Positions 1 through 36,531 of a DNA stretch of 36,531 nt are shown here, piece after piece. Below the pieces are notes generated by a model. The model ran no database searches, was not told where the DNA came from, and worked only from the letters and a program-made list of their open reading frames with translations. The stretch's first letter is position 1; every line of letters starts with the position of its first letter. The stretch spans positions 1 to 36,531 of IMG/VR virus record IMGVR_UViG_3300046484_000051; one strand, given 5' to 3'. The stretch comes from a virus. The position numbers and the translations under genes are program-made.

Positions 1-576
1 GGCGTCGTAGTCCACTGCGGGGATAAAGGCAGCGCAACGCGGTACCTGTCCGAGCGCGCTCCGGGTCGAGCAGTAGTCGGCAGCACCGCCACCGCGGGCG
101 ACGCGGGCACCGCCACCGCGGGCGACCGGGGCACCGCCACCGCGGGCTACCGGGGCACCGCCACCGCGGGCTACCGGGGCACCGCCACCGCGGGCGACGC
201 GGGCACCGCCACCGCGGGCGACTGGGGCACCGCCACCGCGGGCTACGCGGGCACCGCCACCGCGGGCGACGCGGGCACCGCCACCGCGGGCGACGCGGGC
301 ACCGCCACCGCGGGCTACCGGGGCACCGCCACCGCGGGCGACGAGGGCACCGCCACCGCGGGCTACCGGGGCACCGCCACCGCGGGCGACGAGGGCACCG
401 CCACCGCGGGCGACTGGGGCACCGCCACCGCGGGCTACGCGGGCACCCTGCTGCTCCGCTGGTGGGACGGTAAGAGATACCGGATCGCCACTTTTTACGT
501 CGGCGAAGACGGGATCGAGGCCAATCAACCGTACCGAGTGGACGCCAAGGGGCGGCCAATCAAGGTGACGCCGTGA
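1..576 (+). CDS. C-terminal part of a 24-bp-repeat (8-residue repeat) protein, DUF7666-like; 5' end missing
   Basis: The frame is open from base 1 to the TGA at 574-576, so the start lies outside. After about 27 residues (with VVVHCGD) come 15 tandem copies of an 8-residue unit, consensus GTATAG(D/Y)(A/R/W/E), then a C-terminal cap reading LLLRWWDGKRYRIATFYVG. From memory this matches proteins grouped as DUF7666, in which repeats of variable number sit between an N-terminal domain and a cap with a GEDGI motif. The regular repeat suggests a beta-solenoid. Function is unknown. The N-terminal half appears to be the open frame at 36382-36531 at the other end of the window. The gene leads the early rightward operon and is followed by an overlapping GTG start. 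Confidence 0.8.
   Translation, partial: GVVVHCGDKGSATRYLSERAPGRAVVGSTATAGDAGTATAGDRGTATAGYRGTATAGYRGTATAGDAGTATAGDWGTATAGYAGTATAGDAGTATAGDAGTATAGYRGTATAGDEGTATAGYRGTATAGDEGTATAGDWGTATAGYAGTLLLRWWDGKRYRIATFYVGEDGIEANQPYRVDAKGRPIKVTP
82..441 (+). repeat. 15 tandem 24-bp repeats, coding
   Basis: Fifteen contiguous 24-bp units. Codons 1-6 (ggc acc gcc acc gcg ggc) are identical at the nucleotide level in all units, except that the first unit begins agc. All variation is in codon 7 (GAC nine times, TAC six times) and codon 8 (gcg 6, cgg 5, tgg 2, gag 2). Unit length is a multiple of three, so gain or loss of units keeps the frame. Confidence 0.97.
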
Positions 577-923
577 CCCCCGTCCTGTGCCGGTGCGGGC
601 ACGCCCCGTCGATCCACTCCGTAGGGTTTCCCTCGATCTGCATGACCTCTGGCTGCTGGTGCGAGGAGTTCGGGGCCCGGGATACCCGAGCCGTAGTTCG
701 TCGGCTCGAGGAGCGCGCCGCGATCGCCGATGCAGAGGGGCGCTACCAGAACGCGACGGATCTCTACGTCCAGGCGCGGAACGTTGCCGAGGAGCTCGAC
801 ACCCCGGTCCCGGCAAGGTCGCTGCACGAGGCGATGTTGCTCGCGTGTCAGCTCGCCGGGGCGCTATCGGCCGAAGATCTGCGCAGGACTGGCGGTCGCT
901 ACGACGATCGGAGGGGGCCATGA
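573..923 (+). CDS. Small Cys-rich, probably zinc-binding phage protein
   Basis: 116 residues from a GTG at 573 that overlaps the TGA of the repeat protein; AAGGTGA just upstream is a good ribosome binding site. The N-terminus carries a cysteine/histidine cluster (CRCGHAPSIHS, then CMTSGCWC), a pattern common in small phage proteins that bind zinc. The middle (about 35-75) is a charged helical region. The stop overlaps the next ATG as ATGA, so it belongs to the early operon. No specific function is known to me. Confidence 0.75.
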   Translation: MTPVLCRCGHAPSIHSVGFPSICMTSGCWCEEFGARDTRAVVRRLEERAAIADAEGRYQNATDLYVQARNVAEELDTPVPARSLHEAMLLACQLAGALSAEDLRRTGGRYDDRRGP

Positions 924-1117
924 CCGAGGCTCAGGGGCTGCAGGCAGAGATCAGGGCGCTCCGGGAAACGCTGGGGCGCGTCTGCGACGATCAGGCCTTC
1001 TGCCGTCTCTCCGAGTCGGTGATCGAGGAGGTGCAGACCGCGCTCGGGATAGTGCCCGAGACCAGCAGTGGCAGCATGATCGAGAAGACCGACGCTGGGA
1101 CCTGGAGGACGGCGTGA
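920..1117 (+). CDS. Small hypothetical protein, helical
   Basis: 65 residues, starting at the ATG that overlaps the previous stop (ATGA) behind GGAGGGGG. The first 45 residues are a charged amphipathic helix (AEIRALRETLGRV); the tail is polar. The next gene starts at GTG 1114 with a GTGA overlap. No recognised family; the chain of overlaps supports it as a real gene. Confidence 0.6.
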   Translation: MTEAQGLQAEIRALRETLGRVCDDQAFCRLSESVIEEVQTALGIVPETSSGSMIEKTDAGTWRTA

Positions 1118-1359
1118 TTGCTCTTCCCAAGGATCTTCCAGGCGAGTTCATCGAACCCGTTTGCAAGGCTTTATCCCAGGCGCAACACGCTGGCTGGGTC
1201 GAGGCGTTCGACATACTCCTCAAGGATCTTGAGAAGCACGCCGGAAAAGATTTGGCCGTGTCCGTGGATGACCTCGTGAAGACGCTCAAGTGCTGCCGCG
1301 CGACACCAATCAGGCACCACGCAGTCATGGCGCAGCCGACACCCCTCATCCCGCAGTAG
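1114..1359 (+). CDS. Small hypothetical protein
   Basis: 81 residues from GTG 1114, which overlaps the preceding TGA; GGAGG lies about 5 bases upstream. Predominantly helical with basic and acidic patches; two adjacent cysteines (CC) near residue 60 do not form an obvious metal site. It ends 39 bases before the XRE gene. Function unknown. Confidence 0.55.
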   Translation: MIALPKDLPGEFIEPVCKALSQAQHAGWVEAFDILLKDLEKHAGKDLAVSVDDLVKTLKCCRATPIRHHAVMAQPTPLIPQ

Positions 1360-1398
1360 CAGCGCGTCACCCGCAGTCCACTCACACAAGGAGAATGT

Positions 1399-1602
1399 AT
1401 GTCGATACTCGAAGCGTTCGCAGGGAATCTCAAGGCGGAACGTCTCTGTCGGAAACTCTCCCAAGAGGCCCTCGCCGCGAAAGCAGGCCTGTCAGTCTCG
1501 TACATCTCGATGCTGGAGCGGGGCCAGCGCTCCCCTCCCCTGGACACCTTGGAGGTCCTGGCCAAGTCCCTCTCGGTGAAGCCAACGGACCTCCTGGTCT
1601 AG
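1399..1602 (+). CDS. XRE-family helix-turn-helix regulator
   Basis: 67 residues with an AAGGAG site 5 bases before the ATG. Almost the whole protein is a Cro/CI-type HTH domain: LSQEALAAKAGLSVSYISML is the HTH core and LERGQRSPPLDTLEVLAKSL the following helices. There is no extra dimerisation or cleavage domain, so it is more Cro-like than LexA/CI-like. It sits in the middle of the early operon just before the recombination genes and probably tunes transcription there. Distinct from the two regulators at the switch (35136-35787). Confidence 0.9.
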   Translation: MSILEAFAGNLKAERLCRKLSQEALAAKAGLSVSYISMLERGQRSPPLDTLEVLAKSLSVKPTDLLV

Positions 1603-1629
1603 GCAGTTGAGCGCCGCGCGGTCGCCGCG

Positions 1630-1648
1630 GGCCGGGTCAACACCGGCC
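1630..1648 (+). other. Hairpin between XRE and ERF genes
   Basis: A perfect 6-bp stem GGCCGG / CCGGCC with a 7-base loop in the 84-base gap before the ERF gene. There is no T-run after it, so it is not a standard terminator; it might be a weak attenuator or an RNA-stability element. Confidence 0.35.
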
Positions 1649-1686
1649 GGCGCTCTTACTCGCAGTCTCCAAAGAAGGAGGATGAA

Positions 1687-2430
1687 ATGCTGATGGAACG
1701 ATCCCCAACATTCGCCGCGATCGCCACCGCGCTCGCCAAAGCGCAGGCAGGATTTCTGCCGATAGAGAAGAACTGCACGGCCCGAATCCAAAGCAAGTCC
1801 GGCGCGTCGTACACTTACGATTACGCGGACCTGTCTGCCATTCGAGATGCCACCGTGGCTGCACTCACCGCGAATTGCATTGCGCTGGTACATGCCGTCG
1901 AGACGGTATCCGAGGACGGATCGTCCCGCGTGCGCGTCCAAACCGAGCTCATCCATGAGAGCGGCGAGTTTTTCCGATCGCCCATCTTGGAGGCGCTGGT
2001 TGACTCCGGCGACATCAAACAAGTCGGGATCGCGACGACCTACTTCCGGCGGTACCAGGTGCAGACGTTATTGGGAATCGCGCCGGAAGAGGACAAAGAC
2101 GCCGATGGCGCCGGGGAGCGGAAAGAGAACTTCCGGTCGCCGCCTCCAGCCCCTTCCCAACAGGGCGCGCGGTTCACGTGCAGTCACGGACACAAGCACA
2201 CCTCGGCCGATGGAGCGAAGAACTGTAAGGACGGGACCCCGCCGCCTACGGAGGTCAAGTCCGAGGAGGAGAAGAATCCCGCCGCGCAGGCTACCGCTCT
2301 TGCTGAGCTCCAGGCGCTTCTCGACGACAAACAGTGGAACCCCGCGATCGGGGCGATTGGCAAGCTGTCCGGGCAGGCTCGCAAAGACGGCCAGGCCCTC
2401 TACAACGCTGCACGCCAGAGGGCACAATGA
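1687..2430 (+). CDS. erf: ERF-family single-strand DNA annealing protein
   Basis: 247 residues. Residues about 8-135 match the ERF superfamily: an N-terminal helix (FAAIATALAKAQAGF), the strand and loop SYTYDYADLSAIRD (41-54), and GDIKQVGIATTYFRRYQVQT (108-127), typical of ERF recombinases that anneal single strands and promote phage recombination. A Cys/His patch (CSHGHKHTSADGAKNC) and a charged helical tail follow. GGAG at 1677-1680 fits ATG 1687. The stop overlaps the start of the nuclease gene (ATGA), so the pair forms an exonuclease-annealase module. Confidence 0.92.
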   Translation: MLMERSPTFAAIATALAKAQAGFLPIEKNCTARIQSKSGASYTYDYADLSAIRDATVAALTANCIALVHAVETVSEDGSSRVRVQTELIHESGEFFRSPILEALVDSGDIKQVGIATTYFRRYQVQTLLGIAPEEDKDADGAGERKENFRSPPPAPSQQGARFTCSHGHKHTSADGAKNCKDGTPPPTEVKSEEEKNPAAQATALAELQALLDDKQWNPAIGAIGKLSGQARKDGQALYNAARQRAQ

Positions 2431-3641
2431 CGCTCCCCACGTTTTCTGCCCTGCCAAGGGCTTTCCGATGCCGGGCATCTACCGTCCTCCCCCGAGTCGA
2501 CCACGAGACCGAAGACGCTCGCGCCGGCACTGCCCGGCATCGGTACTTCCAGCGGGTCACCGAGATCTCGCAGGGGGGGAAGTCGCTCGAGGACGCGCGC
2601 TTCGCAGCGCTCGAAGAGGCCCCTGAAGCTGACCGCGCGATCCTGGAACTCATCCCTGTAGCCACCCTGCAGCTGCAGAGCGTGGCCGCGGAGGTCGCCA
2701 TCGCTCTCAACCTAGAGACCGGCCGAGCGCGCGAACTCGGCCGTGGGATCGAGCGTCAATACCAGGGCGTCCAACCGACCGAGATCGTGGGTACCGTCGA
2801 CCGGTTGGCGCTCCTGGGCTCGGATGCCATCTACCTGGGCGACTACAAGGGCCGCGCCCACCGCCGCGAACCCGCTGAGGACGAACAACTCCTGGCTGGC
2901 GCCGTGACCGCGTGTCATCTCCTGGGCCGCTCCGCTGCCGAAGTGGAGATCATCCGGATCGTCGACGATGAGCCGGTCCACCGGCGCGCGCGCCTGGAGG
3001 CCTTCGATCTTGACTCCTTCGAGTCGCGGCTGGTCGAGCTAGCAGGGCGGATCGAGGCCGATCAGGCCGGGTACACGACCGAACATGAGATCCCGCTGGC
3101 CACCACCGGCGATCACTGCCGCTATTGCGGAAGCGTCCCCTACTGCCCCGCGAAATTGGCACTCGCCCGCGCCGCGGTAGGAGGGGACTCGGAGGAATTA
3201 AAGCGGCTGAGCAAGGAGGGCGCCGCCCTCATCACCCCGGAGAACGCCGCCCGAATCTACACCCTCGTCCATGACGCCGAGGATGTGCTCAAGACCATCA
3301 AGGAGGCAGTAGCCGACTACGCGAGGGTTACCCCGTTCCAGCTCGAGGACGGCCGGATCTACGGAGTCCCGCCAGGCGCCGAGAAACGTGACATCCCGGA
3401 CGGCAAGAAGGCCCTCGCGGCGTTGAAGGAGCTCTTCGGCGAGGCCGCGAACGAGGCCGCGAAGGTGGAGGTCACGGTCTCCGGATTCGACAAGGCAACG
3501 CGCGCCCTGCTCGGCGGCGCGCTCAAACGTGGCGACCTCAAGGCGCACGCCGAGAAGGCCGAACAGATCCTCACGGCCCGTGGCCTGCTCCGGGTAATCC
3601 GGGGTGGAGTCGTCCGGCCCTTCACGAAGAAAGGGGCGTAG
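2427..3641 (+). CDS. PD-(D/E)XK exonuclease (DUF2800/Cas4-like), partner of ERF
   Basis: 404 residues from ATG 2427, inside the ERF stop. Visible elements: H38 in ARHRYFQ; the nuclease core GTVDRLAL (D124) followed by YLGDYKGR (D139, K141); then EDEQLLAGAVTAC in the position of the QxxxY motif. Three cysteines (C231, C234, C240 in CRYCGSVPYC) suggest part of an iron-sulfur or zinc site, as in Cas4/AddB-like nucleases. The C-terminal part after about 260 resembles DUF2800 phage proteins. By family it should resect DNA ends to give single strands for the adjacent annealase. A fourth Fe-S cysteine is not obvious. Confidence 0.82.
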   Translation: MTLPTFSALPRAFRCRASTVLPRVDHETEDARAGTARHRYFQRVTEISQGGKSLEDARFAALEEAPEADRAILELIPVATLQLQSVAAEVAIALNLETGRARELGRGIERQYQGVQPTEIVGTVDRLALLGSDAIYLGDYKGRAHRREPAEDEQLLAGAVTACHLLGRSAAEVEIIRIVDDEPVHRRARLEAFDLDSFESRLVELAGRIEADQAGYTTEHEIPLATTGDHCRYCGSVPYCPAKLALARAAVGGDSEELKRLSKEGAALITPENAARIYTLVHDAEDVLKTIKEAVADYARVTPFQLEDGRIYGVPPGAEKRDIPDGKKALAALKELFGEAANEAAKVEVTVSGFDKATRALLGGALKRGDLKAHAEKAEQILTARGLLRVIRGGVVRPFTKKGA

Positions 3642-3644
3642 CCC

Positions 3645-4127
3645 ATGAGTCGGCTCATCTCCAGGGAGCTCGATGACGAGTACACCGGCAAGCTCAGGCA
3701 GCTCCTCGACGAAGAGGAGGACGTGAGCGGCAAGAAGAGGCGGATCGATAAGGCGCTCAACGGGGAGCTCGCCATCATCGCGAAGGAGATCAAACGCACC
3801 CGCCGGATCCTCGATGGCGCCGAATCTCCGCAGGAGGAGATCCCCGGCACCGAACTCGGCGAGCGTCGGCGGGACCAATCTGTCGTCGCCATTCTCGACG
3901 CCGCCGCAGGGATCGCGCTCCGCGAAGCGAAGCCGAAGAAGGGAGAAGACCCCAGGCGCGCGGAGCTCGAGGCGGATGCTGACCGGATCCTGACGAACGC
4001 TGGCGCCGGCGAGCTCGTCAAGGGTGACCTCCGCGGCGAGGCTGTGAAGTTCGCGAAGGGCGCGAAGGGCAAAGCCAAGGGTCGCACCTACCGGATCGAA
4101 TCCATCGACACGGGAGGCAAGAAGTAG
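3645..4127 (+). CDS. Hypothetical protein, charged and helical
   Basis: 160 residues, ATG 3 bases after the nuclease stop with AAAGGGG upstream. Residues 1-55 are strongly charged and probably coiled coil; the C-terminal 40 residues are lysine- and glycine-rich (KFAKGAKGKAKGRTYRIES), which may contact nucleic acid. No known family. Placement directly after the ERF-nuclease pair suggests a recombination accessory role, but that is only context. Confidence 0.6.
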   Translation: MSRLISRELDDEYTGKLRQLLDEEEDVSGKKRRIDKALNGELAIIAKEIKRTRRILDGAESPQEEIPGTELGERRRDQSVVAILDAAAGIALREAKPKKGEDPRRAELEADADRILTNAGAGELVKGDLRGEAVKFAKGAKGKAKGRTYRIESIDTGGKK

Positions 4128-4129
4128 CC

Positions 4130-4417
4130 ATGGACGCGGCCTTTACACTCGAGCCCCCTGCTCAACACCAGCTTTCCGCGCAAGGCCGCGAGGATCTCGC
4201 TTGGCTCACGCGCACGCTCGGGGCGCTCCGGGTGCAGGGGCCGCGCTTCCTTTCCCAGGTTAAGGGCCCCAACTGTCGCACCGAGGGAGAATACGAGGTT
4301 GCGGTCTACCGCGCCGATCGGCGGGTAGTCCTGTTCTACGGCCGGAGGCCAGAACTACCGCTGTCCGAGGCGCGGCTGTTCGTCGCCCGGCACTTCGCTG
4401 TGAGGTCACCCAGGTGA
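4130..4417 (+). CDS. Hypothetical protein
   Basis: 95 residues, ATG two bases after the previous stop. Contains a mixed alpha/beta stretch (EYEVAVYRADRRVVLFYGRRPELPLSEARLF) but no family I recognise. Its TGA overlaps the GTG of the HNH gene by four bases. Confidence 0.6.
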   Translation: MDAAFTLEPPAQHQLSAQGREDLAWLTRTLGALRVQGPRFLSQVKGPNCRTEGEYEVAVYRADRRVVLFYGRRPELPLSEARLFVARHFAVRSPR

Positions 4418-4878
4418 ACGCCTGGACCCGCCATGTCATCGAGTACCTTGAGCTCCGGCGCGACGCCGGCGACGGCCGAGCTCGATCTCTGCTCGCTAGA
4501 GGGCCGCGGCCGGCGCCGGCGAAGTCCGCGGTCAAGAGCGTTGCGTTTGCGGCCGCACGCCGCCGGCGCGAGGAGCGCGAGAGCGAGCAAGAGAGCGCAG
4601 AGATACGCTCCGCGGTGTTCGCGAGGGCAGCGGGCCGATGTGAGCTCTGCAACGTGGGATTTGATTTTCTAGATCCCCGTGAACTCGCTCACCTCAACGG
4701 AGGAATTGGCCGGCGAGTCCAGAAGCAATCGGTCTCCAACTGCATGGCCGCTCACCAAACCTGTCACAAATCACTCGACAAGTACCCGCTTAGCTATCTG
4801 TCAACAGTGACTGACTGGTGCAGTCGCCACGGTTACCCGCTACCCGAGCGCTGGCGGATCCTGGGGGCGCTCCGATGA
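4414..4878 (+). CDS. HNH endonuclease
   Basis: 154 residues from GTG 4414 (GTGA overlap). A basic helical N-terminal half is followed by an HNH fold: CELC (C76, C79), LAHLNGG (H93), SVSNC, and HQTCHKS (H114, C117, H118), giving the beta-beta-alpha metal site plus a zinc-binding Cys pair. Phage HNH enzymes nick or cut DNA during packaging or recombination; here it lies in the early operon, away from the terminase, so a role in recombination or mobility is as likely as packaging. The final zinc Cys is in the CHKS segment rather than a clear second CxxC. Confidence 0.85.
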   Translation: MNAWTRHVIEYLELRRDAGDGRARSLLARGPRPAPAKSAVKSVAFAAARRRREERESEQESAEIRSAVFARAAGRCELCNVGFDFLDPRELAHLNGGIGRRVQKQSVSNCMAAHQTCHKSLDKYPLSYLSTVTDWCSRHGYPLPERWRILGALR

Positions 4879-5150
4879 TCTGCACGCCCTTCGACCAGGT
4901 CATCAACGGCGAGCGTGTAAGTGGCTTCATCTGTTCGAGCGGCCGGCGTCAGCGCTGCATGGTGTGCCGGAAGAATTGGGCGACGAAACTCTGCGACGGC
5001 CCTGCACCGGCCGGCTCGAGGAAGAAGACGTGCGACCTCCCTATGTGCTCCCAGTGCGCGAAAAGCGTGGGGGAAGACCGCGACCTGTGTCCGAAGTGCT
5101 CGGCCTCGGGGGTGCCGACTCAGCTCCCTTTCGACCTGGAGGGGACATGA
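4875..5150 (+). CDS. Zinc-ribbon protein
   Basis: 91 residues from ATG 4875 (ATGA overlap). Four cysteine pairs or singles (CMVC, C, CDLPMCSQC, CPKC) give at least two potential zinc sites. The C-terminus reads TQLPFDLEGT, a Q-L-x-F-like sequence faintly reminiscent of clamp-binding peptides, but not a good match. No specific function recognised. Confidence 0.7.
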   Translation: MICTPFDQVINGERVSGFICSSGRRQRCMVCRKNWATKLCDGPAPAGSRKKTCDLPMCSQCAKSVGEDRDLCPKCSASGVPTQLPFDLEGT

Positions 5151-5536
5151 CCGCGGAGAGTGGAGAGGGGCCCTTGAACGTACACGGCGAGTCCCGGGAT
5201 ACGAACAGCGCTCCGGGTACCGCGGACGGTAACAAGGCCCCTCTCGACTCCCCGCGACCCACAGGCCACCTTCCAAAGCCGTGCTCGAGCTGTGGAGCTC
5301 CGATCTTCTGGGCGCAGACCAAGTACGGGAGCTCCATGCCTGTCGATGCAGCTCCAGACTCCACCGGCAACATCGTCCTTTTTGATCGGGGAGGCAGCGT
5401 GATGGCTCTGGTTCTCGCCGCCGGCGAGACCCCACCGCCGAGCGGGATCCGGCGCAAGCCTCACTTCCAGAGTTGTCCGCATGCCGCCGACTGGCGAGCG
5501 GCGAAGCGCGCAAAGAAGGCGGCCGAGCGTGGCTGA
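5147..5536 (+). CDS. CxxC phage protein of a common small family
   Basis: 129 residues from ATG 5147, overlapping the preceding stop. After a disordered 45-residue N-terminus comes CSSCGAPIFWAQTKYGSSMP then VDAAPDSTGN, a pattern I know from small actinophage and proteobacterial phage proteins (CxxC, W, MPVD). HFQSCPHAADWR near the end gives further metal ligands. Basic C-terminal tail. Function unknown. Confidence 0.75.
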   Translation: MTAESGEGPLNVHGESRDTNSAPGTADGNKAPLDSPRPTGHLPKPCSSCGAPIFWAQTKYGSSMPVDAAPDSTGNIVLFDRGGSVMALVLAAGETPPPSGIRRKPHFQSCPHAADWRAAKRAKKAAERG

Positions 5537-5987
5537 CCTGATCAAGCTCGGTGACGTGGCCACCTGCCGGGAGTGCGGCGCTCAGTCTGAGCCGCTCCAC
5601 GATCGCGGCGGCCCACTCATCGCGACCTGGCGCAACGGGCCCTTCCCACGTCACCTCACCGCCGGCACCGCCTCGCCCATACGCTGCGCCTGGTGCAATG
5701 ACCTCGCGCTGGGGTTCCCGGCACTGATCAATCGGCCAACGGTCGGAGAGGCCTGGGAGGTGGGCGGGCCGCTCAAGAAGTACCTCGTTCCACCCTGGGG
5801 CCCGGCAGCCCTTGTGCCTCGGCCAGATCCGCACGCCGTCTGCTCCGGATGCAACGACAGCGGGACGCCTCTGGGCCGTGAGCGTGGCGAAGTCTTCTGT
5901 GCGTGCGCTGCCGGCCAGGAGCGCGTCCGGGGGGCTCGGCCACCTCCACCACTACCGAAACCCAAGGGTCAATTGGCGCTGTTCTAA
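5529..5987 (+). CDS. Zinc-ribbon protein ending in a clamp-binding motif (QLALF)
   Basis: 152 residues from GTG 5529, overlapping the previous stop by 8 bases. Cysteine pairs: C13-C16 (ATCRECGA), CAWC, CSGC and CAC. The last five residues are QLALF (148-152), an essentially ideal match to the bacterial sliding-clamp binding pentapeptide QL(S/D/A)LF, exposed at the C-terminus where such peptides work. The next gene encodes a clamp-like protein 13 bases downstream. The first 16 residues (IKLGDVATCRECGA) are shared with the protein at 6446-7408. I infer a DNA-associated zinc protein tethered to the host or phage clamp. Confidence 0.75.
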   Translation: MADLIKLGDVATCRECGAQSEPLHDRGGPLIATWRNGPFPRHLTAGTASPIRCAWCNDLALGFPALINRPTVGEAWEVGGPLKKYLVPPWGPAALVPRPDPHAVCSGCNDSGTPLGRERGEVFCACAAGQERVRGARPPPPLPKPKGQLALF

Positions 5988-6000
5988 AGGAGAACCAATC

Positions 6001-6453
6001 GTGAAGATCTCCAAACACTACAAGCCCGAGCTGTGCATCGACGCCCGCAGCAGCGAAAAGCGAATCCGGGCGCCGTACCTGGATCTCAAGGCGGAACGCT
6101 TGGTCGCGACGGACGGGTACATGATGGCCATGTTTCCTGCCAAAGTTGAGGGATCGGACCTCACCGCCAAACAGGTCCCGTTCGTTGACTATAAGTCCGT
6201 CATCACTCCGGCGCGAGACTCTGACCTAACCGTTCGCATCCACGTTCGTCGGTTGCTCGCACTCGCGCAGTCCCTCGGATCGGACGGGGTCGTGGAGGTG
6301 ACGGTGCCGGAGAACGCCTGCGATCCGATCACCGTGCGTGTCTCGGAGGGCGGGGAGTTTGGGCTGCTCATGCCCTGCCATGGGCCACTCTACGCTGACG
6401 TTGAGGAGCTCAACAAGATCCCTGCCCCGCTGGACGAGGACGACGATGAGTGA
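6001..6453 (+). CDS. Small sliding-clamp-like (DnaN-fold) phage protein
   Basis: 150 residues from GTG 6001 behind AAAGGAGA. RLVATDGYMMAMFP (33-46) is the signature turn of beta-clamp domains (bacterial DnaN: LVATDGHRLA). A second region, IHVRRLLALAQSLGSDGVVEVTV followed by FGLLMPC, resembles the second half of phage clamp-like proteins (from memory). A full clamp subunit has about 370 residues in three domains; this has room for one or slightly more, so it would need to oligomerise or act as a mimic or decoy. Acidic tail PLDEDDDE. The preceding gene ends in a clamp-binding motif. Confidence 0.7.
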   Translation: MKISKHYKPELCIDARSSEKRIRAPYLDLKAERLVATDGYMMAMFPAKVEGSDLTAKQVPFVDYKSVITPARDSDLTVRIHVRRLLALAQSLGSDGVVEVTVPENACDPITVRVSEGGEFGLLMPCHGPLYADVEELNKIPAPLDEDDDE

Positions 6454-7408
6454 CCACGGACAGATCAAGCTCGGCGACGTTGCTACCTGCCGCGTGTGCG
6501 GGGCGAAGAAGAGCCAGGTCGAGCAGTACCAATTCAACGGCCCGCATGGCCTGCGGGCAATCATCACGCTCGACGCCGGAGAGAAGGCCGAGCGCGAGCG
6601 TGACGATGCTCGGGCTCGGGTCAGTGAACTACGCTGGGAGGCGAACGGGTTGGCTGCCGAGAACTCCCGCGTAGCCACGCGCTGCAACGACGCGCTGGCC
6701 CGGACCGCGGAGCTAAATGCGTCCCAGGCACGACTTGCGGCCCTTGCCGAAAATTATCGGGCCCAATTGACAGCCGAACAGAGTCGCGGAAACGATTGTA
6801 ATATGGAGTGGTCGGACCGGCTCAACGTCTCCGAGGCCCGGGTCGCGGAGCTCGAGGATCGCCTAGAGCGCATCGCCTACGACCGGGATGAGCTGAGGGA
6901 GGGCGCGGATCGCTCCCATTGGGAGGTGAGCCAGGACGCCCGGGCCGAGATCGGGTCACTGAGGCGTGCGCTGGCGCCGTTCGCGGCCGTCTATGTGTCA
7001 TCCATGGATCGCCTGCCGGCGGGCTCGGTGGTCGTGGTCAACGGAGGGGAAGGACAGACACCGATCCCGGTAGTGGCCTTCAAGGCCGCCCGCGCCGCGG
7101 TCCCGTACGCCTTCATTGTGCCCGTGCTGGCGGAGGTAGCGCGCGGAGTCGGCTACGCGCTCGCGCTCCACGGGAGCATGACCAACGACCTCGACCTGGT
7201 CGCCGTGCCGTGGACGGACGATGCAGGCACTCCCGAGGATCTGGTCGATGCCCTCGGCGCTGCGATCAGGTGGACTCGGGAGGGCGACGCCTTTGGCCCC
7301 GAGCACAAACCGCATGGACGCATTGCGTGGAAGATTCCGCTTCTAGCTGGGGCCTCTATCGACCTGTCAGTGATGCCGCGAATCACGCCGGGGAAGGAGC
7401 GGCCTTGA
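6446..7408 (+). CDS. Zinc-module / coiled-coil / nucleotidyltransferase-like fusion
   Basis: 320 residues from ATG 6446, overlapping the clamp-like gene by 8 bases. Residues 6-20 (QIKLGDVATCRVCGA) duplicate the start of the 5529-5987 protein, with C15 and C18. Residues 45-170 are coiled coil. The C-terminal domain (about 220-312) has GYALALHGSMTNDLDLVAVPW (G243, S244; D248, D250) and later SIDLSVMP (D306), the GS...DxD...D layout of a minimal nucleotidyltransferase fold, though the GS-to-DxD spacing is shorter than usual. Similar C-terminal domains occur as stand-alone unannotated phage proteins (from memory). Substrate unknown. Confidence 0.7.
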   Translation: MSDHGQIKLGDVATCRVCGAKKSQVEQYQFNGPHGLRAIITLDAGEKAERERDDARARVSELRWEANGLAAENSRVATRCNDALARTAELNASQARLAALAENYRAQLTAEQSRGNDCNMEWSDRLNVSEARVAELEDRLERIAYDRDELREGADRSHWEVSQDARAEIGSLRRALAPFAAVYVSSMDRLPAGSVVVVNGGEGQTPIPVVAFKAARAAVPYAFIVPVLAEVARGVGYALALHGSMTNDLDLVAVPWTDDAGTPEDLVDALGAAIRWTREGDAFGPEHKPHGRIAWKIPLLAGASIDLSVMPRITPGKERP

Positions 7409-7659
7409 AAGAGCGCCCGATCTTGTTCAGCGCCCCAATGGTGCGCGCCCTCTTGGCCGGGCGGAAGACCATGACCCGACGGATCGTGAAGCCAGGGTGG
7501 GCGCGTTGCCTAGACCTGGACGATCTGGACGACCGCGAAAAGGCGCGCGCGGAATGCCCCTACGGTGCGCCCGGGGATCATGTGATCCGAGTTCCGCTGG
7601 GCATGACGCTTCCAGGCGCATGCCCGCGATGCACCGCGATGGAAAGGGTCAAGCCGTGA
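7405..7659 (+). CDS. Short ASCH-like phage protein
   Basis: 84 residues from TTG 7405; AAGGAG 5 bases upstream and the TTGA overlap support this start. The N-terminus [20 protein letters not shown] followed by TRRIVKP and later CPYGAPGD is the well-known start of phage ASCH/PUA-like proteins ([23 protein letters not shown]...CPYG.PGD.LWVRE). The family normally continues with LWVRETW and about 100 more residues; here the sequence diverges after GDHVIRVP and ends with a CPRC pair. It is therefore short or decayed. The family may bind RNA or modified bases. Confidence 0.75.
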   Translation: [84 protein letters not shown]

Positions 7660-7901
7660 TCTCCCTGCTCCAGCACGCGGCCCGGCGGCAGCCCTACGCC
7701 TTCGAAGGCCACGCATGGAAGACGGACAGGCCATTCGCCAAGCTGACCGGCCGTGCAATATGCATCAACTGCGGACTCCTTCGGCTCAGGAACGCGCTCA
7801 CCGACTGGTGCGCCAGCAAGGGCTGCAACTACGACGATCACCCAGGGTACGCGGCTGCACTGCGCGCCCTGCCAGAACAGCATAGGAGAGCGCAGCCGTG
7901 A
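7656..7901 (+). CDS. Small zinc-binding protein
   Basis: 81 residues from GTG 7656 (GTGA overlap). CINCGLLRLRN followed by CASKGCNYDDHP gives a four-cysteine zinc site. The HAWKTDRPFAKLTGRAICINCG part resembles small phage proteins of unknown function. Ends with GTGA overlap into the next gene. Confidence 0.7.
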   Translation: MISLLQHAARRQPYAFEGHAWKTDRPFAKLTGRAICINCGLLRLRNALTDWCASKGCNYDDHPGYAAALRALPEQHRRAQP

Positions 7902-8188
7902 CCTACGACGCGAAGGAAGAGGCGCAGTCGATCTGGAAGACGTTGACCGTTGGCAGCATGGACCCAGTGGACAAGATCGCCGCCGCCCTCGAGCACGCCT
8001 TCCAGGCGGGAGGCGCGGGCGCCCTGGTGTCGGCGGCGCAGGTGTTCAAGGACAAGGCCTCCAGGGAGCGCATCGAACGCCCGGACTCTCACGACGACAT
8101 TACGTGGCTGGGTGTTGCGAGCATCCTGCACGTCCTCACGTTGCGCTTCCTCGCGCAGCCGACTGCAAAGAAGGGAGCGGACTCGTGA
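7898..8188 (+). CDS. Hypothetical helical protein
   Basis: 96 residues from GTG 7898, overlapping the previous stop, with TAGGAGAG upstream. Helical, with an Ala/Gly-rich middle (HAFQAGGAGALVSAAQVF) and a moderately hydrophobic C-terminal helix (GVASILHVLTLRFLAQP). No family recognised. Confidence 0.6.
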   Translation: MTYDAKEEAQSIWKTLTVGSMDPVDKIAAALEHAFQAGGAGALVSAAQVFKDKASRERIERPDSHDDITWLGVASILHVLTLRFLAQPTAKKGADS

Positions 8189-8376
8189 CCCGATCCCTCA
8201 CGGTTAAGTGCTGCTACTGCGCCTTCCCGCAGCCCTGCCCCGAGCCTCCGGTGCTGATCGACTGCGCCCAGTGCCGCAGGCCGTTCCGAGCGCTCCGCAA
8301 TGAGGGACAGCGGTCCGTGATTGAGCTCGGGCCGGATGCGAAACGTTACTATCAGAGAAGCAAGGGGGTAGCATGA
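8185..8376 (+). CDS. Zinc-ribbon protein
   Basis: 63 residues from GTG 8185 (GTGA overlap; AGGGAG upstream). CCYC and CAQC pairs with an extra CP between form a compact zinc ribbon. Basic tail. Overlaps the next ATG. Confidence 0.65.
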   Translation: MTRSLTVKCCYCAFPQPCPEPPVLIDCAQCRRPFRALRNEGQRSVIELGPDAKRYYQRSKGVA

Positions 8377-8570
8377 CCCGCCCTCGCCCTCTGGCTACCT
8401 GCGCGGTCTGCGATCACCCCGAGGCCTCGCCGCGCGAGGGGCATCGGTTCGCCCTCTGCCGCACGTGCGAAGCCGCTTGGGAGCGGTCGCCGGAGCACGC
8501 ACGGGCCGCGACCGCGCGTGCCGATTTCGTGGACCGGATGCGCGCCGAACTGGGAGCCGAGCAGAGGTGA
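8373..8570 (+). CDS. Zinc-ribbon protein
   Basis: 65 residues from ATG 8373 (ATGA overlap, AGGGGG upstream). CAVCDHPEASPREGHRFALC then RTCEAAWE is a classic two-CxxC zinc ribbon, followed by a helix. Last clear member of the run of overlapping early genes. Confidence 0.7.
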   Translation: MTRPRPLATCAVCDHPEASPREGHRFALCRTCEAAWERSPEHARAATARADFVDRMRAELGAEQR

Positions 8571-8782
8571 GCACCGCCCCCGCCAACAGGCGCAAACGCC
8601 TCCAGTACCGCGCCACGGTGCATTCGAGCCCCGAGGGCATCGCTCGGGCCCTGGCTTGGCTGGAGTCGCTACCGGATCTCGATACGCCCGTCGGGCCAGA
8701 TGGCGACCCCGCCCGGCAGCAAGACCGCGAGGACCATGGCGCGACGCTCGGCGAGGACGGCCCGCTTCGCTCGGCGAAGTAG
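8567..8782 (+). CDS. Hypothetical protein whose 3' half is antisense to the integrase gene
   Basis: 71 residues from GTG 8567 (GTGA overlap with the zinc ribbon gene). The N-terminal 34 residues (a basic stretch then SSPEGIARALAWLESLPDLD) look like real coding; the rest is read opposite the 3' end of the integrase gene (8669 onward) and is polar and unstructured. This may be a gene cut short when the integrase block was placed here. Confidence 0.5.
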   Translation: MSTAPANRRKRLQYRATVHSSPEGIARALAWLESLPDLDTPVGPDGDPARQQDREDHGATLGEDGPLRSAK

Positions 8783-10087
8783 TGCGGCCCGCTTTACCGT
8801 CTCGACCTCCGGTTGCCGGTCCGGAATGAGCCGCGCCCGTTCCAGGCTGCGCCGGGCCTGCTCCATCTCCCCCTGAAGCTCAGTCAACGCCCGTTCCGCG
8901 GCCTCCGGTGAGGCCCGACGCGCGACGCGCAAGAGCCGGTCTTCCTCCTTGGCCAGCTCGGCTAGCTTCGCTTCGGCGCTCTTCACCAGTTCCTTGGAAT
9001 CTGGGCCAGCCTTCGAGCGGGGAACAACATTTCGAGCAAGCCACACCAGGAGCTCATCCCAGGCGACGCCGTCAACCTCCTCGACTCGGTGCCATTTCTG
9101 ACACCCCTCGTTTCGGGCCGTCTGGTAGGACCTGCACACATAGTATAGGTACCGGAGTGCCCTCCGGCCGCCCTGCTTGACCCACATCGTCGATCCGCAC
9201 AGACCGCAGACCGCCCTTCCCCTGAGCAGCGCCGGCAGAAGGCCGGTCGCCGGTCGACCCGCGCGGCTGTTCTTGATCGCGAGCTGAGCCCGCTTCCAGG
9301 CCTCAAGGTCGACGACGGGCGGACACGTGAGCGCGACGCCGTTGGTGGTGAGTTCACCGATGGCCGAGCGATGCTTGACGAGTCGCGAAACATGGCCGGC
9401 TGACCAGGCCTCCGAGTGAAGCTGGCCCCGGAGTGCGGCGCCTACCGTCGGGATCTTCTCCGCGTTCAGATCCTTGGCGATCTGATTCAGGGATTTTCCG
9501 GCGAGTACGTCCCGGTAGATGCGCCGGTAGACCTTCAACCGCTCGGGGTCCGTGCCCCAGGTGCCGGCGACCTTGTTCCAGGTCCGCGCGTACGGGGGCC
9601 GACCCTGCAACTTGCCCTGCTGGGCTAGCCTCACCTTCGCCGAGTAGGTCCGTTCGAAGATGCGCCTGCGTTCGCGCGCCGCCACGATGGTCTGAAAGGC
9701 GAAGTCGAGCTCGCCCATCTCGCTCGCGGGGTCGATCACGTGGTTACCTGCGTCGACGATCACGGCGCCCGCATCTGCAACTGCACCGAAGATCGCGTAG
9801 CGCTCACGGGGGTCGGGGTGGCGGGTGAGTCGGTCGATGTGCCGGACGCGGACTTCGTCGAATGCCTTCGAGCCGGCCAACACGAAGAGCCGCTGGAGGT
9901 CCGGCCGCTGGTCGAGCGGTAGAGCGCCTGACAGGCCGGCCGCCCCTTCCTCGATGCGCTCGACCAGGATCCCCGGACGGGTCCTTCGAAGGGCATCTAG
10001 GGCTCGACGCTGGTCGGCGGGTGTGTCACGCTCTGCCTGGCTGGAACCTGAGACTCGGACCAACTCGACGAAACGGGGCTCTGGCAT
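8669..10087 (-). CDS. int: Large serine recombinase (integrase)
   Basis: 472 residues. N-terminal resolvase domain: LVRVSGSSQAE with the R-x-S-x-x-x-Q signature (R11, catalytic S13, Q17), then RVRHIDRLTRHP with conserved Asp-Arg-Leu-Arg. Recombinase domain from about 150 (GRPPYARTWNKV...). Zinc ribbon CGLCGSTMW then YVCRSYQTARNEGC, followed by a coiled coil rich in Glu/Arg (about 345-430) and a short beta tail. The size is at the small end for large serine integrases. By family it joins attP and attB through a 2-base staggered break. No clear ribosome binding site precedes the ATG; an in-frame stop 18 bases upstream excludes a longer form. Confidence 0.93.
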   Translation of the reverse strand: MPEPRFVELVRVSGSSQAERDTPADQRRALDALRRTRPGILVERIEEGAAGLSGALPLDQRPDLQRLFVLAGSKAFDEVRVRHIDRLTRHPDPRERYAIFGAVADAGAVIVDAGNHVIDPASEMGELDFAFQTIVAARERRRIFERTYSAKVRLAQQGKLQGRPPYARTWNKVAGTWGTDPERLKVYRRIYRDVLAGKSLNQIAKDLNAEKIPTVGAALRGQLHSEAWSAGHVSRLVKHRSAIGELTTNGVALTCPPVVDLEAWKRAQLAIKNSRAGRPATGLLPALLRGRAVCGLCGSTMWVKQGGRRALRYLYYVCRSYQTARNEGCQKWHRVEEVDGVAWDELLVWLARNVVPRSKAGPDSKELVKSAEAKLAELAKEEDRLLRVARRASPEAAERALTELQGEMEQARRSLERARLIPDRQPEVETVKRAALLRRAKRAVLAERRAMVLAVLLPGGVAIWPDGRIEIR

Positions 10088-10173
10088 GCGCCAGCGTGGA
10101 TATCATGCCCGGGTTGCATTTTGTTAGGTCCCACTCCAGCGACCTCATAAATTCGTGTACGGAGATCGTGGCG

Positions 10174-10224
10174 TACGGGACCGCGGTCAGGATCGCGCCT
10201 CGCCCGTAGGCTCCCCGTCCCGTA
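10174..10224. other. Inverted-repeat segment beside int, possible attP
   Basis: TACGGGAC (10174-10181) and GTCCCGTA (10217-10224) are perfect 8-bp inverted arms enclosing 35 bases, total 51 bp. Serine-integrase attP sites are about 50 bp, partly dyad-symmetric, and usually next to int. The segment lies 87 bases from the integrase start codon, just before the promoter of the next gene. This is a guess from size and position; it could also be an operator. Confidence 0.3.
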
Positions 10225-10225
10225 G

Positions 10226-10254
10226 TTGACGTGCGTCGATGGAGGTCGCATACT
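10226..10254 (+). promoter_or_regulatory. Sigma-70-type promoter, probably leaderless transcript
   Basis: TTGACG (10226-10231), a 17-base spacer and CATACT (10249-10254). Six bases separate the -10 box from the ATG at 10261, so transcription would begin at or next to the start codon. TTGACG overlaps a GACG-TG-CGTC dyad that could be an operator. Confidence 0.7.
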
Positions 10255-10260
10255 CCCGCC

Positions 10261-10536
10261 ATGTCCATCACCAGCCAAGCCGATATCCTGACTCGCGGGC
10301 TGCTCATCGAGTCCCTGCTCAGGGAGGCGCCTCTCCGCGTCGTAGACCTCGCTGAGAGCGCAGGTCTGGAGCGCCGCACCGTCGAACGAATACTCGCCAG
10401 TCTGCGCACGGTGGGCGCCTGGAGGCGCTCCCACGGCATGCCCTGGTACGAGCTCACGGTGGAGGTCCGGGGGGCCGAGCGGTACCACCGGCTCGTGGAT
10501 TACCCGGCTGTACCCCAAAGGGACTCACGTCGATAG
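10261..10536 (+). CDS. Winged/HTH DNA-binding protein, leaderless
   Basis: 91 residues from ATG 10261. VVDLAESAGLERRTVERILASLRTVGAWRR (about 26-55) is a helix-turn-helix followed by a wing-like segment, as in small MarR/IclR-type DNA-binding proteins. An in-frame GTG at 10231 exists but lies inside the promoter -35 box, so the ATG, placed where transcription should begin, is preferred. Next to the integrase, it could be a directionality factor or a regulator of int. Confidence 0.75.
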   Translation: MSITSQADILTRGLLIESLLREAPLRVVDLAESAGLERRTVERILASLRTVGAWRRSHGMPWYELTVEVRGAERYHRLVDYPAVPQRDSRR

Positions 10537-10565
10537 CTGACGCGCGACCGTGAGAGTCGTATAGT
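10537..10565 (+). promoter_or_regulatory. Sigma-70-type promoter
   Basis: CTGACG (10537-10542), 17-base spacer, TATAGT (10560-10565). The -10 box is again followed by exactly six bases and an ATG (10572). The region just upstream has a CGTC-N7-GACG dyad (10528-10542). Confidence 0.7.
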
Positions 10566-10571
10566 CTATCC

Positions 10572-10619
10572 ATGGTCGCACGGAGCGGCCAAGAGCAGGA
10601 AGAGAGACCATGTCCCTAA
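10572..10619 (+). CDS. Possible leaderless 15-codon leader peptide (uORF)
   Basis: ATG 10572 lies at the predicted transcription start of the promoter at 10537-10565 and opens a frame reading MVARSGQEQEERPCP, stop TAA 10617-10619. The stop lies 10 bases past the start of the next gene (10610) in another frame, so translation of the two could be coupled. It is too short for coding statistics; the evidence is placement only. Confidence 0.35.
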   Translation: MVARSGQEQEERPCP

Positions 10620-10834
10620 AAATCCGAACCCGCACAGTAGGTGTACATTTCGCCACGGTTGGCCAGGTCGTCGACGGCAATGGACAGGTGGTCGCAGAGA
10701 CCACCGAGGTCGGCTACGGAAATACTGGCAGGGCGCTAGAGATGGCCCAGTGCCTGGTGGACAAAATCAACGAGCGGGAGGAGTCCGCCAGGCAGCGAAT
10801 CGCTCAGCGAAGAGCAGCGGGACTCCCCGAGTAG
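10610..10834 (+). CDS. Hypothetical protein
   Basis: 74 residues with GGAAGAGA about 5 bases before the ATG. The first half is beta-like (VGVHFATVGQVVDGNGQVVAETTEVG), the second a charged helix. No family recognised. It has its own promoter and therefore may be expressed in the lysogen. A CGGAG-GGCT-CTCCG hairpin without T-run (10884-10897) follows. Confidence 0.65.
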   Translation: MSLKIRTRTVGVHFATVGQVVDGNGQVVAETTEVGYGNTGRALEMAQCLVDKINEREESARQRIAQRRAAGLPE

Positions 10835-10937
10835 CCTCATCCCTGGGGCGAGCCCGAGCGGCCCGCCCCGCCCACCCGACCCCCGGAGGGCTCTCCGAGG
10901 GCCAGGCGGGCATGGAGCCCGACACGAGGAGAAGACC

Positions 10938-11228
10938 ATGAAGACCAGCACAGCGATCGCCCTCGTCTGCGCCCTTGCGCTGACCTCCTGCGGTGGCTCC
11001 TCAGATCAGCCGTGCGGCGATCCTCCATGCGCGCACGGGTGGGAGACGGAGATGTCGCCCTCGGACGGATACCACCGATACGTGTGCGAGGGTGGCCAGG
11101 AGACCTCGATCTACCTGTGCTGTGAGCAGGGCTCGACGCGGAGCGAATGCACGGCGCTCGGCTGGGTGCTGCTCTGTACCTACGACGCGTCTGCCCCGCA
11201 GGGCTCGGACGTATGTCCGAACCTGTGA
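10938..11228 (+). CDS. Cysteine-rich secreted lipoprotein, possible lysogenic-conversion factor
   Basis: 96 residues, GGAGAAG before ATG. Lys-3 region, hydrophobic segment and lipobox LTSC (15-18) indicate a signal-peptidase II lipoprotein anchored at Cys18. The mature part has eight further cysteines (26, 31, 50, 61, 62, 71, 80, 93), an even number suited to four disulfides in the periplasm or cell surface. Carried in the integrase-side accessory segment with a good ribosome binding site, it fits a lysogenic-conversion gene; phage lipoproteins often block superinfection, but no sequence match to a known one is seen. Confidence 0.75.
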   Translation: MKTSTAIALVCALALTSCGGSSDQPCGDPPCAHGWETEMSPSDGYHRYVCEGGQETSIYLCCEQGSTRSECTALGWVLLCTYDASAPQGSDVCPNL

Positions 11229-11230
11229 GT

Positions 11231-11533
11231 TTACCCGGTGTGTTTCGTTTGCGCCGGATGGCACACGGGGCAAGGCCCGTAGCATCTCCGGTCGCGCTCC
11301 CGGTCCTCGACGTGATCGAGGCGCCCCCGGAGGTCATCGATCATCACCTGTCCGCTCGCGAGTCGCTCAGCGTGAGCGCCAGCCGTGGCACCGACAGTTA
11401 GCAGAGAAGCCTCGATCCTCCCGAGCTGCGCTTCTTGCGACCGGGAGGATCGCTGCGCGAGGGCTCCAACGAGGAGGATCAGGAGGGGCGACGCGAGGGC
11501 TTTGGCGAGGTCGTACCAGTCTTGCGGGGGCAT
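11231..11533 (-). CDS. Single-TM coiled-coil membrane protein of the lysis cassette
   Basis: 100 residues; GAGGTGA lies just before ATG 11533. One N-terminal transmembrane helix (ALASPLLILLVGALAQ, about 10-25) followed by a coiled coil (QEAQLGRIEASLLTVG) and a Cys-containing tail (CYGPCPVC). This architecture fits an inner-membrane spanin or holin-associated protein. It is the last gene of the leftward operon, ending 2 bases from the lipoprotein gene on the other strand. Confidence 0.65.
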   Translation of the reverse strand: MPPQDWYDLAKALASPLLILLVGALAQRSSRSQEAQLGRIEASLLTVGATAGAHAERLASGQVMIDDLRGRLDHVEDRERDRRCYGPCPVCHPAQTKHTG

Positions 11534-11535
11534 CG

Positions 11536-11985
11536 TCACCTCAGTAGGTAGATCAGGACAGCGCCGACGACCGCGCTTCCGGCCGCCGACGCCACTTTGA
11601 CGCCGGCCGAACCGCCGACCAGGTAGGCCGCAGCGGTTCCACCGGCCGCGACTCCCACCCCGAAGCCGATCCCGAGCAGGCGAATCCCCGGGGGCTTCGC
11701 GGCGTAGGCCAGTGCTTTGGCTGCATCGCGCTCGGCCTCGATGTGGTGCTTCCAGTCGAGGTCCCAGCGGGTCAGGGCAGAGCTGGTATAGGTACCGCCG
11801 AACCGGGGATCGGCCGGGTCGGCGGCAAGGGTGATCGTCGGGCACGGGTCCTTGTCGCACTCCAGGACGAGCGTCTGCCCCGGCAACAGTGCCAGATGCT
11901 TCTCTCCCGCCGGAGGTGGCGGGAGGGGATCGGCCAGCGCCAGGACGGGCGCCAGAAGCGCGAGGAGCGCCAGCCCGCGGGTCAT
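11536..11985 (-). CDS. Membrane protein with signal peptide, lysis cassette
   Basis: 149 residues from ATG 11985 (ATGA overlap with the holin-like gene). Signal peptide MTRGLALLALLAPVLALADP, a periplasmic part with a CDKDPC pair, then two C-terminal hydrophobic helices (LLGIGFGVGVAAGGTAAAYL and VASAAGSAVVGAVLIYLL). Placed between holin-like and coiled-coil proteins, it is probably part of the lysis system (antiholin- or spanin-like). No family match. Confidence 0.6.
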   Translation of the reverse strand: MTRGLALLALLAPVLALADPLPPPPAGEKHLALLPGQTLVLECDKDPCPTITLAADPADPRFGGTYTSSALTRWDLDWKHHIEAERDAAKALAYAAKPPGIRLLGIGFGVGVAAGGTAAAYLVGGSAGVKVASAAGSAVVGAVLIYLLR

Positions 11986-12545
11986 TTCGGGTCCAGACCG
12001 GCCGCGACCGTCGAGCCGCTGGCGGTCGAAGGAGTGGAGGTCTTCGCCGCGTCCGCCGCCGCCTGCACCTGGGAGTCGGGATCGCCGCCGAGAAGCGCGA
12101 GGATCCAGCCGAACAGCTTCCCGAGCGTCCCGGGGATCTTGGTCAACAGGGCGAGAATCCGCCGCCCCCAGGTCCACGCGCCGGCCGCCGTCCAGGTCGC
12201 CACGAGCAACGTGCCGAGCAGAGTCCAGGTGATCGCCTGGTGCGCCGCGAGCGCCGCCGCGAGGCCTCCGAGGAGCACCACCAGACCGGCGAAGGTCGCG
12301 CCGCCCACGCTCGTCCCGATCCAGGGGATCCACTTCGCTCCGAACTTCCTGAGGACGAACACGACACCGGTGAGCCCGAGCGCCGCCACGAGCTGCCAGT
12401 CACCGCCCCGGAGCGCGTTCAGCGCCGCCGTGAGGAACGTCCCGAGGTCACTCGGATCGGGCAGAGGGGCCGCCTGTGCGACCACGAAGAAGGGGGTAAA
12501 GATCATCGCCACCAAAAGCACACCGCGCCACGTCGACCGCTTCAT
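11982..12545 (-). CDS. Multi-spanning holin-like membrane protein
   Basis: 187 residues from ATG 12545, behind GGGAGAAA. A hydrophobic N-terminus (GVLLVAMIFTPFFVVAQA) resembles a signal sequence, followed by about three transmembrane helices (LVAALGLTGVVFVL, FAGLVVLLGGLAAALAA, TLLGTLLVATWTAAGAW) and an Ala/Thr/Ser-rich hydrophilic tail. Next to the YkuD-like enzyme, this is the best holin candidate. Confidence 0.65.
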   Translation of the reverse strand: MKRSTWRGVLLVAMIFTPFFVVAQAAPLPDPSDLGTFLTAALNALRGGDWQLVAALGLTGVVFVLRKFGAKWIPWIGTSVGGATFAGLVVLLGGLAAALAAHQAITWTLLGTLLVATWTAAGAWTWGRRILALLTKIPGTLGKLFGWILALLGGDPDSQVQAAADAAKTSTPSTASGSTVAAGLDPK

Positions 12546-12550
12546 TTGTT

Positions 12551-12560
12551 TTCTCCCTGT
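12551..12560 (-). promoter_or_regulatory. Recurrent leader ACAGGGAGAA before holin-like gene
   Basis: Copy of the ten-base leader element; lies 6 bases before the ATG at 12545. Confidence 0.6.
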
Positions 12561-12584
12561 CGGCAACCCGGCCGACGTCGGTTG

Positions 12585-12974
12585 CTACTCAGTCACGCTA
12601 AGTTCATGGTCTTCCGACTGCCAAACCTGAATCCGCTTCAACCTGGGCGAAACGATCACGCAGCCCAGCGATGCATCGTTCGGATCCTTCGCCGCCTCGA
12701 CCAGGTCGCCGTGTATCAAAAATGACCCGCGGCCGTGCATCTCGTTCACCGGATCAGGGATGAGCGGAAGGGCGAACCCGCCATGCCGGTCAACCGGCGC
12801 GCAAATCGCGTATCGACCCACAGGAATCGGGCCCGCGTCGGACTTACCCTGTTCTCCGTGACAACCCTGCATGCGCGGGTTGTTCAACCCCTTCCCTTTG
12901 CCGGAGTACCCTTTCGCAAATAGGCGCCCCTGAGGGTCGAAGAGTTCGCCGAGTCCGATTTTCCAGGTCCACAT
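12585..12974 (-). CDS. YkuD/DUF2778-like peptidoglycan enzyme, endolysin candidate
   Basis: 129 residues from ATG 12974 (GGATGG upstream; an alternative ATG at 12983 adds three residues). GPIPVGRYAI (48-57), FLIHGD (H88) and SLGCVI (S102, C105) are the conserved elements of L,D-transpeptidase-fold proteins, with catalytic Cys and His. Phage versions are commonly annotated DUF2778 and sit in lysis cassettes. The family can cut or exchange peptidoglycan cross-links. There is no signal peptide, so export would need the holin. Confidence 0.82.
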   Translation of the reverse strand: MWTWKIGLGELFDPQGRLFAKGYSGKGKGLNNPRMQGCHGEQGKSDAGPIPVGRYAICAPVDRHGGFALPLIPDPVNEMHGRGSFLIHGDLVEAAKDPNDASLGCVIVSPRLKRIQVWQSEDHELSVTE

Positions 12975-12992
12975 AACTACCATCCATAACTA

Positions 12993-14036
12993 TCAGTATA
13001 TGACACAAAAAACCCAGTCGCCGCTCGCCCAAGTGGTGGAAAGAGATATCTGAAACTGACTGCCAGACACGTCGTGAGAGTTGATAGTCAGAGAGGGACT
13101 TCCGATTCGTGAAACGTTGCAAACGATGACAGGGTACGTTCCCAATGTTATGTTCGTGATGATCGTCAATGTGGACGATGAATAGGATGCGCTGCTGAAG
13201 TTGAACGAGTTGTTGACGGAGACTGTACCGGAACCGCCTGTTATCAGCGTAGCCCGCGCTCTCGCGAACCCGGACTGACCGTCGACATAGCTCTTGATCG
13301 CAACGTCGGTTGATGCGCTCGGAGTCCCAAAGCTCTGTTTGCTGTTCCCGATCGGAAATTGCCCGTCGACGTAGCTTTTGATCGCCACGTCGGTAGATGC
13401 ACTGGGCGTCCCGAAGCCCTGGGTCGCGTTTGTGAGCGTGCTGTTTGCAATCTGTGTCGCCGTGATCGTGTTGTTCGTGACCTGCGCCGCCGTGATCTGC
13501 CCCGCCGACAGCACGCCCGCCGATGACATACTGACGGGAAGCGTCGAGGCAGGCGCCGCGGTCGGCATCGTCACCGAGTAGCTTGCGGCGAGAGTTGGAG
13601 CCAGCAGATTGACTCCGTAGGAGTTCGCCCCGCTGCTTGAATCGATCAGCCGGAACCCCGTAGAGTTCAGTCCCGCCTTCGGCGTGCCATTCACGCACAT
13701 TCGCATGTCGGAGGTTCCGGCCCGATAGAACCCGGTTCCGGTCTCGTTGACGAAAGCGATCCCGGGCGCCGCCTGCGTCCCGTCTACCGAGGCGAACTGT
13801 GCAAGCATTCCTCCCCGCCCGTTCCGGTCCAAACTGTTGGTCATCTCGGTGGCAATGTCGCTGAGCGTGTTATTGGCCCAAGTCGTCGAGATCGTTGTCC
13901 CGGTAACGACCGGGTTCCCGGTCGCCAGGGAATAGGTCCCAGCGCTGTTGCGGGTCGCGCGGGCCGGTCTGAACGAGTAGATGCCACCGAGAAATCCGGC
14001 GAACAGCACAGCAAGAACCAGGGCAATCTTTTTCAT
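12993..14036 (-). CDS. Tail fiber protein with N-terminal signal peptide
   Basis: 347 residues from ATG 14036, coupled to the preceding stop (ATGA). Residues 1-27 (MKKIALVLAVLFAGFLGGIY, then SFRPARA) are a textbook signal sequence. From 28 the protein reads like a phage fiber: TRNSAGTYSLATGNPVVTGT, TISTTWANNTLSDIATEM, GIAFVNETGTGFYRAG, then Ser/Thr/Ala-rich beta repeats. GTPSASTDVAIKSYVDGQ occurs twice, 28 residues apart. The C-terminus is beta-rich and probably binds the receptor. A hydrophobic leader is unexpected in a virion fiber. Confidence 0.82.
   Translation of the reverse strand: MKKIALVLAVLFAGFLGGIYSFRPARATRNSAGTYSLATGNPVVTGTTISTTWANNTLSDIATEMTNSLDRNGRGGMLAQFASVDGTQAAPGIAFVNETGTGFYRAGTSDMRMCVNGTPKAGLNSTGFRLIDSSSGANSYGVNLLAPTLAASYSVTMPTAAPASTLPVSMSSAGVLSAGQITAAQVTNNTITATQIANSTLTNATQGFGTPSASTDVAIKSYVDGQFPIGNSKQSFGTPSASTDVAIKSYVDGQSGFARARATLITGGSGTVSVNNSFNFSSASYSSSTLTIITNITLGTYPVIVCNVSRIGSPSLTINSHDVSGSQFQISLSTTWASGDWVFCVIY
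13279..13337 (-). repeat. Fiber gene internal repeat, copy 2
   Basis: 59 bases, most of them identical to 13363-13421, encoding the second FGTPSASTDVAIKSYVDGQ. The copies are 84 bases (28 codons) apart. Confidence 0.85.
13363..13421 (-). repeat. Fiber gene internal repeat, copy 1
   Basis: 59-base partner of 13279-13337. Such segments in fibers aid trimer folding and are sites of recombination between phages. Confidence 0.85.
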
Positions 14037-15766
14037 TGGTCATTCCTTTGGGATTCGCCGCGGAGGGCGGCTGCAAGGGCTTGGACGATCGAACGTGACT
14101 GGGGCGAGGACGCGGGGATCGGCACCTGCGGCCCGGGGCGAAGAGCGTTCGAGGCCTGGAGCGCGCCGGACCCGAGGACCCCCGAGCCGTATCGGCGCCC
14201 AAACATCGACAGGCCGGTTCCGGTAATGGCTCCAATCCCGAGGCCTCCATGCCCCATGGAGCCCGACAGGATCCCGGTCATCCCCGAAAGCGCCTCCATC
14301 GGTGAGAGCAGGTTGTTGCCGTGCGCCCGGTCCATTCCCTTGTCGGCGAACTCCTGGGCTCGGCTGGCCACCTCGTACTGACGGTTGGCCTGCTTCCATG
14401 GTGCCGTATCCTGCCCGGATCGCGTCATCGCCTGATCGATCTCATCGGACAGCATCGACCGGAACGAATGGAGCGCCTCCTTGTAGGCATTCGCATCGGG
14501 ATCCTGGTTCCCTCGATTGCCGTACAAATCCTTCGAGGCATTGACGCGCGCTTGGTGAAGATCGGACAGAGACATGTTTTGCCAGCCCGGCGCGGAGCTC
14601 TGGCCCTCGTACCGGTCCAGCAGCTTGGAGAACTTCGCCGCCGCATCTGCCTGGTGGGGATCGGCAGCCAACGGGGCGAGGATGTCCTGTCGCGCGCGGG
14701 TGACGACGCCCCCGAGCGTGGGGGCCGCTCCAGGGGTCGCCGCCAGCGCCGCGTCACCCTGCTTGATCAGTTGGCCCATCTTGTTGCCGGCCGAGTCGAT
14801 CACGTCGCTGGCGCGCTCGTACACGCTGTGTGACGTATCGAGGGGCTTTGCGATCCCGAGATCGCCCATCTGCGCGCCGATCTCCGAGAGGGCGTCTCTT
14901 CCCACCTGCCTTCGGGCGCGAGTAAGGTCGCTTTGGATCGCGCCGATCTGCTTCAGGATCCGGTTTCCAGCCTTCTGGCGAAGCCAGTCCGACAGCTCCG
15001 TAGGAACGGCCTTCGAGATCCCTTGTCCCGCTACTTGAGCTAGGGGGATGGCGGCCGGGAGCAGGTTGGCGGGTGAGCTCGCGGCTTCGCCGGCCGCGCC
15101 GAGCGGGTCCTTGTCCGCGTTCGCTCCCGCCGCATTCGCGGCGCCATACAGCGCGGAGTCCAGCACGCCGCCAGCGCCCCGAGCAAGAGTCGGAAGCGCG
15201 CCGGCGCCCTGCACTGCGCCCGAGAACGGCATTGACGCCGCAATAGCCTGGGGAGCTACGACCGCGGGGAGGATCGAGCCGGCCGTGAACGCGATCGGTG
15301 ATCGCTTGCGGGCCCCCTCGACCTGATCCCGGATGTCCGCCATGGAGTCTCTCCAGCGATCCCCGGCCGACCTTCTTCCTAGGCCGCCCTCATCCATGAT
15401 GTTTGGGTGATGCTCGTTCTTTCCGAGGGCATCATCCAAGTAGCTCGCTCCAGCGCCGAGCACGGCTTGCGCGGGATGCAAAAACGAGAACAACGACGAT
15501 ACGCCGCCTGCTGCGTCCTGTAGGGCCTCTCCGGGCGCGGCCGCTGCCTGCTTCATCTCGGCCATCGCCTGCGCCTTCTCTTTTTGGTCGAGGCCCTTCA
15601 ATTGCTCGACGGTGCCTCCGATGGCCTGTCGCGCCTGTGCCGCGCTGGCGTCGCTCATCCGGCCGTCAGGCGATGGCTTCGCGAGCGCCGCGCCGATTGC
15701 GTCGTCGGACATGCTGTCCGGAAACTCGACGTTACCCACCCCGGGGACCTCGACGATTTTAGCCAC
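14033..15766 (-). CDS. Internal virion / DNA-ejection protein (large)
   Basis: 577 residues from GTG 15766, overlapping the previous stop by 8 bases. The N-terminus (AKIVEVPGVGNVEFPDSMSD followed by DAIGAAL) is a motif I know from podovirus internal virion proteins. An Ala/Gly-rich, partly hydrophobic middle (150-260) and long helices (270-490) follow, with a Gly-rich C-terminus. Such proteins leave the capsid first and help form the channel through the envelope. No lysozyme motif is evident. Confidence 0.72.
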   Translation of the reverse strand: MAKIVEVPGVGNVEFPDSMSDDAIGAALAKPSPDGRMSDASAAQARQAIGGTVEQLKGLDQKEKAQAMAEMKQAAAAPGEALQDAAGGVSSLFSFLHPAQAVLGAGASYLDDALGKNEHHPNIMDEGGLGRRSAGDRWRDSMADIRDQVEGARKRSPIAFTAGSILPAVVAPQAIAASMPFSGAVQGAGALPTLARGAGGVLDSALYGAANAAGANADKDPLGAAGEAASSPANLLPAAIPLAQVAGQGISKAVPTELSDWLRQKAGNRILKQIGAIQSDLTRARRQVGRDALSEIGAQMGDLGIAKPLDTSHSVYERASDVIDSAGNKMGQLIKQGDAALAATPGAAPTLGGVVTRARQDILAPLAADPHQADAAAKFSKLLDRYEGQSSAPGWQNMSLSDLHQARVNASKDLYGNRGNQDPDANAYKEALHSFRSMLSDEIDQAMTRSGQDTAPWKQANRQYEVASRAQEFADKGMDRAHGNNLLSPMEALSGMTGILSGSMGHGGLGIGAITGTGLSMFGRRYGSGVLGSGALQASNALRPGPQVPIPASSPQSRSIVQALAAALRGESQRNDQ

Positions 15767-17060
15767 CGATCGCCTCAATCTTTCCGGTCTCCGGGTTAAA
15801 CCGATGCGTTGCCTTCGGCGTTGCGCTCACGCTCCCCGCTCGCCCCTGGATCTCGTGGAGCTGTTGCTGGTACGACTGACGCCGGTTCAGCATGTCCTTT
15901 CGAAGGATCGCCGACGCCTGCTCAAGCTGCGCAAGGCTCGCATCGGGGGGGAGTAGGCTCTCCACCTCGTGGCGGGCGGAGTCCGAAATTGCGCCGCCCG
16001 CCGACGCGCCGCCCAATACCTTACCGATCTCCTGCACCGCCGTCTGTCGGGCAGCGTTGAACGCGGCCATCTTCGGATCGCCTGCGAACCGTGTCGCGAA
16101 TTGGCGCGCTCCTGCGTTCCATAGCGGCGACCCACGGTCTACGACGTTGCGGGCCGTCCCGAGAAAAGTGTCCAGGTTCGCGAGGGCCGTCCGCTCGAAG
16201 GCGTCGGTGTTGTCGACCATCCCTTGAAGTTTCGTCTGCGACGCAGAGTCGGCGTGATAACTGGCCTTGTTGCCGGCCAGGTTCGTGTCAGGCCGCAATT
16301 CCGCGGCTCGGTTTGCGATTGCGGCGCGAATCAGGGCGCCCCCTCGACCTTGAGCGACAGGAGGAAGAGTAGCGGTCCTCGCGTACATCTCCGCTGCCTG
16401 GTCGAGCGCCTGAGGGTTCAACAGGTAGCCACCGCGGCCGTCCGGGATCCCCTTGGACGGCGGAGGTCCAGAGAGAGTTGGAGTCGTTCCAGGAGCACCG
16501 GTCGGCGCCGGCGCGCCACCCGGCATTGCGCCGCCGCCCGTAGGCGGGGCGATCGGCCCAGGGGGAGTAGTCTGCGCCATAGGAGCGCCAGGATTCGGCC
16601 CAGGGGCAGACGCTTGGCGTGGGGCGGCGTTTCCTGCGCCTCCGAACTTCTTGACGAAGATCGGATTTCCGAAGGCGTCATGCGAGGCGATCTGCTCGCC
16701 CGCTTTCTGGTCGAGTTGGGCCTGCCGTAGGGCGTTCTGCGCGTCGATCTGATCTCGCCGTAGACCGAGCTGATCCGTCCTGTAGCCCATCATCGCCTGG
16801 AGTTGCTCTGCCTGTTGAGCGAGGTGTTTTCGTTGCACGTCGAGCCCAGCCCGGTGCTGAGCGGCGCCGATGAGCCCCTGCTCCATTTTGTCGGCGTTGC
16901 CGGTCATCTCCTGGCCCAGCGCCGCGTTGGCCGAGTCGCCCGTCGCGAGGCCGAGCTGTCCGGCCGCGCGACGCTGGCGCAGCGCCTGCGCGAGCTGAGA
17001 GGCCGACGCCTGCGCCGCCGAGTCGTCAGAGCCAAAGAGCGCGTTGTAGTCGAGGTCCAT
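15759..17060 (-). CDS. Internal virion / DNA-ejection protein
   Basis: 433 residues, ATG 17060 behind GAGGGAGACAC. Helical Gln/Ala-rich N-terminal third, a proline/glycine-rich linker (about 150-205: GPNPGAPMAQTTPPGPIAPP), then a helical C-terminal domain containing SARHEVESLLPPDASLAQLE. The domain plan and position between other internal virion genes support an ejection-protein role. Confidence 0.7.
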   Translation of the reverse strand: MDLDYNALFGSDDSAAQASASQLAQALRQRRAAGQLGLATGDSANAALGQEMTGNADKMEQGLIGAAQHRAGLDVQRKHLAQQAEQLQAMMGYRTDQLGLRRDQIDAQNALRQAQLDQKAGEQIASHDAFGNPIFVKKFGGAGNAAPRQASAPGPNPGAPMAQTTPPGPIAPPTGGGAMPGGAPAPTGAPGTTPTLSGPPPSKGIPDGRGGYLLNPQALDQAAEMYARTATLPPVAQGRGGALIRAAIANRAAELRPDTNLAGNKASYHADSASQTKLQGMVDNTDAFERTALANLDTFLGTARNVVDRGSPLWNAGARQFATRFAGDPKMAAFNAARQTAVQEIGKVLGGASAGGAISDSARHEVESLLPPDASLAQLEQASAILRKDMLNRRQSYQQQLHEIQGRAGSVSATPKATHRFNPETGKIEAIGG

Positions 17061-17069
17061 GTGTCTCCC

Positions 17070-17456
17070 TCAGAACTCGCCGCCCGTGCCTGGATCTGGC
17101 TGGTCCTGCTGCCCCTGCCCTGCGATCCCCCGCAGGTAGGCCAGGCGGCCCGCGCCCTGCTGTTGCAGGGCCTGTTGCTGGGCCTGTGCGGCTTGTTTTT
17201 CCATCGACAGGCCCTTTCCCTGCCGGAGTGCCGCAGCCAGGTGCTCTAGAGGACTCGACGCCATGTAGGTGCCGCCCACGTGCATGCCCTGGGGCTGCTG
17301 GGTGTCGGCGAGGCTCGAGCCGCGCTTCGCCTGCTGCGCCTGGAGCTGCATCTGTTCCGGCGCTTGGCCTCCCTGGATCATCTGGTCCAGGGCGCCCGGG
17401 TTCGTGGCCTCGATGTACTGGAGGAGTTGGTAAAGGTCATCGTTTCCGTTCGCCAT
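17070..17456 (-). CDS. Small Gln-rich internal virion protein
   Basis: 128 residues, ATG 17456 after GAGGTAAAC. Very rich in Gln and Ala (KQAAQAQQQALQQQGAG). The N-terminus (DDLYQLLQYIEATNPGALDQ) is an amphipathic helix. Genes of this type sit next to ejection proteins in podoviruses; function inferred from position. Confidence 0.6.
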   Translation of the reverse strand: MANGNDDLYQLLQYIEATNPGALDQMIQGGQAPEQMQLQAQQAKRGSSLADTQQPQGMHVGGTYMASSPLEHLAAALRQGKGLSMEKQAAQAQQQALQQQGAGRLAYLRGIAGQGQQDQPDPGTGGEF

Positions 17457-17468
17457 GTTTACCTCCGG

Positions 17469-18218
17469 TTACAGCATCGCTGCCATGCCCGCGACACCAC
17501 CAACCCCGGACATCAATGAGTTCTTCCCGCTTTGCTGCTGGGCATTCTGGTTCTGCTGGCCCTGGTACTGGTCTTGTGCTGCGGTCAGGTACTGCGTCCC
17601 CTGGGCCTGCCCGGCCTGATTGTAGCTTGATTGTCCGCTCATTCCTTGGAGTGCCTGCAACTGCTGGTATGGCTGGTTCTGGGCGGACTGGTTTTCGTTG
17701 AACGTGGCCTGTTGTGCCGATGTTCCTTGGCCGATCGCACTATTCATCGCGCTTGAATAGGCATCGTTTTTCTGCCGGCTCAGGTTGCCCATCTGGTTTT
17801 GATAGGCCTGGCTGTCCGGGTCGAGCCCCTGGTTTGCGAGTTGAGCCTTCGTCGACTCCTCGGTCTGCGACCACTGCGGATCGAGACGAGAGGTTGATTG
17901 GTTGTACGCGCCGGTGATTGCCTGATCTCGGGCCTGGTCGCCGGTCATAGCCGACTGGCTAGAGTTCGTGGCAACCTGGTTTTCCAGGTTAGATGCGGCG
18001 GTGCCGAGCTGACCTCCAAGGTTTGAATTTTGGGTCCATTGACCATTCGCCCCCTGCGTCCAACTTGTCGTAGCGCCCAGGGCATTCGTCTGGTTGGCCC
18101 GGTTAGCGGTGGTCTGCTGATTCACCGCCTGCTGAGACGACGCGGATTGTTTTTCTGCGGCTTTATTGAAGTCGGGGGACGCAGAAGAACTGCTTTTACC
18201 GCTAGTTACTCCACCCAT
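17469..18218 (-). CDS. Gln/Asn/Ser-rich internal virion protein
   Basis: 249 residues from ATG 18218 (AAGGA seven bases upstream; a TTG at 18224 is also in frame). Low-complexity, rich in Q, N, S and A; repeated motifs such as SSYNQAGQAQGTQYL; a small hydrophobic Gly/Met-rich C-terminus (SGVGGVAGMAAML). Similar proteins are found among ejected proteins of podoviruses. Its start overlaps the GNAT-like gene by 13 bases. Confidence 0.65.
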   Translation of the reverse strand: MGGVTSGKSSSSASPDFNKAAEKQSASSQQAVNQQTTANRANQTNALGATTSWTQGANGQWTQNSNLGGQLGTAASNLENQVATNSSQSAMTGDQARDQAITGAYNQSTSRLDPQWSQTEESTKAQLANQGLDPDSQAYQNQMGNLSRQKNDAYSSAMNSAIGQGTSAQQATFNENQSAQNQPYQQLQALQGMSGQSSYNQAGQAQGTQYLTAAQDQYQGQQNQNAQQQSGKNSLMSGVGGVAGMAAML

Positions 18219-18613
18219 CGGCAATCCTTCTTTCTCATCTCAAAGAAGACGAGATCCACACCGTTAGCCCACCAGTCGCGCCCGCGGTATACTTGACGGA
18301 ATCCGACCCCCTTCACCAGGGCCAGGGACCGCGCATTCGTGGAGAGTACCTGGCACAGGACGAGCTCCTTGCCGAGCTCCGTGAAGGGGATACCGAAGGC
18401 GGGGCGAAGGATGTGTCGAAGCGCTGCCGGGTACTCGAGCGTGACGTGCATGCTGATGGCAGACTCTGTCCAGCCGTCGTAGCCGACCATTGCGACGATC
18501 CGGCCGGCACTGTCGATCGCCTCGATCGCCCGGAATTCAGACCCGACGATCAGGTGCGCCCGCTGGGCAATCCAAGGGTAATGGGCAGCAGGAGCGCGTT
18601 GGATGGTGACCAT
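18206..18613 (-). CDS. GNAT-like acetyltransferase of the virion cluster
   Basis: 135 residues, ATG 18613 overlapping the nozzle stop (TGATG). The order of elements fits a small GNAT fold: substrate strand GRIVAMVGYDGWTE, ISMHVTLEYPAAL, the helix after AFGIPFTELGKELVLCQV, then NARSLALVKGVGFRQVYRGR, the usual acetyl-CoA-fold C-terminal motif (LxxxxGF). Acetyltransferases occur in the same place in Bcep22- and BPP-1-like podoviruses (from memory). Substrate unknown. Confidence 0.72.
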   Translation of the reverse strand: MVTIQRAPAAHYPWIAQRAHLIVGSEFRAIEAIDSAGRIVAMVGYDGWTESAISMHVTLEYPAALRHILRPAFGIPFTELGKELVLCQVLSTNARSLALVKGVGFRQVYRGRDWWANGVDLVFFEMRKKDCRWVE

Positions 18614-20223
18614 CAGAGTAGCCCTCCCTGGTCGTACGCCACGTCGACGCCGGTCAACGTCATGCGAGACGTGCTTGAGCCGCGGATTGCGATCGCGACC
18701 TCAGAAGCGCACCCCGCGCCCCCGAAGATCGCCGATTGCGGCTGGTACTGCCCACCCCACACCGACTGGTCCCACCTCGCCGAATCCCAGGCTGCTCCAC
18801 TGGAGATGCCCACCCCGCTCACTGGCCCGATCTCCGACATGTCCCAGCCATAGCGAGCCGTAGCCTGGAATACGATCGCGCCGCCTTGCGACAACACGCG
18901 CGGCCGGATGATCTGGACGCGCTTCTTCCGCGGTGACCCAAGGTTCGAGTAGGCCGACAGTAGCGACCACTGAATCGGCGTGGACGCCGAAGGCGCCACA
19001 AGCGTCCGACCATCCGTGTACCCGTCGTTGATGCACACGCGGCCATCAGGCGTACCGAAGTATAGGAGTCCGCCCCAGGCCTCCGCGCAAACGCCCATCG
19101 GCATGTCGCGATACTGGTGCCATCCCTGGGTCGACAGGCTCATCACGAGCTGTTGCGTGGGCTGGTTGTTCGCGGTCGGAACCAGCACCAGCAGGCAGGC
19201 GTCGAGCGGGTGCAGCCGCATCGCCCAGCCGCGGATCGTCGCGGTGGCGGCCTGGAGCTGGTTGAACAGGTTGCTGATCTTCGCGGTCCGGTACTGCGAC
19301 CGGTCGTAGAGCACGGTCCCGGTGACGAGCTTCGAGAGAGGCTGGATCCCCGTCGAGCTCATGACCAGCAAGTCGCCGCCGAAGTCGGTGCACAGGCGGC
19401 GCCCGCTCGGCACTCCACCCACGAACCACACGCCCTGGAGGCCAAACGTGCTGACGGAGCTCGGATCGGTGCCCTGGTAGATCAGGAGGTCCCCGCCTCC
19501 AGAGACTGCAACGAGGGCGTCATCGGTGCCCACGCCGCCGTCATACGTCCAGCTCCACAGGCCTCGGAGATCGCCGCCCGCTTTGAATCGGTTACCGAAC
19601 GTGAACGAGGTGGCCGTGCCGTACAGCGCCCCAATCCCCAGATACCAGCCGCGACCCGTGTCCCGCTCGACGAACCAGAGGCGGTTTTTCCAGGCGCAGA
19701 CGAAGCAGAATAGGCCTGGATCGACTCCGGCGACCTGAGATCCACCTGCGCCCATCGTGATCTTCGTCCAGATGCTGTTACTCTCTTGGTAAACGTAGTA
19801 GCCGTTCGCTTCATCGCAGTAGCACAGGAAGTGACCAGCGATCGACACCATCACGGTCGATACGCCCCACCCACTGTCGTTGTTCTGGGTGGGGAACGTG
19901 ACGATCTTGGTGGGGGTCGTGGTGCTGCCACTCACGTCCCAAATACCACTGGTGGTGCACGCGTACAGCCGGTTATTCGATCCGTTCTTCGTCGAGCCAG
20001 TGAAGGGCAAGAGCGAGCGTACCTCTTCGCCGTTGAGCCCCGTGCACCATTCCCGCCACCCGAGGCGGGTGCGCAACCCGTACTCCGCGCCGATCAAATT
20101 GTACGAGAGGATCGAATCGCTCGTGGGCATGTCGGTGCCCGAGGCGATCGTATTGACCCCACCGATTGGCGCAGGGAGGTGAAACTCCTTGAGCCGATTG
20201 CGCTGTGGAGCAGGGCGAGGCAT
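18613..20223 (-). CDS. Tail nozzle / DNA-stabilisation protein (beta-propeller)
   Basis: 536 residues. Mainly beta structure with recurring W/Y-rich blades (GWREWCTGL, LYACTTSGIWDVSG, WGGLLYFGTPDGRVCINDGY), characteristic of podovirus tail nozzle proteins such as P22 gp10 and T7 gp12. It starts at ATG 20223, overlapping the adaptor gene stop (TAATG), consistent with tail-assembly partners. The C-terminus ends with DVAYDQGGLL. Confidence 0.8.
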   Translation of the reverse strand: MPRPAPQRNRLKEFHLPAPIGGVNTIASGTDMPTSDSILSYNLIGAEYGLRTRLGWREWCTGLNGEEVRSLLPFTGSTKNGSNNRLYACTTSGIWDVSGSTTTPTKIVTFPTQNNDSGWGVSTVMVSIAGHFLCYCDEANGYYVYQESNSIWTKITMGAGGSQVAGVDPGLFCFVCAWKNRLWFVERDTGRGWYLGIGALYGTATSFTFGNRFKAGGDLRGLWSWTYDGGVGTDDALVAVSGGGDLLIYQGTDPSSVSTFGLQGVWFVGGVPSGRRLCTDFGGDLLVMSSTGIQPLSKLVTGTVLYDRSQYRTAKISNLFNQLQAATATIRGWAMRLHPLDACLLVLVPTANNQPTQQLVMSLSTQGWHQYRDMPMGVCAEAWGGLLYFGTPDGRVCINDGYTDGRTLVAPSASTPIQWSLLSAYSNLGSPRKKRVQIIRPRVLSQGGAIVFQATARYGWDMSEIGPVSGVGISSGAAWDSARWDQSVWGGQYQPQSAIFGGAGCASEVAIAIRGSSTSRMTLTGVDVAYDQGGLL

Positions 20224-20969
20224 TACGTTCCGAACCCCGTCAAGGGTAGGTTGGCGTTGTCGATGAACCGATCGACGGCGGTGGCGGGGCCAACCAGGTT
20301 GAGCGTGGGAGCTCCGGTGCTCTTCCCGATGCAGTGCTCAAGCTTGGCGTCGTAGGACTCCTGAGCCTTCTGCGTGTCAAACCCCTTCTCTGTGAGCCAC
20401 ATCAGCTTCAGCTTGGAGATCACCAGGTCGGGATCGTAGAGAATCGAATCGGTAGCCGCCGAAGGGTACGCCTTGTCCGGGTTCGGAGCGCCGCTCGACT
20501 GCACCCAGTAAGCGGAGATGTACTCAAAGGCGATGAGCGTCCCAGCCGGAACAGGGACGGAGGGATTGATTTCAAGGACGGACTCCGAATCGAGTCGGAA
20601 CACGACCGTGATGTACATCCCGAGCGACCGCGCCTTTAGGTATTGCCACTCCTGAGGGCTAAGCGGACCGATGAGCGGCAGGCGCGAGCTCCTGTTCCAT
20701 CCGGACTGGTCAATCATTTCGTGGAAGTCGGACGGGAGCGGATAGGTGCTCTGTCCCTGCACGGTCGTGGCCGTGAACTCCTTCCGGAGCTGCGGCCAGT
20801 CGTGTTCCATGTTGAGATCGTCGCCGCCCGTGGAGAGGAGCTCGCAGAGCTGCACGAAGTTCGGGTCCGACGACGCGAACGGATCAGGCGCGGAGGCAGG
20901 AGCGACCCCAAGCAGCCCGAGCTGAGCGGCTGCCCTATTGAGAATCAGTCCCGCCTGCGCGTAGGCCAC
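20223..20969 (-). CDS. Head-tail adaptor (P22 gp4 / T7 gp11-like)
   Basis: 248 residues. Helical start (LILNRAAAQLGLLGVAPASA), then WPQLRKEFTATTVQGQSTYP, LPSDFHEMIDQSGWNRSS and a long C-terminal helix (DLVISKLKLMWLTEKGFDTQ), the pattern of podovirus gp4-like adaptors that dock under the portal. It lies directly upstream of the nozzle gene. Confidence 0.8.
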   Translation of the reverse strand: MAYAQAGLILNRAAAQLGLLGVAPASAPDPFASSDPNFVQLCELLSTGGDDLNMEHDWPQLRKEFTATTVQGQSTYPLPSDFHEMIDQSGWNRSSRLPLIGPLSPQEWQYLKARSLGMYITVVFRLDSESVLEINPSVPVPAGTLIAFEYISAYWVQSSGAPNPDKAYPSAATDSILYDPDLVISKLKLMWLTEKGFDTQKAQESYDAKLEHCIGKSTGAPTLNLVGPATAVDRFIDNANLPLTGFGT

Positions 20970-20972
20970 GGG

Positions 20973-21680
20973 TTACCCCCTGCGAGCGTTCGAGGTCTTC
21001 GCCGTCTCGGGTCGAGTTGCCGAGTCCAGCATCGCCTTCATCTCGGAGACCTGCCTCTGGAGCTCCTGCATCTGCTCGGCCTGCGACTTGATCCGGGCGT
21101 CGCGCTCGGCAAGCTCCTGCCGCATCTCCGTCACGGGAGCCGCACGCTGAGCCATGGACAGCCAGTCGCGCGCCCTCTGGCGGTCCTCGTTGAACCCGAG
21201 GAACTTCTGTGCGTGAACGTCCGCGAGGCCCGCGAGATCCTCGATGGTGCGAATCGGCGCACCGGGGAAGTGCTTGAATTCCTCGATCCGAGCGGCCGTG
21301 ATCCCGGGCAGCATCTCGAGGGGAGTGCCACTCACGCCCTGATCCTTGCCGGCCAGGTAGGCGGCCCACTCGTTCGGATACTCCTCCCGATCGATCGGCC
21401 AGACCTCGCGATCGACGATGTTCGTGGGGTCTCCAGGGGTGAATTTCTTGACGAAGTCCACCTCCTTGTAGATTGGTCGACCCTCGCCGGGGAATCGCTT
21501 CTTCTCGATCCGGACCGACCCGTCGTCGTTCAGGATCTCCTTCTCCTCGGTGTAACCGGACGTGCGGCGCTCATCGAGCACCAACTGTTTGTGGAACATC
21601 ACCCGGCACTTGCCGTCCCGAGCCCAAGCCTCGTTCCACCCTTCCATCTGCCGTCTCGCCTGCGGATCCTCGAAAGCCAT
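20973..21680 (-). CDS. Virion-associated protein with C-terminal coiled coil
   Basis: 235 residues from ATG 21680, behind CACAGGGAGAAACGC. VDFVKKFTPGDPTNIVDREV, GTPLEMLPGITAARIEEFKH and TIEDLAGLADVHAQKFLG are blocks conserved in a podovirus protein next to capsid genes (from memory). Residues 175-225 form a coiled coil. Possibly a head-completion or scaffold-related protein. Confidence 0.7.
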   Translation of the reverse strand: MAFEDPQARRQMEGWNEAWARDGKCRVMFHKQLVLDERRTSGYTEEKEILNDDGSVRIEKKRFPGEGRPIYKEVDFVKKFTPGDPTNIVDREVWPIDREEYPNEWAAYLAGKDQGVSGTPLEMLPGITAARIEEFKHFPGAPIRTIEDLAGLADVHAQKFLGFNEDRQRARDWLSMAQRAAPVTEMRQELAERDARIKSQAEQMQELQRQVSEMKAMLDSATRPETAKTSNARRG

Positions 21681-21684
21681 GCGT

Positions 21685-21694
21685 TTCTCCCTGT
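21685..21694 (-). promoter_or_regulatory. Recurrent leader ACAGGGAGAA before 21680 gene
   Basis: Ten-base element containing the ribosome binding site; the same ten bases stand before the genes starting at 12545, 24792 and 30489. Confidence 0.6.
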
Positions 21695-21746
21695 GAAGGA
21701 CCGGAGGGCCAGGGAGAAGCACCCTCCGGTCCAGTGAAACAGCCTG

Positions 21747-22466
21747 TTACGGGTTACCGGCAGCGCACGCCCAGTTGAGGTAGACGGCACCGCGGTTCTG
21801 CGCATCGCCGGTGACCTTGATCACGACGCCGGGGACGCCGTCCGTCGAGTGCGCCGTGGTGTAGACACGTCCCGCAGTCGTCGAGATGTACGCGATGGTG
21901 TTGATCGTCGACGCGCCGTTCAGCGCGTTCGCGGAGTCGTGGACTCCGAAAATCATCACCCAGCCGAACTTGCCGGAGGCGCCAGCGCCCAGTGACACGC
22001 CCACGAGTCCCCGGGCGCCCTGCGCGGCCTGGGCCGCCGTCATGTTGTACTGGTCGATGATGACGAAATCGCCAGCGACCGTGGTCCCAGTGAAGGCGAC
22101 ATAGATGAGCTGGGCCATGCCGAACGCGTTGGGCCCGAGGTCCTTGGCGATCGCCTGATAGCCGAGCTCCTGAGACTGCGCTGCGTCGATCTGGCAGGGG
22201 CCAGCGAGGGGGCCGCCGAGAGTCCACGTCACGCTGTTGTCGGTGAGCCCGTTGGGAGTCGGACCAACCGCGACGGCTGCAGCGGAGGTTCCGCCCGCGG
22301 TCGTGTTGAATATGAACCCTCCGTTCACCACGGTCGCCTTGGCAGGATAGACCGTGCCTGGCGCCCACTGCGAGGCGCCGAGAGGGGGAAAAGCCGCGGG
22401 GCCGCTCGTCAGACCAAGCTTCTGGTCGACGAACTGGTACCGGGATGCGCCGCTTACGATAGCCAT
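21747..22466 (-). CDS. Capsid decoration-like protein
   Basis: 239 residues, ATG 22466, immediately downstream of the capsid gene in transcription. Gly/Ala/Thr-rich beta protein; SQWAPGTVYPAKATVVNGGF followed by IFNTTAGGTS resembles carbohydrate-binding or decoration modules seen in phage head fibers. Position after the capsid gene supports a head-decoration or vertex protein; a role in virion attachment is a guess. Confidence 0.65.
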   Translation of the reverse strand: MAIVSGASRYQFVDQKLGLTSGPAAFPPLGASQWAPGTVYPAKATVVNGGFIFNTTAGGTSAAAVAVGPTPNGLTDNSVTWTLGGPLAGPCQIDAAQSQELGYQAIAKDLGPNAFGMAQLIYVAFTGTTVAGDFVIIDQYNMTAAQAAQGARGLVGVSLGAGASGKFGWVMIFGVHDSANALNGASTINTIAYISTTAGRVYTTAHSTDGVPGVVIKVTGDAQNRGAVYLNWACAAGNP

Positions 22467-22492
22467 GTCAGTCCTTTCTTTTCAGTAAACGG

Positions 22493-23458
22493 TTACCCGT
22501 TGTAGTAGCCCTGGAACATGCGGCCCGAACAGGTCATGTTGCCCGCCCACGCCAGCACGGTGGCCGACACGTCCTGGTTGAGCGCGTACCGGTTCTCGGG
22601 GGAGAGCGTGACCATGTTGCGCTCACTCGAAGGCCGGTACTTGAGGAAGTCGGTATTGAGGAAGTACGCGACCCAGGTCGGGCAGAAGCCGCCGATCCCG
22701 CCGTCGAGGATCACGTCCGCGTTCTTGTAGCGATAGCCCTGGAACCCGAGATTGCCGAGCTTCGCCTCATTGAAGCGCTGGAGGGCCTGCAGAGAGGCCT
22801 CAAACGCTCCGTAAACGTTTCCATCGGCCAGGATCAGGTTCGGCTGATTCTTGCCTCTCGAGCACTTCGCGTACAGGGTGTTAAAATAGCCCTGGACGTT
22901 GCTCGCGGTGGTGCCACCCGAGCCAGGGCCACCAGTCTGGTTGCGCCAGAACGGCCACTGCGCCGGATCGATCGAGCCGTAGACGCCGCTCGAAGGAGCC
23001 GCGACGACCGCCGTCCCGAGTCCGTTGATGCTCTTTCCGCCCTGGAGAGTGCCGTCCGAGTAGAGACCCTGAGCGACCAGGTTCGCCATCGAGGCCTTCG
23101 CCACCCCGACACGGCCGGTGACGAGGTCGATGATCGCCTGCTTGCCGGAGTTTTGGATCTTCTCCAACCCGGTCACGATCACGGCGCAAGCGGCCTGTTT
23201 CCAGGGGAACTGAGCCGCGGTGATCACGTCCTGCGCGGCCACGGACAGGAGATCCTGTCCGGAGTACCACATGGCGTTGCCGTTCGCCTGGAACGAAATC
23301 TCTTCGAAGATCACGACGCCGCCCGAGATCTCCTCGATGCGGTCCGACTCCTTCATTTGGGTCAATACGGCGTTGTTCGCCGTAACGTTGTCCCTGATTT
23401 CCCCGCCGCGGTACTCGATGGTAGTCGCGACGAGGTCCGTCACGTTGGGGAAAGCCAT
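22493..23458 (-). CDS. Major capsid protein
   Basis: 321 residues. N-terminal arm (AFPNVTDLVATTIEYRGGEI) then IEEISGGVVIFEEISFQANG, MWYSGQDLLSVAAQDVITAA, QFPWKQAACAVIVTGLEKIQ, NSGKQAIIDLVTGRV and GSIDPAQWPFWRNQ: blocks I know from a major-capsid family of podoviruses in high-GC Gram-negative hosts. Scaffold gene upstream, decoration-like gene downstream. A GAGGAG site precedes the ATG, behind a strongly structured 143-base leader. Confidence 0.9.
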   Translation of the reverse strand: MAFPNVTDLVATTIEYRGGEIRDNVTANNAVLTQMKESDRIEEISGGVVIFEEISFQANGNAMWYSGQDLLSVAAQDVITAAQFPWKQAACAVIVTGLEKIQNSGKQAIIDLVTGRVGVAKASMANLVAQGLYSDGTLQGGKSINGLGTAVVAAPSSGVYGSIDPAQWPFWRNQTGGPGSGGTTASNVQGYFNTLYAKCSRGKNQPNLILADGNVYGAFEASLQALQRFNEAKLGNLGFQGYRYKNADVILDGGIGGFCPTWVAYFLNTDFLKYRPSSERNMVTLSPENRYALNQDVSATVLAWAGNMTCSGRMFQGYYNG

Positions 23459-23467
23459 ACCGAAAGT

Positions 23468-23581
23468 CTCCTCAAACTTCGATGACGTGACCTTTGCGCG
23501 TTGGCGACCCTGTGTCGCTCGGACCGCGCCCCGTCACGGGGGCCCTTCCATCGAAGCGAGTTAGCCTGGTATGGCTCTCGC
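23468..23581 (-). ncRNA. Structured RNA leader of the capsid gene
   Basis: On the minus strand the gap between scaffold and capsid genes can fold almost completely. Hairpin A: GCGAGAGCC / GGCTAACTCGC (23556-23581, 9 bp, AA bulge). Helix B: CTTCGATG / CATCGAAG (23549-23556 with 23477-23484). Inside B: hairpin C CCCCG-TGA-CGGGG (23529-23541), and helix E GCGCG/CGCGC (23525-23529 with 23496-23500) enclosing hairpin D GCGAC/GTCGC (23504-23518). The ribosome binding site GAGGAG (23468-23473) follows helix B by four bases. Could set capsid:scaffold ratio. No known RNA family recognised. Confidence 0.5.
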
Positions 23582-23601
23582 TCTACCGCTCTGCTTTGCT
23601 G

Positions 23602-24792
23602 CTACACGCGACCTTCGATGTCTTCGAAGGCCTTCTCGGTGATCTCCCGGGGGTTGAGCTTGCCCTTTTCTCTGGGTGTCTCGACTGCCGGTCTGCTACG
23701 AATACTTACCGCCGCCGCCCTTGACCGCTGCGTTGAGGCTCTCGCCTTCGCTGCCAATTCTGCTGCCCGACGTTGTTCAAAGACCGGAGCAACGTCGGGG
23801 TTCGACTGGCAAGCGATAGTATACGCCCGTTCCATGTCAGCGTCGGAAACCTCTCTCTTGCCCTGCTTTGCCCAGAGGTCGAGGATATCCGCCACCCCGT
23901 CTGCCACGTCATCCGAGAATTCGTGCGATGCCCGGAACGCTGCGGAGCGCTCCTGTGCCGAGCTCTCGATCTGTGACGCCCGCTCCGCAAGCATCTGATC
24001 GATCCGAGGGTCTCGGAATTGCTGCTGCTGCTGCTGCTGCACCTGGCCCTGGGGCGCGGGCTGCGCGCCCTGTCGACCCTGGAGGCGCGCCGCGAGGGCG
24101 CGGACCAGTGGCGAGGTGAAGGAACCGTCCGGCTCCTGTCGGTCGGGCTGCAGCAGGTGAGCGCCGTACTGCGCCACCACCGCGGCGAGCGTGTCTGCCT
24201 GGGCGTGCGGCGGCCCGTAGGTGAGCGCGTGCACCGTCTGCAGCAGGCTGCCCACGTAGGCCGCAGGCTCCATGCCGCTCGAGCGGATCGTGGCTTCGTA
24301 GGGGCGCACCTGCGCCTCGAAGGCACCACCGGACTGCCGGAGTTGGGCGTTTTCCTGCAAAACCTTGGTGGTCTCTCGGTTGACGCGGAGGATCTCCTCC
24401 TGGACGTCGGGGGGCAGGCTCGCGAAGCGCTCCCGCGCCGCCGGCTTCCAGCTCTGCGGGGCTTTCGCTGGGGGCTGGACCCCAGGAGCCGGCGCAACCG
24501 GCTCTCGCGCCGCAGGAGCAATCTGTGGCTTCGCAGGGGCCGCTTCCTGGCGGGGCTTGGCCTTGATCTTCGGCTCGTCCTTCGGCGCCTTGGCGAACCG
24601 GCCCGACTCGTCCCGGGCCCGTTCGTCCCGCTGCGCCTGGGTCTCGCCCTCTACTGGCTCGGGCCGGACCGGCGGCTCACCGGCGTCTCCGTCCGCGAGC
24701 GAGTCAAACGCCCGCTCCGTCACCTCTCGCGGCGAAAGTTCGGCTTCGCCGCTGTCGGTCCCCTCGATCTCGTCTTCGTCTTGGACAGCCAT
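23602..24792 (-). CDS. Capsid scaffolding protein
   Basis: 396 residues, ATG 24792. Highly charged, Pro/Ala/Gln-rich, with coiled-coil parts (NRETTKVLQENAQLRQSGGA), a poly-Gln run near 265, and a helical C-terminus, as in podovirus scaffolds; directly upstream of the capsid gene. The motif SPREVTERAFDSL (20-32) is repeated in variant form NPREITEKAFEDI at the extreme C-terminus (380-392). In P22-type scaffolds the C-terminal helix binds the coat protein. Confidence 0.85.
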   Translation of the reverse strand: MAVQDEDEIEGTDSGEAELSPREVTERAFDSLADGDAGEPPVRPEPVEGETQAQRDERARDESGRFAKAPKDEPKIKAKPRQEAAPAKPQIAPAAREPVAPAPGVQPPAKAPQSWKPAARERFASLPPDVQEEILRVNRETTKVLQENAQLRQSGGAFEAQVRPYEATIRSSGMEPAAYVGSLLQTVHALTYGPPHAQADTLAAVVAQYGAHLLQPDRQEPDGSFTSPLVRALAARLQGRQGAQPAPQGQVQQQQQQQFRDPRIDQMLAERASQIESSAQERSAAFRASHEFSDDVADGVADILDLWAKQGKREVSDADMERAYTIACQSNPDVAPVFEQRRAAELAAKARASTQRSRAAAVSIRSRPAVETPREKGKLNPREITEKAFEDIEGRV

Positions 24793-24795
24793 GTG

Positions 24796-24805
24796 TTCTC
24801 CCTGT
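24796..24805 (-). promoter_or_regulatory. Recurrent leader ACAGGGAGAA before scaffold gene
   Basis: Same ten-base element as at 12551-12560, 21685-21694 and 30493-30502; includes GGGAG ribosome binding site. Confidence 0.6.
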
Positions 24806-24812
24806 GCGTACT

Positions 24813-25319
24813 CTACGACGTGAATCCCTTGCCCCGTCGCCTACGTGCCTCTTCCCGCTTCGCCCTCAGGCGGTCATAGTCCGCCTGGCGCATCTCAACG
24901 ATCTCCCCGAGCGCGCGTTGCCCAGCCTCGACCTGGCGTTTCTTGTCCGCCTCGCCCGCGAAGCCCTCGGTGAAGAGCTGCGCCTTCTCCCGGGCCCGCT
25001 GCTCGTAGGCTCCCTTGAAATCATCGGCGTCGGCGAGCCCGTGCTTGCGCATGTACCCCTCGCGCTTCGCTCGGGTCCCGATGTCCGTGCCATCCGTGGC
25101 CACCGCGCCCTCGTAGAACCGGCCGGCCATCACCGGTGCATCGATGGCGCGCCGCTGGGTCTGCTCCCCGGGCCGCACGAGCTTCTGCTGGACATCGTCC
25201 CAGACGAACCGGCCGCGCTCCTTGCTCGGCTCGCCGAAGGTGCCGTCGAAATTCTCGTCCCAGGCCTTCGTCTGCGCCTGGGAGACGATCGGTTCACCCA
25301 CCGCCATGCCGCGAGCCAT
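24813..25319 (-). CDS. Hypothetical virion-cluster protein
   Basis: 168 residues, ATG 25319, one base overlap with the previous stop (TAATG) and GGGGAG upstream. Mostly charged; WDENFDGTFGEPSKERGRFV and RFYEGAVATDGTDIGTRAKR are conserved-looking blocks, and the C-terminal 60 residues are a very charged helix. Lies between head genes and scaffold; possibly a head protein. No function known. Confidence 0.62.
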   Translation of the reverse strand: MARGMAVGEPIVSQAQTKAWDENFDGTFGEPSKERGRFVWDDVQQKLVRPGEQTQRRAIDAPVMAGRFYEGAVATDGTDIGTRAKREGYMRKHGLADADDFKGAYEQRAREKAQLFTEGFAGEADKKRQVEAGQRALGEIVEMRQADYDRLRAKREEARRRRGKGFTS

Positions 25320-25561
25320 TACCCGCTCCCCACCCCGCCGCCGTTCCGGCTGTACCCGCCGCGCTGCATGGCCTCTTCCTCGGGGTCCTCGGCCGGCTGC
25401 TTGCGCTTCCGCAAGGCGTTTGCCATCGCTTGCGTCGAGAACTTCTTCCCCGTGTCCGCCTTCGCGAAGTCCTGGCCGACCTTCTTCGGGATCCCGATGT
25501 TGGACTTGCCGTGAGCGGCGGCTTCCATCGCGTTGTGTTGCTTCTGGGTCGTGCTGGGCAT
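25319..25561 (-). CDS. Small basic head-region protein
   Basis: 80 residues. NAMEAAAHGKSNIGIPKKVG followed by QDFAKADTGKKFSTQAMANALRKRK is a block I have seen in phage head-region proteins; the C-terminal 20 residues are Gly-rich. Basic centre may contact DNA. Function unknown. Confidence 0.62.
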   Translation of the reverse strand: MPSTTQKQHNAMEAAAHGKSNIGIPKKVGQDFAKADTGKKFSTQAMANALRKRKQPAEDPEEEAMQRGGYSRNGGGVGSG

Positions 25562-25570
25562 GTTAGACCT

Positions 25571-25852
25571 CTAGTACAGCTTGTAGGCTATCAGTGCTAC
25601 GCCATTGGTTGGAATGTTGGCATTCGGGTACTGGGCCAACACCCAGGCCCGCATATTCGCTGCCCGTCGAGCCTCGAAGGAGGCCATGGTATCGCCCGCA
25701 AGAAGATCAGTCCACACTTCTGCCGAAATGCCATGCCACTGCGAATCGGTGATCTCCGGACCTACCGCGACGCACGTAAAGTCATACTTCCAATTGCCAG
25801 AGTCGTCGACCATCGCCCCGCCCATTTGCGTCTCTTGCACCCGTACCGTCAT
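25571..25852 (-). CDS. Hypothetical structural-region protein
   Basis: 93 residues, ATG 25852 with GAGGGAACAAAC upstream. Alpha/beta mixture with two tryptophans in SGNWKYDFTC and ITDSQWHGIS. No recognised family; placed in the head gene cluster. Confidence 0.55.
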   Translation of the reverse strand: MTVRVQETQMGGAMVDDSGNWKYDFTCVAVGPEITDSQWHGISAEVWTDLLAGDTMASFEARRAANMRAWVLAQYPNANIPTNGVALIAYKLY

Positions 25853-25862
25853 GTTTGTTCCC

Positions 25863-26390
25863 TCACAGTTTGACCACTTCGAAGTAATGTTCCGACCCGG
25901 ACGTGTCCAACTCTAGGGACTGGGACACTCCGGTAGACTGATAGACCTGCATGTGAACGGTATCGCCCGCTGCGCAACTGAGCAGAGCGGCAATGCTAAC
26001 CGAGCGAAGCCCAGCGACAATAGGAACCCTGGATCCTCTTCTTCCTACGGTAGAACTGCCGGTTTGGAACAGCTGGTATAGGGCTTCACCGCTGTTGCCG
26101 GACACTATCTGTACAGACGATGTCACCAGGTAATACCCGCCCACCGGGGCAGTCCACACCATGTACCCGCCGCCATTGGATATAGTGTTTTGCGGGTCCC
26201 ACGAGACAGACAGGAAAGCGATGTTAGTCGTGCTGACCGCCAGCGTTTGAGCTGTGTTGCAAAATGCTCTGGCCGTTACTGTCCCCGCCGTCAATGCAGC
26301 CCGAAGATCAAGGCACGCCTCCGCGATGTCCCTGGTCAGGGGCGTCGTCGCGTCAAGCATGCGCGTGGGATTGGTGACGAAGTCGCCCAC
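25863..26390 (-). CDS. Beta-sandwich head-fiber-like protein
   Basis: 175 residues from GTG 26390 (AAAGGGG upstream). After an N-terminal helix, the sequence is beta-rich with WTAPVGGYYLVTSSVQIVSG, resembling C1q/TNF-like jelly-roll domains used in phage head fibers (W.AP..G.Y....). Position between portal and scaffold suggests a head fiber or decoration; unproven. Confidence 0.6.
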   Translation of the reverse strand: MGDFVTNPTRMLDATTPLTRDIAEACLDLRAALTAGTVTARAFCNTAQTLAVSTTNIAFLSVSWDPQNTISNGGGYMVWTAPVGGYYLVTSSVQIVSGNSGEALYQLFQTGSSTVGRRGSRVPIVAGLRSVSIAALLSCAAGDTVHMQVYQSTGVSQSLELDTSGSEHYFEVVKL

Positions 26391-26391
26391 G

Positions 26392-26592
26392 TTACCCCTT
26401 TGCAACCTCGACCGGAGCGGTCAGCGCGGCCCGAGCAGCGGCGAGCTCCGCCTCGAGGACGTCGTACCTCGACTGCGCGTCCTTGGCGCTCGTTGAGCGC
26501 TCGTCCAATGTGCGGATGAGCGCCTGGACCGCCTCGGTGAGCTCGAATTGGCCGAAGTGGCCCACGCGCCAGAGGATCTCCTCGTTTGTCAT
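26392..26592 (-). CDS. Small coiled-coil protein
   Basis: 66 residues from ATG 26592, overlapping the portal stop (ATGA). MTNEEILWRVGHFGQFELTE then a coiled coil of about 40 residues. Position after the portal gene; function unknown. Confidence 0.65.
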   Translation of the reverse strand: MTNEEILWRVGHFGQFELTEAVQALIRTLDERSTSAKDAQSRYDVLEAELAAARAALTAPVEVAKG

Positions 26593-28670
26593 GGCACTAC
26601 TCCTTGGTTTGCGCCCACGGCCGCGACGACCTGTTGCAGCGCGCCCTTGCGCTGCTCGGCCTCGAGCCGCTGCATGTCCATCATGTGCTCTGCCTGCGAT
26701 GCCCGAAGATCCATGGCCGTCTTCGCCACGTGAGCCCGAGTATCGAGTTGCGTCTGCTGCATGCCCATCTGCGCCTTGCCCACTTCGGCCTGGGCCTTGA
26801 CCTTCGCCGCCTCGAGTTTGGGATCGGGCGCTGGAGGTTGAGGGGGCTGCGATGCGGCCTTCTGCGCAATCTGCTGGACCTGGGTGACGAACTGGTTGAA
26901 CACCTCCTCCAGGTCGCTGCCTCCCCTGATCCCGGACATGAGCCACTGGGCGGTCGTGAACACGAACTTGGTCGCCGCCTGCGCAGCGCCAGGGCCCGCG
27001 CCTGCGGCCATTTGGATGAAAGGGATCGTTGACTGGAAGTAACCGCCGAGAGTGGTGATGATCTCGGTGCGTTCCTGCTTTTTGATCCCCCAGTCGGTGA
27101 GCGCGATCGACTCGGGCTTCACCTCGATGCGGTATTGCATGAGGTTGTCGCGGAGCACAGCGAGGCCCTGCTGTGCCAGCTGCGCATTGGGCGTCCGGAG
27201 CACATTCGATCGCTCGATGATGGTCTGATCCTCGAAGTGCTTGCAGACGATCTCGGCCTCCAGCTTCTTGAGGTCGGAGGCAAACCGGGCGATCTCGTCT
27301 TGCCTGCGCTGGAGGCGCACCGATGCGAACTTCGCCTCAATTGCACTGGTCGTCGCGGTCTGCCCACTCTGCTGCTCGCCACGAACGATATCGCTGTAGC
27401 CGCTGATCTCGTCCGCGATCTGCTTAGTCTCGCGACGCATGTCCCGGAGTTTGTCCAGCGCGGCCGCAATCATCTCCAGGGGCAGCCAATCGACGGCGCC
27501 CTTGATGCCTCCTTTGTCAACGAATTTGGCCCAATTGTCGACGGCGATCATCTCGCCCTCAGTGGCCTCGCGGATAAGCCGCTGCACCCCAGTGTTTGTT
27601 TTGTCGTAGACGCCCACCAGGCGCATCGCGCGGGTCAGCCGGCTGATGCGGGTCGAGAGGTCGTCGATCTCGCGGTAGAGGTCCTGCACGAGCGCGTAAT
27701 CCGACCGGGGAAGCATGGCGTCGGTGGTGAGGTTGGCCATCATTGGCCGCGGATTCGGCCAGAACCCTTCCAGCTCGAGCGGGTCCGGCACGCTGCCGTT
27801 GTCGTTGACCTCCACTCCTTCAGGAGCGATCACCTTCCGCATGCCCCGGGCCCAGAACCACACGCACTCATGCTCCTCGTCCCAGATCTCCCAGACCTCG
27901 GCGCGCGCCCAGGGATCGCTCTTCGAGGCGTCGGTCTCGCCGGTGGAGGGTTCGCCTCCCACGTCCCGTCCGCCTTTGGCCATCGGGATCCGACCGCCAA
28001 CGTCCTCGCCGAATTTCGCGACGCACTCTTCGCGCGACAGCCGCGAGAGGAACGCCTCCCAGCGCATGTCATGCCACGTCCGGCAGGGGGACCATCGGTA
28101 GTCGCGCCAGTGCCAGTACTCGGTGACCACGCGCTCGGTGCCCTCGCTCTTCGCCTCGCCCTCAGGCACCTCGGGGGCGAGCTCGTTGCCCTCTTCGTCG
28201 AGCTGCGCAGGTTGACCTTCGGTTGGCTCGAACTCGACCTCGTACCGGACGCGGGCGACGCCCAGACCAGGTCGAAGGAAGTCGCTAAGCGCGTATTCGA
28301 CGGCCGAAGCGTAGGGGTCGGAGTCGCGGCCAACGTCCGTGTTGAGCAACCGATCGAGCATCTCGGCCGCCACGCGCGCGCCGTCGTCGGCGAAGTCGGA
28401 GAAGCGACGGGACACATCCACTTTGGGTGTCTTTCCGTACAGCATCGCCTCCTGGGTCTGCACGTTCGCGGTGTAGACGTTGACGCGGACGCCTTCCTTG
28501 TCGTGGTTCTCGCGCTTGTCCAAGAAGCGCTTGATGGTCTCCTGCCCTTCGCGGTCGAACTTCTCCCGGTAGCGCTTGGCGGCGTCGAGCTCCATCCGCC
28601 AGCGAGAAGCCCAGCCGGACGGCGTGTCGTCGAACTGGCGCTCTTTGGTGTCGTCGGCTGCGGCTGCCAT
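26589..28670 (-). CDS. Portal protein
   Basis: 693 residues from ATG 28670 (TGATG overlap with TerL, GGGAGGG upstream). N-terminus SGWASRWRMELDAAKRYREK, ANVQTQEAMLYGKTPKVDVS and LRPGLGVARVRYEVEFEP are blocks of the large podovirus portal family. A long C-terminal helical region rich in Gln (KAQAEVGKAQMGMQQTQLDT) forms the barrel typical of P22-like portals. Located directly downstream of TerL, as in most tailed phages. Confidence 0.88.
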   Translation of the reverse strand: MAAAADDTKERQFDDTPSGWASRWRMELDAAKRYREKFDREGQETIKRFLDKRENHDKEGVRVNVYTANVQTQEAMLYGKTPKVDVSRRFSDFADDGARVAAEMLDRLLNTDVGRDSDPYASAVEYALSDFLRPGLGVARVRYEVEFEPTEGQPAQLDEEGNELAPEVPEGEAKSEGTERVVTEYWHWRDYRWSPCRTWHDMRWEAFLSRLSREECVAKFGEDVGGRIPMAKGGRDVGGEPSTGETDASKSDPWARAEVWEIWDEEHECVWFWARGMRKVIAPEGVEVNDNGSVPDPLELEGFWPNPRPMMANLTTDAMLPRSDYALVQDLYREIDDLSTRISRLTRAMRLVGVYDKTNTGVQRLIREATEGEMIAVDNWAKFVDKGGIKGAVDWLPLEMIAAALDKLRDMRRETKQIADEISGYSDIVRGEQQSGQTATTSAIEAKFASVRLQRRQDEIARFASDLKKLEAEIVCKHFEDQTIIERSNVLRTPNAQLAQQGLAVLRDNLMQYRIEVKPESIALTDWGIKKQERTEIITTLGGYFQSTIPFIQMAAGAGPGAAQAATKFVFTTAQWLMSGIRGGSDLEEVFNQFVTQVQQIAQKAASQPPQPPAPDPKLEAAKVKAQAEVGKAQMGMQQTQLDTRAHVAKTAMDLRASQAEHMMDMQRLEAEQRKGALQQVVAAVGANQGVVP

Positions 28671-30217
28671 CACACCCTCCCGTTTCGCTGGGGCCTGCAC
28701 TCCCAGAGCTCGTCCAGCGTGAATGTCGCAAGGGTCCTAGCCGGTGGAGGCGGTGGAGGCGGGTCGGCCGGTCGCATGATCAGGTCCGACTCCTTGGCGA
28801 CGCACGCCACGTAGCGGAACGCATCCGCCGTGTGAGACGCCCAGTTATGGAGTGGACGAGTCGAGTATGCCTTGGTGTCCTCATCGTACTCGTACCGGTA
28901 CTCGCGTAGCGCCTCGATGCCCTGGTGCTCATCGCACCGCGGATGGATCCGGATCGGCTGCTCCAGGAGCCAGCGCGCGGCCCCAATGCCGTCCCTGAGG
29001 GAGAGCTCGGGTCCGATCTCCACCGCGCCAGCGCCGAAGTGCTCGGCGAAGAGCTCCACGGTCCCGACGCCCGTCTGCCACGAGCGCTGGCGAGAATCAT
29101 GCGGAAGCCAGTGCTTGACGTAGCGGTAGGGCTTCGAATCCACGACCTCGAAGTAGTGCGACGCGCCGAACCCGCTCGCCTCGTAGTGGTCGATCAGGTC
29201 GACCCGGGGGCGGCGAGGCACCGGCCTCCCGGCCTTCGCCAGCTCGACCTCTGCCGGCGTGCGGTCGTCGTCGGTGATCCGCCAGAACCAGATCGCTGTG
29301 CTGTCGGAGACACCCAGATCCCACGTGGTGAACACCCCGTCTGTCGGATGCCAGAACTCGGCTAGCCCGCCGCGGAGCGACACCGCCTCGACCAGGCGAC
29401 CGAGGATCGAGCCCTGATCGTTCGAGGGGTACTCACCGTCAACGTACGACTCCACCCACTCCCCGTCCTTGCCGACGATCAGGCGATCATAGTAGCCCGT
29501 GGGCAGGTTCTCGACGTTCTCGGCCTGCGCTGTGCGTCCCCCGGGCTGCTCGAAGAGCTCGTACAGGTGCTGCTTCTCCTTTGGCACATCCTTACGCAAC
29601 GTGAACAACCGGTAGCCCCAGTGCTGCTTCGTCCACGGGTTCGTGTCCATCCAGATGCCGAACCAGGATGGACCGCCGTTGGCCTTTGAGGGGTAGCGCC
29701 CGACGCGCGTGTCGAGCACGTCCAGGATGGCCTTCGGGATCTCCCGTGCTTCGTTGATGTACGCGCCCGTGAGCTCCAGCGACAAGAGCTTTTTCACGTC
29801 CGCTGGCCGGTCCAGCGCGCGGAACAGGATCTCCGTCTCAACCTGGTATTCGCCGTCGCTCCATTTGCCTACCCAGGTCTTAGCCTGTTCCTGGAACGAC
29901 CCGAGTTCTGGCGGTACCCACTCCTCGAACGTCTTGCGAGTGGTGTCCCGGAGCTGGCCGTATGTGTTGCGGATCACCGCGAACCGAGTGCGCCGCACAC
30001 CGTCTGGTCCCGGCCGCTGGCGACCAGCGCGCCGCAGGAGCTCTAGGACGCACGCAGATGACTTCCCCGAGCCCACGGGGCCCACGATCGCGCGCACGTA
30101 TGCATCCGAGCGCTGGAAGCGCCTGAGCGTCGGCGCCGCTTTGTAGGCACGCGCGATCGTCGCCGATCCCTTGTAGGATCGGCCGGTGGTGACGGACGTG
30201 AGTGTCGGCGCAGTCAC
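28670..30217 (-). CDS. terL: Terminase large subunit
   Basis: 515 residues from GTG 30217, after AAGGAG; longer in-frame readings run into the upstream gene. Walker A GPVGSGKSS (46-54), coupling strand TRFAVIRNTYGQLRDTTRKT, Walker-B region LELTGAYINEAREIP (147-161), and a C-terminal nuclease domain with TTWDLGVSDSTAIWFW and WASHTADAFRYVA (Asp residues for metal). The GAYINEARE pattern is typical of P22-like terminases with headful packaging, which fits circular permutation of the genome. Confidence 0.93.
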   Translation of the reverse strand: MTAPTLTSVTTGRSYKGSATIARAYKAAPTLRRFQRSDAYVRAIVGPVGSGKSSACVLELLRRAGRQRPGPDGVRRTRFAVIRNTYGQLRDTTRKTFEEWVPPELGSFQEQAKTWVGKWSDGEYQVETEILFRALDRPADVKKLLSLELTGAYINEAREIPKAILDVLDTRVGRYPSKANGGPSWFGIWMDTNPWTKQHWGYRLFTLRKDVPKEKQHLYELFEQPGGRTAQAENVENLPTGYYDRLIVGKDGEWVESYVDGEYPSNDQGSILGRLVEAVSLRGGLAEFWHPTDGVFTTWDLGVSDSTAIWFWRITDDDRTPAEVELAKAGRPVPRRPRVDLIDHYEASGFGASHYFEVVDSKPYRYVKHWLPHDSRQRSWQTGVGTVELFAEHFGAGAVEIGPELSLRDGIGAARWLLEQPIRIHPRCDEHQGIEALREYRYEYDEDTKAYSTRPLHNWASHTADAFRYVACVAKESDLIMRPADPPPPPPPARTLATFTLDELWECRPQRNGRV

Positions 30218-30225
30218 CGGATTCG

Positions 30226-30489
30226 CTACTCCTTGAGCGCCGCGAGGGCCGGCTTGCCGCCCACGCTGGTGAACTCCTCCAGCTTCTTCTTCCACTCGCC
30301 GCACCAGAGTTGAGGCTGCGTCGGGGGCCAGCAGGACATGCGGCCCGGGGGCGGAGGCTGTCCGCCGATCACGGAAGGTGGCGCCGAGATCACGAAGATC
30401 GACGGCGCGTGGGCGTGGCACTCTCCCTGCGAACCGTCCGCGGCTGTTGCCGCGTAGTGGTCGCAGGTTCGGCATACTCTTGCAGTCAT
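30226..30489 (-). CDS. Cys-rich small protein between terminase genes
   Basis: 87 residues, ATG 30489 behind ACAGGGAGAAACA. CRTCDHYAATAADGSQGECH, AHAP and WCGEW give a set of Cys/His ligands common in small phage zinc proteins found near terminase. Ends 8 bases before the TerL start. Function unknown. Confidence 0.7.
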   Translation of the reverse strand: MTARVCRTCDHYAATAADGSQGECHAHAPSIFVISAPPSVIGGQPPPPGRMSCWPPTQPQLWCGEWKKKLEEFTSVGGKPALAALKE

Positions 30490-30492
30490 TGT

Positions 30493-30502
30493 TTCTCCCT
30501 GT
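30493..30502 (-). promoter_or_regulatory. Recurrent leader ACAGGGAGAA before 30489 gene
   Basis: Fourth exact copy of the ten-base leader element, three bases before the ATG. Confidence 0.6.
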
Positions 30503-30505
30503 TAA

Positions 30506-31066
30506 CTACGGAATCAGCGACTCTTCGCAGAACACTGCGTAGCCGCAGAACCCTGCACCACCAGCGCCGCCCGGGTTCCGGAGAGCGATACCGTTGTAGA
30601 CGCCTGTCTTGACCAGGGGCTGCTTGTAGACTTGTCCCTGCCCGCCCATCTCGAGCACGAGCGGCGTCATGGCCCCCACGGCTGCCGGGATCCACATGTT
30701 GTACGTGGCGATCGTGACGCCTGCGGTGCCCAGGTTCCCGGCCGAGTTGCCCGACCGACAGAGGCCGGTGAACGGAGGGTCCCCCTCGTCCAGGCTCACC
30801 GGAGTCACGAGGCTCCCGGTGCCCGACACGGTGGTCCGGATGAGCGCCAGAGCGAGCATCCCGGCCGTTGTCAGCATCCCCACGTTGTCGATGACGATGC
30901 GCTCGAGTCGGACGTACTTGGACGCCCCGCATTCGATCGCGAATGCGTCCATGGCGACGGTCGGGTTGATGTTGAAATTGACGACGTAGGATGGTCGATC
31001 GCTCGGGTACTGGACGCAGTACTGGGGGTTTTGGATGTTGGGAGGGATGCCGCCTATCAGGCCCAT
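30506..31066 (-). CDS. Virion-like beta protein encoded between TerS and TerL
   Basis: 186 residues, ATG 31066, GAGTAGCC upstream. Beta-rich: YVVNFNINPTVAMDAFAIEC, YVRLERIVIDNVGMLTTAGM, and LRNPGGAGGAGFCGYAVFCE at the end. The composition resembles jelly-roll head or fiber proteins. Its position between terminase genes is unusual for a structural gene. No family recognised. Confidence 0.65.
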   Translation of the reverse strand: MGLIGGIPPNIQNPQYCVQYPSDRPSYVVNFNINPTVAMDAFAIECGASKYVRLERIVIDNVGMLTTAGMLALALIRTTVSGTGSLVTPVSLDEGDPPFTGLCRSGNSAGNLGTAGVTIATYNMWIPAAVGAMTPLVLEMGGQGQVYKQPLVKTGVYNGIALRNPGGAGGAGFCGYAVFCEESLIP

Positions 31067-31069
31067 TGG

Positions 31070-31591
31070 CTACTCCTCGATTCGGAAAACGATTGGACCG
31101 CCGCCGGCTCCACCGACTTCGGCCACGTCGACGAAAAGCTTCAGGTGCTTCCCCAGGAGCTCCAGCGCCTTCGGCTTGTCCCAAAACTTCACCTCCCGGA
31201 CCTCGCCGACCTGAATGCGCTCCTTGCCCGCCCCTGCGAACTCTTCGAACACCTTGACCGACGACATGGCGCGCCGGGTGTCCTCGGGGATCTTATGCAG
31301 GGGCAGCAGCCGCCCGTCCGCATCGAACGCCTTGGACAGGTCGGCCATCCCGATTCGGATGAGCTCCTTCAGCACCAGTTCGGCGCTCAGCTCGACCTTG
31401 GCCAGCCGTTTTGCGTTCGCTTGTTCAATTTCAGCATGTATCTGAACATCCCTTAACAGCCTGGACCCAGCCTGAGCAGCCGTGCGCGCCGAATACCCAG
31501 CGCTAATCGCGGCCCGCGTGGCATTTAGGTCGATCAGGTACTCCTTAACAAAACGGAGTCGTTTCCCGGTCAGAGACACGCCACGGATCAT
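31070..31591 (-). CDS. terS: Terminase small subunit
   Basis: 173 residues from ATG 31591 (ATGA overlap). LTGKRLRFVKEYLIDLNATR, AAISAGYSARTAAQAGSRLL and HAEIEQANAKR are the conserved blocks of Terminase_2 small subunits: a DNA-binding HTH followed by an oligomerisation region. Family role: recognise the pac site and regulate TerL. Confidence 0.88.
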   Translation of the reverse strand: MIRGVSLTGKRLRFVKEYLIDLNATRAAISAGYSARTAAQAGSRLLRDVQIHAEIEQANAKRLAKVELSAELVLKELIRIGMADLSKAFDADGRLLPLHKIPEDTRRAMSSVKVFEEFAGAGKERIQVGEVREVKFWDKPKALELLGKHLKLFVDVAEVGGAGGGPIVFRIEE

Positions 31592-31809
31592 ACGTCTGGT
31601 TTCCGAGTGCGTCGGAAACCCCCTGATTTCTCGCACTGGCGGTCTACATATCGGGCCAGCGCAGCGCGGAATCGGTCGACAGCCCTGTCGAACTCGCCGT
31701 CCCGACTTTCATCAGGCTCGACGGCGCCAAGGTCGATCGCCGCGTCGAGCACTCGGCGAAAGTCTTCATCCGGCGGACGACCGCCAGGGTTGGCGGGATC
31801 GCCGGTCAG
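31588..31809 (-). CDS. Small charged protein upstream of terS; CTG start proposed
   Basis: 73 residues if read from CTG 31809, which overlaps the previous TGA as CTGA behind AAAGGG, like all neighbours. The first conventional start, GTG 31854, would overlap the preceding gene by 49 bases. Sequence NPGGRPPDEDFRRVLDAAID, charged helix, YVDRQCEKSGG, basic end. The GGRP...F...L pattern occurs in small phage DNA-binding or terminase-associated proteins. Start is uncertain. Confidence 0.55.
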   Translation of the reverse strand: MTGDPANPGGRPPDEDFRRVLDAAIDLGAVEPDESRDGEFDRAVDRFRAALARYVDRQCEKSGGFRRTRKPDV

Positions 31810-31970
31810 GGCTTGCCCTTTCGTGCGTCTAGAGCGTCGAGGATGAGCGCCCACCAGCGCAAGTTCTCCAACCGGCGCTTATCTCGCTCGATCAGCATCC
31901 AGATCAACGCTTCCTCTCCGCGCCTGGAACTCGCCGCGCGCCGCTGCTTCGTGCTTTGCCAGCCACTCAT
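31806..31970 (-). CDS. Very small protein (54 aa)
   Basis: 54 residues from ATG 31970, three bases after the previous stop. MSGWQSTKQRRAASSRRGEE then a Trp-rich hydrophobic helix (LRWWALILDALDA). Ends at the stop 31806-31808. The tight spacing to both neighbours supports it. Function unknown. Confidence 0.55.
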   Translation of the reverse strand: MSGWQSTKQRRAASSRRGEEALIWMLIERDKRRLENLRWWALILDALDARKGKP

Positions 31971-31973
31971 GCC

Positions 31974-32153
31974 TCACCCCTGTTCGATCAGGTACGACTC
32001 CAGCTCGGACGCGACTGACTCCAGCGTGAGAGCCTGCGCGGTCCGGATGTTCCGCTCCTGCTTCCCGGCGACTTGCTTTCGCAGCTCCCGCAAGCCGTTC
32101 GCCCTCTCCCGCCATCGGTCCACGAGCTCGGCGATCGGGTTCGGCCGCTTCAC
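31974..32153 (-). CDS. Small coiled-coil protein
   Basis: 59 residues from GTG 32153 (GTGA overlap with previous stop). KRPNPIAELVDRWRERANGL is a charged helix; the whole protein is likely helical. No family recognised. Confidence 0.55.
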   Translation of the reverse strand: MKRPNPIAELVDRWRERANGLRELRKQVAGKQERNIRTAQALTLESVASELESYLIEQG

Positions 32154-32374
32154 CGGAGCACCAGGCAATCCATGTTCACGAAGACCATGTGGCATCCGCA
32201 TTCACACATCCACCTGTCGACCGTGAAGTCCTTGAGTCGCGATGCGGCCCAAGGATTCTCGAACAAAGCCACGCGCGGCACGAGATACCGGCCCGAGGGT
32301 GTCCGATGAGCCACCCGGTATAGCCATCGACGGAGACGACGCGCACGCCGCGCCTTCGTTCGGATCCGGCTCAT
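32150..32374 (-). CDS. Small basic protein with CxC motif
   Basis: 74 residues, ATG 32374 inside the RusA stop (ATGA). Very basic N-terminus (RTKARRARRLRRWLYRVAHR), then WMCECGCHMVF and MDCLV. May bind nucleic acid and one metal ion. Function unknown. Confidence 0.6.
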   Translation of the reverse strand: MSRIRTKARRARRLRRWLYRVAHRTPSGRYLVPRVALFENPWAASRLKDFTVDRWMCECGCHMVFVNMDCLVLR

Positions 32375-32721
32375 CGGGCAAGCTCCTCGATCCTCACCTC
32401 AGTGCGCGGCCTGTCCCGGTCGATTCCCTTGGTCGCGGTGAGCTCGACTATCTGACTGTCGTCGATGTACGCGATCCCGTTGAGCGCGTCCTGGACCAGT
32501 TTCGCCAGGTTGTCCAAGTCGCAAACGTGCGCAGTTTCCCTCCAGAAGCGCGCGGACAGCCGGACCGGTCCACGGGTTGGCTTGACGCCCGATCGCCTCG
32601 CCGCGACGGCTATGCGCGCTTCCGCGACGGTTGTTCGGGTAGGTGTGTACGCGTGCCCGTGCACCACGCGCGGTCGGGCCTTCGGAATTGGTTCGCCATA
32701 GACAACGAACGAGACGCTCAT
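32371..32721 (-). CDS. rusA: RusA-family Holliday junction resolvase
   Basis: 116 residues. N-terminus FVVYGEPIPKARPRVVHGHA is the RusA signature (G.P.PK.RPR); CDLDNLAKLVQDALNGIAYI (D68, D70) and IDDSQI (D87, D88) supply the catalytic acidic residues. By family it is a dimer that resolves four-way junctions made during recombination and replication before packaging. Confidence 0.93.
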   Translation of the reverse strand: MSVSFVVYGEPIPKARPRVVHGHAYTPTRTTVAEARIAVAARRSGVKPTRGPVRLSARFWRETAHVCDLDNLAKLVQDALNGIAYIDDSQIVELTATKGIDRDRPRTEVRIEELAR

Positions 32722-32939
32722 CGGTCGGACCTCGATTCGTGTCGGGTGCCGCTCGTAAGGGTGATTTGCTTGTGCCCATTACTGCACGTCCAGCGAACAG
32801 CCGAAAAACCGCCGTGATAACAAAGAGCCTCCGCGACAGCCGGCCCTCCAATCGTTACGTGTTTGTCGAAGTCGAAGTCCGACGCCACGTCGCACGTCCC
32901 TGCACCACATTCGCTGCATTTCAGGTCGGCGCCGGTCAT
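32718..32939 (-). CDS. Zinc-finger protein
   Basis: 73 residues from ATG 32939 (GGAGGGG upstream, ATGA overlap with 32936-33085; a longer GTG form would begin at 32954). CSECGAGTCD and C..H plus WTCSNGHKQ give a zinc ribbon. Overlaps rusA as ATGA. Confidence 0.65.
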   Translation of the reverse strand: MTGADLKCSECGAGTCDVASDFDFDKHVTIGGPAVAEALCYHGGFSAVRWTCSNGHKQITLTSGTRHESRSDR

Positions 32940-33085
32940 CGTCCACCCCTCCACCGCGGAGGGAACAGGATCACGTTGGGACGGCGGGCGAGCTTTCGGT
33001 GCGCCCGCCGCTCGAGCAACACGTCACCGAGAACGGTGACAACGACGCTCACCACGACAGCAACCACGACTCCGATCCCGCTCAT
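32936..33085 (-). CDS. Small membrane protein (49 aa)
   Basis: 49 residues from ATG 33085, inside the previous stop (ATGA), and ending in ATGA with the next. One transmembrane helix rich in Val (GVVVAVVVSVVVTVLGDVLL), then a basic tail (ERRAHRKLARR). The two-sided overlap supports it as real. Function unknown. Confidence 0.6.
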   Translation of the reverse strand: MSGIGVVVAVVVSVVVTVLGDVLLERRAHRKLARRPNVILFPPRWRGGR

Positions 33086-33744
33086 GCCGTGTGCCCTCGG
33101 AGCGCCGCGGCATCGGACGCAACAGCCTCCAGAAGGGCGGTCCGCTCGGCCTCGAGGCGAGTGAGCCGATCGCGGATCTCCGTATCGACCTTTCGGCGCA
33201 GATCGAGCAGCTCTGGGACGGTGTAGCCGTAGAGCTGCTCGCCAACGACCCTCCGGTCAAGAGCTGACTGCACGGAGGCCGACTCCAGCGACGTCTTCCG
33301 CGCAGGTCGCGAAGGCGGGTGCCAGTCTCCCGCCGACATTCTGCACCGCTTGCACGTGGGGTTGATCGTCCCGCTGATGACGGATGCGCGCACGGTCCGC
33401 CCGCATCCCTTGTCGCACTTTTGCGCCATGGCTTTCTTCTCCTCCTGGTGGTGGACTACTTCCGTGGGCCTCTCCTGTATTTCGTCCACTTCTGCGGGGA
33501 ATGGCTGCACCGCAACTATTTCCCGGTGGACTAGTTTCGGCACTGCGCGTTTTTCGGTCCGGACATGAGGCACTGCGGCCGGCTCGAGCAGCTCGAGCGG
33601 GATGTGCCGAGGGTCGGTATTCGCGTGCCCCGAGCGGATGAGCCGGTCGAGCTCTGTCATCCGGTCGCGGTCAGCCTGCGCATAGGCGCGGCGCACGCCC
33701 TCGACCAGGGCACCGCCGTTGGCATCGAAACAGGGATCGATCAT
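33082..33744 (-). CDS. Zinc-finger and coiled-coil protein of the replication region
   Basis: 220 residues, ATG 33744 (ATGA overlap with the initiator). The middle has a zinc finger (CDKGCGRTVRAS... CKRC); the C-terminal 60 residues form a coiled coil (VPELLDLRRKVDTEIRDRLT). The N-terminal 60 residues include helical ADRDRMTELDRLIRSGHANT. Possibly a replication or regulatory factor next to the initiator. Confidence 0.6.
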   Translation of the reverse strand: MIDPCFDANGGALVEGVRRAYAQADRDRMTELDRLIRSGHANTDPRHIPLELLEPAAVPHVRTEKRAVPKLVHREIVAVQPFPAEVDEIQERPTEVVHHQEEKKAMAQKCDKGCGRTVRASVISGTINPTCKRCRMSAGDWHPPSRPARKTSLESASVQSALDRRVVGEQLYGYTVPELLDLRRKVDTEIRDRLTRLEAERTALLEAVASDAAALRGHTA

Positions 33745-34457
33745 GGTTCCTCCAGCCGCAGGGAGAGTCCAAACCGTTCGCGCGCCGCCTGTTCCAGACC
33801 GGCCGCGTGATCGCGCAAGTAGGCTGCGCCGTACTCGTCTACCGGCACGAGCGAGAGTGCCTGGTCACGGACTTTCGCTTCGGCTACGGAGCGCCCCAGA
33901 TGCTCAGCCGCGTCCGGGTAGCCGTTCGCGGCCGCCTCTGCCAGCAACTGTGTCCATTGCTCGCAGTCAAAGGGGGTAAGGGGGTTTAGTAGTTGGTTAT
34001 TCTGGTTACTATGGTTCTCTCTCTGCCCCACCCGTGCCCGGTCCGTGCCCGAGTCCGTGCCTGGTTCTGAGCGCACATCCTGATATTTGTCGTAATTGAC
34101 GATGCTTAGGACGCGCGGACCAGTGCCCGGTCCTGTGCCCAAAATCGGGTATTTCTCGGAAAGGAAAGGACCGTTTCCGCCTAAGGGACGATCGTCCGCC
34201 ATCAGGATCACCAAGGTCGTCCGGACCACCTTCACGGTACATCCCGATTCCGCGGCGATGGTTTCGAGTGAATGGTAGAGCTCGCCCCTGCCAACGTCGA
34301 ACCAGGTATCTTTCCATCGAGCCTTCTTCGTCCCCCAATTGGCGAGCAGGAGTAGAGTCACGAGAACGCCCTTTTGATCCGCGCGCAGCGACCGCCACAG
34401 GGCGGACCAGCGGATCTTCCGAAGGATGACGACAAAGCCGCGTTCGTGCTCACTCAC
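33741..34457 (-). CDS. Replication initiator / replisome organiser (winged helix)
   Basis: 238 residues from GTG 34457 (GTGA overlap). The N-terminal domain (about 5-95) is a winged helix as in phage replisome organisers: SALWRSLRADQKGVLVTLLL, then LANWG; SLETIAAESGCTVKVVRTTL; ending in IVNYDKYQD, the usual end of the domain. A flexible linker rich in Gly, Thr and Asn (about 110-160) follows, then a helical C-terminal domain. In DNA the linker region carries tandem short repeats (34034-34067 and 34123-34140), so the origin may lie inside the gene, as in lambda O. Confidence 0.75.
   Translation of the reverse strand: MSEHERGFVVILRKIRWSALWRSLRADQKGVLVTLLLLANWGTKKARWKDTWFDVGRGELYHSLETIAAESGCTVKVVRTTLVILMADDRPLGGNGPFLSEKYPILGTGPGTGPRVLSIVNYDKYQDVRSEPGTDSGTDRARVGQRENHSNQNNQLLNPLTPFDCEQWTQLLAEAAANGYPDAAEHLGRSVAEAKVRDQALSLVPVDEYGAAYLRDHAAGLEQAARERFGLSLRLEEP
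34034..34140. repeat. Iteron-like repeats inside the initiator gene, candidate origin
   Basis: Tandem GTGCCCGGTCC (34034-34044), GTGCCCGAGTCC (34045-34056), GTGCCTGGTTC (34057-34067), then exact GTGCCCGGTCC (34123-34133) and GTGCCC (34135-34140). AT-rich stretches flank or separate them (about 33985-34020 and 34078-34110) in an otherwise GC-rich genome. Confidence 0.45.
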
Positions 34458-34654
34458 CCCACCCTCCTCTCCACCGCCTCGATCACCCTCCAGCACGCGC
34501 GACATCTGCGCCGAAGGCGCCTGAACGCAGCCAGAGCCGGTCCAGTGCGGTAGGAGACCAGTACTTGGCCGTCGATGCCTTGGCTCGGTGCGCGCCCGCA
34601 GGCGAATACGGGGGACGCATTGCCGAGGTCCCAGAAATGGACGCAAGGCTTCAT
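34454..34654 (-). CDS. Small Cys-containing protein
   Basis: 66 residues from ATG 34654, overlapping the previous stop (ATGA). CVHFWDLGNASPVFACGRAP then a basic stretch (FRRLRRRCRACWRV). Two CxxC-like pairs; possibly zinc-binding. Ends GTGA with the initiator. Confidence 0.6.
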   Translation of the reverse strand: MKPCVHFWDLGNASPVFACGRAPSQGIDGQVLVSYRTGPALAAFRRLRRRCRACWRVIEAVERRVG

Positions 34655-35022
34655 CGGTGGACCTCGGGGGAGGGGCCGTTTCTCCACCCGCTTCCCCGTT
34701 GAGCTACGCGGTGGCCTCTCTCCATGCGTCGGAGCGCGTGGCGCATCGCGTACAGATCGGCGTTGGTGATCCGGATGATGTTGACGACTCCCGCGGAGTT
34801 GATCCCGAAGACCTGTGCACCGTGTTTCCCGCAGTACCCGCGGTGTCGAATCGGCCGGTCGCAATCCCCCGCCAAGCAGGGACGCTTCGTAGGTCGATCT
34901 CGCGGGGGCGAGTTCCGTATGTCGTCGTCGTTTCGGTTACGCTGCGACAGCGAGTCGGGCGAAAACTCGGCCATCTGTTCGTCGGCTCGACGACACGCAA
35001 TCTCCTCGAGATCGATCTTCAT
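34651..35022 (-). CDS. Zinc-binding protein, first gene after the Cro-like regulator
   Basis: 123 residues from ATG 35022, preceded by GGGAGGTC. The N-terminal third is charged; CLAGDCDRPIRHRGYCGKHG is a Cys/His zinc motif, and FGINSAGVVNIIRITNADLY a small alpha/beta unit, often found in phage HNH-like or DNA-binding proteins. It lies 113 bases after the Cro-like gene; that gap holds a CGAACGT / ACGTTCG inverted repeat (35042-35084). Confidence 0.65.
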   Translation of the reverse strand: MKIDLEEIACRRADEQMAEFSPDSLSQRNRNDDDIRNSPPRDRPTKRPCLAGDCDRPIRHRGYCGKHGAQVFGINSAGVVNIIRITNADLYAMRHALRRMERGHRVAQRGSGWRNGPSPEVHR

Positions 35023-35135
35023 GTCAGGACCTCCCGGTAGGCGAACGTCGTCCGATAGCTGACGATTGCTGTCTATAACGTTCGGGTTCGGCCCCTTTTT
35101 GCCGAGCCCCGATATCGCTGTGCGTGAAGTACGGG

Positions 35136-35345
35136 TCACGGATGGACGGAATCCCAAGACGCGGCGCGAACCGCACCACGAGTGGTGCGTTCGATGGCAA
35201 GCGCGTGTTTTCTGTTGGGCGTGCGCTGCCCACTACACCACATCGACAGCAAGGGGGCCGACACCGTAGCGCCGGCTCTCTTGAGCAGTAGTCGGCGGAA
35301 CTCCGATTGCTTGATCTTCTTGTCGTGAAGATATCGGTTCAACAT
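35136..35345 (-). CDS. Cro/YdaS-like helix-turn-helix regulator
   Basis: 69 residues, ATG 35345. Small HTH: KKIKQSEFRRLLLKRAG, LLSMWCSGQRTPNRKHALAIERTT and RGAVRAASW match the YdaS/Cro-type pattern (LSxWxxGxR.P...A..IE..T.GAV...). Transcribed leftward, divergent from the repressor, with an operator (35354-35371) 9 bases before its start. Few bases between operator and start suggest a very short leader. Confidence 0.85.
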   Translation of the reverse strand: MLNRYLHDKKIKQSEFRRLLLKRAGATVSAPLLSMWCSGQRTPNRKHALAIERTTRGAVRAASWDSVHP

Positions 35346-35353
35346 GGTTCGGA

Positions 35354-35371
35354 GATTAACTCAAGTGAATC
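35354..35371. promoter_or_regulatory. Repressor operator O1 (dyad) in the divergent region
   Basis: GATTAACTCAAGTGAATC: arms GATT-n-ACT and AGT-n-AATC are mirror images with two central bases. The core of 14 bases recurs exactly (inverted) at 35955-35968. Blocking here would stop the leftward Cro-like operon. Confidence 0.75.
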
Positions 35372-35384
35372 CAAGAACACAACC

Positions 35385-35402
35385 ACTTCACATCGGTGAA
35401 TC
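35385..35402. promoter_or_regulatory. Degenerate operator O2 overlapping the repressor promoter
   Basis: TTCACATCGGTGAA (35387-35400) keeps 10 of 12 dyad positions, and GTGAATCC-nn-GAAC occurs both here and beside O1, 31 bases apart, about three helical turns. It overlaps the -35 region of the repressor promoter. Confidence 0.6.
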
Positions 35403-35412
35403 CTGGAACCTT

Positions 35413-35418
35413 TATAAT
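35413..35418 (+). promoter_or_regulatory. -10 box of the repressor promoter
   Basis: Perfect TATAAT at 35413-35418, nine bases before the ATG at 35428; the -35 position has no consensus (candidate TTCACA with a 20-base spacer). The transcript would be nearly leaderless, as for lambda cI from pRM. Confidence 0.65.
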
Positions 35419-35427
35419 TCCAACAGG

Positions 35428-35787
35428 ATGGGTCTCACTGTCGAGGAGAGAAGAAACGCAAGCCGCCACTTCAAGGCGTGGATTACCTATTTCCTCCAGC
35501 ACGAAGACTCACGCCAGAAGGTTTTGGCGCGGGCGCTGGGCATCAGCCCGTCCGCGCTGAGCCAGCTTCGCTCAGTTGAGTTGAGGCTGCCGGACGCTGA
35601 GACTTTGATGGCCATGAGGAAGTTGTTTTCGTCCGGCGTGGTGAAAATCAGCCTCGACATGTTTTTGTATTCTGACCCGCCTGGCGCAACCTCCGACCCC
35701 CAGCCCCGTCAATCGCTCGCCTACCCGCCTCACGAAGCCTCCCCGTCTGCCCGGCCGGGAAGGCGAAACCAGGGAGGCACCCAGTAA
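35428..35787 (+). CDS. CI-like repressor (HTH)
   Basis: 119 residues from ATG 35428, placed by the TATAAT nine bases upstream; an ATG at 35344 in frame would read through both operators and is rejected. HTH: DSRQKVLARALGISPSALSQ (about 27-46) followed by LRLPDAETLMAMRKLF. A proline-rich C-terminal tail without a LexA/CI peptidase motif, so induction would not be by self-cleavage. Probably binds O1, O2 and the sites at 35936-35969. Confidence 0.8.
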   Translation: MGLTVEERRNASRHFKAWITYFLQHEDSRQKVLARALGISPSALSQLRSVELRLPDAETLMAMRKLFSSGVVKISLDMFLYSDPPGATSDPQPRQSLAYPPHEASPSARPGRRNQGGTQ

Positions 35788-35935
35788 CTCCGTTCACTAT
35801 CCGTTCCGCTCGCCGACGCGATCGACGACAAGTCTTGTCGGGCTTGAGCCAAAAAGTGAGGCGCCCTCGCTGGCAGTCCAGAGAACCCTGATTCCGTAAC
35901 CACCCGAAAACATTAAGACTGGCGTTTCTGACAGG
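35788..35935. other. Gap between repressor and rightward promoter
   Basis: No gene is seen in this 148-base gap. It contains a perfect 15-base palindrome CGACAAG-T-CTTGTCG (35826-35840), with no T-run, and GTTC-N7-GTTC (35792-35806), which equals the alphaproteobacterial LexA pattern but could occur by chance. Confidence 0.4.
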
Positions 35936-35949
35936 TTCACTCTTGTGTA
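35936..35949. promoter_or_regulatory. Degenerate operator O3
   Basis: TTCACTCTTGTGTA matches 10 of 12 conserved positions of the dyad TTnACTnnAGTnAA, 19 bases upstream of O4. It overlaps the TTGTGT that stands where a -35 box would be. Confidence 0.5.
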
Positions 35950-35953
35950 TTTC

Positions 35954-35969
35954 GTTCACTTGAGTTAAC
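35954..35969. promoter_or_regulatory. Operator O4 before the rightward early operon
   Basis: GTTCACTTGAGTTAAC, dyad arms GTT-n-ACT and AGT-n-AAC; its central 14 bases are the exact reverse complement of those in O1. TTGTGT (35943-35948) upstream and TTAACC (35965-35970) are in -35/-10 positions with a 16-base spacer, though the -10 is poor. Confidence 0.72.
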
Positions 35970-35981
35970 CATCTGCCTCAG

Positions 35982-36212
35982 ATGGACGCCGCGGAATACG
36001 CGGCCCGGCTCGGGGAACAGAACAGGCGCATCCGAGCCCCACTGAGCCAGGCCTACGGACCTGGCACCGGTGGAGAGGGCAGCGACGCGGCATCACGGAG
36101 GCAGGCCATGGACCAGCGGCAGATCACCAGGTGGGCGAACAGGCAGATCGCGTTGCTGGAGCTGGCGTGGATCGTTCTTTTCTCGCTGATCGTCGGAGGC
36201 GTCACATGCTGA
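35982..36212 (+). CDS. First early rightward gene: small membrane protein
   Basis: 76 residues from ATG 35982, 12 bases after O4 with no ribosome binding site, so the transcript may be nearly leaderless. The C-terminus is a transmembrane helix (IALLELAWIVLFSLIVGGVT). An internal ATG at 36108 has GGAGG six bases upstream and would give a 34-residue form consisting of a short basic stretch and the same helix. The polar N-terminal part has no known family. Possibly acts at the host membrane early in infection. Confidence 0.65.
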   Translation: MDAAEYAARLGEQNRRIRAPLSQAYGPGTGGEGSDAASRRQAMDQRQITRWANRQIALLELAWIVLFSLIVGGVTC

Positions 36213-36379
36213 GCCAGGAGATCGAGGCGATGAACGCGGCGGTAGAGCGGCTCCATCGGCAGATCGAACAGCGCGAACGGCAGGCGCAGCGGCTTCGCCA
36301 GGCGGATGAGCTGGTCTCTCTGGCTCGCGAGACCCACGCCGCCGCGACTCGAATCACAATCTCCTACGAGGCCCGATAG
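36206..36379 (+). CDS. Small coiled-coil protein
   Basis: 57 residues from ATG 36206, overlapping the membrane protein stop by 7 bases; GGAGG at 36195-36199. LSQEIEAMNAAVERLHRQIE then QRERQAQRLRQADELVSLAR is a clear coiled coil. Function unknown. Confidence 0.65.
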   Translation: MLSQEIEAMNAAVERLHRQIEQRERQAQRLRQADELVSLARETHAAATRITISYEAR

Positions 36380-36381
36380 TC

Positions 36382-36531
36382 ATGTCAGATACCGTGCTGG
36401 TCCTGAGGACGTGCGCCGCCGATATGTCGTCGCACGAAGGGTCGTTTAGGTGGCCGGAGGCTGGACCGGTCGAGGCTCCGGATTGGGATCCGACCCCCGT
36501 ATGCGGCAAAGGTCTCCATGGCCTGCTGTGG
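36382..36531 (+). CDS. N-terminal part of the 24-bp-repeat protein (DUF7666-like); 3' end missing
   Basis: Fifty codons, open to the window end: MSDTVLVLRTCAADMSSHEG, then SFRWPEAGPVEAPDWDPTPV and CGKGLHGLLW. From memory, DUF7666-like repeat proteins begin this way (LRT/RG..., W P..G.VEAPDW.P...CG.GLHG.LWG). Position 1 of the window continues in frame 1 with GVVVHCGDKGSATRYL, the segment that precedes the repeats. Related proteins seem to have about 35-40 residues between LLW and the VVxxCGD segment, so about 100 bases may be missing between the ends. Confidence 0.75.
   Translation, partial: MSDTVLVLRTCAADMSSHEGSFRWPEAGPVEAPDWDPTPVCGKGLHGLLW

Follow-up and report, generated by a model that had tools for sequence, protein, structure and literature searches.

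The window analysed here, a stretch of 36,531 nucleotides from a virus (IMG/VR record IMGVR_UViG_3300046484_000051), encodes a 150-residue protein, P0001, whose relationship to the bacterial sliding clamp DnaN is well supported by sequence comparison and which is the smallest member found among the short DnaN-like proteins of phages. As judged from alignments, this family has shed the ring interface of DnaN and kept the pocket that receives the clamp-binding motif (CBM). From the deletions and the partly retained pocket of P0001 we infer, with a probability of about 0.5, that the protein is a ring-less, pocket-only derivative of the sliding clamp, which would bind CBM-bearing proteins of the host or the phage as a decoy or adaptor.

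The short clamp gene and its relatives

As the original prediction had stated, the frame at 6001–6453 gives a 150-residue product with the DnaN signature (RLVATDGYMMAMFP is present in the translation). The size of about one domain proposed for it was also correct; approximately two half-domains align to DnaN. The product comprises the first half of DnaN domain II, the linker FVDYKSVI, the second half of domain III up to ..GLLMPCHGP, and an acidic tail. GC content by codon position (0.67/0.39/0.79) is gene-like.

6001–6453, plus strand: gene of P0001, the 150-aa short DnaN-like protein; open frame with a GTG start
5987–5993, plus strand: Shine-Dalgarno-like aaaggag ahead of the GTG at 6001
6103–6129, plus strand: codons of VATDGYMMA (P0001 residues 35–43), equivalent to V170–A178 of E. 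coli DnaN, pocket subsite I
6181–6204, plus strand: codons of FVDYKSVI (P0001 residues 61–68), equivalent to FPDYRRVL with pocket residues P242, R246 and V247
6361–6384, plus strand: codons of GLLMPCHG (P0001 residues 121–128), equivalent to the DnaN C-terminus YVVMPMRL with pocket residues V360 and M362–R365

A profile built from 11 short phage clamp proteins, with the window protein left out, recovered P0001 with E=9.6e-7 as the sole match among 654 window ORFs, and a full-length DnaN profile matched it with E=5e-5. Single-sequence searches (E<=1e-3) of viral contigs, genome contigs, phages and plasmids returned no close relatives of P0001. A search for its neighbourhood with the window exonuclease as bait was also unsuccessful, while Rieske protein matches in the PDB (E of at least 0.4) were dismissed as chance. 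Among 195 Myxococcota genomes a single relative was found (E=6e-8).

L108:277–969, minus strand: P0003, 230 aa, in a Myxococcota genome; nearest P0001 homologue found

P0003 is 34% identical to P0001 and shares its KxS..Y.PELC start and FGxLMP end, but it is longer, retains FPDW and FGILMPLRL, and carries a long C-terminal extension. The gene upstream of it (L108:966–2462, minus strand) encodes a 498-aa protein of unclear family with C-terminal CxxC motifs, unlike the protein encoded upstream of P0001 (P0002, described below).

Further relatives were recovered by degenerate DNA-motif scans for VATDG[YH]x[ML]A, a sampling that is biased toward members carrying VATDG[YH]. Full-length phage DnaN genes were numerous among the hits. 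Another 30 were short ORFs (<=275 aa), most of them resembling DnaN, in which the motif falls at about position 30–70; scanning for the P0001/P0003 pair gave no further members. All of the short relatives compared with family profiles (14/14) match phrog_3007 and phrog_947 (processivity factor), and 13/14 match the Pfam DnaN central domain. P0001 itself has no direct match to phrog_3007 at E<=0.01. Its membership in this family follows from the match to the member profile (E=9.6e-7) and from P0003, which matches phrog_3007 with E=2.5e-10 and thus links the two. The motif order of the family, ATDG[HY]xxA, FPD[WY]xxVIP and xMPMR, appears in P0001 as ATDGYMMA, FVDYKSVI and LLMPCHG, the second and third of which diverge from the consensus. 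P0001 shares the layout of the phrog_3007 proteins: the start of domain II, the FPDW/Y..IP linker, then the latter half of domain III with its xMPMR end. P0001 is shorter (150 versus 164–260 aa) and lacks the equivalent of E. coli residues 197–240.

The short phage DnaN-like family is widespread and little studied. More than 100 cultured phages carry short 'Pol III beta' proteins, for whose role no paper was found in a limited search of the open-access literature. Cultured examples are ORF2 of Listonella phage phiHSIC, gp31 of BcepC6B and EP23p08. The phrog_3007 label 'RusA-like Holliday junction resolvase' appears to be wrong on sequence grounds, as these three proteins match the Pfam DnaN central domain and not RusA. 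The label has spread to RefSeq phage records (NC_005887.1, 28670–29185; NC_016566.1, 5926–6438). In Gordonia phage Meyran (L098, 13231–16014), a gene annotated as 'ParB-like nuclease domain protein' lies just upstream of an annotated sliding clamp.

The predicted fold supports, but does not prove, a clamp-like architecture. Two AlphaFold runs on P0001 gave pLDDT values of 50.8 and 59.5, and residues 1–30 stayed unresolved in the models. In Foldseek, the best 50 PDB matches of the better, still low-confidence model (pLDDT 59.5) are sliding clamps without exception, 49 of them from bacteria and one a PCNA, but these matches are weak (E of at least 0.02, TM about 0.27). In BFVD the top hits, at probabilities of up to 0.99, are to short phage 'Pol III beta' proteins. 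The earlier description of the protein as clamp-like is carried by sequence, through the profile match and P0003, with weak support from the fold.

Ring interface and binding pocket

Compared with the PDB, the short-clamp profile matches DnaN chains only (E to 3e-23), and the alignment falls into two pieces, domain II and then the last ~55 residues of domain III; Anaeromyxobacter DnaN gives a similar two-piece match with a skip between. E. coli DnaN 136–366, a reference that agrees with the PDB chain matched by the profile, was aligned with P0003 and 18 short proteins, of which the window protein is one; the alignment is uncertain in the variable middle region. E. coli residues 257–311, with the interface residues I272, L273, E298 and E304, have no counterpart in 19/19 short proteins. 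Domain I, with I78, R103 and F106, is missing as well, as the short-clamp profile begins at E. coli residue 136. The conserved ring-interface residues named in the literature, I78, F106, I272 and L273 (PMC11139829), therefore all fall within parts lost from the family. In P0001 the counterpart of 197–240 is absent as well. While a ring clamp has six half-domains in three domains per monomer, P0001 has approximately two. These are homologous to those of DnaN and retain part of the CBM pocket, but domain I, the first half of domain III and the ring-interface residues of DnaN are lacking.

The pocket shows the opposite trend. Residues listed as lining it were taken from PMC11139829, and the comparison was rerun without those fixed by the search pattern in order to avoid circularity, leaving 13 pocket columns. 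Identity to E. coli DnaN is 67% at these columns and 15% at the 145 others (permutation p<=5e-5). The loss of domain I and of 257–311 on the one hand, and this difference on the other, underlie the conclusion that the ring interface was shed and the pocket kept.

P0001 itself follows the family only in part; phiHSIC ORF2 and EP23p08 retain more of the pocket. R152, T172, G174, V247, M362 and P363 are identical to DnaN, L177M and V360L are conservative, and L155A, H175Y, R176M, P242V, R246S, N320H, Y323R, M364C and R365H are changed. Of the two subsites, the one for the LF of the motif (I) is partly kept, whereas the one for the Gln (II) is mostly changed. Because several pocket residues differ, peptide binding by P0001, above all of the Gln half, may be weak or altered. 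These substitutions, together with its position as the smallest member found, could also mean that P0001 is what degeneration has left of a phage clamp gene and that it has no part in peptide binding. This is the reading to which we give least credence, as the frame is intact, the ribosome-binding site is strong, codon-position GC is gene-like and the six pocket residues listed above are retained.

If the proposed phage-made clamp is understood as a ring, it is disfavoured, since the whole family has lost the residues of the DnaN ring interface. Repeated domains make up the rings of clamps in general, and short proteins could in principle oligomerise through new interfaces into a miniature ring, a true processivity clamp for the host Pol III. 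Many of the short relatives carry the annotation Pol III beta subunit, and some carriers (BcepC6B, EP23) encode their own DNA polymerase, which would agree with such a role. It is nevertheless decidedly unlikely, given that the known interface residues are deleted in 19/19 proteins, that P0001 also lacks half of domain II, and that none of the window ORFs scanned was recognised as a clamp loader. A clamp mimic, another of the proposed possibilities, fits better than a ring clamp. Without a ring, short clamps would not tether a polymerase by encircling DNA, but they could compete for clamp-binding proteins or recruit them.

The QLALF-tailed neighbour

5529–5987, plus strand: gene of P0002, a 152-aa Cys-rich (putative zinc) protein with four Cys pairs, a Pro/Lys-rich tail and a terminal QLALF
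5970–5984, plus strand: codons of QLALF, the terminal clamp-binding motif
6446–7408, plus strand: gene after the short clamp; its start overlaps the stop of the P0001 gene (ATGAGTGA)

The gene preceding 6001–6453 had been predicted to end in QLALF at the very C-terminus, and the translation bears this out, its last residues being exactly ...PPLPKPKGQLALF. The motif is preceded by PPPPLPKPKG and thus sits in a flexible terminus. P0002 is alone among the 36 main window ORFs in having a C-terminal motif of the clamp-binding type. Shuffling of residues gave 0 exact QLxLF motifs per window and 0.02 relaxed motifs within 5 residues of the end. Among CBM consensus classes, QLxLF has the highest affinity (PMC11139829), and a crystal structure of the E. 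coli clamp with AcQLALF is available (PDB entry 4k3p). P0002 matches no protein family in a family profile search, and single-sequence searches (E<=1e-3) found no credible homologue in viral contigs, genome contigs, phages or plasmids; a weak match in G198 (E=2e-4, one internal stop) was rejected because the cysteines do not line up convincingly in the local alignment.

Whether P0001 and P0002 work together was addressed at other loci. At 30 other short clamps, the ORFs lying no more than 3.5 kb away number 2143, and none of these has a C-terminal CBM. The gene pair, whose co-occurrence in other phages the original prediction had proposed to check, was thus not seen there, and the idea of a minimal paired hijack system gains no support from these loci. 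The pairing may exist in this lineage, but present data do not make it a conserved system, and the claim for it is weak. P0002 may be a client of the P0001 pocket or, alternatively, bind the host clamp as a separate ligand. The pocket of DnaN from Anaeromyxobacter, the host genus of a related prophage, is intact (RYNLNG, VATDGHRL, FPDYKQVIP, VVMPMRI), and binding of QLALF to the host clamp is for this reason an equally good reading of the motif as binding to P0001.

It is accordingly quite possible, at somewhat less than even odds, that the two proteins are functionally independent, with QLALF tethering P0002 to the host DnaN ring while the short clamp acts otherwise. The fit of the motif to the highest-affinity consensus, the intact host pocket as opposed to the diverged one of P0001, and the absence of a CBM-tailed neighbour at any of the 30 other short clamps all speak for independence. 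On the other side, the two genes are adjacent and tightly packed, and the sole C-terminal CBM among the main ORFs of the window directly precedes its sole clamp-like gene. A private two-gene adaptor is a further reading, which we regard as unlikely. In it, a clamp fragment with only the pocket would join a Cys-rich, QLALF-tailed partner of its own and replace the clamp–CBM contact, so that a phage protein that binds nucleic acid is either brought to the host replisome or held off the host ring.

The N-terminus of the 6446–7408 product, IKLGDVATCRVCGA, almost repeats that of P0002, IKLGDVATCRECGA. The near-duplicate module, IKLGDVATCR[EV]CGA, is encoded at 5529–5600 and 6446–6520 and flanks the short clamp gene, so that a CxxC module looks as if it had been duplicated around this gene. 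At another locus, a small ORF (L083:7732–7980, minus strand) directly downstream of a 262-aa short clamp has an internal QLPLF.

Phage context and possible function

The phage is Mx8-like, a virus of soil bacteria. Its terminase (terL) is 56% identical to that of Myxococcus phage Mx8 and 68% identical to that of a prophage in Anaeromyxobacter oryzisoli; Mx8-type families also account for the matches of the head, portal, amidase and tail genes. Neither P0001 nor P0002 found a match in Mx8 or in the eight related viral contigs searched. Judged by its gene order next to the Anaeromyxobacter prophage, the window seems to be a nearly complete genome, but it may be incomplete. The original prediction had noted the absence of a polymerase and a helicase. 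Neither was found among the main window ORFs scanned, but a helicase loader is encoded.

33741–34646, minus strand: DnaD-like helicase loader (E=6e-6)

The loader makes it likely that the phage recruits the host DnaB and Pol III and, together with the lack of a polymerase and a helicase, agrees with a probable dependence on the host replisome.

In the preferred reading of P0001 as a ring-less pocket, two half-domains and a linker would form the CBM pocket at the boundary of DnaN domains II and III, with domain I, the second half of domain II and the first half of domain III missing. The protein would stay monomeric or form small oligomers, leaving DNA unencircled, and its pocket would bind QLxLF-type peptides or the wrench of the clamp-loader delta subunit, thereby diverting or recruiting Pol III-linked host proteins during phage replication. 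The clamp loader is a plausible target because delta binds monomeric DnaN ~50-fold more tightly than the dimer (PMC11139829).

The same preference of delta for the monomeric clamp would also suit a poison of the host ring, in which P0001 pairs with a DnaN monomer or captures the clamp loader and host replication is shut off. Precedents exist in Twort gp168 and G1 gp240, which bind DnaN, and in N4 gp8, which binds the loader subunit HolA, all leading to shutoff of host replication (PMC3594737). Compared by description, these proteins are similar to P0001, as preferentially read here, in being phage products that act on the host clamp or its loader, but they would work by binding, not by mimicking the pocket, and they are not reported as DnaN homologues or fragments (PMC3594737). 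We consider poisoning very unlikely, since the surfaces through which DnaN contacts its partner are deleted from P0001, and a temperate phage, itself in need of host replication, has less cause to stop it.

If the ring-less pocket reading is true, mimicry of the clamp pocket would be a phage strategy for steering host replication, and there would be reason to correct the misleading phrog_3007 label. The clamp pocket is the target of antibiotics such as griselimycin, and short clamps would then offer a small natural probe of it.

The early region of the phage encodes an Erf-type annealing protein, a PD-(D/E)XK exonuclease and an HNH protein. The first two lie in overlapping frames (1687–3641, plus strand) and form a recombination pair. 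On the minus strand, 8669–10087 encodes a 472-aa protein of the serine-recombinase type that matches phage integrase phrog_95 and DNA invertase phrog_125.

Follow-up and report, generated by a model that had tools for sequence, protein, structure and literature searches.

The window analysed here, the whole of a 36.5-kb IMG/VR virus record, encodes on its minus strand a major capsid protein (22493-23458; PHROG 9953, E 1.7e-93), the presumed regulated gene, preceded by a leader of 143 nt (23459-23601, minus strand) that extends from the stop codon of a scaffold-like gene (23602-24792, minus strand) to the capsid start codon and has homologous counterparts in related phages. The scaffold-like ORF retrieved no PHROG match; it occupies the position of p47 in Mx8, and its product is similar to the scaffolds of other phages with this class of leader. 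Neither an intrinsic terminator (a stem followed by a T run) nor sigma-70 hexamers were found within positions 23200-24000 of the window, and a promoter or terminator in its scaffold-capsid gap was rejected on these grounds. Sequences resembling sigma-70 promoters were recognized by eye in the gap of several relatives (L034, L006/L007, L025, L062 and L268; e.g. TTGACA...TTAGAAT in L062), which suggests a separate capsid transcript in those phages. Elsewhere in the window, an integrase match at 8669-10087 (minus strand; PHROG 95, also DNA invertase PHROG 125) indicates that the phage is probably temperate. The closest capsid outside viral records, with 85% identity to that of the window, lies in an Anaeromyxobacter oryzisoli genome and points to myxobacterial hosts, the cultured relatives by capsid being Mx8, Mx9, Stenotrophomonas phage BUCT555 and others.

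An earlier note on this DNA had described the leader as a nested set of helices, i.e. hairpin A, an 8-bp helix B, hairpin C, and helix E enclosing hairpin D, and all of them are present in the sequence where it had placed them, on the minus strand. Hairpin A (23554-23583), recovered in our module scan as GAGCGAG-A-GCC(ATACCA)GGC-TAA-CTCGCTT, consists of the pairs 23583-23577/23560-23554 and 23575-23573/23566-23564, between which an unpaired A (23576) faces TAA (23563-23561); this 1x3 internal loop is an A/YMA module, among few of its kind in the window. Helix B, hereafter P1, joins CTTCGATG (23549-23556) to CATCGAAG (23477-23484) over 8 bp, its 5' strand sharing 3 nt with the 3' arm of hairpin A, and the Shine-Dalgarno sequence GAGGAG (SD; 23468-23473) begins four bases past it, as had been claimed. 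Hairpin C, or P2, pairs GCCCC (23539-23543) with GGGGC (23528-23532), and helix E with hairpin D constitutes P3 (23496-23527), a second A/YMA module of sequence CG-A-GCGAC(ACAGG)GTCGC-CAA-CG in which A 23519 is opposite CAA 23503-23501. That description lacked a pseudoknot, any pairing by the ribosome-binding strand, and the module common to hairpin A and E/D. In the window the predicted pseudoknot engages the entire P2 loop, CGTGAC (23533-23538), with GTCACG (23486-23491) in 6 bp. Folding energy compared with shuffled sequence, which the note had offered as a check, went in the expected direction (-52.6 versus -45.9 +/- 3.9 kcal/mol; z -1.72, with 9 of 200 shuffles equalling it, and z -1.03 for the opposite strand); by this measure the leader of the window stands out only mildly, and single-sequence energy is not decisive alone.

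The comparison with relatives, the second check put forward in that note, turned out to be far more informative. Scanning IMG/VR with the capsid protein of the window provided 60 loci, and in one scan for capsid relatives 80 of 592 were kept, among the matches listed. The same leader layout with a different sequence was recognized in Mx8, Mx9, the Anaeromyxobacter prophage locus and the loci L003, L014 and L033. A DNA pattern for the core of this layout retrieved 22 IMG/VR contigs, 21 of them with the element directly before a capsid homolog and a relaxed version added a few further members, likewise before capsid genes (the contig of L203 ends shortly past the capsid start); L156 and most of the relaxed-pattern matches have no downstream capsid and noise-level scores, and were dismissed as chance matches. 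A covariance model built from 23 of the pattern-found leaders scored 33 relatives at 33.6 to 83.7 bits, against noise of at most 18.5 bits in all the loci scanned. We define this class here as the Mx8-type capsid leader RNA, and the window leader belongs to it by its score above noise (49.3 bits, the model ending 16 nt upstream of the ATG), its pseudoknot and its position before the capsid start. Two of 195 Myxococcota genomes carry the element, the same two that carry the capsid gene, and the other 193 have none. In about a quarter of the capsid family, comprising whole clades, the leader is shorter than 60 nt and the element absent, so that some lineages can dispense with it. Two further loci (L170 and L174) have Mx8-type leaders beside capsids only ~37-38% identical to that of the window, and their scaffolds cluster with Mx8-type scaffolds.

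All 33 members share the pseudoknot, in which the P2 loop pairs with bases beyond P3, 3-6 nt past the CGCGCA that closes it. The pairing of each member with its own partner averages -10.4 kcal/mol, as compared with -6.2 for swapped partners, a total reached by none of 5000 permutations, and each of the first seven pairs is seen as several pair types. P2 and P3 together have 95.7% of cells paired, with 7 of 15 pairs altered on both sides, and none of 500 shuffles was as good; sliding the partners by 1 to 3 columns abolished the pairing. This figure was obtained with P3 in the A/CCA register, which replaced the GUG/CAC register of the first model, and all five inner pairs of P3 covary across members. 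P2 alone has 97% of cells paired, a conservation due in part to the search pattern having fixed GGGGC, and it is altered to a compensatory CCCU/AGGG in two members, including among leaders found by other routes. With P1 covarying as well across the 33 related leaders, it is confirmed at the level of sequence comparison, rather than by folding energy, that a structured leader beyond chance expectation exists at this locus, and both the existence of the RNA and its location in cis, ahead of capsid genes, can be taken as near certain. The suggestion that this could be a novel structured RNA was likewise borne out by the strong covariation, by the capsid gene as sole association and by the lack of an Rfam match. 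Rfam 15 contains no family reaching its gathering threshold in the whole window or in 20 other loci of the family, and a relaxed search with the window leader and four member loci yielded chance-level hits only (aspS at 15.5 of the 42.5 bits needed, and Xoo2 outside the leader).

Hairpin A and P3 are variants of one module, in which an outer and an inner stem flank an internal loop with a single unpaired A on one side and unpaired CCA (or CAA, TAA, TCA) on the other. When the 256 possible 1x3 internal loops were counted in 139 non-redundant capsid leaders, A/CCA came first in either orientation, being present in 46 and 29 leaders as compared with 14 and 8 for the runner-up loops. Flanked by stems of 4+3 bp it occurs in 49 of the 139, compared with 1.2 (at most 4) after dinucleotide shuffling, and the excess extends to leaders outside the Mx8-type class (37 of 115 versus 0.9 shuffled). 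Leaders carry it at 2.72 per kb, some 30 times the 0.09 per kb seen in the remainder of these loci, and the opposite strand has 0.064 per kb; this restriction to leader and strand argues that the module functions at the RNA level, as part of the capsid message. Individual phages vary the theme. L003, a close relative of the window, has a plain hairpin where others have the A/CCA hairpin A, and Mx9 (L063) has a second copy of the module nested within hairpin A in inverted orientation (GGC-CCA-CCC...GGG-A-GCC). Leaders of L271, L281, L233, L237, L257, L262 and L098 contain two or three hairpins each with a common octaloop, ANTCAMGC; these hairpins, found mostly in A/CCA-free leaders, are possibly a second type of operator in another clade. 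The idea that short-leader phages had moved the module upstream of the scaffold was abandoned, its density there being at background (0.118 versus 0.095 per kb). In some of these phages A/CCA hairpins lie within the scaffold coding sequence, towards its 5' end; they are placed ~1040 nt ahead of the capsid start in L052, L053, L054 and L057 and at the scaffold start codon in L363 and L370, and may reflect either conservation at the protein level or a moved operator.

A hairpin recurring in this manner looks like a protein docking site, and we infer protein binding because the module is recurrent, restricted in position and free in orientation. The coat proteins of MS2 and PP7 control translation by reading an operator hairpin with a special unpaired A. 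The Mx8-type leader resembles these operators in its hairpins with an unpaired A and in having a phage structural protein as the candidate reader; it differs from them in that MS2 and PP7 rely on one bulged A together with invariant loop bases, whereas here, in dsDNA podoviruses, a 1x3 A/YMA loop recurs with variable hairpin loops, in several copies and both orientations, and its binding by protein is putative. The compact pseudoknot and the conserved unpaired bases (a GCARAA linker and the A/CCA loops) are also reminiscent of ligand-binding RNAs, and the leader might bind a host factor or a small ligand, in the way of a riboswitch or of a ribosomal-protein leader, instead of a phage structural protein. 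We regard this as improbable, given that the element occurs before capsid genes only and lacks an Rfam match, that it lacks the downstream genes of a metabolic pathway expected of metabolite riboswitches, and that the presence of A/CCA across many divergent phages from varied environments makes a single host factor less likely.

The second conserved property of these leaders concerns the ribosome-binding site. The stretch between the pseudoknot and the start codon pairs with the hairpin A-to-P2 segment of its own leader at -22.2 kcal/mol and with swapped partners at -15.8, a difference attained in none of 5000 permutations, and since the ribosome-binding strand covaries with the 3' arm of hairpin A, the formation of this hairpin and the hiding of the ribosome site would be alternatives. 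The SD strand of many members nearly repeats the 5' arm of hairpin A (in L175, for example, AGCGAGAGCC of hairpin A has AGCGAGGGCC as its counterpart at the SD), and this repeat is leader-specific, with 1 in 10000 permutations as good. In models that omit the pseudoknot the hidden form has a mean advantage of 6.1 kcal/mol, and the SD is paired to the hairpin A arm region with a mean probability of 0.72; in the fold with hairpin A formed, these models leave the SD only partly free. The tendency extends to the wider capsid family: in 133 non-redundant leaders the upstream pairing of the SD strand has a mean z of -1.69 (control -0.05), with 36% of them below -2 (control 5%), and the leaders of the family, taken together, show strong structure (mean z -2.81 versus -1.00 in capsid-gene controls). 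In the window the predicted energy is -63.3 kcal/mol with hairpin A disallowed and -53.4 with it enforced. Its own hidden fold would cover the start codon through 9 bp between a hairpin A segment, AGCCATACC (23576-23568), and its exact complement in the start-codon region, GGTATGGCT (23461-23453), and GAG of the SD (23473-23471) can pair in an alternative fold with CTC of the hairpin A 3' arm (23560-23558). Strand exchange near the SD is weaker in the window than in its relatives, hairpin A and P1 overlapping by just 3 nt; a direct repeat of the hairpin A arm is not evident in the SD region of the window, and its own P1 energy ranks 9th among the 33 partners. The long helix persists, with a different sequence, in L069 and L003, which are closely related to the window. 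Translational control, one of the functions the earlier note had envisaged, is thus well supported by the covarying pairing of the ribosome-binding strand, and the leader likely controls capsid translation by hiding and exposing the ribosome site, as judged from covariation and folding models.

The mutual exclusion of hairpin A and SD pairing is also what would be expected of translational coupling without any ligand, in which the footprint of ribosomes ending the scaffold gene just ahead of hairpin A opens or blocks this hairpin, deciding whether the capsid ribosome site is hidden, and the RNA senses scaffold translation directly. Many members indeed have the scaffold stop codon near hairpin A (at a distance of 18 nt in the window), and in L033 and L161 it abuts or overlaps the 5' arm of the hairpin; nonetheless, coupling leaves unexplained why A/CCA recurs in both orientations and in several copies across differing leader layouts, and we consider it rather unlikely. 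A still smaller chance is given to an element of mRNA stability or RNase processing that shields the processed 5' end of the capsid mRNA and makes capsid the most abundant message. Its position at the scaffold-capsid boundary and the strong structure at the would-be 5' end fit such a role, and the gene 32 mRNA of T4 combines a pseudoknot operator with a nearby site of RNase E processing (PMC3014915), but stability alone would require neither a conserved pairing of the SD strand nor a fixed internal-loop sequence.

If a phage structural protein reads the leader, scaffold and coat are the obvious candidates. Over 205 taxa and for three labels, the scaffold tree requires slightly fewer changes of leader class than the capsid tree (3 vs 5, 9 vs 12 and 23 vs 28), which at the sequence level weakly favours the scaffold as reader, the comparison being confounded by linkage because leader, scaffold and capsid genes are adjacent. 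The stronger statement that the leader strongly follows the scaffold, as judged from BLAST neighbours, was discarded, since on trees it is reduced to a modest trend, also with GC-matched taxa. In P22, free scaffold feeds back post-transcriptionally on the expression of late structural genes, its target being its own synthesis, and no such RNA operator for scaffold feedback is known to us in P22 or other tailed phages; the head module here is P22-like, with the difference that the structured RNA precedes the capsid gene. Control by capsid or scaffold protein, as had been proposed from the window alone, is plausible in view of the operator-like A/CCA module and the slightly fewer changes on the scaffold tree, with the role of the protein itself staying conjectural; it is the leading, still unproven, mechanism.

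On balance we favour, with some reservation, a cis-acting switch on capsid translation in which the A/CCA hairpins serve as binding sites for the scaffold or coat protein of the phage. The hiding of the ribosome site is the supported part of this model; the binding of a protein, its identity and the sign of its effect are the parts we infer. The pseudoknotted core (P2, the pseudoknot and P3, with the short P1 flanking them) would place the 3' arm of hairpin A beside the ribosome-binding strand. Pairing of this arm with its own 5' arm would form hairpin A and leave the ribosome site more open, and pairing with the ribosome-binding and start region would extend P1 and hide the site. Transcription reaches hairpin A first, and the hidden form is usually predicted as the more stable. 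The A/CCA modules of hairpin A and P3 would be the most likely site for the structural protein, scaffold or coat, whose binding could tip the balance and thereby set the capsid:scaffold ratio. More tentatively, and with somewhat less than even confidence, it can be speculated that this is a family-wide operator: in Mx8-like podoviruses either scaffold or coat protein would read A/CCA hairpins, one to several and in either orientation, in capsid leaders and flip a pseudoknot-braced capsid/scaffold switch, with other clades using different repeated hairpins.

The nearest working analogue is the pseudoknot operator of T4 gene 32. The gene 32 mRNAs of T4, T2 and RB69 carry a simple pseudoknot and, after it, a ribosome site that is A+U-rich and unstructured and serves cooperative spreading; through this operator the single-stranded DNA-binding protein they encode regulates its own synthesis (PMC3014915). 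In both systems the leader of a phage mRNA for an abundantly used protein contains a pseudoknot that precedes the ribosome site, the one described here being predicted and supported by covariation; here, in contrast, the gene encodes capsid, the ribosome site is paired and not A+U-rich, and A/CCA has no counterpart in gene 32. The history of the Mx8-type structural module has been described in an article in which the words 'intergenic', 'hairpin' and 'untranslated' are absent (PMC10386132), and no description of a structured leader of Mx8-like capsid genes was found in the literature, the subscription literature having been covered in part, so that novelty is unproven. The leader is, from sequence comparison, a previously uncatalogued structured RNA common to the window phage, Mx8 and Mx9. 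How the balance of capsid and scaffold is set after transcription in tailed phages is an old question, to which this element brings a concrete, mutable RNA in a tractable phage, Mx8 of Myxococcus xanthus; a specific recognition of RNA by protein, testable in vitro, is predicted from the occurrence of the A/CCA module across many divergent phages.
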